Shown piece after piece: positions 1 to 50,547 of a DNA stretch of 50,547 bases (position 1 is the stretch's first letter; each line of letters starts with the position of its first letter). Where the stretch lies: positions 1 to 50,547 of the IMG/VR virus record IMGVR_UViG_3300044714_000169; one strand, 5' to 3'. The notes under the pieces are model-generated. The model was not told the DNA's origin. It was given only the letters and a program-made list of their open reading frames with translations, and did not search any database. Origin of the DNA: a virus. A program made the translations under genes and the position numbers.

Positions 1-127
1 GTTTTCCTGAACGACTTTCGGGCGAGGTTCAGAAGCAACCGCTTTAGCGCTTTTGTTGATTTCCTCCGCGACCGCATGATCGATTTCAGGGGGAGCCTCT
101 CCTTCCATTGCTCTGGCTACGATTTTA
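1..127. repeat. Terminal direct repeat, left copy (assembly overlap)
   Basis: These 127 bases are identical to 50421-50547. The reading frame of the large internal virion protein passes straight through the repeat, so joining the ends restores one gene. A length of exactly 127 matches a common assembler k-mer, so I read this as the sign of a circular or circularly permuted genome of about 50,420 bp, not as a physical terminal repeat. Confidence 0.93.
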
Positions 128-774
128 TCTACCTCGGCGGAGGGAACTCCCCTCTTCAATAATTTACCAACTAACCCCAAAGGCCCCTCGAAGGCTGCGC
201 CTAATGCAGCGCCTTTTAAACCTATAGTCAACTTCTCACCTTCCTTCGCGTTGGCGGCTTCAAACGCACCGAAGGTTAGGCTACCTTGGAGTGCTCTCTT
301 GGCGAAGGCGTTGGCAGCTAGGTCAGAGATCCCGGAAGCTTCTACCGCCTCACCCCCCGCTAAAAACGGGATCGACATTCCAGCAAACTCGCCGGCAGCG
401 GCTGGTAGATTTGATCTCCCCTCCCTCGCGGCGATGGTTTTCATCGCGGTGTCAGCATGTTCCAGGTGTTGGATGGTCTTCTTCGCATCTTTATCGTCGG
501 GGAAACCAGCGCGCGCAATCGGGGTTAACAATCCTTTTGCCGCGCCAACTCCAAACTGGGCAACTTTCAAAGCGGCAGCGTCAGTTCCCGACATCGCTGG
601 ACGTTTGGTAACCTTCTCGAACTCAGTCCAGGCCGCGATCGGATTGTCCTGTTTCCCCAAACGCGGTTTTACCACCGCGTCGAAGTATTGACGTCGAGCA
701 AGGTCGTAGGTAGCCGCCGGCATATTAGGGTCGAACGACGAAGCTACCTGACTCCATGGTTTTGGGTCTGCCAT
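1..774 (-). CDS. Giant internal virion protein (gp16-like), N-terminal part
   Basis: This is the first part of a gene cut by the contig ends. It starts at ATG 774 (protein begins MADPKPWSQVASSFDP), directly after the TAG of the upstream 470-aa gene, with an AAGGA ribosome site. It stays open to base 1, and the frame continues exactly at 50420 (residue 223 is the Met that looks like a start at 50528). The complete protein is about 1,445 aa. A Gly/Ala-rich hydrophobic stretch near residues 175-205 could contact membrane. Position after gp14- and gp15-like genes, size and helical character suggest the T7 gp16 role: an internal core protein ejected with the DNA. No lysozyme-like catalytic motif was recognised in this part. 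The role is inferred from gene order, not from clear homology. Confidence 0.8.
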   Translation of the reverse strand, partial: MADPKPWSQVASSFDPNMPAATYDLARRQYFDAVVKPRLGKQDNPIAAWTEFEKVTKRPAMSGTDAAALKVAQFGVGAAKGLLTPIARAGFPDDKDAKKTIQHLEHADTAMKTIAAREGRSNLPAAAGEFAGMSIPFLAGGEAVEASGISDLAANAFAKRALQGSLTFGAFEAANAKEGEKLTIGLKGAALGAAFEGPLGLVGKLLKRGVPSAEVDKIVARAMEGEAPPEIDHAVAEEINKSAKAVASEPRPKVVQEN

Positions 775-2187
775 CTAAATCGGTTCCTTGGGTCCAGCCA
801 AAAATCGTTGCAGGATACTTGGTTTGTCGGGTTTAGCGTTGTCGCCGCCGGCGAATTTATGTACGGTGTCTTTGCCGGATTCGGTCAAACGGGGAGTCAT
901 TTGGATTCCGGAGGGATCGCTGAAGGTTACCCGATCCCAGAAGGTCTTTACTAGGGTGACGTCCATGTTAAATTTATTACCGAGATCAGCTTGAGCGGCT
1001 TTCATCAGGTCGGAGGGGACATTACCCCCAGCCTTTTTGATATCGACCAGCGCCTTGAAGTTATCCAACGAATCCTTCTTATCTTTGGTGGTTGCTTCAG
1101 CTTCAGCTTTGATCATTGCGGCTTCGGCGCGTTTCCAGTCAGCGCCTGCTACAGTCGCCTCGATCCCAACCTTCTCCTTCTCTAACTTCAGCCCCTCCAA
1201 CGCGATTGGCTTTAAGTTAGGAGGTAACGCGTTTAACAACCCGCCTGCTTCCGCCTTCCTCATCGTCGAACCAAGTTTGTTGAGCGGGACGCCCATCTGG
1301 ATTAAACTATCCCCCAGCTTAGCTTGATCAGCCAACTCCGCTATCGAATTGGGTCGCATCTTAGCTTTAACTTCTGGAGAGATTGATCCAGTCTCCGCCA
1401 ATTGCTTACCCGCGGTATAGGCGTCACCGGGATCGGCAAATTTCCCGGATGAGATTAGACTATCCCCCAATTTAATCCCCCACTCCTTAATCTGAGCGTC
1501 GGTAGCTGCTCCCGCGGCGATATTGATCATTTTTGATCGTTGTTCAGGAGTTGCCTTAAACCAGTTTTCGGCGTTGACGTCGAAGCGGAATTTGTTCATG
1601 CGAACGAGAGTACCGTATGCTTTATCTCCCTCTTCTCCGCCTGCGGCGACTTGTTTAACCAACGCGTTAACCTTTGCCTCGTTATCGGCGACTTCAGCTG
1701 CGTTAGCCGCGGTCTTGTTGGCGAGAGCTGCAGCTCTCTGGCCCATCTGCTGGACGATCTCCCCCATAGACTTCGGTTTCGGCTGCTGGTCCTGTCCTTG
1801 CTGAGCTTGCCCCACCTGCGCGGTAGCAGTGGAAGGTTGACCGCCAGGCTGCGCGCCAACGGAAGCTGGTTGAACAGCGGGTTGTCCCGGTGAAGGTTGC
1901 CCATTCGTCGCCTTCTGCCCAGCCAATCCAGCAACCTGATCCTCCAACTTAGTTGGTAATGGTAACCCCGACTTCTTGACCAACTTATCAAACGCTTTAG
2001 GGTCGATCGGAAACCCCTGTTGAGCCATTGCGATGGCTGCTTGCAACGATTGAGTAGCCTGAACCTTCTGAGCGTTCTTAATATTGATCATCCGCTCCAT
2101 AAACCCCATTAACTGCTCACCTGCGGGTGGTTCGTGGGGAAGGCCCGCTTGGGGTAGTACCGCCGCAACTCCAGAAAACTCAGGCAT
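775..2187 (-). CDS. Internal virion protein, gp15-like
   Basis: A 470-aa Ala/Gln/Lys-rich protein with almost no cysteine or predicted membrane segment. Residues about 90-140 are a low-complexity Gln/Pro/Gly linker between an N-terminal helical part and a long helical C-terminal part. The start ATG at 2187 has a clear AAGGAG site. It lies between a gp14-like gene and the giant gp16-like gene, the order of internal core or ejection proteins in T7-like podoviruses, so an inner-core or ejectosome role is likely. No enzymatic motif is visible. Confidence 0.6.
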   Translation of the reverse strand: MPEFSGVAAVLPQAGLPHEPPAGEQLMGFMERMINIKNAQKVQATQSLQAAIAMAQQGFPIDPKAFDKLVKKSGLPLPTKLEDQVAGLAGQKATNGQPSPGQPAVQPASVGAQPGGQPSTATAQVGQAQQGQDQQPKPKSMGEIVQQMGQRAAALANKTAANAAEVADNEAKVNALVKQVAAGGEEGDKAYGTLVRMNKFRFDVNAENWFKATPEQRSKMINIAAGAATDAQIKEWGIKLGDSLISSGKFADPGDAYTAGKQLAETGSISPEVKAKMRPNSIAELADQAKLGDSLIQMGVPLNKLGSTMRKAEAGGLLNALPPNLKPIALEGLKLEKEKVGIEATVAGADWKRAEAAMIKAEAEATTKDKKDSLDNFKALVDIKKAGGNVPSDLMKAAQADLGNKFNMDVTLVKTFWDRVTFSDPSGIQMTPRLTESGKDTVHKFAGGDNAKPDKPSILQRFLAGPKEPI

Positions 2188-2197
2188 AATTTTCTCC

Positions 2198-2701
2198 TTA
2201 TGCTGCCGCCAACAGATACAACATCATCGCTGCTTCACCTGCTGAAGCTACCTGACTAAACGGACTCGATCCCGATGGTGATTGAGTAACTACCGAAGTC
2301 GGTGCAAAGCTGGTAGCTAAATTACCCAAAATCTGGTCTCCCCCCAACTCCAACTCCTCGTTTTGCAACCCAAGCTGGGCGAATTGAGCTGCCTGGCTCG
2401 ACTGCACCTGCTGTCGATAATTCGTGATCGACTGCATCATGTTAGTCGAACCACCCATACCCGACGCGGCGAAGGATTCTTTCAGAGCCGCAGTTCCTTG
2501 GGCTGTTTGTTGTTGATTCGACTGGTTAATCAGACTAAACAACTGTTGCAGGTTAGTGCCACTAGTAATGCTACTCAAACTCCCCGCGAAGGTGTTTCCG
2601 AGTGCCGGTCCAGCGTTGTTAATCCCACCAGACACTCCAGGAAACATACTTACTGGAGGTGGTACTGCAGTTACTTGCGGCGTTCCACCTGTCGGCTTCA
2701 T
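2198..2701 (-). CDS. Small internal virion/ejection protein, gp14-like
   Basis: A 167-aa protein rich in Gly, Ser, Ala and Gln. The N terminus is a flexible Pro/Gly-rich segment, the middle is a Gln-rich helix, and the C terminus ends in a hydrophobic Ala/Leu stretch (AAMMLYLLAAA). These traits are typical of T7 gp14-type proteins, which form the outer-membrane part of the DNA-ejection channel. The start ATG at 2701 overlaps the stop of the GNAT-like gene and has a GGGAGA site. The call rests on composition and gene order. Confidence 0.55.
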   Translation of the reverse strand: MKPTGGTPQVTAVPPPVSMFPGVSGGINNAGPALGNTFAGSLSSITSGTNLQQLFSLINQSNQQQTAQGTAALKESFAASGMGGSTNMMQSITNYRQQVQSSQAAQFAQLGLQNEELELGGDQILGNLATSFAPTSVVTQSPSGSSPFSQVASAGEAAMMLYLLAAA

Positions 2702-3273
2702 ATGATTATATTCTCCCTACGAGTCCGATACCACTTTTCCAACAACCCAAACATAGAAACGTTGTAGTATTTACCCTTCCACAGAACCGCCTCCTGCAAC
2801 TCACCTTCAAACTTCATTCCAAACACCATCGCGAAACGGGAAGCCAGTTTGTTGTAGGAGGGGATTGGCCCACTGATTCGATGGACTTTCACCTCATAGA
2901 ACAACCAGTCGAATAACTCATACACCGGAGCTTTGTTGATGTGTAAACTGATATTCCGGTCCCAAACGATAAAGTGAACGGTAGCATCCCCACCCACTTG
3001 TAAATTACCATTAACCAAGAATAACCCGTAATCCCCGATCAAGAAGTATCGGACATTCTCGTTGGAATTGGCCAACTGCCACAAAAACCATTCGGGTTTA
3101 TCTCGACTGAAATCGTCGAAGGCGTAGTCTTGAGTCCGAACATTCGCCCAGAGTCTATCCAGATTAAATTCTTTGAATTTCGGGTCGTCTGGGTTTAACC
3201 AAACTAAATCACGAAACCCTGTAAATTTACCGATGCTACGTTCGCTTTCAAGAAGATCTGGTTGCTTGTCCAT
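2698..3273 (-). CDS. GNAT-like acetyltransferase fold protein of the tail module
   Basis: A 191-aa protein. Its C-terminal third has the pattern of GNAT proteins: an Asn-containing turn in SYNKLASRFAMVFGMKFEGE, then the GMKFEGELQEAV...YYNVSMFGLLEKWY strand-helix. The acetyl-CoA binding loop (R/Q-x-x-G-x-G/A) is not obvious, so it may be structural only. GNAT-like proteins are known at this place in podovirus genomes, just before gp14-16-type genes. The start at 3273 has a GAGGAAG site and overlaps the previous gene by 70 bp, an unusually long overlap. Confidence 0.55.
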   Translation of the reverse strand: MDKQPDLLESERSIGKFTGFRDLVWLNPDDPKFKEFNLDRLWANVRTQDYAFDDFSRDKPEWFLWQLANSNENVRYFLIGDYGLFLVNGNLQVGGDATVHFIVWDRNISLHINKAPVYELFDWLFYEVKVHRISGPIPSYNKLASRFAMVFGMKFEGELQEAVLWKGKYYNVSMFGLLEKWYRTRRENIII

Positions 3274-3536
3274 TGTGACTTCCTCGACGCGTAGATTATC
3301 GCGGCCTGGTCGACCGAAATGACATGTAGTCCGGTGGGGATATACCCCAAGTTATGAGTAACGGTAAACTCAGTGTTAGCTGATGAAGGTGTTTCGGTTT
3401 CAAGCCAGTAACCTTGGATATTCTGTCTTCCGCTAGCTGGAGAACCAAACTCGATTTTATTAACTCCATAGGTGATCAACTTCTGTAGTATAATTCGTGG
3501 ATCGACTCCCTTTCGGATATTATCCTTAATGATCAT
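3204..3536 (-). CDS. Small tail-associated protein
   Basis: A 110-aa beta-rich protein of unrecognised family. Phrases such as FTVTHNLGYIPTGLHVISVD resemble short beta-sandwich segments found in phage tail fibre and tail-tip proteins. Its ATG at 3536 overlaps the stop of the Ig-like tail protein (ATGA), which suggests translational coupling, and its 3' end overlaps the GNAT-like gene. The tail role comes from context only. Confidence 0.5.
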   Translation of the reverse strand: MIIKDNIRKGVDPRIILQKLITYGVNKIEFGSPASGRQNIQGYWLETETPSSANTEFTVTHNLGYIPTGLHVISVDQAAIIYASRKSQWTSNQIFLKANVASVNLQGFVI

Positions 3537-4966
3537 ACATTCTCCACCTTCTCACCCCTATCAGCGAAATGGGGGGTGAACCCGGTTAGAGAACAGATCC
3601 CTTGACCTGGGGGTTGGTTGTTAGGTAATTTCAACATGAGTATAATTAACTCTCCGGTCGCTTCGATATCAAAAAACGCGGTCTGGTCTTTTCCATCAGC
3701 GGCAATCGAACCGATGTTTATCGAACTGGTTTTGGTATCAATTATCGGAGCGTTACCTCCAAATCCACCCGATCCGATCCCCCCTTCCGGCCCAAACGGA
3801 GCGAATTGGGGCCGGGTAGTAGTGGCGGTTAGTTCCAGAGCGCAGATTCCTAAATCTTCGTAAAACACCTCCAACCTCATTAACGTCTTTTCCATTCCCG
3901 GCATATCCCAAAATGGTTCGTTGAATATCAACGTAGCAGATTGGTCTGTTCGGCTGCTAGGTAATGTATCAGCTTTGTAAGAAGTTCCAGAGTTGGTTCC
4001 AAACGCTAATACTAACCCGGTACCCACCAACGGATTGTTGGATACTAACGGAACGGCTGATGCGGTTACCGGGATATTTAAACTCGGAACAGAGCTGTTG
4101 TTGGTGACGGTAATGGTTGCAGATGTCGGTCCGTTCTCTTCATGATTATAACCGATTATAAAGCTGGCTCGGCCGAGTGGAGGGATCGTTACCGGTAGAT
4201 TAGTTGTTAACACTACCCAGTTAGGATCGCTGGTTGTAATCGCGGTGATAGTGATACTACCTGATGAATTGGGGTTGTATAATGTTAGAAGGTCTGAGTC
4301 ATATAGAGTTAGCAAACCAGGTTGGTTGGTAGAGGTTACGAGCGCGGGGATGGCGGACCAGGGAGCCAACCCGGTGGTGGGTACGTTGTAGCTCAGAGAA
4401 AGGTATCCCCCAGTCCCTAATGAGCCCCCGACAACTGCTAAGATACTATAACCAGCAGGTGCATCAGGAATACTAATCTGCATTAACTGACCACCGCCAC
4501 CATATCCACTACTTCCATGACCCAAATAAATCGGGTCTTGCAGAACTATTGTTGCTACGTTACCAACTTCCGAAGCGGAGATAATCACCGCGCTCCGGGG
4601 GACGTCGGTAGGAAAAGCGTTATTACGAATAACGGTTAACCCAGTTGCGAACAGCGCGCTTAACTGTATTACGTAGTTGCCGACTTCGGTGTTAATTGTT
4701 AACGTACCCGGATAAGTCCCATCAACACCTTCGGTAATACTGAGATTTATCTGGACCGTTTGGTTTTTTAGAATGTTTCCGCCACTAAAACCCGACTGGC
4801 TCCAGCCTGGTCCGGTCAGTGTAACCGAAGTGACGATTACAAAACCCTGATACGCGGTTAGGCTAACCGTTGACGTTAGGGTTGATCCCGCAGCCGCCGG
4901 CCCTATACCAACATTGTCTGGATTCACCAACAAATACGAATTGACTGGCGGTCGTTGTCCTGGCAT
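3533..4966 (-). CDS. Ig-like-repeat tail protein
   Basis: A 477-aa Ser/Thr/Gly-rich beta protein. Residues about 15-110 and 225-310 look like two Ig-like beta-sandwich modules of the choice-of-anchor or ASPM-SPD-2-Hydin type, with phrases such as FIIGYNHEENGPTSATITVTN. The C-terminal part (about 325-470) is a different beta domain ending in a Gly-rich loop. It has no signal peptide, unlike the nearby proteins at 6.8-13.2 kb. It follows the tail tubular B-like gene, so it probably decorates the tail or baseplate and could help bind the host surface. Confidence 0.55.
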   Translation of the reverse strand: MPGQRPPVNSYLLVNPDNVGIGPAAAGSTLTSTVSLTAYQGFVIVTSVTLTGPGWSQSGFSGGNILKNQTVQINLSITEGVDGTYPGTLTINTEVGNYVIQLSALFATGLTVIRNNAFPTDVPRSAVIISASEVGNVATIVLQDPIYLGHGSSGYGGGGQLMQISIPDAPAGYSILAVVGGSLGTGGYLSLSYNVPTTGLAPWSAIPALVTSTNQPGLLTLYDSDLLTLYNPNSSGSITITAITTSDPNWVVLTTNLPVTIPPLGRASFIIGYNHEENGPTSATITVTNNSSVPSLNIPVTASAVPLVSNNPLVGTGLVLAFGTNSGTSYKADTLPSSRTDQSATLIFNEPFWDMPGMEKTLMRLEVFYEDLGICALELTATTTRPQFAPFGPEGGIGSGGFGGNAPIIDTKTSSINIGSIAADGKDQTAFFDIEATGELIILMLKLPNNQPPGQGICSLTGFTPHFADRGEKVENV

Positions 4967-4967
4967 A

Positions 4968-6080
4968 CTAACTCGTATAAATATTGTCTATGGAGCTGAT
5001 AAACCCGCTGCTGGCTTGCGTTGGCGCTTGGATCTTCACCCACGATTGATCGTCGTAGTGATAAACCCATAAGTTGGTAATTCCGTTGGCTTGAGGGCAG
5101 ATTAACCAGTATGATAAATAATCAACAGTGGGTGAGATTCTGCCAATCATAGTTGCACTAACTTGGCTAACAGAGTTTTCGACATCAGCGATTATCGACT
5201 TTTTCGCTGATCCGCCAATCGGATTTAGATTACTACCATCGAATGAATAGATGTCTTCTTCACTCCTAAACGCTGATTGAGTCCCCCAACTAGCTAGTGA
5301 GTAAGGGGTGTAAACTCCAACTCCCTTCGGGCCATTTTCGAAGCTCTGAATCAAGAATGGGATTGACGGATTACCAGTTGGAGACATTGTGGTAATCCCA
5401 TGTGATCGATAGATAAATCCGATGTTGTAGGCAACCGACCAACCCGAAATCTGGTCCTCAACTTCGGGGATATCAGTTGCACCAGACGACGGATCGATAA
5501 TCGGGTTCCATTCAGTTGGGTTGTTAATTCCACACCAACGAACTCTTCGAGGATACTGAACCGTGTTCTCAAACGTATTCAGCATGATTAATCGAGCGTC
5601 GAGCTTACCTAGAAAGAGACAACCACCGGGAACATCACCCGAATAATAGAAGTCAGGGTTTATCGCGATGTTTAGTCCGCCCCCGGTCCAGAAGGTTAAT
5701 GGTTGTAATCCTGCACTAAAGTATAACACGTTTTGATAGATTTCAATTGCCCAAGGGGTAGAAGCTGCTGGAACAAACGGGATCAGATTACTTGCGTCAA
5801 GGGGGATCCAACTAGACCCATTCCAATAGTTAAAATCGGTCGAGGTGATAGCGACCGTATGCCACCCACCAGTAACGTCTTGAAACGACCGCATCCGGAG
5901 GATTGGGTTGGTTGAAGTTACCGCGCCTAAATTGTTGAAGTTGAATCCACTTTGGATCCTACCTTTATTGATCAACCAGTTGGTGATTTGCTTAAACGAG
6001 GACGCCTTCGCCGAGACAGACGGAAGTCCATCTAACCAACCTCCCCAAGGAGGGCCGATTTGTGGTTTGCGGTATGGCAT
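4968..6080 (-). CDS. Tail nozzle / tail tubular protein B-like (beta-propeller)
   Basis: A 370-aa beta-rich protein with a regular spacing of Trp/Tyr/Gly-containing strands. It starts with MPYRKPQIGPPWGGWLDGLP, where PWGGWLDG-type phrases are typical near the N terminus of podovirus tail tubular B or DNA-stabilisation proteins. Phrases such as RVRWCGINNPTEW and DIYSFDGSNL match propeller blades. It directly follows the tail tubular A-like gene and starts in the TAATG overlap. It probably forms the distal tail tube or nozzle through which DNA leaves. Confidence 0.65.
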   Translation of the reverse strand: MPYRKPQIGPPWGGWLDGLPSVSAKASSFKQITNWLINKGRIQSGFNFNNLGAVTSTNPILRMRSFQDVTGGWHTVAITSTDFNYWNGSSWIPLDASNLIPFVPAASTPWAIEIYQNVLYFSAGLQPLTFWTGGGLNIAINPDFYYSGDVPGGCLFLGKLDARLIMLNTFENTVQYPRRVRWCGINNPTEWNPIIDPSSGATDIPEVEDQISGWSVAYNIGFIYRSHGITTMSPTGNPSIPFLIQSFENGPKGVGVYTPYSLASWGTQSAFRSEEDIYSFDGSNLNPIGGSAKKSIIADVENSVSQVSATMIGRISPTVDYLSYWLICPQANGITNLWVYHYDDQSWVKIQAPTQASSGFISSIDNIYTS

Positions 6081-6838
6081 TATCCAGCCGTGTTGGTAAA
6101 GTTACGTCTCGGAGATCGAGGTTGAATCCCGTAGTCAACCTTAGGTGCTTGAGCTTGCCTACGAGTCATGATTTGACCGATCAACCCAGGTACGAATTTG
6201 TTGGTTAGAGGGACGGTAAAACCGAATAATAATTGTTGCAAGGCGGTGGCTTTTTCACGTTCCAATAATTCCGCGTGCCCCCGCATCTCCGCGCCATAAT
6301 CCAAAATCTCTAACCAATCGTACGGCAGTAAAATAGGAGTCTCACCAATATCCACCGCCGACTGACTGGGATCAAGAACGTTACCGCTGTCATCCAAGAT
6401 TTGAGGAAGTTGGTAATAATCGAGGATGTAGGGGTAACTTTGATCTGCATACGGAGCCAACCAGATAGTTTCATTCTGCGGGGCCCAGACTGACGGAGGA
6501 CCAGGCTCCTGAACATTAAACATTCGAACGTACTGCATGTCTTTAAAATCTGGTTGAAAAGTCGATCCGTCAGGATAGGTTAGAGTTATCGCGTCGATTA
6601 ACCGACAGTCGGGTGGGTAGGGGATGGAGCTTAAACTTCCCTGCGTTCCGGGCCCTAACGTTCCGGGGACGCTAACCTCCAACGTCTCTAACTGGTAAGA
6701 CATGCAGAGGTTGATATAGCTGTCACGGATCCAGCCCATCACCCTACTAACCGCGTTTGGAGCTACAACGCTAACCAGATCGGCACGGTTACCTAACACC
6801 GCCAATACTCTCGAAACTCTGTCGTTAAAGATCGCCAT
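6080..6838 (-). CDS. Tail tubular protein A-like / head-tail adaptor
   Basis: A 252-aa protein with helical N- and C-terminal parts around a beta middle. Phrases such as RVMGWIRDSYINLCMSYQLE and a Leu-rich C-terminal helix with an Arg-rich tail fit podovirus gatekeeper or adaptor proteins (tail tubular A, P22 gp4-like group). It is immediately upstream of the propeller-type nozzle gene and overlaps it by one base, the usual pairing. No strong ribosome site is seen before ATG 6838. Confidence 0.6.
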   Translation of the reverse strand: MAIFNDRVSRVLAVLGNRADLVSVVAPNAVSRVMGWIRDSYINLCMSYQLETLEVSVPGTLGPGTQGSLSSIPYPPDCRLIDAITLTYPDGSTFQPDFKDMQYVRMFNVQEPGPPSVWAPQNETIWLAPYADQSYPYILDYYQLPQILDDSGNVLDPSQSAVDIGETPILLPYDWLEILDYGAEMRGHAELLEREKATALQQLLFGFTVPLTNKFVPGLIGQIMTRRQAQAPKVDYGIQPRSPRRNFTNTAG

Positions 6839-6839
6839 G

Positions 6840-7724
6840 TTAGTCGTGTACCGCGATACAGTTGATGGTTGTAAAATTGGCCGCTACCGCCGTTAACGCA
6901 GCAGTTTGTACGGTGATGGAAGTTCCAGATTTGGTTCCCGTTCCATCCATGCCTTGGATAATTGGGGCCCCACTAGTTGGTAAATCGCCAGTACAGCTAA
7001 CCGTATAGTTGGTATCAGCGAAGGGGGTATTCCAAGTTACGGTTGTGGAGCAAGTCGCAAATTGAGTAGCTGCTGTGGTACAGCCAGCCACACGTTTGGT
7101 TACGTTACACCCGAAACCGGAATCGTGCATGACTCCTGCAGCGCTGGTACCCCAAACACTCACAAGGCAGTGGCCAGCAGAAGTTGATCCCTGAGTGCCG
7201 CTGATTGCTAAGATAACTCCCGCCGCCGCTGTAGTACCCCCCTCTGCTAAGTCCGGGTAGGTAAATGTTGTGCTTGCTAGTAGAGACGAAACACCCCCAC
7301 CGGTGCGAGGCCCTGCTTGAGTAAACATTCCGAAGCCGTTGTTAAACTGTTCGAGAAAGAGGTTGTTGGTTCCGATAATTACCGAACCGTTATTTACCCA
7401 GAGAGAGTTTTCAAGTTCGAGCCCGGTACTCATCTCGAAAAATCCCGTGCAGCAGGAATCGGTTGAAACGTTAAGGATCGGTCCACTAACCGTACTAAGC
7501 TGAATACTGTTGAATAGGAAAGTTCCCGCCAAATAACTATCAAGGCAGGACCAATTTGCGTTAAGGAGGGGAACGTAGTTTTGGGTTCCTTGGGTGGGGA
7601 TGTTAAACCCGTAATTCGGGGTTACGGAGGGAGATGTAGAACAGGGAATCTGCGCGAATGCGGTCGCTCCGATCAGCAACAGCAAACTAAAACCGAAGCT
7701 CTTGAGGATCTTTGAATAGTTCAT
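6840..7724 (-). CDS. Secreted-type tail fibre/adhesion protein
   Basis: A 294-aa protein from ATG 7724 (MNYSKILKSFG). A GTG start at 7754 would add 10 residues, but the AGGAAGG site falls just upstream of the ATG. The N terminus is a textbook Sec signal peptide: Lys-rich start, core FGFSLLLLIGATAF, AFAQ cleavage site. The mature part is Ser/Thr/Gly-rich with many cysteines and beta-sandwich character; the last 100 residues (VTWNTPFADTNYTVSCTGD) look like a tail-fibre C-terminal domain. It lies among tail genes, so a virion role is expected, yet the signal peptide implies export. Confidence 0.6.
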   Translation of the reverse strand: MNYSKILKSFGFSLLLLIGATAFAQIPCSTSPSVTPNYGFNIPTQGTQNYVPLLNANWSCLDSYLAGTFLFNSIQLSTVSGPILNVSTDSCCTGFFEMSTGLELENSLWVNNGSVIIGTNNLFLEQFNNGFGMFTQAGPRTGGGVSSLLASTTFTYPDLAEGGTTAAAGVILAISGTQGSTSAGHCLVSVWGTSAAGVMHDSGFGCNVTKRVAGCTTAATQFATCSTTVTWNTPFADTNYTVSCTGDLPTSGAPIIQGMDGTGTKSGTSITVQTAALTAVAANFTTINCIAVHD

Positions 7725-7929
7725 TTTTGTCGCTTTTTCCTTCCTGATTATCACGTAAAATCTCCGCGATTATCCTACTTCGGTAGTAGATTGACAGATC
7801 GTCGTAGCAACCATGGTCGCGGCACAGTTTTTTCCCTTGCTGCATAAAGAGCATGCTGATTGGGTGTTCGAACCCACATCGGTCGCAGACATCCCATTGT
7901 TCCCTCCAAATTCCGTGATGACGCGGCAT
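7687..7929 (-). CDS. Small zinc-binding protein
   Basis: An 80-aa protein with cysteine pairs CDRCGFEHP and CRDHGC spaced as in a small zinc ribbon. The C terminus is charged. ATG 7929 has an AAGGATC site just after the tailspike gene, and its 3' end overlaps the next gene by 38 bp. Function is not recognised; small zinc-ribbon proteins occur in tail modules of related phages, but it could equally be regulatory. Confidence 0.6.
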   Translation of the reverse strand: MPRHHGIWREQWDVCDRCGFEHPISMLFMQQGKKLCRDHGCYDDLSIYYRSRIIAEILRDNQEGKSDKNELFKDPQELRF

Positions 7930-7937
7930 TTTGATCC

Positions 7938-10900
7938 TTAATCAACTTGAGTCAGATGGCACGCTGCGTTGGCGCCAATGGTGATTGAGTTTGTTCCATT
8001 GGCCTTGGTTTGGAGTTGTAGCTGGGTTCCACTAGAAGTCGTACCGTTTTGAAGCTGAGCGAACACATGAACCATTTCTGTCGCAGCACCTGGAGCACCA
8101 GATGCGCCGGTTGCCGTTGCCCACGAAGCGGCGGCAAAGGTATTGATCTGGGCGTATGCGGCAGAAGCACCGATCGGGCCATCAGCGGCTAACGAATAAG
8201 AAGTTGGCGAGCCTGGGCCAGCAAACGTGAACGCCACCGTGGCGCTTGCTGCGAAGGTGATAGGGATTTGGCAGTCGAGTGTATAGTTCTTACTTGCCAC
8301 CAAGCTCCACGCCATTCCCGTAATGGTTGTGGCGGTTGCGGTGGTCTGCGCACTCATAGCGGTGGTTGTGAAGCCTACTGACTGATCGATGAGGCCTGCG
8401 GTCTTATTGCTGCTGTTGGATAAAAAGCCAGTGATTAAGAACTGACCGTCGTTTACGCAGCCAACTCCAATCGCCTGATCTCCACAGTACCGGTAAAAAA
8501 CATCTGAGACAGTCCCTGGAAGATTGTATCCAGTCACAAGATTAGAGATGACATTGGTCTGACATCTACCGGAAGTGTTACCGAAAATTTGCACCAGGCC
8601 AAGCAAGTTGGTATTCGCGTGCGTCATGGTGATGCAGGTATTGAGGTTTCCAGCGCCGAGGTTGAACCCATTCATTGCAAAGTCGCGGACGTTGACCAGC
8701 TCCAGAAGGTGGCCCGGTTGCTGAGTTCCTACGTCTACCCAAACTAGAGAGCCGGCGCCGTCCGCGCAAGTGGCCCCGGTGGTATAACTGGTACAGCCGG
8801 CGCCGCTCCACACTGGTTGCGTGGTTCCACTGGTACCAGCCGTTTGCACCATGTAGTAGTGGTTCGATGCGTTATTGGACGTGGGCTTGATCCAGTTCCC
8901 TGTCGTGGCGGGAACGGTGCCCAGATTGTATTGGGTGCTTGCCACCCAAGCCGGGGCTGTTCCTCCAATTTCAGTGTATCCACCAGATTCACGGTAACCA
9001 ATCAACGCCTGCGTGGGCGTTGTGTCGTTGGTCGATCCATCAGCACAATCCAGCGCTCCCTCTCCACTTGCACAGCCCGTGCCTAGCGGAGCACCGTCAA
9101 ACCCAACGTTGATGAGTTGAACGTTAACTGAGTTCCCACCCGGCCCGGTAACGAACTCGCGAGGTATGCATCCGGGGTCACCAGAGCAGGCGATACTTCC
9201 GTCCTCGAAAATTGCACTGTTGATGTTTCCTGAAGTTCCGCTGCTGGCGAGATAAAGCAGTATTGTGTTTGAAGCGCCTGTAATCGTGAAGTTTCTAACC
9301 AACGCTTGTCCGTTTACACCCACAACCGCCATCGCGGCCGTAAGAGTTGTCCCAGTGTTGCTTGGCTGGATTAAGATACCATCAGCGTCGAAGCGGGTTT
9401 GCGTGAAGTTCGAGCTTCCTGTTTGACCCGGCACACCCGCATTAGTGAAGAGATAGCGGTAGGTGGACGAGGCTGCGGAGCTGAGCAATGGATAAGACCC
9501 CGCCCCAAGATTCGATCCATGCGGGTTGGGCCATCGCAGAGTTCCCTGAGTACCCATCTGGAGGCAGTCAGTATTGCTATTCCCTCCAGTCGGACATATC
9601 CAATCTTCTCCCAGGTTTTCAAGCACAACGTGTTGGCCGTTGTTGTTGGTTGGTGAACTTGCCGCTACGCCAAACGTCGCACAAGGTGTGTTTGCTGCAG
9701 CCGTGGTGCAGACGTTGCGGCTTACTCCCATGTTGTCCCCAATGACGTGGCAGGGGATTGCGCTTGAGGCGTTGCACATGGCAATTAAAGCTGCGACTGT
9801 GGTTGTGCTTGAGTAGCACGAGGAGTGGATGACGTTGTTGAGGGGAAGGCAAGTTACCACGGCAACATTGAAAGTTTTCAACGTGGCCGTCAGACGTTCA
9901 AGGTAACTCGCGTTGTCACCCACATTAGCGATGTAGTTGGAAATGGAAACAGGTGCCCCAAAAGCGAGCTGCGCGCCGGAAGCGGAGGTAGCAGCGCCGT
10001 TATCCAGACCAATATAGGTATCGCTCGCATCGTTCGTGGGTCGCATGCCAGGGGTTGAGAGAGTCTTAGCTGAGTTGGAATCCACCAGCGTGATTTTGTG
10101 AGTCCCGGCGATCGAGCCGTTGAACTGCTGGCCTTGTTCGAATACCAGTCTTCCTTTGAGCCCGGTAGCGGCTGCACCACCAAAGCCTTCGTTTAACGTG
10201 AGAGCGCCTGGAGCCGAGCTGCTTCCGGTGTTATTCTCAGGACATGATACCCACGCTCCACCCGGACTGCTTACGCACTGCTGAGCAAAAAATCTTGGGG
10301 TAAGCGCCCCCCAACTGCTGACTGGTTCACTTACCGGGTTGGTGCTGTTGGCTACGTTGTCTCCAAAACGATCGAAGGAGACACCCGATGGAGAGGGCGA
10401 GGATCCTACCGAATCGGAGGTCTGAGTAGCGATGACGGAACCGGGCCAGAAGACTCCAGCACCAGTCCCATTGCCAAGCGCTGGGTAATAGGTTGGGGTG
10501 TTGGTTACCGTGTAGCTGGTCGTGTTTGTCGATGCGGTATCACTAAAGGAACAGATGTTTGCCGTTCCAACGGTTGAACAAGCTGCTCCGACAGTCAATC
10601 CAGTCGCTACTGAACCACAAGTGGTCGTAGAGCCCCCGCCGCAGATTGCGGTGTAGGGAGCAGGGCTATTCGCGGCGCCGGATGTTCGAATCACGTCGTA
10701 GGTAATGGTGCCTGTGGTTCCGAACTGCGGCCAGACAACCGGGATGCTCCCAGAACCGTTGGTCAGAGCGATGCCGGCGAGAAACGGGGCGCTAGTAATC
10801 GAACCGGTAGAGCTGTGCACGACGATATAGTAGTTATACTGGGTCGCGCCGGTATTCGCGAAGAGTGGCGCGGCTCCTACCGGACCAACCGAGTTCTTGA

Positions 10901-12800
10901 CCGAGGCAAAGCCGTTCTCAACGATCAGGCCAGCAGCCCCGATACCTAGAGGGTTGGAACTGCCGCATCCAGCCACTTCGAAGTACACGTTGTCCAACTC
11001 TACGTTGGGAACATTGCTGAAGACCCCGTTCGAACGGACACCAAATTGGGCCTGCGATTCGATTACGGAGTCAGAGATCCGCATCGTGTTGGCGTTTTGA
11101 TTGTCTACTCCGTTAGCCGCGCAACCAAGATTCATGTTGGTGTTTTTGATCCAGAGGATACCGGAGTTACCACCCCCACCAGCACCTTTAACCCCAACCG
11201 AGCAGAAAGTTGTGTCACAGTGCGACCAGCGGGAAGATTGGGTATCTAACCCGTCAATCACCGCCGATTGATCATTATCCACCTGAATCAAAGAACCAAA
11301 GGAGAATCCGCTGGTTTTGCTTCCCACCGGATTTGGGTTTGTTGAGTGGATATCGATAAAGTGGCTATGCTGTCCCGCCGACTCGATCATCGGGAAGTCG
11401 CAGTTATTACAGCCTGGTTGACCTGTAAAATTACTAATTGTCACGTCCCAGACGTAGTTTGGGAACGCCGTACTCCCGATGAAGAGGCAGGTATCAGCCA
11501 TTACGCAGGTAATGGTGGAACCGGCGAAATCCACGTGCAGGTAAGGCGACATTACCGTGACGCGAGCCTGCCAGGTATAAAGACCGGGGGGAATGACAAC
11601 CGAACCTACTTGATTATATTGAGGCCCCGATTGCGAGGAAGCGTTGATCGCCTCCTGGACTCCCAGCGAGGCGGAACCAATCGTAGTACCAGCCCCATGA
11701 CTGTTTGCCGCGGTAAAAGTGATTGTGCCTGCTGAGCCTCCAGCCTGCGTGCAGGTGCTGGAGGTGATCAACGCGGCTTCTGGAGTACCAACCCCCGAGA
11801 TATAGACGTAAGTTTGAGCGCTGTTGGCGGGGTAGTTTACCGCGTTAAAAGCGACTAGACCGCGCGGACAACTCGTCAAACTGATAACGTTGGTGCCACT
11901 ATTAACGGTGGCTGTTACCGCCCAGTTATCACTCGGCGAAGCGTAATAAATATTAGCGAAGTTGTTGACTGAAAACGTCGTTCCTACCGGCTGCACGACT
12001 GGTTGACTGGCTACAGGCGCGGTGGAAACGTTACCAGCAGCTGAACAACCATAACCCGAGCTGATACCTAAAGAGGATAAAACGTCGGCGGTCGGGCAAG
12101 GCGCGAGACTCATACTTAGAGTTCCCGTTGAACCGCCTCCTGAAAGCCCACTAGCTCCTGGGGTGTTGATACCCGTTAAGGTTCCACCACTACCAGGTGG
12201 GTTACCGCAACCCGTGCCATCCGCCTTCGCGTAGGTACCCGAAGCACAATTTCGTAGATCGATATTATTAGCGAATAGAGTAGCGTAAAAGTTGGTGAGG
12301 TTACCGATATTAAACACGTTGGAGGTTAAAGGCTGAAATCCCATCGTGACGATAGGGTTGGCGTTTAATAGAGTCCCAACCACTGGTTGTGGTTTAACCA
12401 GCGATAAACTACTCATGTTGGCAGAACTTCCAGTTAATAAGACGTTGGAGAGAGTGTTACTAACTCTACCCAACGGTGCGATGGTAACGGTATAAAGAGT
12501 GTTAGCGGGGACGATTTGGTCGTTACCCCAAACCTTACACGGGTTGCTGGGAGTTTGATAGTTAACGACGGAACCACTCGAATTGATCGCACACTTAGTG
12601 GTGGCAGGTGCCAGTGTAGAAGTCCCAACAATCGTGTAGTTGATTCCAGAGTTAAACGGGCTGATCGCGAATTGGACGTAACCACTGGTAGCTGGACTTC
12701 CAGCTGGATCGGTGATTAACCCAGTCACCGTGACAGACTGAGACCAACAAATCGGTAACGCGACCAACCATAAAAGCGCGGCGATGAAACGCGATTTCAT
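7938..12800 (-). CDS. Giant tailspike/tail fibre with signal peptide and beta-helix region
   Basis: A 1,620-aa protein, the longest single uninterrupted frame in the window. Residues 1-21 are a Sec signal peptide (MKSRFIAALLWLVALPICWS). An Ig-like or prealbumin-like module follows, then a Gly/Ser linker near 205-225. Around 375-640 is a pectate-lyase-like right-handed beta-helix (VGSVVIPPGLYTW; repeated short N/D-rich turns). The rest is further Ser/Thr/Gly/Asn-rich beta structure with many cysteines and carbohydrate-binding-like modules. It probably recognises or degrades host surface polysaccharide. Catalytic residues could not be assigned. DNA of the C-terminal two thirds (about 7.97-10.9 kb) looks richer in GC than the N-terminal third, suggesting domain exchange. 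Confidence 0.75.
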   Translation of the reverse strand: MKSRFIAALLWLVALPICWSQSVTVTGLITDPAGSPATSGYVQFAISPFNSGINYTIVGTSTLAPATTKCAINSSGSVVNYQTPSNPCKVWGNDQIVPANTLYTVTIAPLGRVSNTLSNVLLTGSSANMSSLSLVKPQPVVGTLLNANPIVTMGFQPLTSNVFNIGNLTNFYATLFANNIDLRNCASGTYAKADGTGCGNPPGSGGTLTGINTPGASGLSGGGSTGTLSMSLAPCPTADVLSSLGISSGYGCSAAGNVSTAPVASQPVVQPVGTTFSVNNFANIYYASPSDNWAVTATVNSGTNVISLTSCPRGLVAFNAVNYPANSAQTYVYISGVGTPEAALITSSTCTQAGGSAGTITFTAANSHGAGTTIGSASLGVQEAINASSQSGPQYNQVGSVVIPPGLYTWQARVTVMSPYLHVDFAGSTITCVMADTCLFIGSTAFPNYVWDVTISNFTGQPGCNNCDFPMIESAGQHSHFIDIHSTNPNPVGSKTSGFSFGSLIQVDNDQSAVIDGLDTQSSRWSHCDTTFCSVGVKGAGGGGNSGILWIKNTNMNLGCAANGVDNQNANTMRISDSVIESQAQFGVRSNGVFSNVPNVELDNVYFEVAGCGSSNPLGIGAAGLIVENGFASVKNSVGPVGAAPLFANTGATQYNYYIVVHSSTGSITSAPFLAGIALTNGSGSIPVVWPQFGTTGTITYDVIRTSGAANSPAPYTAICGGGSTTTCGSVATGLTVGAACSTVGTANICSFSDTASTNTTSYTVTNTPTYYPALGNGTGAGVFWPGSVIATQTSDSVGSSPSPSGVSFDRFGDNVANSTNPVSEPVSSWGALTPRFFAQQCVSSPGGAWVSCPENNTGSSSAPGALTLNEGFGGAAATGLKGRLVFEQGQQFNGSIAGTHKITLVDSNSAKTLSTPGMRPTNDASDTYIGLDNGAATSASGAQLAFGAPVSISNYIANVGDNASYLERLTATLKTFNVAVVTCLPLNNVIHSSCYSSTTTVAALIAMCNASSAIPCHVIGDNMGVSRNVCTTAAANTPCATFGVAASSPTNNNGQHVVLENLGEDWICPTGGNSNTDCLQMGTQGTLRWPNPHGSNLGAGSYPLLSSAASSTYRYLFTNAGVPGQTGSSNFTQTRFDADGILIQPSNTGTTLTAAMAVVGVNGQALVRNFTITGASNTILLYLASSGTSGNINSAIFEDGSIACSGDPGCIPREFVTGPGGNSVNVQLINVGFDGAPLGTGCASGEGALDCADGSTNDTTPTQALIGYRESGGYTEIGGTAPAWVASTQYNLGTVPATTGNWIKPTSNNASNHYYMVQTAGTSGTTQPVWSGAGCTSYTTGATCADGAGSLVWVDVGTQQPGHLLELVNVRDFAMNGFNLGAGNLNTCITMTHANTNLLGLVQIFGNTSGRCQTNVISNLVTGYNLPGTVSDVFYRYCGDQAIGVGCVNDGQFLITGFLSNSSNKTAGLIDQSVGFTTTAMSAQTTATATTITGMAWSLVASKNYTLDCQIPITFAASATVAFTFAGPGSPTSYSLAADGPIGASAAYAQINTFAAASWATATGASGAPGAATEMVHVFAQLQNGTTSSGTQLQLQTKANGTNSITIGANAACHLTQVD

Positions 12801-12804
12801 ATCT

Positions 12805-13224
12805 TCACCGTTGAATATAGGTTAGGTAACCTTGTGCGACTGGACTAGTACCGCCCGTAACCAAACAGAGCGCGTTACCGGATGCTGATTTTGTAAATTG
12901 CATACCAGCCGACATACTGATTAACGGGCTATTATTACCTGCCATTGCGCCGGTTAGAGTTGCAGTGACAGTACCACAGCTAGCGCTGGATCCGTATTCG
13001 AGTAGGTAGGTAGCAGCGGTCCCGGTTGCTGCGGTAAAGTTGAACCCGCAAACATAGATTGAGGTGGTACCGCTGATCGCGACTAATTGAGTGGTAGCGG
13101 CGGCAGATACGTTAATCGCGACACTTTGTTTTACTTCATTGGGAGCTAGACAAGGGTCTTGAATTCCCTGCCCGAACGCGACTGACGCGGTTAGTAGTAG
13201 AATCGACAGCAAAAGCTTTTTCAT
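12805..13224 (-). CDS. Small secreted-type virion protein
   Basis: A 139-aa protein from ATG 13224 (MKKLLLSILLLTASVAFGQ); a GTG at 13233 would add three residues, but AGGTG sits at the right distance from the ATG. It begins with a clear Sec signal peptide with cleavage expected after AFG or at Q. The mature part is a small Ser/Thr/Ala-rich beta domain with six cysteines that could form disulfides outside the cytoplasm. It sits directly upstream of the giant signal-peptide tailspike, so the two probably act together. Family not recognised. Confidence 0.6.
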   Translation of the reverse strand: MKKLLLSILLLTASVAFGQGIQDPCLAPNEVKQSVAINVSAAATTQLVAISGTTSIYVCGFNFTAATGTAATYLLEYGSSASCGTVTATLTGAMAGNNSPLISMSAGMQFTKSASGNALCLVTGGTSPVAQGYLTYIQR

Positions 13225-13229
13225 CTTGT

Positions 13230-13499
13230 TCACCTGATGTAAGCGCGGACTTGGCCGCTGGTTAGGGTTGCAATGTTGATCCCGTGAAATTTATCGGTTT
13301 TACCCGAGCGGACTTCTTCACCGTCAGCAGCGGGACCAGGATTCCAGATCACCTTCCCGAAACGGTCCTGAACTACGCAGGTTGCTCCCGCTGAATAACC
13401 CGACCATTCAAAATGATCGACGTAGATATCACCCAGAAATAAAACTCCGCCGCCCGCGGTGTCGAAATACCAAGGATTGGTCGTTAAGCTATTCGCCAC
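13230..13499 (-). CDS. Small head/tail structural protein
   Basis: An 89-aa beta-rich protein starting at GTG 13499 after an AGGAGG site. Phrases such as GVLFLGDIYVDHFEWSGY and CVVQDRFGKVIWN suggest a compact beta-barrel or sandwich, as in small phage decoration or adaptor proteins. It has no signal peptide, unlike its downstream neighbour. Family not recognised; role inferred from position between capsid and tailspike genes. Confidence 0.55.
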   Translation of the reverse strand: MANSLTTNPWYFDTAGGGVLFLGDIYVDHFEWSGYSAGATCVVQDRFGKVIWNPGPAADGEEVRSGKTDKFHGINIATLTSGQVRAYIR

Positions 13500-13508
13500 A
13501 GAAGCCTC

Positions 13509-13715
13509 CTACCACCATTTAGTCTGCCGAGTTGGCATGTCTTGTAAGCGGACGGGTGGGTTTTGTCTCGCCGCCCAATCCTGCATTAGGTATTCATGTT
13601 CGATCCGAAATCTCATCATCATTTGGGTAATTTTCCAAACTGCGTAGATCAACCAGAAAATGGGGACGCTGACGACGACCTGTCCTAGTGAAATATCCCA
13701 CGACCAGCGAATCAT
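13509..13715 (-). CDS. Small single-span membrane protein
   Basis: A 68-aa protein from ATG 13715, chosen over an upstream start at 13775 because AAGGAGAAGG lies just before it. A hydrophobic helix (about residues 9-30, SLGQVVVSVPIFWLIYAVW) is followed by a basic, Met/Arg-rich cytoplasmic-type tail. It could be an accessory lysis, ejection or membrane-anchoring protein; no family is recognised. Confidence 0.55.
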   Translation of the reverse strand: MIRWSWDISLGQVVVSVPIFWLIYAVWKITQMMMRFRIEHEYLMQDWAARQNPPVRLQDMPTRQTKWW

Positions 13716-13734
13716 CAGCGTCCTTCTCCTTTGG

Positions 13735-14424
13735 TTAATCGTAGTTGAATAAACAGTGAGCACCCAGTGAAGCAACTTGAACTACACTGGTTCCTGGGTT
13801 AACCCAACTCAACTCAACCTCTAACATCCCGATATCGTCAGCGCTGAAAACATAGGGACCGGCGGTCACAGACGAGGGCCCCGCAACGTCCTGATACGTG
13901 TATTGGGATAGAGATGGAGTTGTTGCAGTTTGGATCGCGGTGGCTGCGACCAAATCAGTCTGGGCGAAGGCAGCTCCCCCTGCGGTCTTGGAGTAGACCG
14001 TTTTCCCTAGTCGAAGGGTTGCAGAGGTTAAAGCTGCAGTGCCTACACTATAGATCGCGAAGAAGTCCAAAATCGCGATGCCTTTAGGCGGAGCCGGTGG
14101 ATAGTTCGTTTGAACTCCGGACGCGCTAAACTCACCGAGATTGTAGAGTTCGCCAATGCGTTGGATGGTAGGATTGCAACCACGTACGAAGACGGTGGCG
14201 GCCGAAGCTGCTATGTTTAAGCTCCAATCGCCTTTTGCGTTTCGTACGACAGTTTGCGCGCCACCACCCGAAGACTGCAGTCGGTTGGCGTCGAACAGGA
14301 TTAACCCGTCAACGTGCGGGGAGGAGCACATGAGTCTCCCCCCCAGCGGTACCAACGACGTTGGGTTCAAGTCGTTCTGTGTTGGGTTGTCGAAGATGGT
14401 ATCCGGAACATTCAGAACTGGCAT
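13735..14424 (-). CDS. Head-associated structural protein
   Basis: A 229-aa Ala/Ser/Thr-rich beta protein immediately downstream of the major capsid gene, with an AGGAGG site before ATG 14424. The middle holds strands such as GIAILDFFAIYSVGTAALTSATLRLG, and the C terminus MLEVELSWVNP. Position and composition fit a capsid fibre or decoration protein. No enzymatic motif. Confidence 0.55.
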   Translation of the reverse strand: MPVLNVPDTIFDNPTQNDLNPTSLVPLGGRLMCSSPHVDGLILFDANRLQSSGGGAQTVVRNAKGDWSLNIAASAATVFVRGCNPTIQRIGELYNLGEFSASGVQTNYPPAPPKGIAILDFFAIYSVGTAALTSATLRLGKTVYSKTAGGAAFAQTDLVAATAIQTATTPSLSQYTYQDVAGPSSVTAGPYVFSADDIGMLEVELSWVNPGTSVVQVASLGAHCLFNYD

Positions 14425-14432
14425 ATTGCCTC

Positions 14433-15323
14433 CTATTGTCCCGGTGAGCCGTAAAAACCATGCCAGTAGGTTACACCCGGAATAAACCGGAAGTAAACAC
14501 TGTACGAGCTCCCCTTCGTCATGAAGTCGTCCTGACTGTCGAATTCGGGTTGAATCCTCCAGTAGAACTTCAGCGTATGGTCACGTTTATCGCCGAGGAC
14601 GAAAAAGTTAGTCGTCGACGTAAAATAGTGGTTGAAGAGTGGGTTCAGCCGTCCCTGCATCACGTTTACTTCGTTTGTACCCGTGTAGGGTTTATACGAA
14701 CTATGCAGGATTTCACCGGCTTTAAATTGCAGATCGACCGGCAATAAGACGTGAGCCGGCACCATCCGCTTTAAGAGACCACGCTCGTTTTTCATTTTCT
14801 CAAAAACGAGGATGGCTTCTTGCAAGCCGGTTACGCTGAAAGCAGCGTTGGTAGCTGATTGGTTGGTGTAGGTGCCACCTCCCAACAGGTTGTGGGTTGA
14901 ACAGAGAGTTCCACCATCAATCGTGGTTGTGGTGGTGAAAGCTCCCTGGATGATCCCGATCGCGTTGACTTCGAGTGTTTGACGGATGGAACCACCGAAG
15001 TCGGTCGAAACCTTCTTCATGACCCCGTATTGATCGTCATCCCACATTTCACGGGTAACTTGGAACCCCATGCCGTAGCTGACGGGTTGGTATCGGAGCG
15101 ATCCACCTTGGATGGGATCATCCATCTTAATTGGCTCGCCTTCAGGCTTGGTGGGGATGGCGCCAAGACCCGCGACGAGTTGATCTTCCTCGTAGGCTTT
15201 GGTGGTTGGGTGAACGTTGAATACCTCCGGGTATTCCTCCGGATGCATGGCAAGGTCTTCGTAGATAACGCTGAAGAGCCCGGCCGCAAGAAGCTGTGCA
15301 AACTGCCCTCTTGTAGTTGCCAT
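14433..15323 (-). CDS. Major capsid protein (Mu gpT/HK97-fold type)
   Basis: A 296-aa protein. The N-terminal signature RGQFAQLLAAGLFSVIYEDL matches the R-x(5)-L-x-x-G-L-x-x-V/I-x(3)-Y pattern of Mu gpT-like head subunits. Other phrases fit the HK97 fold: an A-domain-like stretch with LKRMVPAHVLLPVDLQFKAGEIL and an E-loop/P-domain with YGMGFQVTREMWDDDQYG. It is preceded by a GGAGGAAC site, follows portal and scaffold-like genes, and has the usual length. It forms the icosahedral shell. No N-terminal maturation propeptide is obvious. Confidence 0.85.
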   Translation of the reverse strand: MATTRGQFAQLLAAGLFSVIYEDLAMHPEEYPEVFNVHPTTKAYEEDQLVAGLGAIPTKPEGEPIKMDDPIQGGSLRYQPVSYGMGFQVTREMWDDDQYGVMKKVSTDFGGSIRQTLEVNAIGIIQGAFTTTTTIDGGTLCSTHNLLGGGTYTNQSATNAAFSVTGLQEAILVFEKMKNERGLLKRMVPAHVLLPVDLQFKAGEILHSSYKPYTGTNEVNVMQGRLNPLFNHYFTSTTNFFVLGDKRDHTLKFYWRIQPEFDSQDDFMTKGSSYSVYFRFIPGVTYWHGFYGSPGQ

Positions 15324-15335
15324 AGTTCCTCCGCG

Positions 15336-15950
15336 TTAGGTCTGAAGTTGTTGACAAGCTGGAGCAACGACGAATGCTTCACGTCCATTCAACAAACCGA
15401 CCGCATCGATCAGTTCGAAGATGTAGACGCAACCGCCGGTTGCCGCAGTTGTAATGTTGTTATCGATGTACCAATAGTTGTTGCCAGCGTCCTTGGTCAA
15501 ACCGTAAAGTTTGCCCACATCTGCCTGCGCGACAGTTGCGTTGGCAGCGGTGTTGGAGTTACCCAACGTGCCGACAAACACCATCTCACTGGTAGCGATG
15601 TAGAATCCGATCGTCCCGTCATTGGGTGGCGCGCCGATCGGGATCAAGACCGCGCTCGATTGATTTTGAACGCTGCCGTAGGTTAACGTTTTTGCCACGC
15701 CGCTAGTGGTCAGATTGCTGAAGGTTTCAACCGTAAATCCAGCAATAATCGCAGTCGCAACGCTGTTCATGGTTGGGCAGGGAATGATAAATCCAGTTGC
15801 GCCAGCCACGTCCACTTGAGCAGGGACGCCGAGATTACCGGTTTGAGCGGACTTCTCGGACATCCTCTTTATCTCGGGCAAGGCAGTACCAGATCCGAGT
15901 GGGTTTTTCCAGTTTCGGATTGGTGTTGCAATACCAGTTGAAGCTGCCAC
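15336..15950 (-). CDS. Capsid decoration-like protein
   Basis: A 204-aa protein starting at GTG 15950 with a GGAGAA site. It is Ala/Gly/Thr/Asn-rich and beta-rich after a short basic N-terminal segment, with phrases such as FVGTLGNSNTAANATVAQAD and GGCVYIFELIDAVG. It sits directly upstream of the major capsid gene, the usual place of head decoration proteins that stabilise expanded shells. The family call is by context. Confidence 0.55.
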   Translation of the reverse strand: MAASTGIATPIRNWKNPLGSGTALPEIKRMSEKSAQTGNLGVPAQVDVAGATGFIIPCPTMNSVATAIIAGFTVETFSNLTTSGVAKTLTYGSVQNQSSAVLIPIGAPPNDGTIGFYIATSEMVFVGTLGNSNTAANATVAQADVGKLYGLTKDAGNNYWYIDNNITTAATGGCVYIFELIDAVGLLNGREAFVVAPACQQLQT

Positions 15951-16445
15951 TTATTTTCTCCTGGGGGTGTCGAATTCAAAGGTTGGAGCACCCGCCCTTT
16001 CAGCCTCGACTCGAAAGTCGTCCTTCGCTGCACGCTTCATTTCGGCCATCTGCTCGTCTTGGTCGAGCAACAGGAATTCGTAGACTTCGAGGGGACAGGC
16101 CATTAGGATAATATCCCCCACGACGTATGTACCATCCTGCTGCAGGCCGTTCGCGATGATTTTAGGTTTGGCTTCTCCCGATAAGACCTTTGTCGCGTTC
16201 GGTTCCTTGACAATGTGATAGTCTTTGGATTCAAACTCGATGATTTGTCCACCATCGGATTTATGAGCCCAGAAGTAGTGTAGTTTGGGGTCGCCTTTCA
16301 CTTCGAGTTTGCTCTTGCCCATGCGTACGCGCAACTGTTCGTAGCGTTGTTTTCGTTGTGCTGGTGTCAGCTCGCCGATTGGTGCGGCGGATTTAAGTTC
16401 GGGTTTAACTTCGGCTACTGCTGTTGCTGGAGTTTGAGTTGACAT
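15951..16445 (-). CDS. Head morphogenesis protein of unknown family
   Basis: A 164-aa protein. The N-terminal 40 residues are flexible and Ala/Pro/Lys-rich, followed by a basic helix (PAQRKQRYEQLRVRMGK) and a mixed alpha/beta domain. Its ATG overlaps the stop of the scaffold-like gene (TAATG), implying coupling. It may assist scaffolding or be a minor head protein; I do not recognise it. Confidence 0.5.
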   Translation of the reverse strand: MSTQTPATAVAEVKPELKSAAPIGELTPAQRKQRYEQLRVRMGKSKLEVKGDPKLHYFWAHKSDGGQIIEFESKDYHIVKEPNATKVLSGEAKPKIIANGLQQDGTYVVGDIILMACPLEVYEFLLLDQDEQMAEMKRAAKDDFRVEAERAGAPTFEFDTPRRK

Positions 16446-17125
16446 TATCGCGCCGCCTTATCAAAAGTCAGAGGCCATTTACCCTCTGCGATGTTTTTTT
16501 GCCCGGTACGGTATTGAGCTTCGGTGATTCCGAGACCGGGTAGGATTTTCCCGGTAACGGTGGGTGGTAATGGCTCTAATACTTCTGGGGTTTCGTGCCC
16601 GGCGGAAGCGCGTTCAGCGGTTAAACGAGCTGCGTTAGCTTCGGCGTCTTTGTCTTCCTGATCCAGTTTGGCCTTGTTCTGGCCAACTAGGTTGTAGTAG
16701 GCGGTCTCCCAATAACGAAAGTCAACTTGAAATTCGGGAGTCATTCCAGCCATGATCTTTTCGACGTCTGGTAGAAAGCGATCCCAGTATTTTTTATCAC
16801 GCGCTGCTTGAACTTTTGCCGCAGCAATTAAGGTGGCGCGAGCTCCGTCCAACTCAGGCTGGTTGACGGTGGTAGATTGGTTCAAATCGGTTCGCTCCGT
16901 TCGAACGGTAGTGCCTTTTTCATGACCAGGCACTTTGGTTGGATCTTGCGTTCGGATTGCTTCCTTAGCCTGCGCGATGACTGCTTTCTCGCGCTTACTG
17001 TAGTAGTCGATGATTAAAGACGCTTGTTCAGCGGCTGATTTACCCTGCAACTTGGTAACCAGTTCACTTGGCAACGCCTGCGGTGTATCGACTCTCTCGT
17101 CTGGACTGAATACTGGATCTGGCAT
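16445..17125 (-). CDS. Scaffolding protein candidate
   Basis: A 226-aa, highly charged, mostly helical protein with no cysteine, rich in Ala, Glu, Lys and Gln. It sits between portal and capsid genes, where scaffolding proteins are encoded. Central helices (AAKVQAARDKKYWDRFLPDV) and an acidic coiled-coil-like stretch (NKAKLDQEDKDAEANAARLT) fit a scaffold; a basic/aromatic C-terminal end could bind capsid protein. ATG 17125 has a GAGGAG site. Confidence 0.6.
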   Translation of the reverse strand: MPDPVFSPDERVDTPQALPSELVTKLQGKSAAEQASLIIDYYSKREKAVIAQAKEAIRTQDPTKVPGHEKGTTVRTERTDLNQSTTVNQPELDGARATLIAAAKVQAARDKKYWDRFLPDVEKIMAGMTPEFQVDFRYWETAYYNLVGQNKAKLDQEDKDAEANAARLTAERASAGHETPEVLEPLPPTVTGKILPGLGITEAQYRTGQKNIAEGKWPLTFDKAAR

Positions 17126-17228
17126 TTAAATTCTCCTCTTCGCGTTTTCGCTCCTCTTGTTCGAGGATTGAAGTTAGTTGTTGCTCGGCCTGGGCCGGTA
17201 GAGTTTCGAAATTTCGAAGTTCCTCCAT
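17064..17228 (-). CDS. Small charged ORF between portal and scaffold
   Basis: A 54-aa reading frame starting at ATG 17228, 13 bases after the portal stop, with an AAGG...AGG-like site. It is very rich in Glu and Arg (LEQEERKREEENLNARSS), consistent with a short coiled coil. Its last third overlaps the scaffold gene by 62 bases, which lowers confidence. A longer version of the frame inside the portal gene is a shadow. Function unknown. Confidence 0.35.
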   Translation of the reverse strand: MEELRNFETLPAQAEQQLTSILEQEERKREEENLNARSSIQSRRESRYTAGVAK

Positions 17229-17241
17229 CCTACCTTGAAAT

Positions 17242-19212
17242 TTATGAAGGTCGCGATCCGCCCGGGATGGATCCATTAGCACCATTACGTTGTGCCGACG
17301 TGACTTGAGCAACTGTGTCCGATAGGTTTTGTAATTCGGGTCCTGAAACAGAGCTCTCAGGCTGAGGCACTCCTGCTTGGTCAAGGGCTCGGGGGTTAGA
17401 TTGAGGCTTACCTCCACCGAGCAATTCTCGCACATCAGGGACCAGTTTTTTCCGGTCGTAGACGTTGAAGGCGAAGAGGATTCGGTTGGAGAGCTCACGG
17501 GCTCCGTCCAACACTTGGAGGCTAAGTTCCTGAGCAGGGCTGCCAGGCGGCATCTGAGCGATTTGCGGAGCCAAAGCCATGATTTCTTTATAGTAAGCAG
17601 ACATAGTGTTAGACATGAGAAGGAGATTTTGGCGATCAACTTCCCTGTTGGCTCCTGCGTCGCTAGCTCCGAGACCGAAGAAGACAGCTCGGAGTTCTTC
17701 TGGATCTTTGATTGAGAAAGCTTGTTTAAGAAAGTCTCCATTTTCCCCATATTGGCTCCAGTCCGCGGATTTCGCGAAGTCACGGTAGTGAACGAAGATC
17801 AGTTGACCTTGTTTGTTGAAACTGCGACGGAGACGTTGAAGGTAGATGTCTTGGCGTTGGTTGCCTTCGGATAGGAGAGCGAGGGTCGCTTGAGAAGCGT
17901 AGATTCCCTTTTTACCGACGGGTCCAGTACCGAATCCTTGTTTCGCGGAGCTGACGCCGGAGTAGCGTTCGGCTAGCGCCATCACTGCGTTTTCTTCCTC
18001 GATCATTGATTCGTAGTTACCACCGAATTCCAACGGTTCGATGTCGTCCATTGAGTCAACTTCGAAGACTTTGCCGGGGTACCACTCGGTCGATGGATTA
18101 GCCCCGGTGTAGGAAGTCTTCTTTTTCCATCCGGGTACGTTGACGATATTGGATTTATCGCGGCGCGCATTATGGATCTGAGCCTGCTCCTCCTGCGACT
18201 GCTCGAGGATGTTAGGGATGCAGTCACCGACAATACTGCCTTCTCGAGGCATGATCCGGAGATCGACAAAGGGGTCAAGGTCGCCTGGCAGATAGTTGTA
18301 CCAGAGACGGATAATACCGTCTTTACCATTCCCGGAAAACGGGTTGAAGGTGAGCACGATATCAGCCATTTTGCCGGGGGTGAGTTCATAGGATCCCCAC
18401 ATTTCGATTACGGTGAAGGGGCGAGTTACGTCAGGGGTTAGTGAGTAACCAGCGTCGTTGGCTAATGAGTCGCGAGCGGAGGAGGTGGTTGATTGGTTGG
18501 TCGACGACCCCATCAACACACTACTCGCTGGACCTGCTGGCCAGCCAAACGGGGGAGGGAGATGACGACGAAATTCGACTTCTTCCTTGGTAAAGCGTAG
18601 TCGGTGGAAGATTGCGGTACAGTCACGGAAGAATTGGGCGGTAACAGGGTAGGGGAATAAATCATCGAATGGGATGTTATCGATTACGAGACTTTCGCGT
18701 GAGAATGATTTAATATTGCCTTCGGCGTCAGCTCGGTCTCGCGTTTCACTAACCCAACAGTTCTTTAACACGTGAAGGCCGGTTTTCACTGTTAGGAAGA
18801 TTCCTAGATCGACCGGGTCAAAGAAGTTGATGTTATATTTACACTCGGTGTCCATCCACTCGCCTAGTGCGTTTAGAACGTTAGCTCCCGGTTTGTTGGA
18901 GAATGTTGCAGGTTTCCAAAACGGTCGAGTTGAAAACATGAGTCCGACGTTGTTTGCAGCGAGTAAGTCGGTATGCATCCGGATAAGTTGGGGGACGAAG
19001 TTTGAGGCTTTGTAGTAGGGGATTGTTCGGATTGCTTGGGCGGGTTTTGCCGCATAGTTATCAACCCAACGACGGTAATCACCGTCGATTTCCTTCGAGC
19101 GGGATTCCACCGACTTCCAGAATTTGTTCTTCGCCCAACCAAAGATCTGGTTCAGTTTATCTACCGGAACGTTTTCGAGTTTCGGGAAGACTGGACAGAT
19201 TTTTATTGGCAT
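17242..19212 (-). CDS. Portal protein (podovirus-type)
   Basis: A 656-aa protein of portal size. The N-terminal part has the helical wing pattern (SKEIDGDYRRWVDNYAAK, SNFVPQLIRMHTDLLAANN), the middle the IVGDCIPNILEQSQEEQAQIHNARRDK stretch (the helix-rich stem/clip region), and the C terminus is a flexible, Pro/Ser/Gly-rich tail. It lies downstream of TerL and upstream of the scaffold and capsid genes. It forms the dodecameric DNA entry/exit ring at one vertex and docks the terminase during packaging. Confidence 0.8.
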   Translation of the reverse strand: MPIKICPVFPKLENVPVDKLNQIFGWAKNKFWKSVESRSKEIDGDYRRWVDNYAAKPAQAIRTIPYYKASNFVPQLIRMHTDLLAANNVGLMFSTRPFWKPATFSNKPGANVLNALGEWMDTECKYNINFFDPVDLGIFLTVKTGLHVLKNCWVSETRDRADAEGNIKSFSRESLVIDNIPFDDLFPYPVTAQFFRDCTAIFHRLRFTKEEVEFRRHLPPPFGWPAGPASSVLMGSSTNQSTTSSARDSLANDAGYSLTPDVTRPFTVIEMWGSYELTPGKMADIVLTFNPFSGNGKDGIIRLWYNYLPGDLDPFVDLRIMPREGSIVGDCIPNILEQSQEEQAQIHNARRDKSNIVNVPGWKKKTSYTGANPSTEWYPGKVFEVDSMDDIEPLEFGGNYESMIEEENAVMALAERYSGVSSAKQGFGTGPVGKKGIYASQATLALLSEGNQRQDIYLQRLRRSFNKQGQLIFVHYRDFAKSADWSQYGENGDFLKQAFSIKDPEELRAVFFGLGASDAGANREVDRQNLLLMSNTMSAYYKEIMALAPQIAQMPPGSPAQELSLQVLDGARELSNRILFAFNVYDRKKLVPDVRELLGGGKPQSNPRALDQAGVPQPESSVSGPELQNLSDTVAQVTSAQRNGANGSIPGGSRPS

Positions 19213-19217
19213 TTAAG

Positions 19218-19403
19218 TTACCGATCGAACGCGTTTGTTTGAGGCCCTCTACGAACTGTATGATGTGCGCCATGAACACTGCCAACTGGAGATACCGTTC
19301 GCAGTCCGGCCTCACCGGAATTATGAGTTCCGGCCCAGGTTCCTCGCGCCCGAGAAGTTCTGCCTGGTTTATGCTTCAAATATCTCCAGTTGGCACTGCT
19401 CAT
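19218..19403 (-). CDS. Small basic ORF between terL and portal
   Basis: A 61-aa frame. ATG 19403 overlaps the TerL stop (ATGA) and has a strong GGAGG site at correct spacing, so it is probably translated. The protein is basic and Gly/Arg/Thr-rich (HKPGRTSRARGTWAGTHNSG) with no recognised fold. Its first 23 coding bases are one arm of an inverted repeat whose other arm lies near its 3' end (19272-19294), so the frame may have arisen by inverted duplication and need not encode a functional protein. Confidence 0.45.
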   Translation of the reverse strand: MSSANWRYLKHKPGRTSRARGTWAGTHNSGEAGLRTVSPVGSVHGAHHTVRRGPQTNAFDR

Positions 19404-19427
19404 ACATATCCTCCGTATTCATGGCGC
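19267..19427. repeat. Inverted duplication between terL and portal
   Basis: On the plus strand, GCGCCATGAA (19267-19276) then TGCCAACTGGAGATA (19280-19294). On the minus strand the same two blocks occur at 19427-19418 and 19395-19381, separated by 22 bases instead of 3. The longer arm pair 19272-19294 and 19381-19403 matches at 21 of 23 positions. The loop is about 86 bases. A transcript could form a long hairpin. Confidence 0.85.
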
Positions 19428-21109
19428 GTAGATGTGAACGGTACCTGTTTCGACTTTAAAATCTCCTCATCGTGCTGTCTGGCTTCGATCTCTCCCGGAC
19501 TCAACGGGAATTGACACTCGAACACCGCATATGCGGTAGCGTCAACCTGATCCTTCAGGTGATAGTGAGGGAAGCTAACTATCTGGGTTTTCAACTGAGG
19601 TCGGTCGAGCCGGAGGTAGAGCCGATGCTCTTCGATTGGGTGGGTTAGGTAGAGCCGGATTCGGTCGTCCTTCGAGATCTTTCCGCCTGGAGGGGTAACT
19701 CCCTCCGCCCGCAGTTTTAAGTGTTTAACCCCTTCTCTCCCTTGCTTTTTGCAGATCAGGCATTCGGGCCAAAGGTCGCGTGTGTTGATGATATCCCCGA
19801 CTTCCTTCTGCGCGCCAACGGATTCATACCGGTTGTGGTTAAATCTCATCTTGTCGTTCAGCTGGTGCCATTCCTCAACCATCTGGCCCATGGAGCAGTT
19901 TTTACCGATACATTCGAGTACGAAGATCCGTTTGGTAAAATCACCACCAACCGCCGTGATCGCATTCTCGCATTTGGCCGACTGACCGCCGCTCGACGGG
20001 TCGTAGAAACTGTTTCGAACCAGGTCTTTGAGTTTGACTCGTGGAGATCCGTCGGTGGGGACAATCTCCTGCTTTTCGAAATCGACTTTAAAATACCGTA
20101 GGTCAGCGGAGTTAAAATCACCCCCGGTAGGGGGGATGGGGGAGTTCAGGTAGTTACAGCTGAACAAATACGGGCCTTGACGCTCCAAAATATCCGCCAG
20201 CACCGATTCAGTGAACCGTTGATAAAAGGCGATCGACCCATCATCGTTGTAAACCGAACGCTCAGTCCAAACGAACTTTCCGGGCATGTTGACTTTAATC
20301 CACCCGTAGATATCGGATTCACCCGCTTTCCAGTGAGTACCGATCATCAACTCTTCAGATTCCTCCGGGTGGTTTAACATTCCAGCTGCTGACTGAAACC
20401 AGCTCTGAACCTCGAAAGCGAGCGGTTCGGATTTAGACGCCTTCTCCCCAAAGATATCCTCGTAGATCAACACGTCCCAGTGAAAACCTGTTCGCTTGGC
20501 CCCGACCCCATCACAGGTGATCGTTGACTCGTCGAAGGATTTGGTTCGGGGGATCGTGATCTCAGAGTCAGTCCATTTGGTTTCGTTGGTGTTGGAAGGG
20601 ATGATCTCGGGGAACAACCACCGCAGCATATCGTTGTTTTCAAGATGCCACTTGGGATCGCGGAGATCCTTTTGGGCGACGGTGTCGGATTCACCGATCA
20701 ATAGAAACCGGAGATTTCGGGGATCTCGCTCTGGATAGGCGCGGTAATAGGCCAACAGTTCGACCGCCTGGTTGTGTTTGTCAATCACATCTCCGAGCCT
20801 CAAGATATCGGAGAGGAAGAGGGAGTTACCGCCTGCCAACCGCCATAACATATAGGCTTTGATACAGGTGGATTTAAAATGTCCGCGCGGCTCCAAATAC
20901 CCGTGTTTATTTTTTGGGGGCTTTTGCAGTTTGTCACACAGCTCGAGGTGGAAGTTCAACACCAAATCTTTATACCCCATCACCACCTTGGTAAAGTAAT
21001 AAAGACCACCCGACGGCTCGAAACACTTTCGGCGCAACAGGGAGCGTAGCTCCTCCGCCCGCCCTTCCCCTGCGAGCTGCATTACCGGAGATTGATCGAG
21101 ATTACCCAA
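19400..21109 (-). CDS. terL: Terminase large subunit
   Basis: A 569-aa ATPase/nuclease that pumps DNA into the prohead. A Walker A variant, EPRGHFKST, lies near residue 75 and a Walker B-type WDVLIYEDIFGE near 210. The C-terminal nuclease region has a first Asp in AVGGDFTKRIFVLE and a later acidic/His region. The start is uncertain: TTG 21109 follows the small membrane ORF by one base, while ATG 21082 lies nine codons in; neither has a good ribosome site. The gene is followed by the portal gene, as expected. Confidence 0.85.
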   Translation of the reverse strand: MGNLDQSPVMQLAGEGRAEELRSLLRRKCFEPSGGLYYFTKVVMGYKDLVLNFHLELCDKLQKPPKNKHGYLEPRGHFKSTCIKAYMLWRLAGGNSLFLSDILRLGDVIDKHNQAVELLAYYRAYPERDPRNLRFLLIGESDTVAQKDLRDPKWHLENNDMLRWLFPEIIPSNTNETKWTDSEITIPRTKSFDESTITCDGVGAKRTGFHWDVLIYEDIFGEKASKSEPLAFEVQSWFQSAAGMLNHPEESEELMIGTHWKAGESDIYGWIKVNMPGKFVWTERSVYNDDGSIAFYQRFTESVLADILERQGPYLFSCNYLNSPIPPTGGDFNSADLRYFKVDFEKQEIVPTDGSPRVKLKDLVRNSFYDPSSGGQSAKCENAITAVGGDFTKRIFVLECIGKNCSMGQMVEEWHQLNDKMRFNHNRYESVGAQKEVGDIINTRDLWPECLICKKQGREGVKHLKLRAEGVTPPGGKISKDDRIRLYLTHPIEEHRLYLRLDRPQLKTQIVSFPHYHLKDQVDATAYAVFECQFPLSPGEIEARQHDEEILKSKQVPFTSTRHEYGGYV

Positions 21110-21110
21110 T

Positions 21111-21281
21111 TTATCTGACCGCGGGTCCGAATACCCGATAACCCAAAAGTCCGACTAAAACGAACAAGACCAGATAACCGCTAAACCTCCGCCATAAAAA
21201 AACATTCGCCTCGTAGTTGGTCCATCCGGCGAACAAGATCGCGATAATGTAGATCATCCAGAATAAAAAACTCATCGGCAT
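21111..21281 (-). CDS. Small two-span membrane protein (holin-like)
   Basis: A 56-aa protein with a GGAGG site six bases before ATG 21281. Two hydrophobic segments (residues about 4-20, SFLFWMIYIIAILFAG, and 35-50, YLVLFVLVGLLGYRVF) are joined by a short charged loop. It is the size and topology of a class II holin, but its location between the terminase genes and the presence of another holin-like gene at 44.1 kb leave its role open. Confidence 0.55.
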   Translation of the reverse strand: MPMSFLFWMIYIIAILFAGWTNYEANVFLWRRFSGYLVLFVLVGLLGYRVFGPAVR

Positions 21282-21292
21282 AAAGCCTCCTG

Positions 21293-21829
21293 TTAACCTT
21301 CAGATTGCGAATCAATCGTGCGCGGCCCGTTATCGCGGGCCTGGTTCAACTCCTCGGCAACGTTCGCTGCGTGCATCAGCGCAGCTGGATCAAACACCCG
21401 TTGAGTAACCTCCCCTTCATACCGACGATTCCTCGGTACCTCAACATTCCGGTCTAAGATATCCTGGCCGGCTTTAATCGCGTTATGGTCCGACCCCTCG
21501 GCGATAATCTTTTCGAACCGGTCCAACACCTTCATCGATAATTCGTTAATCCGCTCGGCTGCGATTAAATTCCTCGCCCCGAGATCCTTCATCGTAGCCT
21601 CAAAAATCTCCTTCGAATAATTTCGCAGATCATTTTGAAACTCCGGATCTGAACAATAATTCCGAATCGTCTGGTACGAATACCCGGTGATCAGCGAAAT
21701 CTCCTTCAGCGAGTTTTTTTCGAGGAGGAACTTCATCACCTCTTTCTTCCGGAGGTCCAGAGAGAGGCCGTTGATCGCACGGCCCCCCTGTGGACCACCA
21801 AACCCACTATGCTGTGGTTGCGTTGACAT
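21293..21829 (-). CDS. Terminase small subunit-like DNA-binding protein
   Basis: A 178-aa protein with an N-terminal helix-turn-helix (about residues 28-60): SLKEISLITGYSYQTIRNYC has the regular HTH spacing. A helical middle (about 75-125) fits an oligomerisation domain, and the C terminus is acidic and flexible. Its position immediately upstream of terL and the HTH make it the likely TerS, which would recognise packaging DNA. Sequence identity to a named TerS family cannot be judged here. Confidence 0.65.
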   Translation of the reverse strand: MSTQPQHSGFGGPQGGRAINGLSLDLRKKEVMKFLLEKNSLKEISLITGYSYQTIRNYCSDPEFQNDLRNYSKEIFEATMKDLGARNLIAAERINELSMKVLDRFEKIIAEGSDHNAIKAGQDILDRNVEVPRNRRYEGEVTQRVFDPAALMHAANVAEELNQARDNGPRTIDSQSEG

Positions 21830-21831
21830 AA

Positions 21832-22140
21832 CTAACTGGTCTGGACAATCTGAGCGCTGGTCGGGGTTGGAGTCGCCGCCGGCACAATCGGAACGTTAAG
21901 CGTCGCTTGAATTGGCGCCGAACCCCCCGGTGGAGTAAAATTACTAACGCAGGTCAAATTATACGACGTCGCCGCCGGCGACGCCACACACGCCGCTGAG
22001 CAGTTCGGCCCACTCGGCGTAAGGCTGATATCGGCGGTATCATCCACCGACCAGATAAAACTGGTTCCCGCCGGAAACTCCGATCCCGCCGGCAACCCTT
22101 GAAATTGAAACCCACTCGTCCCACCCGCTGGTGTTGACAT
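21832..22140 (-). CDS. Small Ig-like domain protein, first late gene
   Basis: A 102-aa protein beginning MSTPAGGTSGFQF at ATG 22140, with AGGGAG upstream. A longer in-frame reading (to 22722) runs through the control region and is not supported. The sequence reads as one Ig-like beta-sandwich (FIWSVDDTADISLTPSGPNC...LTCVSNFTPPG) with four cysteines and a Pro/Thr tail. It is the first gene after the leftward promoter. It may be a capsid or surface decoration protein; not certain. Confidence 0.55.
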   Translation of the reverse strand: MSTPAGGTSGFQFQGLPAGSEFPAGTSFIWSVDDTADISLTPSGPNCSAACVASPAATSYNLTCVSNFTPPGGSAPIQATLNVPIVPAATPTPTSAQIVQTS

Positions 22141-22291
22141 CTCCGTATCTCCCTCTACCTGAATTATCCGTGCTTTATTCGGCCTCCGAAGCCGGTGGTG
22201 CTTCAACTTTTCGCGCTGCCACCAGCCCTCGAACCAGGTTGCCTTCATTCCACCACCACCTGAAGCAAGCGGGAGGCCTTCATATGGATCC

Positions 22292-22330
22292 ATTATAACT
22301 GGGCTGTTGAGAGGAAGCAACGGCCAGTGG
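22292..22330 (-). promoter_or_regulatory. Leftward late promoter with CCACTGG element
   Basis: Read on the minus strand: CCACTGG (22330-22324), three bases, -35 TTGCTT (22320-22315), 17-base spacer, -10 TATAAT (22297-22292). It is the only strong minus-strand promoter I found and lies upstream of all late genes, so it probably drives the whole leftward operon. It shares its exact architecture with four rightward promoters. Confidence 0.8.
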
Positions 22331-22550
22331 ACGACTTCCTTTGAGCAGATCAAGGGCCGGTCACTAAACCCCCGGACAAATGGGGGAGAGTCTCGGCCCC
22401 CCGGTCCGCTCGTCCCCGTTTTGGGGGGACGGGGTGGCTGGGTGAGAACTTTGCGCTTGCTGAAAATGCAACCGGTGCTGCTGTTGGTATTGGCAGCGAA
22501 AACGTTATCAACACTCGAACAATTTGCGCGATCTGCACCGAAGATTTCTG
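22331..22550. other. Divergent intergenic control region with G/C tracts
   Basis: The 220 bases between the two divergent promoters hold no supported gene. They contain runs of five to six G or C that can pair locally: CCCCC/GGGGG around 22371-22387, a C6 run near 22403-22408 and GTCCCC/GGGGAC around 22420-22436. A DnaA-box-like TTATCAACA (one mismatch to TTATCCACA) lies at 22505-22513. It could be an operator region or origin; there is no direct evidence. Confidence 0.4.
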
Positions 22551-22579
22551 TTGCTTTCGGTTTGCAGAAAGCGTATGAT
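22551..22579 (+). promoter_or_regulatory. Rightward early promoter
   Basis: TTGCTT (22551-22556), 17-base spacer, TATGAT (22574-22579), about 40 bases before the first early gene. It lacks the CCACTGG element found at the other strong promoters, so it may be regulated differently, for example active immediately on entry. Confidence 0.65.
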
Positions 22580-22621
22580 AAATAACAGTTAGAACAACCA
22601 CCACATCCAAGGAGGATGACC

Positions 22622-22822
22622 ATGACCAACGTAACGATCAGCTTCACCGCCGAACAAATGACCAAACTGAACCAACTGATGGCCACAAGGCAGAACCAGA
22701 CCGTTGAGCAAGTTGCCGCCACCGTGGTGGAGAGAGGGTTGTACGACCTGAGCTACCGCACGGAGAGGAACCGGAAGGTTTGGCAGCAGTTCAAGGAGTA
22801 TAGGAAGTCGACCAGGGGGTAA
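22622..22822 (+). CDS. Small ribbon-helix-helix-like early protein
   Basis: A 66-aa protein. The second ATG (22622) is chosen because AAGGAGG lies six bases before it and touches the first ATG (22616). One short strand (VTISFTAEQ) followed by two helices (MTKLNQLMATRQ; TVEQVAATVVERGLYDL) resembles a ribbon-helix-helix DNA-binding fold, with a basic C-terminal tail. As the first early gene it could act as a transcription regulator. The fold is inferred from pattern only. Confidence 0.55.
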   Translation: MTNVTISFTAEQMTKLNQLMATRQNQTVEQVAATVVERGLYDLSYRTERNRKVWQQFKEYRKSTRG

Positions 22823-22961
22823 CGGTGGTCGTCGTTAGCACCGAGGGTGAGAGCGGCACAGCGCTCGATCCCTGGAGGTTAACATGAGTTCGTAATAGCT
22901 CCCCCTCTTGCAATCCGCCCCCGATTTGAGTTAAAATTGGTTTAGAATGGAGGAACAATCG
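22823..22961 (+). other. Intergenic stretch without supported gene
   Basis: There is no convincing ORF here. A possible weak promoter (TTGCAA, 17 bases, TTAAAA) lies around 22915-22943, upstream of the 21-codon ORF at 22962. Confidence 0.3.
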
Positions 22962-23027
22962 ATGTTCACGGTTTTGTTGGTGGGACTCGTTTTCGTGGCA
23001 CCACTCTTGTTGGATTATGTTGTGTGA
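22962..23027 (+). CDS. 21-aa hydrophobic microprotein
   Basis: A 21-codon frame with GGAGG eight bases before its ATG. The peptide is almost entirely one transmembrane-length hydrophobic helix (MFTVLLVGLVFVAPLLLDYVV). It stands 13 bases before the next early gene. It may be a membrane microprotein acting on the host, or a leader peptide coupling translation of the next gene. Supported only by ribosome site and composition. Confidence 0.4.
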   Translation: MFTVLLVGLVFVAPLLLDYVV

Positions 23028-23039
23028 AAGGACAATACG

Positions 23040-23423
23040 ATGAAGGTGACGATGAAGGACAGAAAGATTCCTCTCCGGAAGGATGGTTATCCGGATTTCG
23101 ACCGGCTGAATTATCAAGGCAGTTCGGATGACGAGGTAGCGGCAGCTCGGCAAAAGAACAACTCGAAGCCCAGTTTGTTGGATGTGTTTACACCGGTGGA
23201 GGTGGTTGAGTTGGTGAACCGCGCTTTGTATCAACTCGATTACCAAAAGACCGCCCATCAGAAATATCAGCAGCGCCAGAGGGATTTCCAGGCGCCGATC
23301 AAGGCGAAGTTGAAGGAGTTGTTCCCGTCGGTCAGTTGGTTGAAGGCGACGCCTGAGCAGATTCAGCAGGCGATGGAGGAGGTTTACCCGAAGGAGGAAA
23401 AATCAGGAGGTGAACCGAAGTAA
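23040..23423 (+). CDS. Early protein of unknown family
   Basis: A 127-aa, strongly charged, Lys/Glu/Gln-rich protein. Its middle is a basic helix (YQKTAHQKYQQRQRDFQ) and its C-terminal part is helical. No cysteines, membrane segment or known motif. ATG 23040 has an AAAGGA site. It is the last gene before the first CCACTGG-type promoter. Confidence 0.6.
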   Translation: MKVTMKDRKIPLRKDGYPDFDRLNYQGSSDDEVAAARQKNNSKPSLLDVFTPVEVVELVNRALYQLDYQKTAHQKYQQRQRDFQAPIKAKLKELFPSVSWLKATPEQIQQAMEEVYPKEEKSGGEPK

Positions 23424-23427
23424 GCGG

Positions 23428-23466
23428 CCACTGGCTCTTGATTTCAAATCAACATCCGGTTATAAT
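23428..23466 (+). promoter_or_regulatory. Rightward promoter P1 with CCACTGG element
   Basis: CCACTGG (23428-23434), three bases, -35 TTGATT (23438-23443), 17-base spacer, -10 TATAAT (23461-23466). Transcription should start near 23473 and yields a roughly 140-base structured leader before the 253-aa gene. Confidence 0.8.
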
Positions 23467-23472
23467 CTAACC

Positions 23473-23612
23473 AGACTTGAGAGATTGTGTGTCTCTTATC
23501 TCTAACCCCTCAATATACTACCTTTGAAAACGATAGCGTCCTTTTGAAGTAGTAGTATAGAGAGTGATTAGAAGCTAGAGACACACAGTTAATTTAAGAA
23601 GGGTAGGTAACC
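23473..23612 (+). promoter_or_regulatory. Structured 5' leader RNA
   Basis: This is a non-coding leader between promoter P1 and GTG 23613. TGTGTGTCTCT (23486-23496) pairs perfectly with AGAGACACACA (23577-23587), and TATACTAC (23514-23521) pairs with GTAGTATA (23552-23559) inside it, leaving a 30-base loop. The right arm of the outer stem ends about 25 bases before the start codon and just before the AAGAAGGG ribosome site. It resembles no riboswitch I recognise. It could control translation or RNA stability. Confidence 0.6.
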
Positions 23613-24374
23613 GTGGGCCAAAAATACACCAACATCAGCGAGATCTCACAGGAAGGCTGGACGATTACACGCGGCTGGCCTGATCTGCTGTATTTTAAAG
23701 AGAATGAGGATGGCACGTTAGACGCTGTCTTTATCACCAATCGGTCGTCTTCCCGTCAGTTTACGATGGAGAAGGCGGCGACTCTCCGGATTATGGAGGA
23801 TTTAGGGTTGAATGTCCGAATCAACTCCAACGGGACTTTGTTGACGATTGATGAGTTTGAACACTCCGGAATGGGCTCGTTGTCGAGTCATGGGGTTCAG
23901 ACGATTTATAATTACCGGAGGGAGTTGAAGCAGTTAAAATATCAACTCTCTCAGTTAACTCCCGACGACCCTCGTTATTTTCAGTTGGAACAGAGAATCG
24001 GCAGAAAGCAAAGAGTAGTTAACAATTACGAGAAGGATAAACAAGCTTTCGACGTTAAACCAACCAACGAAGTTAATAACAAACCAGCCGCCAACGACGG
24101 TCATCCGATGGTGGAGTATTCAAACCGGTTAAACCGGTTATTAACTCGGATGCGCGCCAAGGGGAGAGAGAAAGAGTGGACGGATAAACTGCAAACTCTC
24201 CGGACCGTTGCGATTGAAGATCAAAGTCGGATTTTGCAGACGATTGAGGACGAACTAGACAGTATGGAAAAGATCGCGTCGGTGGAAGAGAAGAAGCCAC
24301 CAGCAACCACCGAAACCGAGTTCGACGAGATTGCTAGAGAGGAGGCAGAAAAACGCAACCAGACTCAGATCTGA
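23613..24374 (+). CDS. Early protein of unknown function, 253 aa
   Basis: It starts at GTG 23613 behind AAGAAGGG and the long hairpin leader. Residues 1-95 look like a compact alpha/beta domain; residues about 105-150 and 175-225 are charged helices (LKQLKYQLSQLTPDDPRYFQ; NRLLTRMRAKGREKEW) likely to form coiled coils, and the C terminus is acidic. No cysteine or known motif. A dedicated promoter and leader suggest strongly controlled expression, such as for a host-takeover or DNA-binding protein. Confidence 0.6.
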   Translation: MGQKYTNISEISQEGWTITRGWPDLLYFKENEDGTLDAVFITNRSSSRQFTMEKAATLRIMEDLGLNVRINSNGTLLTIDEFEHSGMGSLSSHGVQTIYNYRRELKQLKYQLSQLTPDDPRYFQLEQRIGRKQRVVNNYEKDKQAFDVKPTNEVNNKPAANDGHPMVEYSNRLNRLLTRMRAKGREKEWTDKLQTLRTVAIEDQSRILQTIEDELDSMEKIASVEEKKPPATTETEFDEIAREEAEKRNQTQI

Positions 24375-24397
24375 TCAGACAAAAACACTCCCAAGCG

Positions 24398-24532
24398 ATG
24401 GCAGCGTTGGCTGAGCTTGTTTTACAGGGAGTCGACTATATCCACGCTCCCCAGCCGATCTTTAGCTGGGCGGGGGTAATCTGCTTAATGAAACCAACCG
24501 ATGATCAATATCATCCCAAGGAGGATGAATGA
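24398..24532 (+). CDS. Possible 44-aa small protein
   Basis: A short frame from ATG 24398 whose stop overlaps the next start (ATGA). It encodes a mildly hydrophobic protein with a central aromatic/Pro segment (YIHAPQPIFSWAGVICLM). It lacks a good ribosome site for this ATG. The DNA also contains a CCCAGC/GCTGGG hairpin around 24450-24471, so it could equally be an untranslated spacer. Confidence 0.3.
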   Translation: MAALAELVLQGVDYIHAPQPIFSWAGVICLMKPTDDQYHPKEDE

Positions 24533-24834
24533 CCGCGAAGTCCTGTTACCTGTGCAAACATTGGAAGCCGAATCGGGGGAACCAGCGCGGCTCGGCTGAA
24601 TTAGACCCCACTGAACGTCCACAATTTCCAACTTTTCGTTCACGCTGGGGAACTTGTAGTTTAGTTCAGTTGGGGTTGGCCGCGCCGATGGTTTTGTTTG
24701 TCCGAGGCTCCGAAATTCGGAATGCCGGCTTACCAGTCGAACTCCACACCGTCCACGACTTCTCCTGCGCGGGGTGGGAACCAGCTGGAACTCCAACTCC
24801 AACTTCAAGCTCAAATAATTCCACTGGTGCTTGA
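24529..24834 (+). CDS. Small cysteine-rich early protein
   Basis: A 101-aa protein with AAGGAGG before ATG 24529. CYLCKHWKP near the N terminus plus later single cysteines (GTCSL, FSCAGWEP) fit a small zinc-binding or metal-ligand motif. The C terminus is Pro/Thr/Ser-rich. The last codons overlap the -35 region of the next promoter. Family not recognised. Confidence 0.55.
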   Translation: MTAKSCYLCKHWKPNRGNQRGSAELDPTERPQFPTFRSRWGTCSLVQLGLAAPMVLFVRGSEIRNAGLPVELHTVHDFSCAGWEPAGTPTPTSSSNNSTGA

Positions 24835-24859
24835 ATTTGTTTTTTGGTCAGAGTATAAT
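24821..24859 (+). promoter_or_regulatory. Rightward promoter P4 with CCACTGG element
   Basis: CCACTGG (24821-24827), three bases, TTGAAT (24831-24836), 17-base spacer, TATAAT (24854-24859). It overlaps the end of the preceding gene and precedes the block starting at 24888. Confidence 0.8.
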
Positions 24860-24887
24860 TGGGTAGAATTTAAAGGAGGCGGTACGA

Positions 24888-25082
24888 ATGTTAACTAATC
24901 GAGAACGAGCCAACCGATCAGATCAGTCGACTTCAATCACTAAACAACAGCGCCGGGCAAAACTGAACCGGGATCAGAGAATCGTCGGCCGGGCGATCCT
25001 ACGTAAATCGATTCAACTGAATAAGTTGATCTCTTGGAGAGAGGAGTTGTCACATGGGCGCGCCAAAATGTCCGCAAATTAA
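24888..25082 (+). CDS. Small basic early protein
   Basis: A 64-aa protein with AAAGGAGG before ATG 24888. It is very rich in Arg, Lys, Ser and Gln (TKQQRRAKLNRDQRIVGRAI), suggesting nucleic-acid or ribosome binding. Its 3' end overlaps the next gene by 29 bases. No named family recognised. Confidence 0.5.
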   Translation: MLTNRERANRSDQSTSITKQQRRAKLNRDQRIVGRAILRKSIQLNKLISWREELSHGRAKMSAN

Positions 25083-25371
25083 TCGCTTACGGAGTTTAAC
25101 CAGCTGGTTGCAGTCAATCGTCGATCACTATCCCGACCGCGACCAGTTCATCAGCAAAGACGGCGCGGAGATGGAAGTGATCGCAGCGTTGGAGTGGTTA
25201 ACCACCTTCCTCGAGAACCGTAACCTCTACCACAAACGCCAACAGTTAAAGAACAAACATCTCATGCGCTTGGCCAAAGAACACGGGTTGTTCGACGAAT
25301 CCACCAAAAAGCTGGTCGACGCCGAGTTGTTCGATCATGTGGCAAATCAAGGAGACTCTGATGAAGACTGA
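25054..25371 (+). CDS. Early helical protein of unknown function
   Basis: A 105-aa charged helical protein with a GAGGAG site before ATG 25054. Phrases such as LTSWLQSIVDHYPDRDQFI and EVIAALEWLTTFLENRNLYHKRQ suggest a helical bundle, and the C terminus is acidic. It overlaps the RMF-like gene at its 3' end (ATGAAGACTGA), suggesting coupled translation. Confidence 0.55.
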   Translation: MGAPKCPQINRLRSLTSWLQSIVDHYPDRDQFISKDGAEMEVIAALEWLTTFLENRNLYHKRQQLKNKHLMRLAKEHGLFDESTKKLVDAELFDHVANQGDSDED

Positions 25372-25510
25372 CATGCAAGCTTGCTACGACGCGGGCAGAT
25401 CTGCGCGCCAAAAAGGTTTCGCACGTGTCTGCCCCTACTACGAAGAACCGAAAGCCGAAAAGTACTGGCTTGCTGGCTACGACAATATTGACTTTAAGGA
25501 GGTCAAATGA
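25361..25510 (+). CDS. RMF/CrpP-like small protein
   Basis: A 49-aa protein with AAGGAG at good spacing before ATG 25361. The pattern A-C-Y-D-A-G-R-S-A-R-Q-K-G...CPYYEE...YWLAGYDN matches the layout of ribosome modulation factor and the related CrpP group: a Gly-containing helix, a CPY motif, then W-x-x-G-Y. RMF makes 100S ribosome dimers in resting cells. Here it might alter host ribosomes or have another role. The family call is by motif and needs a profile search. Confidence 0.55.
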   Translation: MKTDMQACYDAGRSARQKGFARVCPYYEEPKAEKYWLAGYDNIDFKEVK

Positions 25511-25938
25511 CTGCTACCAAACCCGACAAATGGACCCGAACCCCCACCAGCATCGGCAACTGTTGCGACAAATGTGGGCAACAGTACTGTTCCCACAGCC
25601 CTTGGCCAGAACTCTTTTGCCCGCTGACCGACAGTCCTTCCGATCAAAAGATCAAACTCTACTGCGACCAACTCCAGCTAATGGTCCGGCGTCTGCGCGC
25701 GGAGCCAAGCCTCGAACATATGAAAGCTGTTGTCGATACCTGCCGATCAATCGAATCGATGGCGTTTACCGCGGCGATCCTGAAGTACAAAAAAGCCGTG
25801 CAGGTTACCAACAACAAAATAAGTTGGTTAACCCCAGCCGCAGTCGCCGAACACCTACAATCTACCGCAACCCAACCGGAACTGTTACCCGCACAAACCA
25901 ACAACGAGGTGCCGGCTAAATGCCCACCTACCTCGTAA
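25507..25938 (+). CDS. Cysteine-rich early protein
   Basis: A 143-aa protein with AAGGAGG before ATG 25507. The N-terminal 40 residues carry a likely zinc site (NCCDKCGQQYC...LFCPL). A helical middle (KIKLYCDQLQLMVRRLRAEP; LEHMKAVVDTCRSIESMAFT) is followed by a Pro/Thr/Gln-rich tail. Its 3' end overlaps the next gene. Unknown function. Confidence 0.55.
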   Translation: MTATKPDKWTRTPTSIGNCCDKCGQQYCSHSPWPELFCPLTDSPSDQKIKLYCDQLQLMVRRLRAEPSLEHMKAVVDTCRSIESMAFTAAILKYKKAVQVTNNKISWLTPAAVAEHLQSTATQPELLPAQTNNEVPAKCPPTS

Positions 25939-26324
25939 TCGAAAAAAGTTACTCCAACAACGAGGAGATCTTCGGGTATTTGTCACAAACCAACCTCGAA
26001 GATCTTTTATCAGGGTTACGGCGCTTTTACCACCGAAGTTCAGACTTTACAATCTACGAACTTCGGGTTACCGAAGTCGGTCAATTCGATCCACCCAACT
26101 GTGTGCCGTTAGGGGTGGTTGCAAAACTGGAAGCTCGCGATAAGGTTACCTTGTTTTCGAACAAATGGGGTAGTTACATCGACGAATTGCCGAAAGAACA
26201 ATTCGAGATTGAACTGACCCGAATGTCCGACTATCTGGAGCAAAAACGTCTGCTGTTGAGGCAGCGATTCCAACCACAGGAGGCAACACCCGATGTCGAA
26301 AAGCAACAAACCCCAACTAGTTAA
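25920..26324 (+). CDS. Early protein of unknown function, 134 aa
   Basis: An alpha/beta protein with no recognisable motif. It opens with a strand-helix-strand pattern (YLVIEKSYSNNEEIFGYLSQ) and ends with a helical, basic part (MSDYLEQKRLLLRQRFQ). It overlaps both neighbours, indicating a tight operon. Confidence 0.5.
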   Translation: MPTYLVIEKSYSNNEEIFGYLSQTNLEDLLSGLRRFYHRSSDFTIYELRVTEVGQFDPPNCVPLGVVAKLEARDKVTLFSNKWGSYIDELPKEQFEIELTRMSDYLEQKRLLLRQRFQPQEATPDVEKQQTPTS

Positions 26325-26499
26325 AATCGGCAAACACTATCTCGACCCCTCCAACGTCGCCGGGATAAAAGAGGCCAAGGAAGGTCTCTACATAATTATG
26401 CTTCACTCGAGCCCGAATCCGGAATACCCGTTATGGCTATCGGAGAAAAGCCTGGAGAGAGCCAAGCAGTATTTCGACATTCTGGGAGACGAGGACTGA
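26293..26499 (+). CDS. Small early protein, 68 aa
   Basis: A small mixed alpha/beta protein (MSKSNKPQLVKIGKHYLDP). The pattern of three short strands and a C-terminal helix (LSEKSLERAKQYFDIL) resembles compact phage proteins that bind partner proteins or DNA, but no family is recognised. ATG 26293 overlaps the preceding gene; the next promoter follows directly. Confidence 0.5.
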   Translation: MSKSNKPQLVKIGKHYLDPSNVAGIKEAKEGLYIIMLHSSPNPEYPLWLSEKSLERAKQYFDILGDED

Positions 26500-26504
26500 A
26501 AATA

Positions 26505-26543
26505 CCACTGGTCTTTGATTTTCAAAATTTTTTGCTGTATAAT
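26505..26543 (+). promoter_or_regulatory. Rightward promoter P2 with CCACTGG element
   Basis: CCACTGG (26505-26511), three bases, TTGATT (26515-26520), 17-base spacer, TATAAT (26538-26543). It drives the single 100-aa gene that is followed by a terminator. Confidence 0.8.
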
Positions 26544-26604
26544 CTGGTTGTGATTAAAATTCAACCGCCGAAAAATTCGGCTAACCGAACAGGAGAAAAA
26601 CAAA

Positions 26605-26907
26605 ATGTCTACCACACCAACCATCGACCTGGCGAAGCTGCAAGCTGAGGTTGCCGGGCTGTCAAACGACGACCTGAAAGCCCAGCTGTTGAAGATCAAA
26701 GTTCGACAGAAGAAGCAGCAGGCTAAGATGCAGGGAACTGGCTCCCAGAAGGCCTATCAAGAACGTCAGAAAGCCTTGCGGAAGCTGTTGAAGGAGAAGG
26801 CGATCGCGCTCGGGATCTACGACGAGATCAACGAGCAGGCGAAAGCCCAGGCCGACGCCGAGTTGACCGCGGAAGCCGAGCCCGACGCGGAAGAAGTCGA
26901 AGCCTAA
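26605..26907 (+). CDS. Small coiled-coil, acidic-tailed early protein
   Basis: A 100-aa protein rich in Ala, Lys, Glu and Gln with a basic central helix (KVRQKKQQAKMQGTGSQK) and a strongly acidic C-terminal 20 residues (AELTAEAEPDAEEVEA). The charge split recalls nucleoid- or DNA-mimic proteins, but no family is clear. It has its own promoter and terminator, so it is probably made in large amounts. An AGGAG site precedes ATG 26605. Confidence 0.55.
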   Translation: MSTTPTIDLAKLQAEVAGLSNDDLKAQLLKIKVRQKKQQAKMQGTGSQKAYQERQKALRKLLKEKAIALGIYDEINEQAKAQADAELTAEAEPDAEEVEA

Positions 26908-26908
26908 A

Positions 26909-26967
26909 TTTGGTGGGAGGTAACCACCAAACAGCCGATTGTGGTTATCCTGGCGCGAGCCACAGTC
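26909..26967 (+). ncRNA. Two tandem hairpins in 3' region
   Basis: TTTGGTGG (26909-26916) pairs perfectly with CCACCAAA (26924-26931); GATTGTGG (26937-26944) pairs with CCACAGTC (26960-26967) with one G-U pair. Together with the following terminator they give three hairpins in 113 bases, starting one base after the stop of the 100-aa gene. They may stabilise the mRNA 3' end or be a processed small RNA. Confidence 0.5.
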
Positions 26968-26973
26968 GTAAAA

Positions 26974-27021
26974 CCCGGAGTGGAGTTCCATGTCCTCCTT
27001 TCTCCACTCCGGGGGATTTTT
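26974..27021 (+). terminator. Rho-independent terminator
   Basis: CCCGGAGTGGAG (26974-26985) pairs perfectly with CTCCACTCCGGG (27002-27013), a 12-base-pair stem with a 16-base loop, followed by GGATTTTT. It ends transcription from P2 and separates the early genes from the accessory block that begins at 27054. Confidence 0.85.
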
Positions 27022-27053
27022 ACCGAAGATAGGAGGTTGGGAGGAACAACAAG

Positions 27054-27452
27054 ATGACTGAGCCTGCCGCATGGCTAATTGAATCAGCGATACATGATAG
27101 CAACGGTCCTTACTACCTGTGCGTGCGGACGCTTGGGCTGGTGGGTTTCTTTGACTGGAAACCGGACAATCAGGCCGCTATTCGCTTTGGTCGCAAGGAG
27201 GATGCAGAAAGGGTCCGCGACACAATTAAGCAACTTTGCCCTGAATTATTCCCGCATACCAATCCTATGCCGCAAGCCGTAGAACACTCATGGTTTGGGC
27301 AGAGAGAAGCGACCCCATTCCGCAACTCCTGCAACCGTCATAGCGACTGCGCGGCGGCGACCGAAAATTGGAAACGTAACCACAACGGACAATTGCCCGG
27401 AGTCAACTTCCACTGCCACGACGAAGAATGCGAGGACTGCTTTGGCTGCTAA
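27054..27452 (+). CDS. Accessory protein with cysteine/histidine-rich tail
   Basis: A 132-aa protein with GGGAGGAAC before ATG 27054. Residues 1-75 are an alpha/beta part; residues about 90-132 are rich in Cys and His (RNSCNRHSDC...HCHDEECEDCFGC), probably binding metal. It is the first gene of a block whose style differs from the rest of the genome. Family not recognised. Confidence 0.5.
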   Translation: MTEPAAWLIESAIHDSNGPYYLCVRTLGLVGFFDWKPDNQAAIRFGRKEDAERVRDTIKQLCPELFPHTNPMPQAVEHSWFGQREATPFRNSCNRHSDCAAATENWKRNHNGQLPGVNFHCHDEECEDCFGC

Positions 27453-27471
27453 CGATACAGAAGGAAAAGTT

Positions 27472-28632
27472 ATGACTGAGCCTGAAGCCCAACAATGGAT
27501 GAACTATCGCAGGACGCACCTTGCAGAAATGGCCGACTGGACGCCGGGATTCGACATGCTCAATGTATCGGTGAGCCATGCAGATGCGGCGAACGGTTCT
27601 CCTAAGCTAGGCGACAAAATCGCACGAAACCCGGCGAATCACGACGACAAATGGCTGGTTGCTAAAGCGTATTTCGAGGCGAACTTCGAGGCTCCTGCCG
27701 CCCCATCCCAGACACGACAGCCGCCACCAGAACAATGCCGCGACATACCCGGCTGGCCTGAATACTGGGCATCGCTCGATAAGGATTCGCAGGACAAACT
27801 AACCGCTGCTGGACTTGAAGGCGCGCGTGCATGGTTCGCTATCGGAGCAGTGTGGGGAGCGCGACATATGGCGGATACACGACAGCCAGTAGAAGGGCCA
27901 ACAAACTATTCAACGAACCTCGCGCCCGTCTACATCGCAGAGCAGATTTTCTTCCACGTACTTATGCACGGCGGAGAGGGAAATCCGTTTCGATCAATCG
28001 CAAACAAGTGGTTCATTGATCTGGCTGCGCCGAAAATCCGCGAGTTGCTAACTGCCGCGCCCCAGACACGACAGAGTGCGGAAGAAACTCCGATGAAGTC
28101 GAATACGGAAACTCCGACCGATGAAGAACTTCGCCTCGCCAATACGCCGGAAGGAAAATTGCTGACGCAGGTGACCCGAGAACTGACTGGTGACTCGGAA
28201 CTAGAAATGTGCTCGACCTGCCGAATGCTGACTCCGCGAATGATTATGCGTGTCAGTCAGGAAGCGATGCGACGTTGGGCCAGTCTGCAGGCCCCATCTC
28301 CTAACGATTGGATTCCAGTAAGTGAGAAGCTGCCGGAGCCTGTTAAAGAGGTGCTTATCATCGTGTTGCGCCATGTGTGGTCGAATTCGGGAAAGACTAT
28401 CGTGCCTGCTGACAGTTGGGTGCAGCTCGGCTCACTACGGCCCGACAAAGTGTGGATTGACGACGATTCAACGATCGGCACGGCGGACGAAAAGCGAGCC
28501 TCGAAGATTCACCAGACCGAATGGCGAGAGGTTACCCACTGGATGCCGAAGCCAGAACTGCCGCCGTCGGCCTACCCTAGCTCCCCCAGCCTTAAAGGAG
28601 AACACGCGATTAAACGGAGACAAAAATGGTGA
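27472..28632 (+). CDS. Modular accessory protein with DUF551-like C-terminal domain
   Basis: 386 aa from ATG 27472, preceded by AAGGA; an earlier in-frame start would overlap the previous gene heavily. It is a chain of small modules joined by linkers carrying TRQ (SQTRQPPPE, ADTRQPVEG, PQTRQSAEE). The last module (DWIPVSEKLPEP ... EVTHWMPKPELPP) matches the layout of DUF551, a domain common in phage accessory genes. A CSTC motif lies near residue 245. Function unknown; probably assembled from mosaic pieces. Confidence 0.55.
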   Translation: MTEPEAQQWMNYRRTHLAEMADWTPGFDMLNVSVSHADAANGSPKLGDKIARNPANHDDKWLVAKAYFEANFEAPAAPSQTRQPPPEQCRDIPGWPEYWASLDKDSQDKLTAAGLEGARAWFAIGAVWGARHMADTRQPVEGPTNYSTNLAPVYIAEQIFFHVLMHGGEGNPFRSIANKWFIDLAAPKIRELLTAAPQTRQSAEETPMKSNTETPTDEELRLANTPEGKLLTQVTRELTGDSELEMCSTCRMLTPRMIMRVSQEAMRRWASLQAPSPNDWIPVSEKLPEPVKEVLIIVLRHVWSNSGKTIVPADSWVQLGSLRPDKVWIDDDSTIGTADEKRASKIHQTEWREVTHWMPKPELPPSAYPSSPSLKGEHAIKRRQKW

Positions 28633-28865
28633 GAGTTAAAGCGATTGGAGATCACGCCGAAGTCTACTGCGGCAGCGCAGACAATGGAACCACCGTCACG
28701 CTAGACCCGGAAGAGACTCAGAGCTTGTGCCAGCAACTGATTGACTTGCGTGACCGTAGAAAGCTGGACTCTACATTAAAGGGCCGCAAGCCTCCTGAAG
28801 GCTGGCAAGCAGACATTGGCGCCCCAGGGTTAGAAGAACTCGATTGGATGCGAGGGGAAAGTTGA
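28626..28865 (+). CDS. Small accessory protein, 79 aa
   Basis: A small protein (MVRVKAIGDHAEVYCGSADN) with strands then a helix (ETQSLCQQLIDLRDRRKLDS). It overlaps the end of the modular gene and the start of the next one, typical of a packed operon. Unknown function. Confidence 0.45.
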   Translation: MVRVKAIGDHAEVYCGSADNGTTVTLDPEETQSLCQQLIDLRDRRKLDSTLKGRKPPEGWQADIGAPGLEELDWMRGES

Positions 28866-29038
28866 TGCCATTCCCCTGCGTATCCCTAACAGATCGAACT
28901 TCTGGGAATTATCCGAAGTGGAACAAGAACTCTCAATTTGAGAAGGATTGCCTCAAACAAGTTGGACTGCCGGAGGATTATCATCCAACCGAAGAAGAAG
29001 CTGAGCGGATTGTGATCGCGGCACTAGAAGGTTCCTGA
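28865..29038 (+). CDS. Small accessory protein, 57 aa
   Basis: Start ATG 28865 is chosen because GAGGGGAAAG precedes it and it overlaps the previous stop (TGATG). A 57-aa charged protein with a helical C terminus (YHPTEEEAERIVIAALEG). No family recognised. Confidence 0.45.
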   Translation: MPFPCVSLTDRTSGNYPKWNKNSQFEKDCLKQVGLPEDYHPTEEEAERIVIAALEGS

Positions 29039-29114
29039 CGAGAAACATAGAGACGAATGTCCGATTGGTGTGGCTGAGGCTGCTCTCTCTGGGCTCACAA
29101 AGGAAGGGTCACAA

Positions 29115-29438
29115 ATGCATTATCCGAAAATCAAGCATCCCGAATGGCTGAAGTTTTGCACGATTGAGCGCACCTACAAACTCTATCGTGAGGGCAACTT
29201 ACCAGCCTCGATAGAGGGATTTATGCTCGTGACGCCTCTTAAGCACGCCTTGCGGTGTATTTACGGAAGCGATCTTCGTGCAGCCCTAGTGCTATTGCGT
29301 CAGGCTCTTTGGGGCCATGCTAAACGGCCTTATGCCTACGCAAACTGGCTCCTGCACCGCAAGCAATGGGAAAACGAGGAAATAGCCGAAGAGATGAAAG
29401 AGATCGAAGATGAGATTAAGGCTGAGGGTAGAGACTAG
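29115..29438 (+). CDS. Accessory helical protein, 107 aa
   Basis: Start ATG 29115 is supported by AAAGGAAGGG; a GTG at 29070 is in frame but lacks a site. The protein is helical with aromatic residues (LKFCTIERTYKLYREGNLP; ALVLLRQALWGHAKRPYAYA) and a Glu-rich C terminus. Function unknown. Confidence 0.45.
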   Translation: MHYPKIKHPEWLKFCTIERTYKLYREGNLPASIEGFMLVTPLKHALRCIYGSDLRAALVLLRQALWGHAKRPYAYANWLLHRKQWENEEIAEEMKEIEDEIKAEGRD

Positions 29439-29466
29439 AGGTGGCGCAACGAAAGGGGACACGCGA

Positions 29467-29526
29467 ATGAGTTACACCGAAGAGGGTGAAATTGCAGACA
29501 ACGACGGAAGGACTCGGCCCCAATGA
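29467..29526 (+). CDS. Possible 19-aa leader ORF
   Basis: A 19-codon frame with AAAGGGG upstream, whose stop overlaps the next ATG (CAATGA). It encodes an acidic peptide (MSYTEEGEIADNDGRTRPQ). It may only serve to couple translation of the downstream gene. Confidence 0.25.
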   Translation: MSYTEEGEIADNDGRTRPQ

Positions 29527-29723
29527 CAACCTCTGATCCCAGGACAAAGAGAACGCGCCAAATTAAACGCTGGGCCGCGTTAGATTTCGGTCCGAGGGAA
29601 GAATCGACAGGGTGTCCGCAATGTGGCAGCAAGATACGCTCGTTCAAAGGGCAGCAATGTTACCAAGCGCCCCATGAATGGCACGACGAAAATAATGCTC
29701 ACTACTTGCAGAAAAAGCGCTGA
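29523..29723 (+). CDS. Small zinc-ribbon accessory protein
   Basis: A 66-aa basic protein with a CPQC pair and a later Cys/His (CYQAPHEWH), consistent with a degenerate zinc ribbon. It is coupled to the preceding short ORF. No family recognised. Confidence 0.4.
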   Translation: MTTSDPRTKRTRQIKRWAALDFGPREESTGCPQCGSKIRSFKGQQCYQAPHEWHDENNAHYLQKKR

Positions 29724-29768
29724 CTAGCTTTGTGGGGCCAGAGAGAACACGGAAGGGAGCAATGAGAG

Positions 29769-30074
29769 ATGAAGTGTAAGCATTGTTTTACCTCAAATAG
29801 CCGAGAGTGTTTCCGAAGTTTTACGGGCTGCAAGATTATCGGCGTTCTGTTCGATGCTTTCCCGCTACGTTGCCGCGACTTGCAGGAAGGCACGCAGACG
29901 TTCGTGTTTGATTGCGGACATGCTATAACCTTCGCCTCTAACGGCTCGTTTTGGCCGGAATCGGACGATGGAGTACGGCAAGCGATTGAAGATACACGCG
30001 AACGCATCAAACGCGACCAACAAGACGCAGAAGGGATTCTCAAGCTGGCTGGAGCTTTACCGGAGGCCCGATGA
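29769..30074 (+). CDS. Small cysteine-rich accessory protein
   Basis: A 101-aa protein with GGAAGGGAG before ATG 29769. CKHC and further cysteines in the N-terminal 60 residues (RCRDL, FDCGH) suggest zinc binding; the C-terminal third is a charged helix (VRQAIEDTRERIKRDQQDAE). Stop and next start overlap (ATGA). Confidence 0.45.
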   Translation: MKCKHCFTSNSRECFRSFTGCKIIGVLFDAFPLRCRDLQEGTQTFVFDCGHAITFASNGSFWPESDDGVRQAIEDTRERIKRDQQDAEGILKLAGALPEAR

Positions 30075-30691
30075 ACTCTCCTGAGAGCGCCAAGGAACGA
30101 TGCCCGACATGCAAGAGCCCAGATGTCGCAGAGCGCTGGTGTATGTCATGGCACTGGGATGTGACGTTTACTCCGCATCGCGTAGGTGCTACTTTAACGG
30201 GCTGCGTTTTGTGCTTGAACCCCATACACGGCGCGGCTCCTCTGCCCCAGCCTACAGCCCCGCCCGAAACGTTTGCGTCACGCTCAGAAGAGAAGCGTAT
30301 TCGTTCTATGCGTGGCGATCCTAATCCTCTTGATCCGCGTCCGGTGGCTCAGACAATAGAAGCCGAGCAATCACGAGAAGAGTTTGAGAAATGGATGGCT
30401 GCGGAGTACGACTCGATTCGACTAGGGCGAGATCCAGAAAGCGGCTTGTACTTCTCTAATCATGCCGACCGAATGTGGGATACGTGGCAAGCTGCGGCGG
30501 CCTTCTCTGCCCACCAGAAAGCAGAACTAACGCAAACTTTGAGGAATTTGTTGGCAGTAATTCACCGGGACGGAGGTCACTACGCAGCGGAACACGGATT
30601 GGATAAAGCCAGCCTTGATGCCGAGAAGGTTGTTATACAAACAAGAGCCGAGCTTGCGTCTCTCCGCGAAGTTCTGATGAAACTTTCCTAG
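30071..30691 (+). CDS. Accessory protein with phage W-x-x-W domain
   Basis: A 206-aa protein. The N-terminal 50 residues carry zinc-ribbon-like cysteines (CPTCKSPDV, WCMSWHW, CVLCLNP). The middle (SREEFEKWMAAEYDSIRLGR ... MWDTWQAAAAFSA) is a widespread small phage domain with F-E-x-W and W-x-x-W-Q-A signatures, found in accessory genes of unknown role. The C terminus is a helical tail. It is the last gene of the accessory block. Confidence 0.5.
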   Translation: MNSPESAKERCPTCKSPDVAERWCMSWHWDVTFTPHRVGATLTGCVLCLNPIHGAAPLPQPTAPPETFASRSEEKRIRSMRGDPNPLDPRPVAQTIEAEQSREEFEKWMAAEYDSIRLGRDPESGLYFSNHADRMWDTWQAAAAFSAHQKAELTQTLRNLLAVIHRDGGHYAAEHGLDKASLDAEKVVIQTRAELASLREVLMKLS

Positions 30692-30779
30692 ATAGTCACG
30701 CTGCTGGCGGCGATATTCAACTCGCGCTCCACCCTCTCAGCCGGTCCCGAGAAGGAGAAACACGATCAAAACTCCAATG

Positions 30780-30818
30780 CCACTGGTCCTTGAAATCCTC
30801 CGCAAATTATGATATAAT
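30780..30818 (+). promoter_or_regulatory. Rightward promoter P3 with CCACTGG element
   Basis: CCACTGG (30780-30786), three bases, TTGAAA (30790-30795), 17-base spacer, TATAAT (30813-30818). It is the only strong promoter before the long nuclease, 7-deazaguanine and replication operon. Confidence 0.82.
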
Positions 30819-30866
30819 TAGGCTTGTTAGAGAACAGAAGTTGATCCCCACAAATCAGGAGGCCAC

Positions 30867-31961
30867 TTGATCGCGAATGTCAGCCGACTTCGACAGTTTC
30901 AAGCTTGTCGGGAGAAAGCGTATAACTGGGATGAGCTGAGATTAACTTCCTATCGTGATGCCGACCCGTTGATGATCGGAGAGGCCTATCACCGCGGTTC
31001 CGAGGTCTTAGCCAAACTGGGTGATATCGAAGCCGCGGTACAGGCAGCGGAAGACACCTTCCGGAAGCGGTTGGAAGGCCAAATGATCCTCCCGGAGGAA
31101 CGCCCTGAAATCGAGCGTGAGATCGAGTTTGTTCGGCATGCCACCCGAGCATGGGCAGCTCACTATGACACCGCCGACTTCAAGATTTTATGGCCGGAGG
31201 TTTCCGGGATGGTTCCGCTGCCAAATACGGAACATCACTGTTTCTTCGTCCATCGAATTCTCTATCCGAACGACCCTAATCCCGCTCACGCGCTGATGTG
31301 TATAGATGCGCGCTGTCGACAACCTCACTTCTTAAAATTCCGCACTGACGGAGTCCTCGAATTCTACCACAAAGTCTGGTTGCTGGAACAAAAGACGACT
31401 AGTTCCACCGCCCGAAACAACTTCTGGCCGAAGTGGAATATGGAATTTCAAGTCGGCTGTTACATGTACGGGGTTTGGAGAAAGACCGGCGTCCGTCCCT
31501 CCGGCGTCATGATCAACGCGATCATCAAACACTTCCAGCGGGATAACTCCCGAAAAACCGACAACGGTGGATACAAAATGAAGTTGGATCCCACCAACGT
31601 CGACTTCGAGCGGGAAGGCTTCGTCTACACCGAGGCGATGTTATTATCGTTCGAGAAAGATCTGATCGCTCAAGCTAACGAATACGAGGCTGCGTTCAGC
31701 AACCCGCTCAAAATCTTCCGAAACACCGATAACTGCTTCAACTACAACCGGGCTTGTTATTACTGGAACCGGTGTCAGAGAAAATACTCGGGCGAAACCA
31801 CCGTTGAAGTTGAAGGCGAATTCCGCGAACGCCCGAAAGACTACGTCGAGTTATCATACTACGAATTGTTGGGGTTACCAACCCCGGAACAAGGAGAAAC
31901 ATGTCAACCGAACGAAGCGAGTGTGAAGACTGCGGACTCGAATTCGACCCCAGTGAGTTAG
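30867..31961 (+). CDS. Cas4/RecB-like PD-(D/E)XK exonuclease with Fe-S cysteines
   Basis: A 364-aa protein from TTG 30867 after AGGAGG. The nuclease core is seen in KFRTDGVLEF and VWLLEQKTT (D ... E-x-K, about residues 160-180) and QVGCYMYG. One cysteine near the N terminus (FQACREK) and three near the C terminus (NCFNYNRACYYWNRC) form the pattern of the 4Fe-4S site of Cas4/AddB-type nucleases. It probably processes DNA ends during recombination or replication, working with the Sak4-like ATPase and DUF669-like protein downstream. Confidence 0.75.
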   Translation: MIANVSRLRQFQACREKAYNWDELRLTSYRDADPLMIGEAYHRGSEVLAKLGDIEAAVQAAEDTFRKRLEGQMILPEERPEIEREIEFVRHATRAWAAHYDTADFKILWPEVSGMVPLPNTEHHCFFVHRILYPNDPNPAHALMCIDARCRQPHFLKFRTDGVLEFYHKVWLLEQKTTSSTARNNFWPKWNMEFQVGCYMYGVWRKTGVRPSGVMINAIIKHFQRDNSRKTDNGGYKMKLDPTNVDFEREGFVYTEAMLLSFEKDLIAQANEYEAAFSNPLKIFRNTDNCFNYNRACYYWNRCQRKYSGETTVEVEGEFRERPKDYVELSYYELLGLPTPEQGETCQPNEASVKTADSNSTPVS

Positions 31962-32059
31962 ACGTCGACGGTCTTTGTCAAGAATGTCGAGATGGGGGTG
32001 ACGGAGTAGAAGAAGAAGAAGAAGAAGAAGAAGAACAGGAGGAAGAAGATGCCAGTTGA
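31901..32059 (+). CDS. Small zinc-ribbon protein with poly-Glu tract
   Basis: A 52-aa frame with AAGGAGAAAC before ATG 31901, overlapping the nuclease gene at its start and queC at its end. Cysteine pairs (CEDC, CQEC) form a small zinc ribbon, followed by a run of nine Glu coded by (GAA)9 and more acidic residues. It may bind a basic partner, or mainly serve to couple queC translation. Function unknown. Confidence 0.55.
   Translation: MSTERSECEDCGLEFDPSELDVDGLCQECRDGGDGVEEEEEEEEEQEEEDAS
32009..32035 (+). repeat. (GAA)9 trinucleotide repeat
   Basis: Nine perfect GAA units inside the poly-Glu coding region, ending 13 bases before the queC start. Copy-number changes would keep the zinc-ribbon frame but alter the spacing of the purine-rich region upstream of queC. 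Confidence 0.9.
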
Positions 32060-32726
32060 CCGAGTTTGCCTCTACTCAGGCGGGCTCGACTCTACCACGC
32101 TTCTTTGGAGTCTGCGCCCAAACGTGAAAGCCCTGCTCATCAACTACGGGCAACGCCACGCGGTCGAACTCGTCCACGCAGCCAAACTCTGTAACACGTT
32201 CGGGATCGATTATGAAACCGCGGATCTGTCGGGGATCAACCGACTAATCCATAAAGGTAGTCAATCAGGTGACGAACTTCCCCCCGATGGTCACTACGCC
32301 GAGGAAACGATGAAAACCACCATCGTTCCCAACCGAAATTCTATCATGTTATCAGTGGCTGTCGGTTGGGCGGTAGCAACCGGGTGTAAAGAAGTTTACT
32401 TCGCCGCCCACGCTGGCGATCACACGATCTACCCCGACTGCCGACGTCAATTCATCGACAAGTTTGCTGAAGCGATGATCGAAGCTAACTTATGGAACCC
32501 AGTTCTAGTTCGAGCGCCATTTGTCCTGATGAACAAATCCGATATCGTGAAGCTGGCCAATAACCTGGGCGTCCCCTTCCAGATGACCTGGAGTTGTTAC
32601 AAAGGTGACAAAATCCACTGCGGTAAGTGTGGAACCTGCACCGAACGGCGGGAAGCATTCCAGCTAGCCGATATCAACGACACTACCGAGTACGAGTATA
32701 CCGGACCGTTGATGGAGGCGAAGTGA
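32049..32726 (+). CDS. queC: 7-cyano-7-deazaguanine (preQ0) synthase
   Basis: A 225-aa protein. It converts 7-carboxy-7-deazaguanine to preQ0 using ATP and ammonia. The PP-loop SGGLDSTT (about residues 11-18) and the C-terminal zinc site SCYKGDKIHCGKCGTC are present, along with conserved VPNRNSIMLSVAVG and AHAGDHTIYPDCR. Length is normal for QueC. ATG 32049 follows AGGAGG. It is one of four preQ0-pathway genes in this operon and probably supplies base for DNA modification rather than tRNA. Confidence 0.92.
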   Translation: MPVDRVCLYSGGLDSTTLLWSLRPNVKALLINYGQRHAVELVHAAKLCNTFGIDYETADLSGINRLIHKGSQSGDELPPDGHYAEETMKTTIVPNRNSIMLSVAVGWAVATGCKEVYFAAHAGDHTIYPDCRRQFIDKFAEAMIEANLWNPVLVRAPFVLMNKSDIVKLANNLGVPFQMTWSCYKGDKIHCGKCGTCTERREAFQLADINDTTEYEYTGPLMEAK

Positions 32727-32926
32727 GCATCCTCGACCCCAAAAAAATCGCCCAATCAATCATCTCCGACCCAACCAAATGGGTGTTGATGAAATGTGGG
32801 TTTTGTGGTAACGTCGATCACTGGCGAGTCTTAATCAACGTCACCGGGGTTGTCTGTTGGTGTCAAAAGTGTCAGAAGAAGTACAAACTTGAATCCGATT
32901 CCGGGGTAAAGGTGATAGATGCCTAA
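32723..32926 (+). CDS. Small zinc-ribbon protein
   Basis: 67 aa from GTG 32723, overlapping the queC stop, behind GGAGGCG. Cysteine pairs CGFC and CWCQKC form a zinc ribbon. A longer in-frame start inside queC is not favoured. It directly precedes the permuted ATPase and may be a partner in recombination; no family recognised. Confidence 0.5.
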   Translation: MSILDPKKIAQSIISDPTKWVLMKCGFCGNVDHWRVLINVTGVVCWCQKCQKKYKLESDSGVKVIDA

Positions 32927-33677
32927 ATTTGCTACAGTCGCAATCGATAGTGTAGGAGAACTCGCTCGCCTCTTCTTCAGCAAGGACATGGGTAAGGGTG
33001 CAAACGACCGTGAAAAAATCCGCGCCATGCAGAACTATCCGGGCGCGACTGAACGGTTAAACATGCTCTGTCGATCGTTGAAACAAAAACGTGACAAGGG
33101 GGTGGAAATTGTCTTCACGGCTCATGAAGATATCGAAAAAGTATACGCTAGGGGCGGCGCCATGGCAGGGAAAGGTCAGGCACCTCCTGATCCAGTTGCT
33201 GTCAAGGGTTGGCCAGATGTCCCGGGTAAGAGGGCTCCCGACGAATTCTGCCGCGCGTGCGATAATGTACTCCGCGTACGTCGAGTTAATAACAGCCCCG
33301 CATGGATTGCTGCACGCGAATCAATCGGAGTTGGCGCGGATTACTGGGAGGTTAAAGACCGGTTTAACGGACCCGCAGTTAGAGCAGGCCTACTACCCGC
33401 CAACTACGAGGAGTTGAAAAAGTCCATCTGCGCGGTAAACCCAGGTTGGTGGCGAGCCCCTTACCTCTGGATGCTCTACGGCCCTTACGGAATCGGGAAG
33501 ACCCGCAGTTTGTTAAGCTTCCCCAAACCAATCTTCGTTATCGACCTCGACAAGGGAACAAAATCAATCACTGAGGAAGAAGCCAAATCCGCCCAAATGA
33601 CCATCGATCAATCTATCGACGTTGAGGAATCCGCCCACTACGACAGATTCTTCGGAATTTTGGAGGCAGCGTTCTAA
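32919..33677 (+). CDS. Sak4/AAA_24-like RecA-fold ATPase, apparently circularly permuted
   Basis: A 252-aa protein. Residues 1-165 hold what is normally the second half of the family: Walker B-like TVAIDSVGE (about 6-14), IVFTAHE (64-70), CDNVLRVRR and VKDRFNGP (about 146). Residues 170-252 hold what is normally the first half: the Walker A loop GPYGIGKT (188-195) and FVIDLDKGTKS (about 206-216). The C terminus (ILEAAF) would join naturally to the N terminus (PKFATVAID). An adjacent DUF669-like gene supports the recombinase role. Circular permutation is inferred; the ATG 32919 start has an AAGGTGA site. Confidence 0.72.
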   Translation: MPKFATVAIDSVGELARLFFSKDMGKGANDREKIRAMQNYPGATERLNMLCRSLKQKRDKGVEIVFTAHEDIEKVYARGGAMAGKGQAPPDPVAVKGWPDVPGKRAPDEFCRACDNVLRVRRVNNSPAWIAARESIGVGADYWEVKDRFNGPAVRAGLLPANYEELKKSICAVNPGWWRAPYLWMLYGPYGIGKTRSLLSFPKPIFVIDLDKGTKSITEEEAKSAQMTIDQSIDVEESAHYDRFFGILEAAF

Positions 33678-33678
33678 C

Positions 33679-33918
33679 TTGACCAAACTAGCCGACCACA
33701 TCCAAATCTCTCTCACGATTTCAGACGAACGTTGGCCTGAAATCACCCTCGTGGGTCAGCGGTCAGGGACCTGCGGAACCGCAGCCGCAATCACCCAAAA
33801 ACAGCAGTACGACCTAGCCTACGGAAAAGGCGAGGAAATGCTGCATAACCTGCTCAGACCGGCAGTCGACGAACTGATAAAACGTCGGAAAGGGCCCAAA
33901 TTAAACCCAGGAGAATAA
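33679..33918 (+). CDS. Small protein next to the ATPase, 79 aa
   Basis: TTG 33679 follows the ATPase stop by one base, with GGAGG some 13 bases upstream. The protein has a beta start (HIQISLTIS), a Gly/Thr loop (GQRSGTCGTAAAI) and a basic helical end. It could be an accessory part of the recombination module. Family not recognised. Confidence 0.45.
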   Translation: MTKLADHIQISLTISDERWPEITLVGQRSGTCGTAAAITQKQQYDLAYGKGEEMLHNLLRPAVDELIKRRKGPKLNPGE

Positions 33919-33919
33919 A

Positions 33920-34348
33920 ATGTTAAGAACAGAAGACATGTCGAAAGTTTCCGACTCCGACCTGATGAAGGAGGGTTGGTATCGGGTACGAATCAGTAAC
34001 GTGAAGGAAACCGACGATTCCGGGAATCAACTTCTCTCCAAAACCGGACAGGAACCAATCGTCGAGTTAACCTTGAAGGTTCAGAACGAGGGGGAGTTCT
34101 TCGGTCGTTCGTTTAAGGACAAACCCTCGCTGCAACCCCACGCGCTGTTCAAACTGAAGGCGTATTACAAAGCGGTTGGGTACGCGCCGGGACCGGAAGG
34201 CCACGATCCGGCAAAGCTGCTGGACGGGGAGGTTTGGGTATGGGTTAGCCCGGGTCAGTATCAGGGTCAACCGGTGTTAAACATCCCCCCGTATTCAATT
34301 CGTAGTTTGCAGGAAGGCGCCGGCGGTCCAGGCGGGAAGAAGAACTAA
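33920..34348 (+). CDS. DUF669-like ssDNA-binding candidate
   Basis: A 142-aa OB-fold-like protein. The pattern EGWYRVRISNVKETDDSGNQ...VELTLKV...KLKAYYKAVGY...LLDGEVWVWVSPGQY matches the layout of DUF669, proteins often next to Sak4-type ATPases and thought to bind single-stranded DNA. A Gly/Pro-rich tail ends the protein. An AGGAG site precedes ATG 33920. It probably acts with the upstream ATPase in single-strand annealing. Confidence 0.65.
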   Translation: MLRTEDMSKVSDSDLMKEGWYRVRISNVKETDDSGNQLLSKTGQEPIVELTLKVQNEGEFFGRSFKDKPSLQPHALFKLKAYYKAVGYAPGPEGHDPAKLLDGEVWVWVSPGQYQGQPVLNIPPYSIRSLQEGAGGPGGKKN

Positions 34349-34452
34349 TGTGGGCGCTCGTGTTGGTAATTAGTTACGGGGCTTTAGTCGTTTGGCTAGA
34401 GTCCCGTAGCGAGCGCAAGGAGAGGGAGAGGTGGAGGAAACGTGGAGATTAG
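34348..34452 (+). CDS. 34-aa single-span membrane microprotein
   Basis: A 34-codon frame that starts in the TAATG overlap with the DUF669-like gene and ends overlapping the queD start. A hydrophobic helix (MWALVLVISYGALVVW) is followed by a strongly basic tail (RSERKERERWRKRG), giving an N-out/C-in topology. Translation is plausible by coupling; function unknown. Confidence 0.45.
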   Translation: MWALVLVISYGALVVWLESRSERKERERWRKRGD

Positions 34453-34981
34453 CAAGGAATTTAAATTTGAGGCGAGTCACGTTTTACCAAACCACCCGGG
34501 TAAGTGTTCCAGACTTCACGGCCACTCCTGGGTGCTGAGAGTTGCGGTAACGGGTGAAGTCAACCGCGAAACCGGCTTCGTGATGGACTACGCTGATTTG
34601 AAGAAGTGTGTCCAGCCGATCGTCGACGCCCTAGACCACCGTCATCTAGGTACTTTCGCACTACCAGGAGGGCAAGCCCCTTTGGCACTTTACCAGTGGA
34701 AGCCTGAAGGCCCCGATATCCACTACCCGAACGAGATCTACCCCAGCTCCGAAAATCTCCTTTGGTGGATTGCGGGACAACTTCACGGCCTCGACCTTTA
34801 TCGGATCAAACGATTCAAACAAGATCCTGAAATTCGGTCTTTCCGACCTGGCGAGATTATCCCCTTCGAAGAGCGCGAGAAGATCGACGTCATCAGCCGG
34901 TGGTCCTACATCCAATTAAACGAAACTTGCACCTCATCAGCAATCTTATGCCGAGACGAATTTAATGCCCTACAACGCTGA
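34442..34981 (+). CDS. queD: 6-carboxy-tetrahydropterin synthase
   Basis: A 179-aa protein, second step of preQ0 synthesis (dihydroneopterin triphosphate to 6-carboxytetrahydropterin). It shows the zinc His in FEASHVLPNH, the CSRLHGHSW motif (C-x3-H-G-H with catalytic Cys) and the conserved Glu in YPSSENLLWW. GTG 34442 has GGAGG upstream. It overlaps a microprotein before it and the HNH gene after it. Confidence 0.9.
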   Translation: MEISKEFKFEASHVLPNHPGKCSRLHGHSWVLRVAVTGEVNRETGFVMDYADLKKCVQPIVDALDHRHLGTFALPGGQAPLALYQWKPEGPDIHYPNEIYPSSENLLWWIAGQLHGLDLYRIKRFKQDPEIRSFRPGEIIPFEEREKIDVISRWSYIQLNETCTSSAILCRDEFNALQR

Positions 34982-35288
34982 ACTGCAAATGCTGCGGGAA
35001 TTCTTCCTGTTGAACGCGCCACGAATACTCTGCGTGTTCTGCCATCTACCCATCTACCCACCTGAATTATCCAACCGATTAACCTTCGGGCATCGTCGCC
35101 ACACCAAAGTTCACTTTGCAAATTTCACGGTTCACCACGGAGACGGGAACCGTGAAAACAACACTGACCAGAATTTAAAAAACAGTCACAGCGACTGTCA
35201 CAAGCGTTATCACAAACAACTACTACTCCATGGAGGAACAAATGCCGTTAACAGCAGCCCAAATTCAACAGAAAGTCAACCAAGTTAA
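34965..35288 (+). CDS. HNH endonuclease
   Basis: A 107-aa protein. CVFCHLP, the VHHGDGNRENNTDQN stretch and CHKRYHKQ form a Cys-flanked HNH motif (about residues 22-85) binding a metal ion. It overlaps the end of queD by 17 bases. It may be a homing-type endonuclease that moved into the operon or a packaging-associated nuclease; no terminase gene is nearby, so a free-standing mobile nuclease is more likely. Confidence 0.72.
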   Translation: MPYNAELQMLREFFLLNAPRILCVFCHLPIYPPELSNRLTFGHRRHTKVHFANFTVHHGDGNRENNTDQNLKNSHSDCHKRYHKQLLLHGGTNAVNSSPNSTESQPS

Positions 35289-35550
35289 CAACTGGGTTAC
35301 CGCGATCGAGGGTAACGCCCACCAAACTGTCGCCTCGGCGATCAAGGGTATCGCCGGGATCATGGGAGATTTCGCCACCGATCTGTTGGAGGCGAAAGCG
35401 GCGTTGGCTGCGCTTCAGTCGAAGACACCCGGGCAAACCCCAGCACCGCCAACCAACCCAAATCCACCCGCAGCCAACCCGAACCCGAACCCAACGCCGG
35501 CACCGGCAGCTCAACCCAACGCGCAGACCCAACCAACAAAAACAGCCTAA
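35242..35550 (+). CDS. Small helical protein with Pro/Asn-rich tail
   Basis: 102 aa from ATG 35242 with TGGAGG upstream. Residues 1-60 are helical with an amphipathic pattern (VNQVNNWVTAIEGNAHQTVA; ATDLLEAKAALAALQSK). The last 40 residues are an extended PNPN/APAP-type linker, like a tail that binds SH3-like or structural partners. Function unknown. Confidence 0.5.
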   Translation: MPLTAAQIQQKVNQVNNWVTAIEGNAHQTVASAIKGIAGIMGDFATDLLEAKAALAALQSKTPGQTPAPPTNPNPPAANPNPNPTPAPAAQPNAQTQPTKTA

Positions 35551-35565
35551 GGGAGGAGGTTCCAG

Positions 35566-35616
35566 ATGGCAGGCAAGAAGAAGATGAAAAAGATGAAGGA
35601 CAAGAAGAAACACTAA
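35566..35616 (+). CDS. 16-aa lysine-rich microprotein
   Basis: A 16-codon frame with a very strong GGGAGGAGG site before ATG 35566. The peptide is MAGKKKMKKMKDKKKH, ten of sixteen residues Lys. It stands alone between the Pro-rich gene and queE and may bind nucleic acid. Short length keeps confidence modest, but the ribosome site is among the best in the window. Confidence 0.5.
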   Translation: MAGKKKMKKMKDKKKH

Positions 35617-35633
35617 CCGAAGGGAGATGATCC

Positions 35634-36362
35634 ATGTCTGATACGGGAGAGGTAAAATTACCGATTGCTGAAACCTTTCACTCGATTCAGGGTGAAGGAC
35701 AGTGGGTCGGTACCCCAATGCACTTTATTCGTCTTGCCGGCTGCCCAGTTGGACGACCTGCCAAAGTCGTGAAGGCGAGTGAGTTTGGGCCTCTCCCGCT
35801 TCTCCCTACCGGGGAACAGGCGATGGCCTGTGCAACGTGGGATGGGAGAGGGTTTTGGTGTGACACCGATTACAACAAGCATGAGGAGGTGCTGATCGAA
35901 CAGCTGTTAGCTGAAACCTGGGAGAAACACATCTGTCTGACTGGAGGAGAACCGTTAATCCACTGGAAGAAGTTGATCGGTGGACTCTTCCCCGGCGCTA
36001 TACGAGACGGGGTCAAAATCCATATTGAAACCTCGGGTACAGTTGACGTCGACTTCGGCCAAATGACGCAGAAGGCTGTAACCGACGTTGACTGGCAACT
36101 TTGGTTCACGTGCGCGCCAAAAATCAACTGTACCGATAACATGATCCGTCACTGCGATGAACTGAAGCTGTTGGTCGACGCCCGCTTCCACCCCGACGAA
36201 CTGACCGACAGTATGCGTAACCACCCTAACGTCTTTCTATGCCCAGTCAACAACGTCGACGACGTAAGACTCGACAACGTCGAGCGCGCGATGTTTTGGT
36301 TACAAAAATTCCCAAATTGGAGACTCTCGTGCCAAATGCACAAGTTCCTAAAAATGCGGTAG
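35634..36362 (+). CDS. queE: 7-carboxy-7-deazaguanine synthase (radical SAM)
   Basis: A 242-aa protein. It makes 7-carboxy-7-deazaguanine from 6-carboxytetrahydropterin. It shows the QueE start AETFHSIQGEGQWVGTPMHF, LAGCP, CATWDGRGFWCDTDY and LTGGEPLIH. The three cluster cysteines are spaced C-x28-C-x9-C, unlike the usual C-x3-C-x2-C. The variant is known in principle for QueE (a long first loop) but the second gap is also long. ATG 35634 has GGGAG. Confidence 0.88.
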   Translation: MSDTGEVKLPIAETFHSIQGEGQWVGTPMHFIRLAGCPVGRPAKVVKASEFGPLPLLPTGEQAMACATWDGRGFWCDTDYNKHEEVLIEQLLAETWEKHICLTGGEPLIHWKKLIGGLFPGAIRDGVKIHIETSGTVDVDFGQMTQKAVTDVDWQLWFTCAPKINCTDNMIRHCDELKLLVDARFHPDELTDSMRNHPNVFLCPVNNVDDVRLDNVERAMFWLQKFPNWRLSCQMHKFLKMR

Positions 36363-36772
36363 ACTGGAAAGGGGTTTGGGAGGTAATTTTCGGGATCTTC
36401 ACGATCCTAATCTTACTCAACCTGCTCCTAACCCCAGCCCACGCGCAAACAACCACCTGCCCTTCGCCAACCCCAGGTAGCCCGCACATCTGTTTAAAAT
36501 GGACAGATAGTACCACCGCCGGCGCTACCTACAACGTTTACCGCACAACCACCTCGGGAGCGGAAAATTACTCAACCCCACTTAATTCAACCCCGTTACC
36601 AGCGGGAACCACCGCATACTACGACTCAACCGTTGCAGTCGGGACCACGTATTACTACACGTTGGCCGCCGTCGGAACAGGAGGTGTATTGAGCACTCCG
36701 ACCGCTGAGGTCAGTGCTCAAATAACAGTGCCACCTAACACACCTACGGGGCTCAGCGTTTCGGTTGATTGA
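36329..36772 (+). CDS. Exported fibronectin type III domain protein
   Basis: 147 aa from GTG 36329 (GGAG six bases upstream), overlapping the queE end. Residues about 15-45 are a membrane/signal segment (WEVIFGIFTILILLNLLLTP) with an AHAQ cleavage site. The rest is one Fn3-type beta sandwich (CLKWTDSTTAGATYNVYRTT ... YYYTLAAVGTGG). A surface or periplasmic Fn3 protein made early could alter host adsorption or block superinfection. That role is inference. Confidence 0.65.
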   Translation: MPNAQVPKNAVDWKGVWEVIFGIFTILILLNLLLTPAHAQTTTCPSPTPGSPHICLKWTDSTTAGATYNVYRTTTSGAENYSTPLNSTPLPAGTTAYYDSTVAVGTTYYYTLAAVGTGGVLSTPTAEVSAQITVPPNTPTGLSVSVD

Positions 36773-36790
36773 CTGTGAGGTAACCTACTA

Positions 36791-37156
36791 ATGTTGTTGG
36801 ACTTCAGGAAACCGCAGGTAGCTATCGTCGAAAAGTTCGTCTCGCAAACTGGTAAATACCTCTGTTTCCTGGGCAATCATTACCACAAAGGTCATACCTG
36901 CTGGGTGTTCGGCTCTAGTAATAAGGTTACTGGGGAGATAGTTATGCGGCATTACTCTTCAGCCACCAACTCAATCAGTCCAAAAGCCGAGTGTGAAACC
37001 GCTTGGAGAAAGTTTAAGGAGGGGATGCTTGCCAAACCGAAATCGGACTTTGAAGAAGACACCCATATTACACGCCCTTGGGAGAAGGAACAAATCCGAC
37101 GCGGCGGTAGTCTCGCAGTTGCACTTGCAAAATCTAAGCGAGACAAACCCAATTGA
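36791..37156 (+). CDS. Protein of unknown function, 121 aa
   Basis: A small protein with a GAGG site before ATG 36791. Phrases such as GKYLCFLGNHYHKGHTCWVF and an acidic/basic C-terminal half give no recognised family. It overlaps the next gene in another frame by about 30 bases. Confidence 0.45.
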   Translation: MLLDFRKPQVAIVEKFVSQTGKYLCFLGNHYHKGHTCWVFGSSNKVTGEIVMRHYSSATNSISPKAECETAWRKFKEGMLAKPKSDFEEDTHITRPWEKEQIRRGGSLAVALAKSKRDKPN

Positions 37157-37439
37157 CAGATTTTACCGGATCGCGTCTGAGCTGTGCGATCTCCACCATA
37201 AGAAATCCTTAGACTACGGCACCGACGGAGATACCTACCAAAACTTCCGTGGATCGGCGAAGATGGGAATCGAACCCTGGAAGGGTGCTTTCATCCGACT
37301 GCAGGACAAAGTCCAACGAATCTGTAAATTCGCGAAAGACGGTAAGTTGGCCAACGAGTCCGTGATCGACAGTTTCTCCGACCTCGCCGTCTACGCGATC
37401 ATCTGTCGAATTCTGTTTGAAGAGGAGCAAGCTAAGTGA
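37125..37439 (+). CDS. DUF1599-like nucleotide-modification-associated protein
   Basis: The N-terminal start is uncertain: TTG 37119 or 37125 are likeliest, while ATG 36993 would overlap the previous gene by 160 bases. The core KKSLDYGTDGDTYQNFRG ... GAFIRLQDKVQRICKFAKDG ... ESVIDSFSDLAVYAIICR matches DUF1599 (nucleotide modification associated domain 1), a family often found in phages with modified nucleotides. It stands just before folE, four bases overlapping, within the 7-deazaguanine operon. Confidence 0.62.
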   Translation: MQNLSETNPIDRFYRIASELCDLHHKKSLDYGTDGDTYQNFRGSAKMGIEPWKGAFIRLQDKVQRICKFAKDGKLANESVIDSFSDLAVYAIICRILFEEEQAK

Positions 37440-37984
37440 ATCAACATCAGATTGAAAACGGGGTTACCCTAATCTTGAAGGGCTTGGGTTGCGACCCCAA
37501 AGACCACAACTACACCGATACACCCGAACGTTACGCAAAAGCCCTGCTCGAGATGTTCCAACCATCCGATACCGAATGGGCAACCTTCGAGGAGAACTTC
37601 AATGACTTCATCCTACTACGCGGGCATAAAATGTGGTCGCTTTGCCCGCACCATCTGCTTCCCGTCCACTTCACCGTTAGTCTCGCCTACGTACCTAACG
37701 GAAATGTTCTCGGGCTTTCGAAACTGGCACGGCTTCTGGATGAGTGCAATAACGGTCCCCTCCTCCAAGAAAGATTTACCAAACTGGCGGTGGATAAGGT
37801 TGGACAGGTATGTCCTGGGATTAAAGGAGCTGCATGTCTCGTTCATGGCACTCACTCCTGTCTTTCTATGCGTGGGGTTAAAAGCTCGGCAGACTTTGTC
37901 ACGTATAAGTTGGGTGGGGTGTTCGAATCAGACAGTTCGTTAGAGCAGAGATTTTTCACGTTGGCGCAGAGAAGGGAGGGTTAA
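37436..37984 (+). CDS. folE: GTP cyclohydrolase I
   Basis: A 182-aa protein, the first committed step: GTP to 7,8-dihydroneopterin triphosphate. It shows the zinc/active-site motif SLCPHHLLP (usual MCEHHLLP), AYVPNGNVLGLSKLARLLD and a C-terminal Cys/His region THSCLSMRGVKSSADF. The change Glu to Pro next to Cys (CPHH) is tolerated in the family in part. GTG 37436 overlaps the DUF1599 stop. Confidence 0.9.
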   Translation: MNQHQIENGVTLILKGLGCDPKDHNYTDTPERYAKALLEMFQPSDTEWATFEENFNDFILLRGHKMWSLCPHHLLPVHFTVSLAYVPNGNVLGLSKLARLLDECNNGPLLQERFTKLAVDKVGQVCPGIKGAACLVHGTHSCLSMRGVKSSADFVTYKLGGVFESDSSLEQRFFTLAQRREG

Positions 37985-37985
37985 A

Positions 37986-40418
37986 TTGGCCGAAATCGTC
38001 TGGGGTGAGGGACCCTTCTCCGCTCGATTAATCATCATCGGGCAGAATCCAGGTCCCGAAGAAATGGAACAAAATCGGCCGTTCGTCGGGGCCAGCGGGA
38101 GAATACTCGACCATGCGCTACAAAAAGTGGGAATTCGTCGCTCTGATTGCTTCATCACTAACGTTTGTAAGCATTTTATACCTCCTGGTCAACCAGTGCC
38201 CCCATTGCTGTTATCCGCGGACCGTCCAATGTTGGATAAAGAGCTCGGGATGCTCCACAACGCCCAGGTGATCTTAACCCTGGGAAAAGAAGCCTTCGAG
38301 TCGTTAACCTGGAAAGACCTCCAAATCCGCCACAACCGAAAGGGCGCGGAGAAGAAAAAGAACGCTTGGTTGCGCGGTTGCCCGTATCAATGGGGGAAAT
38401 ACTGGATCATTCCCGCTGTCCACCCTTCCTTCATCATGCGTACCGGCTTTATCGAGTCCCCACTATTTGAGGTTGACCTTGACCGCGCCCGTCGGTTCGC
38501 GTTCGAAGCAGCCCGACCCCCCGAGGATCACTACCATGACAACTGTACCGATCAAGAGATTCGAGATTACGTTAGACTTTGTGTTGACAGGAAAGAATGC
38601 GGACTTGACATCGAAACTCCTGAAACAACTGTCGACGATGACGACCTCGACCCGAGTATCGTCTCTCCTATCGACCTTATCGGATTGTCTGCGGAAATCG
38701 GAGAATCCGTCGGAGTTCGTCAAGATCAATTCGATCTCCTCCGACCACTCTTCGACGATACTTCTCGATACCCAGTCACTGTCTGGGGGCATAATTGCGG
38801 CGCTTTCGACTTCTACCACATCACCAAAACGTTAGGGTTTAAATTTGGAGGGATAAAGCGTGCTGACGCTATGCTGGGAATGCACTTGTTGTGGAGCCAC
38901 CTCACAAATAAAGACGCAGCTACCTGTTTCAGTATCTTCACGGATATCCCGTACTACAAGAACACCCGCAAGCTTGATCCTCACTTCTACGATACCATTG
39001 GAAATTGCCGAGACACCTATGGTGCACTTTGGGCGGGACGAAACATCCTGCGCGAAATGCGGAAACATCCTGGGATGGAGAGTCTGTTTTGGAACCATAT
39101 GATGGGTGCGGTAGACATCACCAACGAGTGGAGGGTGGTTGGAATCAACACCGACCAAAATCGAGCCGGTCGTGATCTGTTAGTCTGTGGGTTAGCACTA
39201 CAACAATACGAGGAAATCTGGAACAAACTAATGCCGTTTGTCAGCTGGTCTTCCCCCAAACAACTGATCGAACTATTTCGGAAACAAGGCCTGCCAATCT
39301 TCAAGCGAAAAAGGCCGGGAAAGAACGGTGGCCCACCCAAATTCACGGAGACATGTGATGACGACGCGCTCGAAATCTACGTTAAAAGGTTTAACAGTCA
39401 AATCGCCAAACTCGTTCAGGAAATGCGAGTCCTCGCGCACGCAGCCGACTTTCTCGATGTCGCTCGAGCAGATGGGCATGTGAGTCCACGATTTAAACTT
39501 GCTGGCCAGGTCGGTGGCCGAGTTCAGGCAGTTGATCCTGATCTCCAAAATATCCCGGAAACGATTGCTGGAGTATTCCCTCGAGCGATATACATTCCAG
39601 ATCGGCCAAGTGAACAAGTGTTTGGAATTACTGACTTCTCTCAGATTGAATACCGACTCTACGTCACCCAGGCCAAAGACCAAGCGGGGATCGATCAGAT
39701 AAACTCGGGAGACTACCTGTATGGCTTCTTCTACGAAGATATCTTCAAAGAACCGTTCTTTCTCCCCAACCGACCTCGATCCAAATCCAATATCGACCCG
39801 AACGTACCACCATGGAAACTTCTCGTTGCGAAGTCATGGCCGCTGGGATTTATCTACGGAAGAGGGGTCCCTGCTGCTACAGGTCTGCCAATTACTAACC
39901 GAGACTGTGAGCGTATTTACAGCAAGTTCCACCAAGACCATCCACGGATCCAGCCATTCCACACTGAATTGCTCTACACCGCTAGCCGGGTTGGTTACCT
40001 TCTTAGCCCATTTGGCCGCATGCGACGTTTTCCAAACAGCAAGGGGCAGAGAAACGAAATCCTCTCATTCCCCGGACAAGTGGTCGCAGTTGATGTCTTA
40101 TTCCGCAACGCACTGCTCCCGCTGCCAGAGATTCTTAAAGAGCGGTTCGGGGGCCGTCTACTCTTTAGCGTTCATGATTCCGTCGGCTGGTGCGTTAGGA
40201 AAGAGTTTGCCAAACAAGCTAGAGAAACCGTCGACGAAACCATGAGCGCGGCGCTGGCCGAGTTGGGAGGGCTACGGATACCCGTAGAAACAAAACTGGG
40301 TCCAAACTGGGGTGAAGCGAAACGATACGAGGTCTACTTTGGAAACACTAACTCCGCGCCAACAACTGGAACGCTTCCTCCAAATGTTGAATCGACAAGT
40401 TTGGGGGCGGGACAGTAA
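37986..40418 (+). CDS. DNA polymerase A with N-terminal uracil-DNA-glycosylase-like domain
   Basis: An 810-aa protein from TTG 37986 with AGGGAGGG upstream. Residues 1-185: UDG-like domain (GQNPGPEEMEQNRPFVGASG; AVHPSF). About 200-400: 3'-5' exonuclease (LDIETPE with Asp208/Glu210; WGHNCGAFDF; CRDTYGAL). About 480-790: family A polymerase with motif A ITDFSQIEYR (Asp550), motif B AKSWPLGFIYG (Lys616) and motif C SVHDSVGW (Asp731). The residue matching E. coli Pol I Phe762 is Leu620, and motif C has Ser where most have Glu. This is the replicative enzyme. Confidence 0.92.
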   Translation: MAEIVWGEGPFSARLIIIGQNPGPEEMEQNRPFVGASGRILDHALQKVGIRRSDCFITNVCKHFIPPGQPVPPLLLSADRPMLDKELGMLHNAQVILTLGKEAFESLTWKDLQIRHNRKGAEKKKNAWLRGCPYQWGKYWIIPAVHPSFIMRTGFIESPLFEVDLDRARRFAFEAARPPEDHYHDNCTDQEIRDYVRLCVDRKECGLDIETPETTVDDDDLDPSIVSPIDLIGLSAEIGESVGVRQDQFDLLRPLFDDTSRYPVTVWGHNCGAFDFYHITKTLGFKFGGIKRADAMLGMHLLWSHLTNKDAATCFSIFTDIPYYKNTRKLDPHFYDTIGNCRDTYGALWAGRNILREMRKHPGMESLFWNHMMGAVDITNEWRVVGINTDQNRAGRDLLVCGLALQQYEEIWNKLMPFVSWSSPKQLIELFRKQGLPIFKRKRPGKNGGPPKFTETCDDDALEIYVKRFNSQIAKLVQEMRVLAHAADFLDVARADGHVSPRFKLAGQVGGRVQAVDPDLQNIPETIAGVFPRAIYIPDRPSEQVFGITDFSQIEYRLYVTQAKDQAGIDQINSGDYLYGFFYEDIFKEPFFLPNRPRSKSNIDPNVPPWKLLVAKSWPLGFIYGRGVPAATGLPITNRDCERIYSKFHQDHPRIQPFHTELLYTASRVGYLLSPFGRMRRFPNSKGQRNEILSFPGQVVAVDVLFRNALLPLPEILKERFGGRLLFSVHDSVGWCVRKEFAKQARETVDETMSAALAELGGLRIPVETKLGPNWGEAKRYEVYFGNTNSAPTTGTLPPNVESTSLGAGQ

Positions 40419-41772
40419 ACTGTTTGAGGTCGCGTTGGAGTTTATCCAGACGCGGACTTCAAATTTAGAGATCAAAGACGACGAACGAGCACAACTGAAA
40501 CAAGCTTTCATGAAGGCGTTTCAGATGTCGGAGGAAGAATTACAGAATGCAACCACGAATTCAACTGGTGGAAACGGACACTCAACCCATAACGATATCG
40601 ACTCCGTCCGATCAGATGAAGAGCTTCAAAAAATCCTGCCAACTGGGGGGTTGCTACGTGACTATGTGGAATATACCTCACATAGCGAGGCTCCACTGGT
40701 CTACCACGTAATGTCTTTTTTGTGTGCAATTGGTGCTGTTATCAACCGTCGAATTTGGCTTGACATGGGCTACTATCGAGTGTTTCCCGCTATTGGAGTT
40801 ATCATCCTCGGCCCTTCAGGCATTAAGAAGACATCCGCGACTGACATTGTGGTTAGATTGCTCGGCGACGTCGGAACGGTCAAGCTCTATTCTGAAAAAC
40901 TTACACCGGAAGCACTTATCGAGGGGATGAAGGGAGATGCAACCGGACTTTTATACGCGCCCGAGATGACAGTCTTCCTGAACAAGGTTAAATACAACGA
41001 GGGGTTAATCCAGTTGATCACTCGTTTCATGGACTGCCCAGACCGTTGGGAGTCAGGTACAATCATGAGGGGTAAACATGCGCTTACTAACATCGCTATT
41101 AGCAGTCTTATGTGTAGTACCAGCGATTGGTTTATCCGGTCTACTCCTGCAGATAGCTTTGGAGGTGGGTTTATCGCCAGAAACCTCCTGGTTGTTCAAG
41201 AGTCTAGTTCTCGGTGCGAGCCTATACCTAATCCTGGTGATCCACGTATACGTGAAGGCATTATACAAGGTCTGGCTGGAATCCACTCGCTCGAAGGGGC
41301 GATGAGTTTTAGCCCGGCCGCGATGAAGTGTTACGTAGACTGGTATCGAGGAGAACATCAAGTTGAATCCAAGCAACCCGATCACGAGATCATGTCGACT
41401 TACTTTAACCGCAAGCCGGACCATATTAAAAGACTTGCAATCAGTCTGCATATGGCTGAGCATTCAAACTTTATTCTGTGTCTTGATTGCTTTGAGCGCG
41501 CCCTCTCTCTTCTCGACTGGTTGGAACAATTCATCCCCAAACTTCTGGAACAGATGTTTCGATCGTCTACTGGGGAAGAGTTGGAGCTGGTTTATCGAAT
41601 TATCCGACAACAGGGAACGATCGGTCACTCAGATCTCGTTAGGAAAGTTGGATACACGATGGACGCGCAGAGGGTGAAAGGGATTATCCTGTCGTTGAGG
41701 GAAGCTGGACAGGTAGTTGAGGTGAACGACCCGTTGTTTGGGCACAGTTACCAGGCGAAGGGTAACCGATGA
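40339..41772 (+). CDS. Helicase/primase-type ATPase (DUF3987-like)
   Basis: About 477 aa from TTG 40339 (GAGG five bases upstream); GTG 40312 is an alternative and both overlap the polymerase end. A P-loop GVIILGPSGIKKTSA lies about residues 155-170, LLYAPEMTVFL a likely Walker B, and CSTSDWFI a possible sensor. This pattern fits DUF3987-type phage helicase/primase-associated proteins. The C-terminal 100 residues carry a winged-helix-like part (TIGHSDLVRKVGYTMDAQRV). It probably unwinds DNA for the adjacent polymerase. Confidence 0.68.
   Translation: METLTPRQQLERFLQMLNRQVWGRDSKLFEVALEFIQTRTSNLEIKDDERAQLKQAFMKAFQMSEEELQNATTNSTGGNGHSTHNDIDSVRSDEELQKILPTGGLLRDYVEYTSHSEAPLVYHVMSFLCAIGAVINRRIWLDMGYYRVFPAIGVIILGPSGIKKTSATDIVVRLLGDVGTVKLYSEKLTPEALIEGMKGDATGLLYAPEMTVFLNKVKYNEGLIQLITRFMDCPDRWESGTIMRGKHALTNIAISSLMCSTSDWFIRSTPADSFGGGFIARNLLVVQESSSRCEPIPNPGDPRIREGIIQGLAGIHSLEGAMSFSPAAMKCYVDWYRGEHQVESKQPDHEIMSTYFNRKPDHIKRLAISLHMAEHSNFILCLDCFERALSLLDWLEQFIPKLLEQMFRSSTGEELELVYRIIRQQGTIGHSDLVRKVGYTMDAQRVKGIILSLREAGQVVEVNDPLFGHSYQAKGNR
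41078..41305 (+). CDS. Nested holin-like ORF inside the helicase gene
   Basis: A 75-aa frame in another reading frame of the helicase gene, with GAGGGG before its ATG. It would encode two transmembrane helices (LLTSLLAVLCVVPAIGL; LVLGASLYLILVIHVYV) and a basic tail, a holin-like topology. Such a regular membrane profile is unusual for a shadow frame, but nothing else supports expression. Confidence 0.25.
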   Translation: MRLLTSLLAVLCVVPAIGLSGLLLQIALEVGLSPETSWLFKSLVLGASLYLILVIHVYVKALYKVWLESTRSKGR

Positions 41773-41957
41773 CCGAAAAACAGATCGAGATTCTCCAAAT
41801 GCTCGCTGATGGTATGTTGCAAAAGCAGATCGCGGGCAAGTTAGGTCGCAATCGTTGTACGGTTAGATTTCACATTACTCGTATGCTAAGATCTACTAAA
41901 TCGGTTAACACACCTAACTTAGTCGCCTGGGGATTTCGTAACGGGATAATCAAATGA
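41769..41957 (+). CDS. LuxR/GerE-type helix-turn-helix protein
   Basis: A 62-aa protein that is essentially one LuxR C-terminal HTH domain: MTEKQIEILQMLADGMLQKQ then IAGKLGRNRCTVRFHITRM. It overlaps the helicase stop (ATGA) and the next gene. It is probably a phage transcription regulator, though it has no sensor or oligomerisation domain. Confidence 0.65.
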   Translation: MTEKQIEILQMLADGMLQKQIAGKLGRNRCTVRFHITRMLRSTKSVNTPNLVAWGFRNGIIK

Positions 41958-42412
41958 TCGACGACTGGGATTACACCGCTCGCCAACTCGGATATAAAGA
42001 CGAGCGAGACCTGTTTCAACGACTCTACGTCGAAGAAGGTCGATCGATCAGTATGTTGGCGCAGATGTTAAAATCTGGTACCGCAACCATCAGCCGCCGA
42101 CTCGATATGCTCGAAATTTCAAAACGTCCACGTGGGGGAGATAACAACTCCGGCAGGCAGATGTACAAACTAACTCATCTAGACCAACGAGTCGTGTTAA
42201 CGTTGCCGTTAAACCTATTACCCGAATTAACCAAAATCAGCCGATCACTGTGGTATAAATATCGCCGTTTCCGAGGAGAACCGAATGGACTTCTGCATTT
42301 TATCACCACTAATGGGGTTGGAGAGGTACAGCCGATTATCGAACCACCATCTAATCCTCCCCCAGATCAAACACCCAAAATACATCAAATTCTACCAGGA
42401 GAGGAAGGCTGA
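41954..42412 (+). CDS. Helix-turn-helix regulator-like protein
   Basis: A 152-aa protein. Residues about 20-55 form a helix-turn-helix (LYVEEGRSISMLAQMLKSGT, ATISRRLDMLEI) and are followed by basic residues. The last 42 residues are Pro/Ile-rich and lie in the 128-base overlap with dpdA in another frame. It probably controls phage or host genes. Confidence 0.5.
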   Translation: MIDDWDYTARQLGYKDERDLFQRLYVEEGRSISMLAQMLKSGTATISRRLDMLEISKRPRGGDNNSGRQMYKLTHLDQRVVLTLPLNLLPELTKISRSLWYKYRRFRGEPNGLLHFITTNGVGEVQPIIEPPSNPPPDQTPKIHQILPGEEG

Positions 42413-43061
42413 AGGTGACCACATTCTACTTGACAATGGAGCATACGAAGGGGAGGTTAACCCGACTGAACTGGTTGACTCGATCAAACTTTATTCACCT
42501 AATGTGGTGGTACTACCTGACAAACTGTTGTCGGAGTGGGAGATTACCTGGCGAATGTCATCCGACTTCCTGGACCGATACGGAGATCAATTTGATTGTG
42601 AATGGGCGTATTGCCCTCAATCAACCCCAGATGATATCCTGGGATGGGTTGAAGGCCTCGTACACGCTCTCCAAGATTCGAGAATCAGTTGGATTTGTCT
42701 GCCACGAGCTTTGGGTACTCACATTACCCATGACCCTTTCATACGAGCGAACGTTTGTTCCCGTATCCGAAGTCTTGGCAAAAAAGTACACGCCTTGGGA
42801 ATGTTATCGGGGTCAGTGGCGGAACTTAAACCTCTCCGAGCTGCGGGTTGTAATTCAATTGATTCAGCAGCGCCGGTCTGGAGAGGATTATGTGGATGGA
42901 AGTTGGGGGCACCAGAGAGGTGGCCAGAAGTTGAGGTTGAGTGGGAGTTAGATACCTGGCTCCGTCCTGACTGCGCGATTCCGGTTGGCCCGATTGACGA
43001 GATTATCTTATCAAACCTGGAGGCATGTGGTGTCAACGTTAGTGTTAGGCGCGGAGTATAA
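42285..43061 (+). CDS. dpdA: 7-deazaguanine DNA transglycosylase (DpdA-like)
   Basis: A 258-aa protein from ATG 42285 with GAGGAGA upstream. It has the tRNA-guanine-transglycosylase-like pattern seen in phage DpdA: ILLDNGAYEGE (first Asp), VVVLPDKLL, WICLPRALG, KKVHALGM and AGCNSIDSAAPVW with a second Asp that may be the nucleophile. It lacks the TGT zinc site and PUA domain. It would exchange guanine in DNA for preQ0. The gene set folE, queD, queE and queC in the same operon supports this. Substrate is inferred. Confidence 0.75.
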   Translation: MDFCILSPLMGLERYSRLSNHHLILPQIKHPKYIKFYQERKAEGDHILLDNGAYEGEVNPTELVDSIKLYSPNVVVLPDKLLSEWEITWRMSSDFLDRYGDQFDCEWAYCPQSTPDDILGWVEGLVHALQDSRISWICLPRALGTHITHDPFIRANVCSRIRSLGKKVHALGMLSGSVAELKPLRAAGCNSIDSAAPVWRGLCGWKLGAPERWPEVEVEWELDTWLRPDCAIPVGPIDEIILSNLEACGVNVSVRRGV

Positions 43062-43275
43062 ACTAGACGACCAGGTTTGTCTGGTCGTCCGGATAATCAA
43101 ATCCCAATCGATCTTTGAAGATGATTCGGGGGTTGAACAAATCGACGAGCTTTACGCCGAGTTGAAGAGACCTGATGGATCTCCCGAGTTCGTTAGTTTA
43201 ATGAAGAATTCCACTAAGTTTACCGAGAAGAAATCTAACATCCGGGCGTTGGATCCGGTTTGGAGGCCGAAGTGA
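43030..43275 (+). CDS. Small unknown protein, 81 aa
   Basis: GTG 43030 with GGAGG six bases upstream, overlapping the dpdA end. It is a beta-rich then helical protein (VLGAEYKLDDQVCLVVRIIK; YAELKRPDGSPEFVSLMKN). Family not recognised. Its stop overlaps the start of the GroES-like gene. Confidence 0.5.
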   Translation: MSTLVLGAEYKLDDQVCLVVRIIKSQSIFEDDSGVEQIDELYAELKRPDGSPEFVSLMKNSTKFTEKKSNIRALDPVWRPK

Positions 43276-43628
43276 AATTGAAAAAGAGCTACACACCGAT
43301 GGGCGCACGTTTATTAGTATCCGAGATCATAACTTCTTTATCACTCGAAGAACGCGGAGCGCGTGCCGGATTAACCGTGATCGTCGAAACCGATAACCGA
43401 CCAACCCCGACCACCGGCAAAATCGAAGCGCTCGGCAGCGACCCGATCTTCAAAGACGAAGATATCCAAATAGGCGATATCGTCTTCTACGGGCCGCATG
43501 CCGGCACAGTTCACACGATTGAGGGGCACGAGTTCAAAATGCTCGAGTTCCAGGAGATCACCCTGGTTGAGCGAGACCGAACTACCACTTCGGCTGAACT
43601 CGAAGAGACTCCAACTGTGAATACGTAA
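43272..43628 (+). CDS. GroES-like cochaperonin
   Basis: 118 aa from GTG 43272 with GGAGG six bases upstream. PMGARLLVSE, PTPTTGKIEALGSDP and IQIGDIVFYGPHAGTVHTIE follow the Cpn10 strand and mobile-loop layout, and LEFQEITLVE matches the final strand. It may pair with host GroEL, as T4 gp31 does, to fold phage proteins such as capsid. The sequence is divergent and has a 15-residue C-terminal tail. It is the last rightward gene. Confidence 0.7.
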   Translation: MKLKKSYTPMGARLLVSEIITSLSLEERGARAGLTVIVETDNRPTPTTGKIEALGSDPIFKDEDIQIGDIVFYGPHAGTVHTIEGHEFKMLEFQEITLVERDRTTTSAELEETPTVNT

Positions 43629-43773
43629 CTGGAGTTCCTTGCACCGCCGACAGAGAAGCAATCGCTGCTTCAATCCCCTGAGCTGCGGCTACTGCGTCTG
43701 CGGCGGTCGAACCCTTCAACTGGCCCAACACTGGCGTCAACAAACCCAAAACCAAATCGATAATGTTGATCAT
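43582..43773 (-). CDS. Small hydrophobic protein at the end of the late operon
   Basis: A 63-aa protein with AAGGGGTG before ATG 43773, which overlaps the lipoprotein stop. The N-terminal helix is hydrophobic (MINIIDLVLGLLTPVLGQL) and the rest is Ala/Ser-rich. Its 3' end overlaps the convergent GroES-like gene by 47 bases. It may assist lysis with the holin and lipoprotein next to it. Confidence 0.5.
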   Translation of the reverse strand: MINIIDLVLGLLTPVLGQLKGSTAADAVAAAQGIEAAIASLSAVQGTPVTYSQLESLRVQPKW

Positions 43774-44135
43774 TGAATCACCCCTTTTAACTCGGTGACA
43801 AACAAATTAGCGTTAGCGATCGCGGTGGTTAGCCCAGCCTGCGCCGACTTAACCGGTACACACGTCGCGGTGGTGGATGGAGGCGGAACAGCCTGTGACC
43901 AACCACAATAAGCCTCAGTTGCGGTGATTAAAGCGTTTTGACCAGCTACCGCCTGGTTGATAACGGTACAAGCGGTTTGTTTCGGGTTGGAGGTACAGGT
44001 AGTTTGAAACTGAGTTTGAGCCGCTTGCAGCGCTCCCTGTAACGCGGCAGCGGTATTCCTCGCGCCCTGCTCTAACGGGGTAGTCGGACAAGCGATCAAC
44101 GGGATAACCAACAACAACCACAATAGTTTCTTCAT
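43770..44135 (-). CDS. Lipoprotein, spanin-like candidate
   Basis: A 121-aa protein with GAGGAGA before ATG 44135. The N terminus is a lipoprotein signal (MKKLLWLLLVIPLIAC) with lipobox LIAC, so it should be lipidated in the membrane. The mature part is Ala/Gln/Thr-rich and helical with four further cysteines. Position next to the holin fits an outer-membrane spanin, but no inner-membrane partner is obvious. It could also be a superinfection-exclusion lipoprotein. Confidence 0.6.
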   Translation of the reverse strand: MKKLLWLLLVIPLIACPTTPLEQGARNTAAALQGALQAAQTQFQTTCTSNPKQTACTVINQAVAGQNALITATEAYCGWSQAVPPPSTTATCVPVKSAQAGLTTAIANANLFVTELKGVIQ

Positions 44136-44147
44136 ATTTCTCCTCTA

Positions 44148-44564
44148 CTAGTTTTGTGGAACTACTAACGGTTTAACAACCTGTTTGGGGGTTTCCTCCT
44201 GCTGCGCCCGCATAGCTGCTTGAGCGATCGGGCGTTGAGACAACTGAATCTCGGAGAAGTGTTGTACCCCATAACTCGTTGCCCAATGCCATAACCCCGC
44301 GATCACCACACTCCAAGCGGGGATGTTGATTAAGAGTTGGTGGCCTGTACCAGCCGGCGACCAAACCCAGCTAACACCCAATGTACCGATCCCGCTCAAA
44401 ACGATTCGAGCAGCTACGTTTAGTTTGCTGGTGTAATAACTGACCCAAGGGATAGCTTTAGTCCGCTTGGCGAAGTCTAACAAATAAGCGGATAGGATAG
44501 CGACACCCACGCTAGTGGGGATTGTAGGTGCCGCAGGAGCTAACGTGTTAGTGTCGAAAAACAT
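44148..44564 (-). CDS. Holin-like membrane protein
   Basis: A 138-aa protein with GGAGGGAAC before ATG 44564, overlapping the ATP-grasp stop (TAATG). Three hydrophobic segments are visible, about 18-35, 50-70 (ARIVLSGIGTLGVSWVW) and 77-95 (NIPAWSVVIAGLWHWA), and the C-terminal 35 residues are charged and Gln-rich. Topology and position next to the endolysin fit a holin. Confidence 0.6.
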   Translation of the reverse strand: MFFDTNTLAPAAPTIPTSVGVAILSAYLLDFAKRTKAIPWVSYYTSKLNVAARIVLSGIGTLGVSWVWSPAGTGHQLLINIPAWSVVIAGLWHWATSYGVQHFSEIQLSQRPIAQAAMRAQQEETPKQVVKPLVVPQN

Positions 44565-45877
44565 TATGGGTTCCCTCCTACTTCGTGCAAAACGTTGTGT
44601 TCGGCTCCAATCAACTCCATCAGTTTGTTGTAGTCTTGGTAGATCTGATTGACCGCATCCGTCCGAAATTGTTTTTCTGGTATCCGGGCCTTGTTTACCA
44701 ACTCACTCGGCCCTTCAAACGCTTCCTGGATCGTTCGACCCTTCCCGGTAGCGCACAACAAATTCCCGTAGGCAGACGTCGTGACCAACTTATTGGTCTC
44801 GTCAAACATCACGTCGAAAAAATACAGGTGCTCCCTATCGGTCCGGGTAAACCCGCGAACCGGAATCCCCGCAACCGGTTTAAACTGCTCAGAAGGGTGA
44901 GGGGGAACAGTCAGCCTCAAACCCGCGGCGAAACCATGGCCTAGTTCCATCCGCTCTGGCTGTTCTCCCCTCGCCATCTTGGCGATGAGCTCGCCAAGAT
45001 CCTCGTTAACCAATTCCAATATCGTTGGGAAGGCGTCGTAACCCATCCGCGGGGTAAATTCAAGCGCCCAAACCCCCTCTGAATTGACGATTGTGTTTAG
45101 GTCAACCGGACCTATATGACCGTATTCGGCTAAAATCGGTTCGAACAGCCGAATCCCCTGCTCAACAACGTGGTCGTGTTCACACTTCCAAACCACGTTA
45201 AAAGCGCAACCGGTCGACGGACCCAAGTCATCATTCATCATCGCCTTGTGCTCGATTGTGTGGTTGAACGGCTCCATAAACTTTTCACCGTTAAACCAAC
45301 CTTCGGTAGAGACGGCAACGCCTTTCACATGGCGTTGAAGTTCAAACTCGGGTGAGTGTTTCGCAGCCGACTCAAAATAATCCAACATCGCGATCATGTC
45401 TTCGGTGTCGTAGGCGGAGTAAGTTTGAACCTCCGAATCCTTAGCTAACTCCCCGGAGGCTTTGAAGACGAGTCGGGTGTTGACCCGTCTGGCGTATTTT
45501 CTCCCTTCCTCCCAGTCGAAGAAGGTTTTGGTTTCTGGAAACCTAACCCCCGCTTGTTCCAATAACTCGAATGCAAGTGAGCGATCAAGTTCAATCTGAT
45601 CAGCAAATACAGAACCAGCCCAAGTGAAGTGACCACGAGCACGCAAGCGATCAGCAGTTTTTCCTCCGCCAGAGGAATCAAACAGAACAATGGTTTTATC
45701 GTCAAGGTAATTCTCCCAGTTGGCGGCGGAGTCCAACTTCTGTAAAAGCCCGTTGTAATTGTCTTTAGTTCGGGTGTCACGGCAGTTGACCGCGACCAAA
45801 TGTCCGGCTTGGCGCAAGCGAAGTGCCAACCCGTAACCTTCACCTGAACCCGAAAGCATCAGAAATTTCTCAGCCAC
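44564..45877 (-). CDS. PurD-like ATP-grasp ligase
   Basis: A 437-aa protein from GTG 45877 (AAGGAG upstream). It has the ATP-grasp layout of phosphoribosylamine-glycine ligase: an N-terminal Rossmann-like part (FLMLSGSGEGYGLALRLRQA), the ATP-binding TRLVFKASGEL, and the metal-binding GPVDLNTIVNSEGVWALEFT followed by RMGYDAFPT. Its strange place between endolysin and holin suggests a role in late modification or lysis rather than purine synthesis. True substrate unknown. Confidence 0.72.
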   Translation of the reverse strand: MAEKFLMLSGSGEGYGLALRLRQAGHLVAVNCRDTRTKDNYNGLLQKLDSAANWENYLDDKTIVLFDSSGGGKTADRLRARGHFTWAGSVFADQIELDRSLAFELLEQAGVRFPETKTFFDWEEGRKYARRVNTRLVFKASGELAKDSEVQTYSAYDTEDMIAMLDYFESAAKHSPEFELQRHVKGVAVSTEGWFNGEKFMEPFNHTIEHKAMMNDDLGPSTGCAFNVVWKCEHDHVVEQGIRLFEPILAEYGHIGPVDLNTIVNSEGVWALEFTPRMGYDAFPTILELVNEDLGELIAKMARGEQPERMELGHGFAAGLRLTVPPHPSEQFKPVAGIPVRGFTRTDREHLYFFDVMFDETNKLVTTSAYGNLLCATGKGRTIQEAFEGPSELVNKARIPEKQFRTDAVNQIYQDYNKLMELIGAEHNVLHEVGGNP

Positions 45878-45885
45878 GTTGCTCC

Positions 45886-46227
45886 TTACGGGTACGTTGT
45901 ACCCTTTTTTACCTGAACATGTATATGTTCGTTGTCAGTTCCGGGAGATTCGAGAAAGCCGTAGAAGCGATCCCATCCGAGAGTTGACATTAAGTTAGCC
46001 AACACCCCCGACTTCTGATCCGGGGTAAAGTTGTGTGTACGGATATCGTAGGCTTCACCTCGGTGGTGAGGGTCAGCTGGCCCCGAGTGTTCCCCGTCGC
46101 AGGCGGATGTGATTACTAAATCCAAAGCTAACCTCTCCGCGCATTGTTGAATCGCCGAGAGGATGACGAATCCCCCCGGCGCGATCACTGTAAATAACAC
46201 CCCCGGCTTTACGGTAACCAAATTCAT
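45886..46227 (-). CDS. Endolysin, peptidase M15-like
   Basis: A 113-aa protein with GGAGG before ATG 46227. It has the D,D- or L,D-peptidase pattern of the M15 family: DPHHRGEAYDIR (His and Asp zinc ligands) and DNEHIHVQV (Glu and final His). It would cut peptidoglycan peptide bridges at lysis. The short length means a single catalytic domain with no cell-wall-binding domain and no signal peptide, so it needs the holin for release. Confidence 0.8.
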   Translation of the reverse strand: MNLVTVKPGVLFTVIAPGGFVILSAIQQCAERLALDLVITSACDGEHSGPADPHHRGEAYDIRTHNFTPDQKSGVLANLMSTLGWDRFYGFLESPGTDNEHIHVQVKKGTTYP

Positions 46228-46475
46228 CCTTTACCTCCCGAATGATCCGGCTCCTCCGCAGCGACAAACTCCTTCTGAGCGTGGGAGACCAAATTTGATG
46301 GGAACGGCTTCGGTTGGTTACCTTCATACTCAGGCTGACTAACCGTATTTGGTGCAACTTTCCCCCATTTACCAGATTGATGACTATTAGCGTGGTTGAC
46401 TAGATTCGGAGCCAACGAGCTAGCGATCGGCTCACTTCCATCACCGTGGATCGGTTTCATTCCCACTTTGCTCAC
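46224..46475 (-). CDS. Small unknown late protein, 83 aa
   Basis: A hydrophilic protein (KPIHGDGSEPIASSLAPNLV) rich in Asn, Ser, His and Pro, with two related stretches (APNLVNHANSH; PSNLVSHAQKE) suggesting an internal repeat. GTG 46475 lies only one base after AAGGAG, so ATG 46460 or GTG 46466 may be the real start. Its stop overlaps the endolysin ATG. Function unknown. Confidence 0.4.
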   Translation of the reverse strand: MSKVGMKPIHGDGSEPIASSLAPNLVNHANSHQSGKWGKVAPNTVSQPEYEGNQPKPFPSNLVSHAQKEFVAAEEPDHSGGKG

Positions 46476-46860
46476 ACTCCTTCACTGCCTTTTCATAGGC
46501 GTCTGCGTACTCTGACCAGTTTATATCGAGCAGCCGAGACATCTGCCACTCACTAGCGAGAGCATCGTTATGTTGGTTTTGGAGAACTGATCCGGGGTAG
46601 CCGGAAAAGCTATCCGGGTTGTTTTCTAATTCAGGGTGTTGCTGACTGAAGATCTGATCTTTGTCGACATCTTCGGTGGTAATTCCACCGTACCGACAGA
46701 GCACCGCCTCATCCATCTCGTGGCGTAAGAGTAGGAAGTTGAAGTAATAATCTTTCAAATCGACACAGCGGATTATCAAATCATCCCCCTCAAACTTCCA
46801 ATCACCAGGTTCGCCCAGTCGAGCTTCACTGGCAGGAATCGTTTCCAAAATTATCCTCAT
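46441..46860 (-). CDS. Late protein with HExxE-type motif
   Basis: A 139-aa protein with AAGGGAG before ATG 46860, directly after the giant virion gene. FLLLRHEMDEAVLCRYGGIT resembles a phage/prophage family with an HExxEA-like motif, which might bind metal. The rest is acidic and ends in a charged helical part. It may act on peptidoglycan or be structural; function unknown. Confidence 0.5.
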   Translation of the reverse strand: MRIILETIPASEARLGEPGDWKFEGDDLIIRCVDLKDYYFNFLLLRHEMDEAVLCRYGGITTEDVDKDQIFSQQHPELENNPDSFSGYPGSVLQNQHNDALASEWQMSRLLDINWSEYADAYEKAVKECEQSGNETDPR

Positions 46861-49800
46861 TGGACTCCCTTCTCCTTCCCCAACCCCAACTCAAATTTAA
46901 TTTGTTCCTCCATATCGCGGTCGGGAGTCTCCTTCATCGGCTTAAAGCCGAGCACTTTCAGTAGCGCAGGGGTTGGGTGACCGTCGTCGGTGAACGGTTC
47001 TTCCCCCGACTGTAACACCGACTCGATGTTTCGAGCCTCGATCCCAGCCGGGAAGAAATCCATCGGGTATTCAAGCACGCGTTTCCGCGCCGCTCTTCCA
47101 TCCGGAGTTTCCTCCCAAGCTTTACCCAGATCAAGAACAAACTGCGCGTGCGGACTCAATCCATACCCAGCTGGGGAGACAAAAAACCACTTGGAAGCAT
47201 CCGCTCCAATCCCGTTCATCGCGCTGACGGATGCGTAATTCGTCGCCGCCCACAGCGCCAGAGTCTTCGTCGCCTGTTGGGGATATTCTGCGAATTTGGT
47301 AGAACCCCTCCTTAAGAAGTCGAGATAGTTCATCGGCCACATGCCGAACTGTCCGAAGATTCTCCCCGCGCCCGTTCGTAACAGTGTAGGTTGCATACCC
47401 CGCCTGTACGGCCACAAAGTAATATCGGTCATCTCGAGAGCGATTTGCTTTGCTGCCTCCTGGGGGGCGGTAGTATGAATTAAGTCGACCATCCGATTCG
47501 CTACCGCCTTGTCGTTGAACCATAAATGGGTGCGATCCTTTATCAGTTCATCGAGAGTAATCTTTCCAGATTTATAGTCTGTAATCCCGTCGAGTGCGTC
47601 AAGATACTCCCCATAAAACCCAACAGCTCGTCCGACATTATGTCCACCACGTGAAGGAGATAGTAATTTTTGGGCCAGTTTGGTGATTCGATCTGTGCTA
47701 GCACCAGGTGGTAGTTCGGAGAAGATATCTCCATAAAGGTCTCCCATATTCTTTCTGCCCAGCAAAGCTCCCGACTCTTCCGCTAGCTTAAACCCGTTCT
47801 GGGCGAAGTAGGTCAGGCCACGCATAAACCGAGAAGGTCCCAACACCGGCATGGTGGTTGTAAACACTTGAAGCGCATCTCTCACCGGAATGCTGGCGCG
47901 GAGCCCCAAGCCGGCGGCATACGACCAAACCAGCAGCTTGTTGATGATCGCGCCCGGGTACTGGAACTCAGTCGGCAGCTGAGCCCAGTCTGGGAGAGTT
48001 TTATTCATCTGCTTGGCTCTCTCTCCCAAAAAACGTTGGAAATCTGACACCGACTGTTTCATCACCTGACTTGTAACATCAGGTATGCCAGACATATAAC
48101 GAAGATAGTTATCAAGAGGATACCGCATGTTTCCAAGAATGTAGCTCCCGTCTCTCGACTTCTTATCAACAAGACTCCTCAATTCTCTCATCGGCTTTTC
48201 CAACTTCTGCATTCGAGCTTCGCGGATGAGGGTATCCATAAAACTACCTAGGTGTCGGTTTTTCGGATCTAGCTTTCCCGTCGCCATCAACCGCTCGAAG
48301 GTTGACATGTCACGGAGTTCTTTACGAGTTCCACCGCTATAGACCATCTCGGTGTTGTAGTTGTGACCGCGCAAACGGGGTAATTCATCGCGCAGGTAGT
48401 TAAACGGGTTGATCCCGGTACGGTCACGGAATTCCTGCATCCAGTTGTTCAGCCCGGCGACTTTATTTAAATCTTCATCGTTCAGTTTTAACTTCTCCCC
48501 CATCTGCTTCCAATAACGGGGTTCGGTCATCAAGACTTCCATATAATCGTATTGCTTTTTGCCAGCGCCTTCCAACAACCCAGCCGCTTTGTCGTAGAGA
48601 TCGTGAGCTTCAGTTTCATACGCTCGATCAGCCTCCGACAGGTCCTTCCAACGATCGAAGATCGGCAAATTACGTCCTGCCTTCGACAACGCCGCGTTAA
48701 CCCGCGAATCCAAGTCCGCTACCCATGGTTGCATCGGGCGGAACAACCCTGAGATCGCTGTCCAACCTTTCCAGCGGGTGTCAGGCGGAGTATCCATCGG
48801 GCCTGGATCCTTTACCGCAGACCCACCGCGCGGAGTGAAGGGTCCCCTGATCCCCCTCATCTCCGCTTCGGTGGAGATCGACGGTGCGATGGAACTACCG
48901 TCGGAGTCGTGGATAATAGTAGCTAAATCCTCAAACGCTGACGCCATCTGAATTTTACCGTCAGTTCCCATCACCTTCCAGACGTTGGTTTCGGGGTCAT
49001 GCCAAGCGTCGGATAACATGTTTTTGATCTGATCCCGCATTTCAAATGTGCGGGCGTCGGAGCTGCGTAACAGAAGATCCTTCATCTTCCGTTGAACCAC
49101 CCTCGCGGGAGCGTACCAATCGGAACCGCGGGCGGCGGTTAACAACGAGTCAGCAACGTTATTAACCATCTTTAAAACCGTTTCGGTGGAGGTATCGAGT
49201 GCGACGATTCGAGAAAGGTATTCGTTGTTACCGGTCCTGATTGCTGATGCCGCATGAACAAACGCTTCCTCGTTTAACATCCCATCCGGCAAATCTTTAT
49301 AAGCTCCCAACCCCTTCAACTCCTGCCCAATCTCAAACATCGTACCGAAGTTTTCGGGGGTAATTGAATCGTGGTAGCCTTGGATGATCGGAGTCCCATC
49401 GGTAATATGAAACTTATCAACGTGAAGGTTTTCATGATAAACATGCATCCGATCGATCCCGGGGCTGTAAACGATTGCGGGGACACCTTTCGGCCCCCCA
49501 AACTCAGGAAGATCTTTAACAAACTTATCGGTATCTCCCGGATCCAACACAAACGCTTCAACACCCGGACTCGAAAGGTCTTGCAACCGTTCGTTGGAAG
49601 TCTTTAACGCAACTCTTCGTTGGGTTTGTCCAATTTCGAAACTGTCGAAGAGGATGGTTTCTAACCCGTTTTTCCCCATTCTTACATGAACTGATTCCGA
49701 GTCAGGGATTCGAATATCCGCGATCGGTTGGAGTTTATTTCCAATCCCCAATTCCTCAAACCGACCTTTTGGTGGTTCCTTCGCGACGATCTCTTCGAGC

Positions 49801-50547
49801 CGATTCTTCTCGATCTCGTGTTCGCGACCGGTAACTTCAGGAGTTAGATCCTCACCCAATTCAGGCTCTCGGATCCATTCAACTGGAATCACATCCTTCA
49901 GATCCCAGTTCGATAACTGTTGAGCAATCGTTTCCTTCGACTTCATGGGGGTGGCTGGATCCCACAATTTATCGATCTGCTGAACCACCTGTTGACGAGC
50001 TCCTTTGGAAAGCGGATAATTTTCCTCATCCAACAGTTCAAACGACTTGGCCTGTAAATCGGCGTACGAAGGTCGCTTTGGCTGCGCTGATTCAACCACT
50101 ACGCTGTCGCTAGTTGCCGGATCCGCTTTAACGTTTGAAAGCGTGAGATCCGCAGCCACCGCGGGCGCATGATTCTCCTCCGTCCGAATTACCTTAGCGC
50201 CTTTAAAACTTTCTTCGGTCTCGTTAGCGATCGTCCCCATAAACTTCTGAGCATCCGACCAACTATCGGGGTGGAAGTGAATTCCCTCTACCTTCCCTCC
50301 GGTCTTAAGATATGACTGTACCTCGCGAAGAGCCTTCCCCTCCGCGCCTGAACCGACCTTGACAATTTGTGGTGCTCCGCTAGCGTCGGTGAGGAGAACA
50401 TTAACGCCTTTAATGTTGGGGTTTTCCTGAACGACTTTCGGGCGAGGTTCAGAAGCAACCGCTTTAGCGCTTTTGTTGATTTCCTCCGCGACCGCATGAT
50501 CGATTTCAGGGGGAGCCTCTCCTTCCATTGCTCTGGCTACGATTTTA
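46857..50547 (-). CDS. Giant internal virion protein (gp16-like), remainder, with HExxH motif
   Basis: This holds residues 223-1445 of the gene that starts at 774 across the circle junction; the apparent start at 50528 is an internal Met. A zinc-metallopeptidase-type motif, YHENLHVDKFH (HExxH), lies near full-length residues 585-595 (about 49420-49436). The C-terminal half is a long helical region with hydrophobic patches such as KLLVWSYAAGLGLRASIPV, as expected for an ejected internal core or channel protein. The stop at 46857 is followed at once by the next late gene. Presence in the virion and DNA-ejection function are inferred from position and size. Protease activity is suggested only by the motif, since I could not identify the third zinc ligand. 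Confidence 0.8.
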   Translation of the reverse strand, partial: KIVARAMEGEAPPEIDHAVAEEINKSAKAVASEPRPKVVQENPNIKGVNVLLTDASGAPQIVKVGSGAEGKALREVQSYLKTGGKVEGIHFHPDSWSDAQKFMGTIANETEESFKGAKVIRTEENHAPAVAADLTLSNVKADPATSDSVVVESAQPKRPSYADLQAKSFELLDEENYPLSKGARQQVVQQIDKLWDPATPMKSKETIAQQLSNWDLKDVIPVEWIREPELGEDLTPEVTGREHEIEKNRLEEIVAKEPPKGRFEELGIGNKLQPIADIRIPDSESVHVRMGKNGLETILFDSFEIGQTQRRVALKTSNERLQDLSSPGVEAFVLDPGDTDKFVKDLPEFGGPKGVPAIVYSPGIDRMHVYHENLHVDKFHITDGTPIIQGYHDSITPENFGTMFEIGQELKGLGAYKDLPDGMLNEEAFVHAASAIRTGNNEYLSRIVALDTSTETVLKMVNNVADSLLTAARGSDWYAPARVVQRKMKDLLLRSSDARTFEMRDQIKNMLSDAWHDPETNVWKVMGTDGKIQMASAFEDLATIIHDSDGSSIAPSISTEAEMRGIRGPFTPRGGSAVKDPGPMDTPPDTRWKGWTAISGLFRPMQPWVADLDSRVNAALSKAGRNLPIFDRWKDLSEADRAYETEAHDLYDKAAGLLEGAGKKQYDYMEVLMTEPRYWKQMGEKLKLNDEDLNKVAGLNNWMQEFRDRTGINPFNYLRDELPRLRGHNYNTEMVYSGGTRKELRDMSTFERLMATGKLDPKNRHLGSFMDTLIREARMQKLEKPMRELRSLVDKKSRDGSYILGNMRYPLDNYLRYMSGIPDVTSQVMKQSVSDFQRFLGERAKQMNKTLPDWAQLPTEFQYPGAIINKLLVWSYAAGLGLRASIPVRDALQVFTTTMPVLGPSRFMRGLTYFAQNGFKLAEESGALLGRKNMGDLYGDIFSELPPGASTDRITKLAQKLLSPSRGGHNVGRAVGFYGEYLDALDGITDYKSGKITLDELIKDRTHLWFNDKAVANRMVDLIHTTAPQEAAKQIALEMTDITLWPYRRGMQPTLLRTGAGRIFGQFGMWPMNYLDFLRRGSTKFAEYPQQATKTLALWAATNYASVSAMNGIGADASKWFFVSPAGYGLSPHAQFVLDLGKAWEETPDGRAARKRVLEYPMDFFPAGIEARNIESVLQSGEEPFTDDGHPTPALLKVLGFKPMKETPDRDMEEQIKFELGLGKEKGVQ
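50421..50547. repeat. Terminal direct repeat, right copy (assembly overlap)
   Basis: Exact copy of bases 1-127. One copy should be removed before circularising. It lies wholly inside the coding sequence of the gp16-like internal virion protein. Confidence 0.93.

Follow-up and report, generated by a model that had tools for sequence, protein, structure and literature searches.

Few ATPase folds are as old and as well conserved as the RecA core, for which the order of the strands is regarded as a defining feature. In the Sak4 annealing proteins of phages, described as RadB-like (PMC5928155), the elements of such a core start with Walker A, followed by the second strand, Walker B, a TAHE-like strand, and the K(D/N)R motif. 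Sak4 from phage HK620 binds single-stranded DNA and anneals strands in an ATP-dependent manner; the neighboring DUF669 SSB stimulates this activity, and sak4 genes mostly adjoin a DUF669 ssb gene (PMC5928155). Natural permutation of a P-loop NTPase core has been reported for the circularly permuted GTPases RsgA/YjeQ and RbgA/YlqF (PMC6912228), and permutation is also known in DNA methylases (PMC10853773).

The DNA analyzed here, referred to as the window, is a stretch of 50,547 nucleotides from IMG/VR record IMGVR_UViG_3300044714_000169, a metagenome-derived virus; coordinates are window positions unless they follow the handle of another contig. The window harbors a complete and intact open reading frame of 252 codons, designated cpSak4 (Table 1). 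In the encoded protein, the Walker B, TAHE, and VKDRF motifs come first, and the Walker A loop and the following strand come last. This swapped order, proposed in the original prediction, was confirmed by the translation, by the matches to the AAA_24 and PHROG_124 profiles, and by its recurrence in at least 18 other contigs, which places it far beyond chance. The residues of the Walker A and Walker B motifs are intact (GPYGIGKT and TVAIDS), and D211 and G213 of the strand following the P-loop helix are nearly invariant in the family alignment. Since TGA-TAG is present in frame immediately 5' of the ATG codon of cpSak4, an upstream in-frame extension harboring a Walker A motif is impossible. 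A second Sak4-like ORF was not found elsewhere in the window record.

Table 1. Positions of cpSak4, of its sequence motifs, and of its conserved neighbors in the window.
Feature	Positions	Strand	Basis
cpSak4, circularly permuted Sak4/probable RecA-core ATPase, 252 aa	32919..33677	+	ORF, Pfam AAA_24, PHROG_124, rotated scans, orthologues
TVAIDSV (Walker B strand), aa 6-12, here N-terminal	32934..32954	+	Translation; predicted strand 6-10; PHROG_124 profile from position 108
IVFTAHE strand/motif, aa 64-70	33108..33128	+	Translation; predicted strand 63-69; family-conserved
VKDRF motif, aa 145-149; located C-terminally in ordinary Sak4	33351..33365	+	Translation, alignments
Walker A (P-loop) GPYGIGKT, aa 188-195, relocated to the C-terminal third	33480..33503	+	Translation; residues 184-234 match AAA_24 profile 5-57
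FVIDLDKG, strand following the P-loop helix, aa 206-213	33534..33557	+	Family alignment, model
C-terminal helix YDRFFGILEAAF, aa 241-252	33639..33674	+	L057 aligned by HMM through the junction
PD-(D/E)XK nuclease, conserved upstream neighbor	30867..31961	+	Pfam PF12705, 2e-7; used as search bait
QueC, conserved upstream neighbor	32049..32726	+	Pfam, 2.5e-57
Small conserved ORF, 79 aa from TTG, between cpSak4 and SSB	33679..33918	+	Counterparts in L001, L002, L056, and L057
DUF669-like/phage SSB-like protein, usual Sak4 partner	33920..34348	+	Family alignment matches

Two family profiles matched native cpSak4, each as two stretches. The best stretch for Pfam AAA_24 (PF13479; 4.5e-14) aligned residues 184–234 with profile positions 5–57, and the best stretch for PHROG_124 ('Sak4-like'; 2.6e-21) aligned residues 3–150 with positions 108–236. 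Scanned separately, the N and C halves matched positions 64–140 and 5–58 of AAA_24, respectively, and positions 108–236 and 43–96 of PHROG_124. Comparison of each half with AAA_24 thus gave complementary ranges in reverse, in agreement with the original prediction. Judging from these alignments, the two halves of cpSak4 are complementary parts of a single family assembled in the reverse order.

A rotated sequence was obtained by placing residues 165–252 ahead of residues 1–164. Rotation led to a single collinear stretch and increased the score from 77.4 to 86.7 bits for PHROG_124 (2.6e-21 to 3.9e-24) and from 53.2 to 61.2 bits for AAA_24 (curated cut-off of 27). A gain and a single stretch were likewise obtained upon rotation of the relative encoded by L001. 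All rotations were also scanned with a profile built from 12 ordinary Sak4s of phages. For cpSak4, the top-scoring single domain reached 34.3 bits in the native order and 76.6 bits at rotation 164. The optimum was located at 156–176 for all 11 permuted proteins tested, and rotation provided no gain (at most 0.6 bit) for seven ordinary Sak4s analyzed by leave-one-out. In tblastn searches of 50,697 phage records (E-value of at most 10), the rotated query matched 303 records, nine of which covered at least 80% of it in one piece, versus 40 and none, respectively, for the native query; most of the native order was covered by no record of this set. An apparent permuted match in Bifidobacterium phage BitterVaud1 (H68, residues 121–227 in one piece) was rejected as an unrelated protein devoid of a P-loop. 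Searches of isolate phages revealed no permuted copy, the plasmid collection provided chance-level partial matches only and no permuted copy, two scans of bacterial and archaeal genome contigs revealed no relative of cpSak4, and the search of PDB sequences returned a chance hit only.

The PHROG_124 match is significant, the AAA_24 score exceeds its curated cut-off, and a DUF669-type SSB gene is adjacent. In addition, the 252-residue protein comprises the RecA core only, without the RecA C-terminal domain, and its secondary-structure elements follow those of the core in rotated order. The motif order of ordinary Sak4 is absent, being rotated instead. Because cpSak4 departs from ordinary Sak4 in this respect and agrees with it in the other testable ones, it was filed as a permuted variant rather than as an ordinary member of the family.

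IMG/VR was scanned directly and with neighboring genes as bait, including the gene for the PD-(D/E)XK nuclease, and then with profiles of each half. The permuted architecture was detected in at least 18 contigs besides the window, originating from other metagenomes. Full permuted copies were present in L001, L004, L005, L006, L007, L014, L050, L051, L053, L054, L055, L076, and L077. Three copies were contig fragments, two of which (L002 and L016) cover the region from VKDRF to the P-loop and one (L046) the permuted start only. Two additional copies had a broken reading frame. In L056, the gene is split by a single in-frame TGA (L056:10078-10080) at a position occupied by a Trp codon in L050, which may correspond to a nonsense mutation, to recoding, or to an error. 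In L075, a frameshift is located shortly after the start of the gene (L075:10670-10745), the remainder of which is intact.

Protein identity with cpSak4 was 79% for the short fragment of L046 and at most 67% for full-length copies, the lowest value being 40%. The start of the chain always precedes the Walker B strand by a few residues (e.g. M-PKFATVAIDS and M-APKYKTVAFDS), and the chain ends on the helix located after the second strand, both end points being conserved. The dN/dS values were 0.018/1.085 for the pair L053-L054, 0.097/1.92 for L053-L055, and 0.088/1.21 for L006-L007, and the intact permuted copies are under strong purifying selection. The gene is neither an artifact of assembly nor dead, as shown by the occurrence of divergent copies with the same end points together with this selection. 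The permutation itself is demonstrated.

Contig L057 (IMGVR_UViG_3300010361_000017) encodes a Sak4 in the ordinary order (L057:9804-10748), i.e. the P-loop followed by Walker B, TAHE, and VKDR. Its neighborhood is the same as that of the window, PDDEXK-QueC-Sak4-small ORF-DUF669 SSB-QueD-QueE-FolE-UDG/PolA. The permuted-family profile as written matched the protein in two swapped pieces (domains of 30.5 and 82.3 bits), whereas the rotated family profile matched it as one domain (126.2 bits), in which the new N/C junction was crossed with a single one-residue gap. The counterpart in L057 of the C-terminal helix YDRFFGILEAAF leads straight into the Walker B strand. The claim that the C-terminal end of cpSak4 runs into its N-terminal start, as in a true circular permutation, was therefore borne out by a non-permuted orthologue. 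Since L057 is collinear through the junction and is located in the same neighborhood, the permutation happened in place.

Scanned with the ordinary Sak4 profile, L057 scored 28.3 bits both ways; the absence of gain over the native order is consistent with its normal arrangement. A search for further non-permuted relatives returned L057 itself only, and the sister of the permuted family is a single contig. In a tree built from rotated sequences, a branch (89/94) had the permuted proteins on one of its sides. L057 grouped with the permuted proteins (98/96), separately from 15 further Sak4-like proteins, although its long branch calls for caution. With the same caution, the simplest reading is a single in-place permutation within this lineage.

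As originally predicted, a DUF669-like gene lies by cpSak4, as in ordinary Sak4 modules, with one small ORF intervening. This small ORF had no Pfam or PHROG match. The SSB family alignment matched PHROG_378 SSB for seven of nine members (best value of 4.1e-9) and Pfam DUF669 for eight of nine (best value of 5.9e-7); the window copy alone displayed a weak DUF669 match (0.086). A small Cys-rich, zinc-ribbon-like ORF (32723-32926) is located directly upstream of cpSak4, which it overlaps. A link between this ORF and the Cys/His-rich N-terminal extension present in the Sak4 of L057 (L057:9804-9920) is speculative.

The region 32049-38000 contains a complete preQ0-type gene set, comprising, in addition to QueC, QueD (34442-34981), QueE (35634-36362), and FolE (37436-37984), which suggests the presence of 7-deazaguanine in the phage DNA. 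The product of ORF 42285-43061 resembled TGT/DpdA by eye and had no Pfam or PHROG match. A family A DNA polymerase (37986-40418; Pfam UDG, 1.6e-22; DNA_pol_A, 1.6e-25) carries an N-terminally fused uracil-DNA glycosylase domain, an arrangement that is kept in relatives. The DUF3987 primase/helicase-like protein (40312-41772) has the P-loop GPSGIKKT, i.e. the Gly-to-Lys variant of some permuted Sak4s. Finally, an ATP-grasp-like protein is encoded on the minus strand (44564-45877), its GARS_A match (5.1e-5) being under the Pfam cut-off.

Structure prediction by AlphaFold, based on the family alignment, provided a confident model of the permuted protein (mbc73697cab91; pLDDT 77.7, pTM 0.79). The order of strands and helices was that predicted for a rotated RecA core, residues 72–106 being poorly predicted. 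The model of L057 was much poorer (pLDDT 48.9, pTM 0.55). Foldseek, which requires sequential order, was used with a threshold of E ≤ 0.001. No match to the permuted model was found in the PDB or in BFVD, as expected for a permutation. In contrast, the L057 model had 57 PDB matches, RAD51 being the first (9.3e-7) and KaiC and RecA being also present. A sequential match to solved structures of the RecA/RAD51 fold was thus obtained for L057 and not for the permuted model. The original prediction was to be abandoned if structural comparison placed the motifs in the normal order, and the comparison did not do so. At the level of these models, the contrast fits a RecA core that would be new in its connectivity and not in its parts.

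Misassembly was the first concern raised with the original prediction, as the window is a metagenome-derived record in which two pieces of an ordinary Sak4 gene could have been misjoined within one contig. However, the same architecture and end points were found in at least 18 contigs of separate metagenomes, at 40–79% protein identity, and synonymous divergence is high between pairs of permuted copies. Given these independent divergent copies, a chimera appears to be refuted in effect, and we assign it a negligible probability. A very improbable, if slightly less remote, explanation is that cpSak4 consists of two unrelated parts, a Sak4-middle-like N-terminal domain fused to a separate P-loop domain, acting as two domains or in trans. 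The native protein does match the profiles as two separate stretches, but both halves match the same two families over complementary ranges, the rotation optimum is specific, and the model is single and compact (pTM 0.79). In addition, the match of L057 to the rotated family profile continues through the junction as a single domain. The related possibility of an upstream Walker A domain, also envisaged at the outset, failed in view of the upstream stop, the lack of a second Sak4-like ORF in the window record, and the collinearity of L057 with the rotated profile.

A distinct explanation accepts the permutation and questions catalysis: cpSak4 might be devoid of ATPase activity and act as a scaffold or regulator (e.g. 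an SSB-binding or recombination-mediator protein), catalysis being dispensable. Unusual P-loops are indeed present in several relatives, GTIGMEKT in L050:4519-5367 and L056:9670-10458, GVFGIKKT in L053:7216-8001 and L054:9696-10478, and GKVKIGKT in L051:9118-9912. A glycine of the loop is replaced in L050, L053, L054, and L056, as well as in the non-permuted L057 (GEYGTWKT). Part of the family may therefore use ATP poorly or not at all, and ATP turnover may vary among its members. In agreement with this possibility, a Walker A mutant of PA73 Sak4 retained some recombineering, according to work cited in PMC5928155. However, the Lys and Thr residues are retained in every copy covering the loop, the canonical GxxGxGKT is present in the window and in most relatives, and purifying selection is strong. 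The P-loop of the DUF3987 protein encoded by this phage likewise ends in GIKKT, so that this variant seems to be tolerated. Loss of ATPase activity is, in our view, unlikely.

Thus, cpSak4 is very probably a naturally circularly permuted Sak4, i.e. a RecA-core single-strand-annealing ATPase expected to work with a DUF669-type SSB. In the ancestor, the P-loop and then the second strand would have preceded Walker B, TAHE, and VKDRF, as in ordinary Sak4, and the segment extending from the P-loop through its helix to the second strand would have been shifted to the 3' terminus of the gene. The likely route is a tandem duplication of the gene, after which the first copy would have lost its 5' part and the second its 3' part. 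This duplication-and-trimming route is based on general knowledge of circular permutation. No DNA repeat marking the remnant of a duplicated gene was found beyond a GAA tract, nor was a remnant copy. The new termini are located in the loop preceding the Walker B strand, the old termini being bridged by about 35–40 residues after VKDRF. The chain is expected to refold to the same core, with K194 and T195 of the P-loop facing D10 of Walker B and ATP bound. By analogy with HK620 Sak4 (PMC5928155), cpSak4 would bind ATP, load on single-stranded DNA covered by the adjacent DUF669-type SSB, and anneal complementary strands in phage replication and recombination.

The original prediction knew of no permuted Sak4, and none was found in the open-access papers searched, which contained no report of a permuted Sak4, RecA, RAD51, AAA, or P-loop ATPase; papers on permutation among them concerned methylases, GTPases, or Rossmann folds. 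To our knowledge, there is no permuted member of the RAD51, RadB, KaiC, and RecA group. We consider it an even chance that cpSak4 is the first described natural circular permutation of a RecA/RAD51/KaiC-class ATPase core, having become fixed in a lineage of phages of which a non-permuted sister survives at the same locus, and that the new termini, next to the Walker B strand, alter the coupling of subunits or SSB to ATP. These observations also call attention to the fact that sequential structure searches miss permuted proteins, as Foldseek returned nothing, and that profile tools report them as two fragments. Other permuted recombinases may therefore hide among hypothetical proteins.

Comparison with known systems defines the position of cpSak4. 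All recognizable core motifs, a similar length, and the adjacent DUF669/SSB gene are common to cpSak4 and to the Sak4 annealing proteins of PHROG_124 (phages HK620, PA73, and PaMx42), but the halves are swapped and identity to annotated phage Sak4s is about 22–30% even after rotation. Likewise, both halves match AAA_24 (PF13479), but as two reversed stretches. RAD51, RadB, KaiC, and RecA have the fold matched by the non-permuted L057 model, whereas sequential comparison of the permuted model with solved structures gave no match. RsgA and RbgA, characterized by the motif order G4-G5-G1-G2-G3, are TRAFAC GTPases acting on ribosomes, which belong to another class, have another cut point, and lack a RecA-type core; no Pfam or PHROG GTPase family matched cpSak4 at E ≤ 1, the matches being to AAA_24/Sak4. 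The L057 orthologue, its nearest relative in the tree, has the same neighborhood and motifs and differs by its ordinary order, its N-terminal Cys/His-rich extension, and its imperfect P-loop. The permuted family and this unpermuted orthologue at the same locus constitute a before-and-after pair for asking whether the order of the elements matters for folding, ATP coupling, and annealing.
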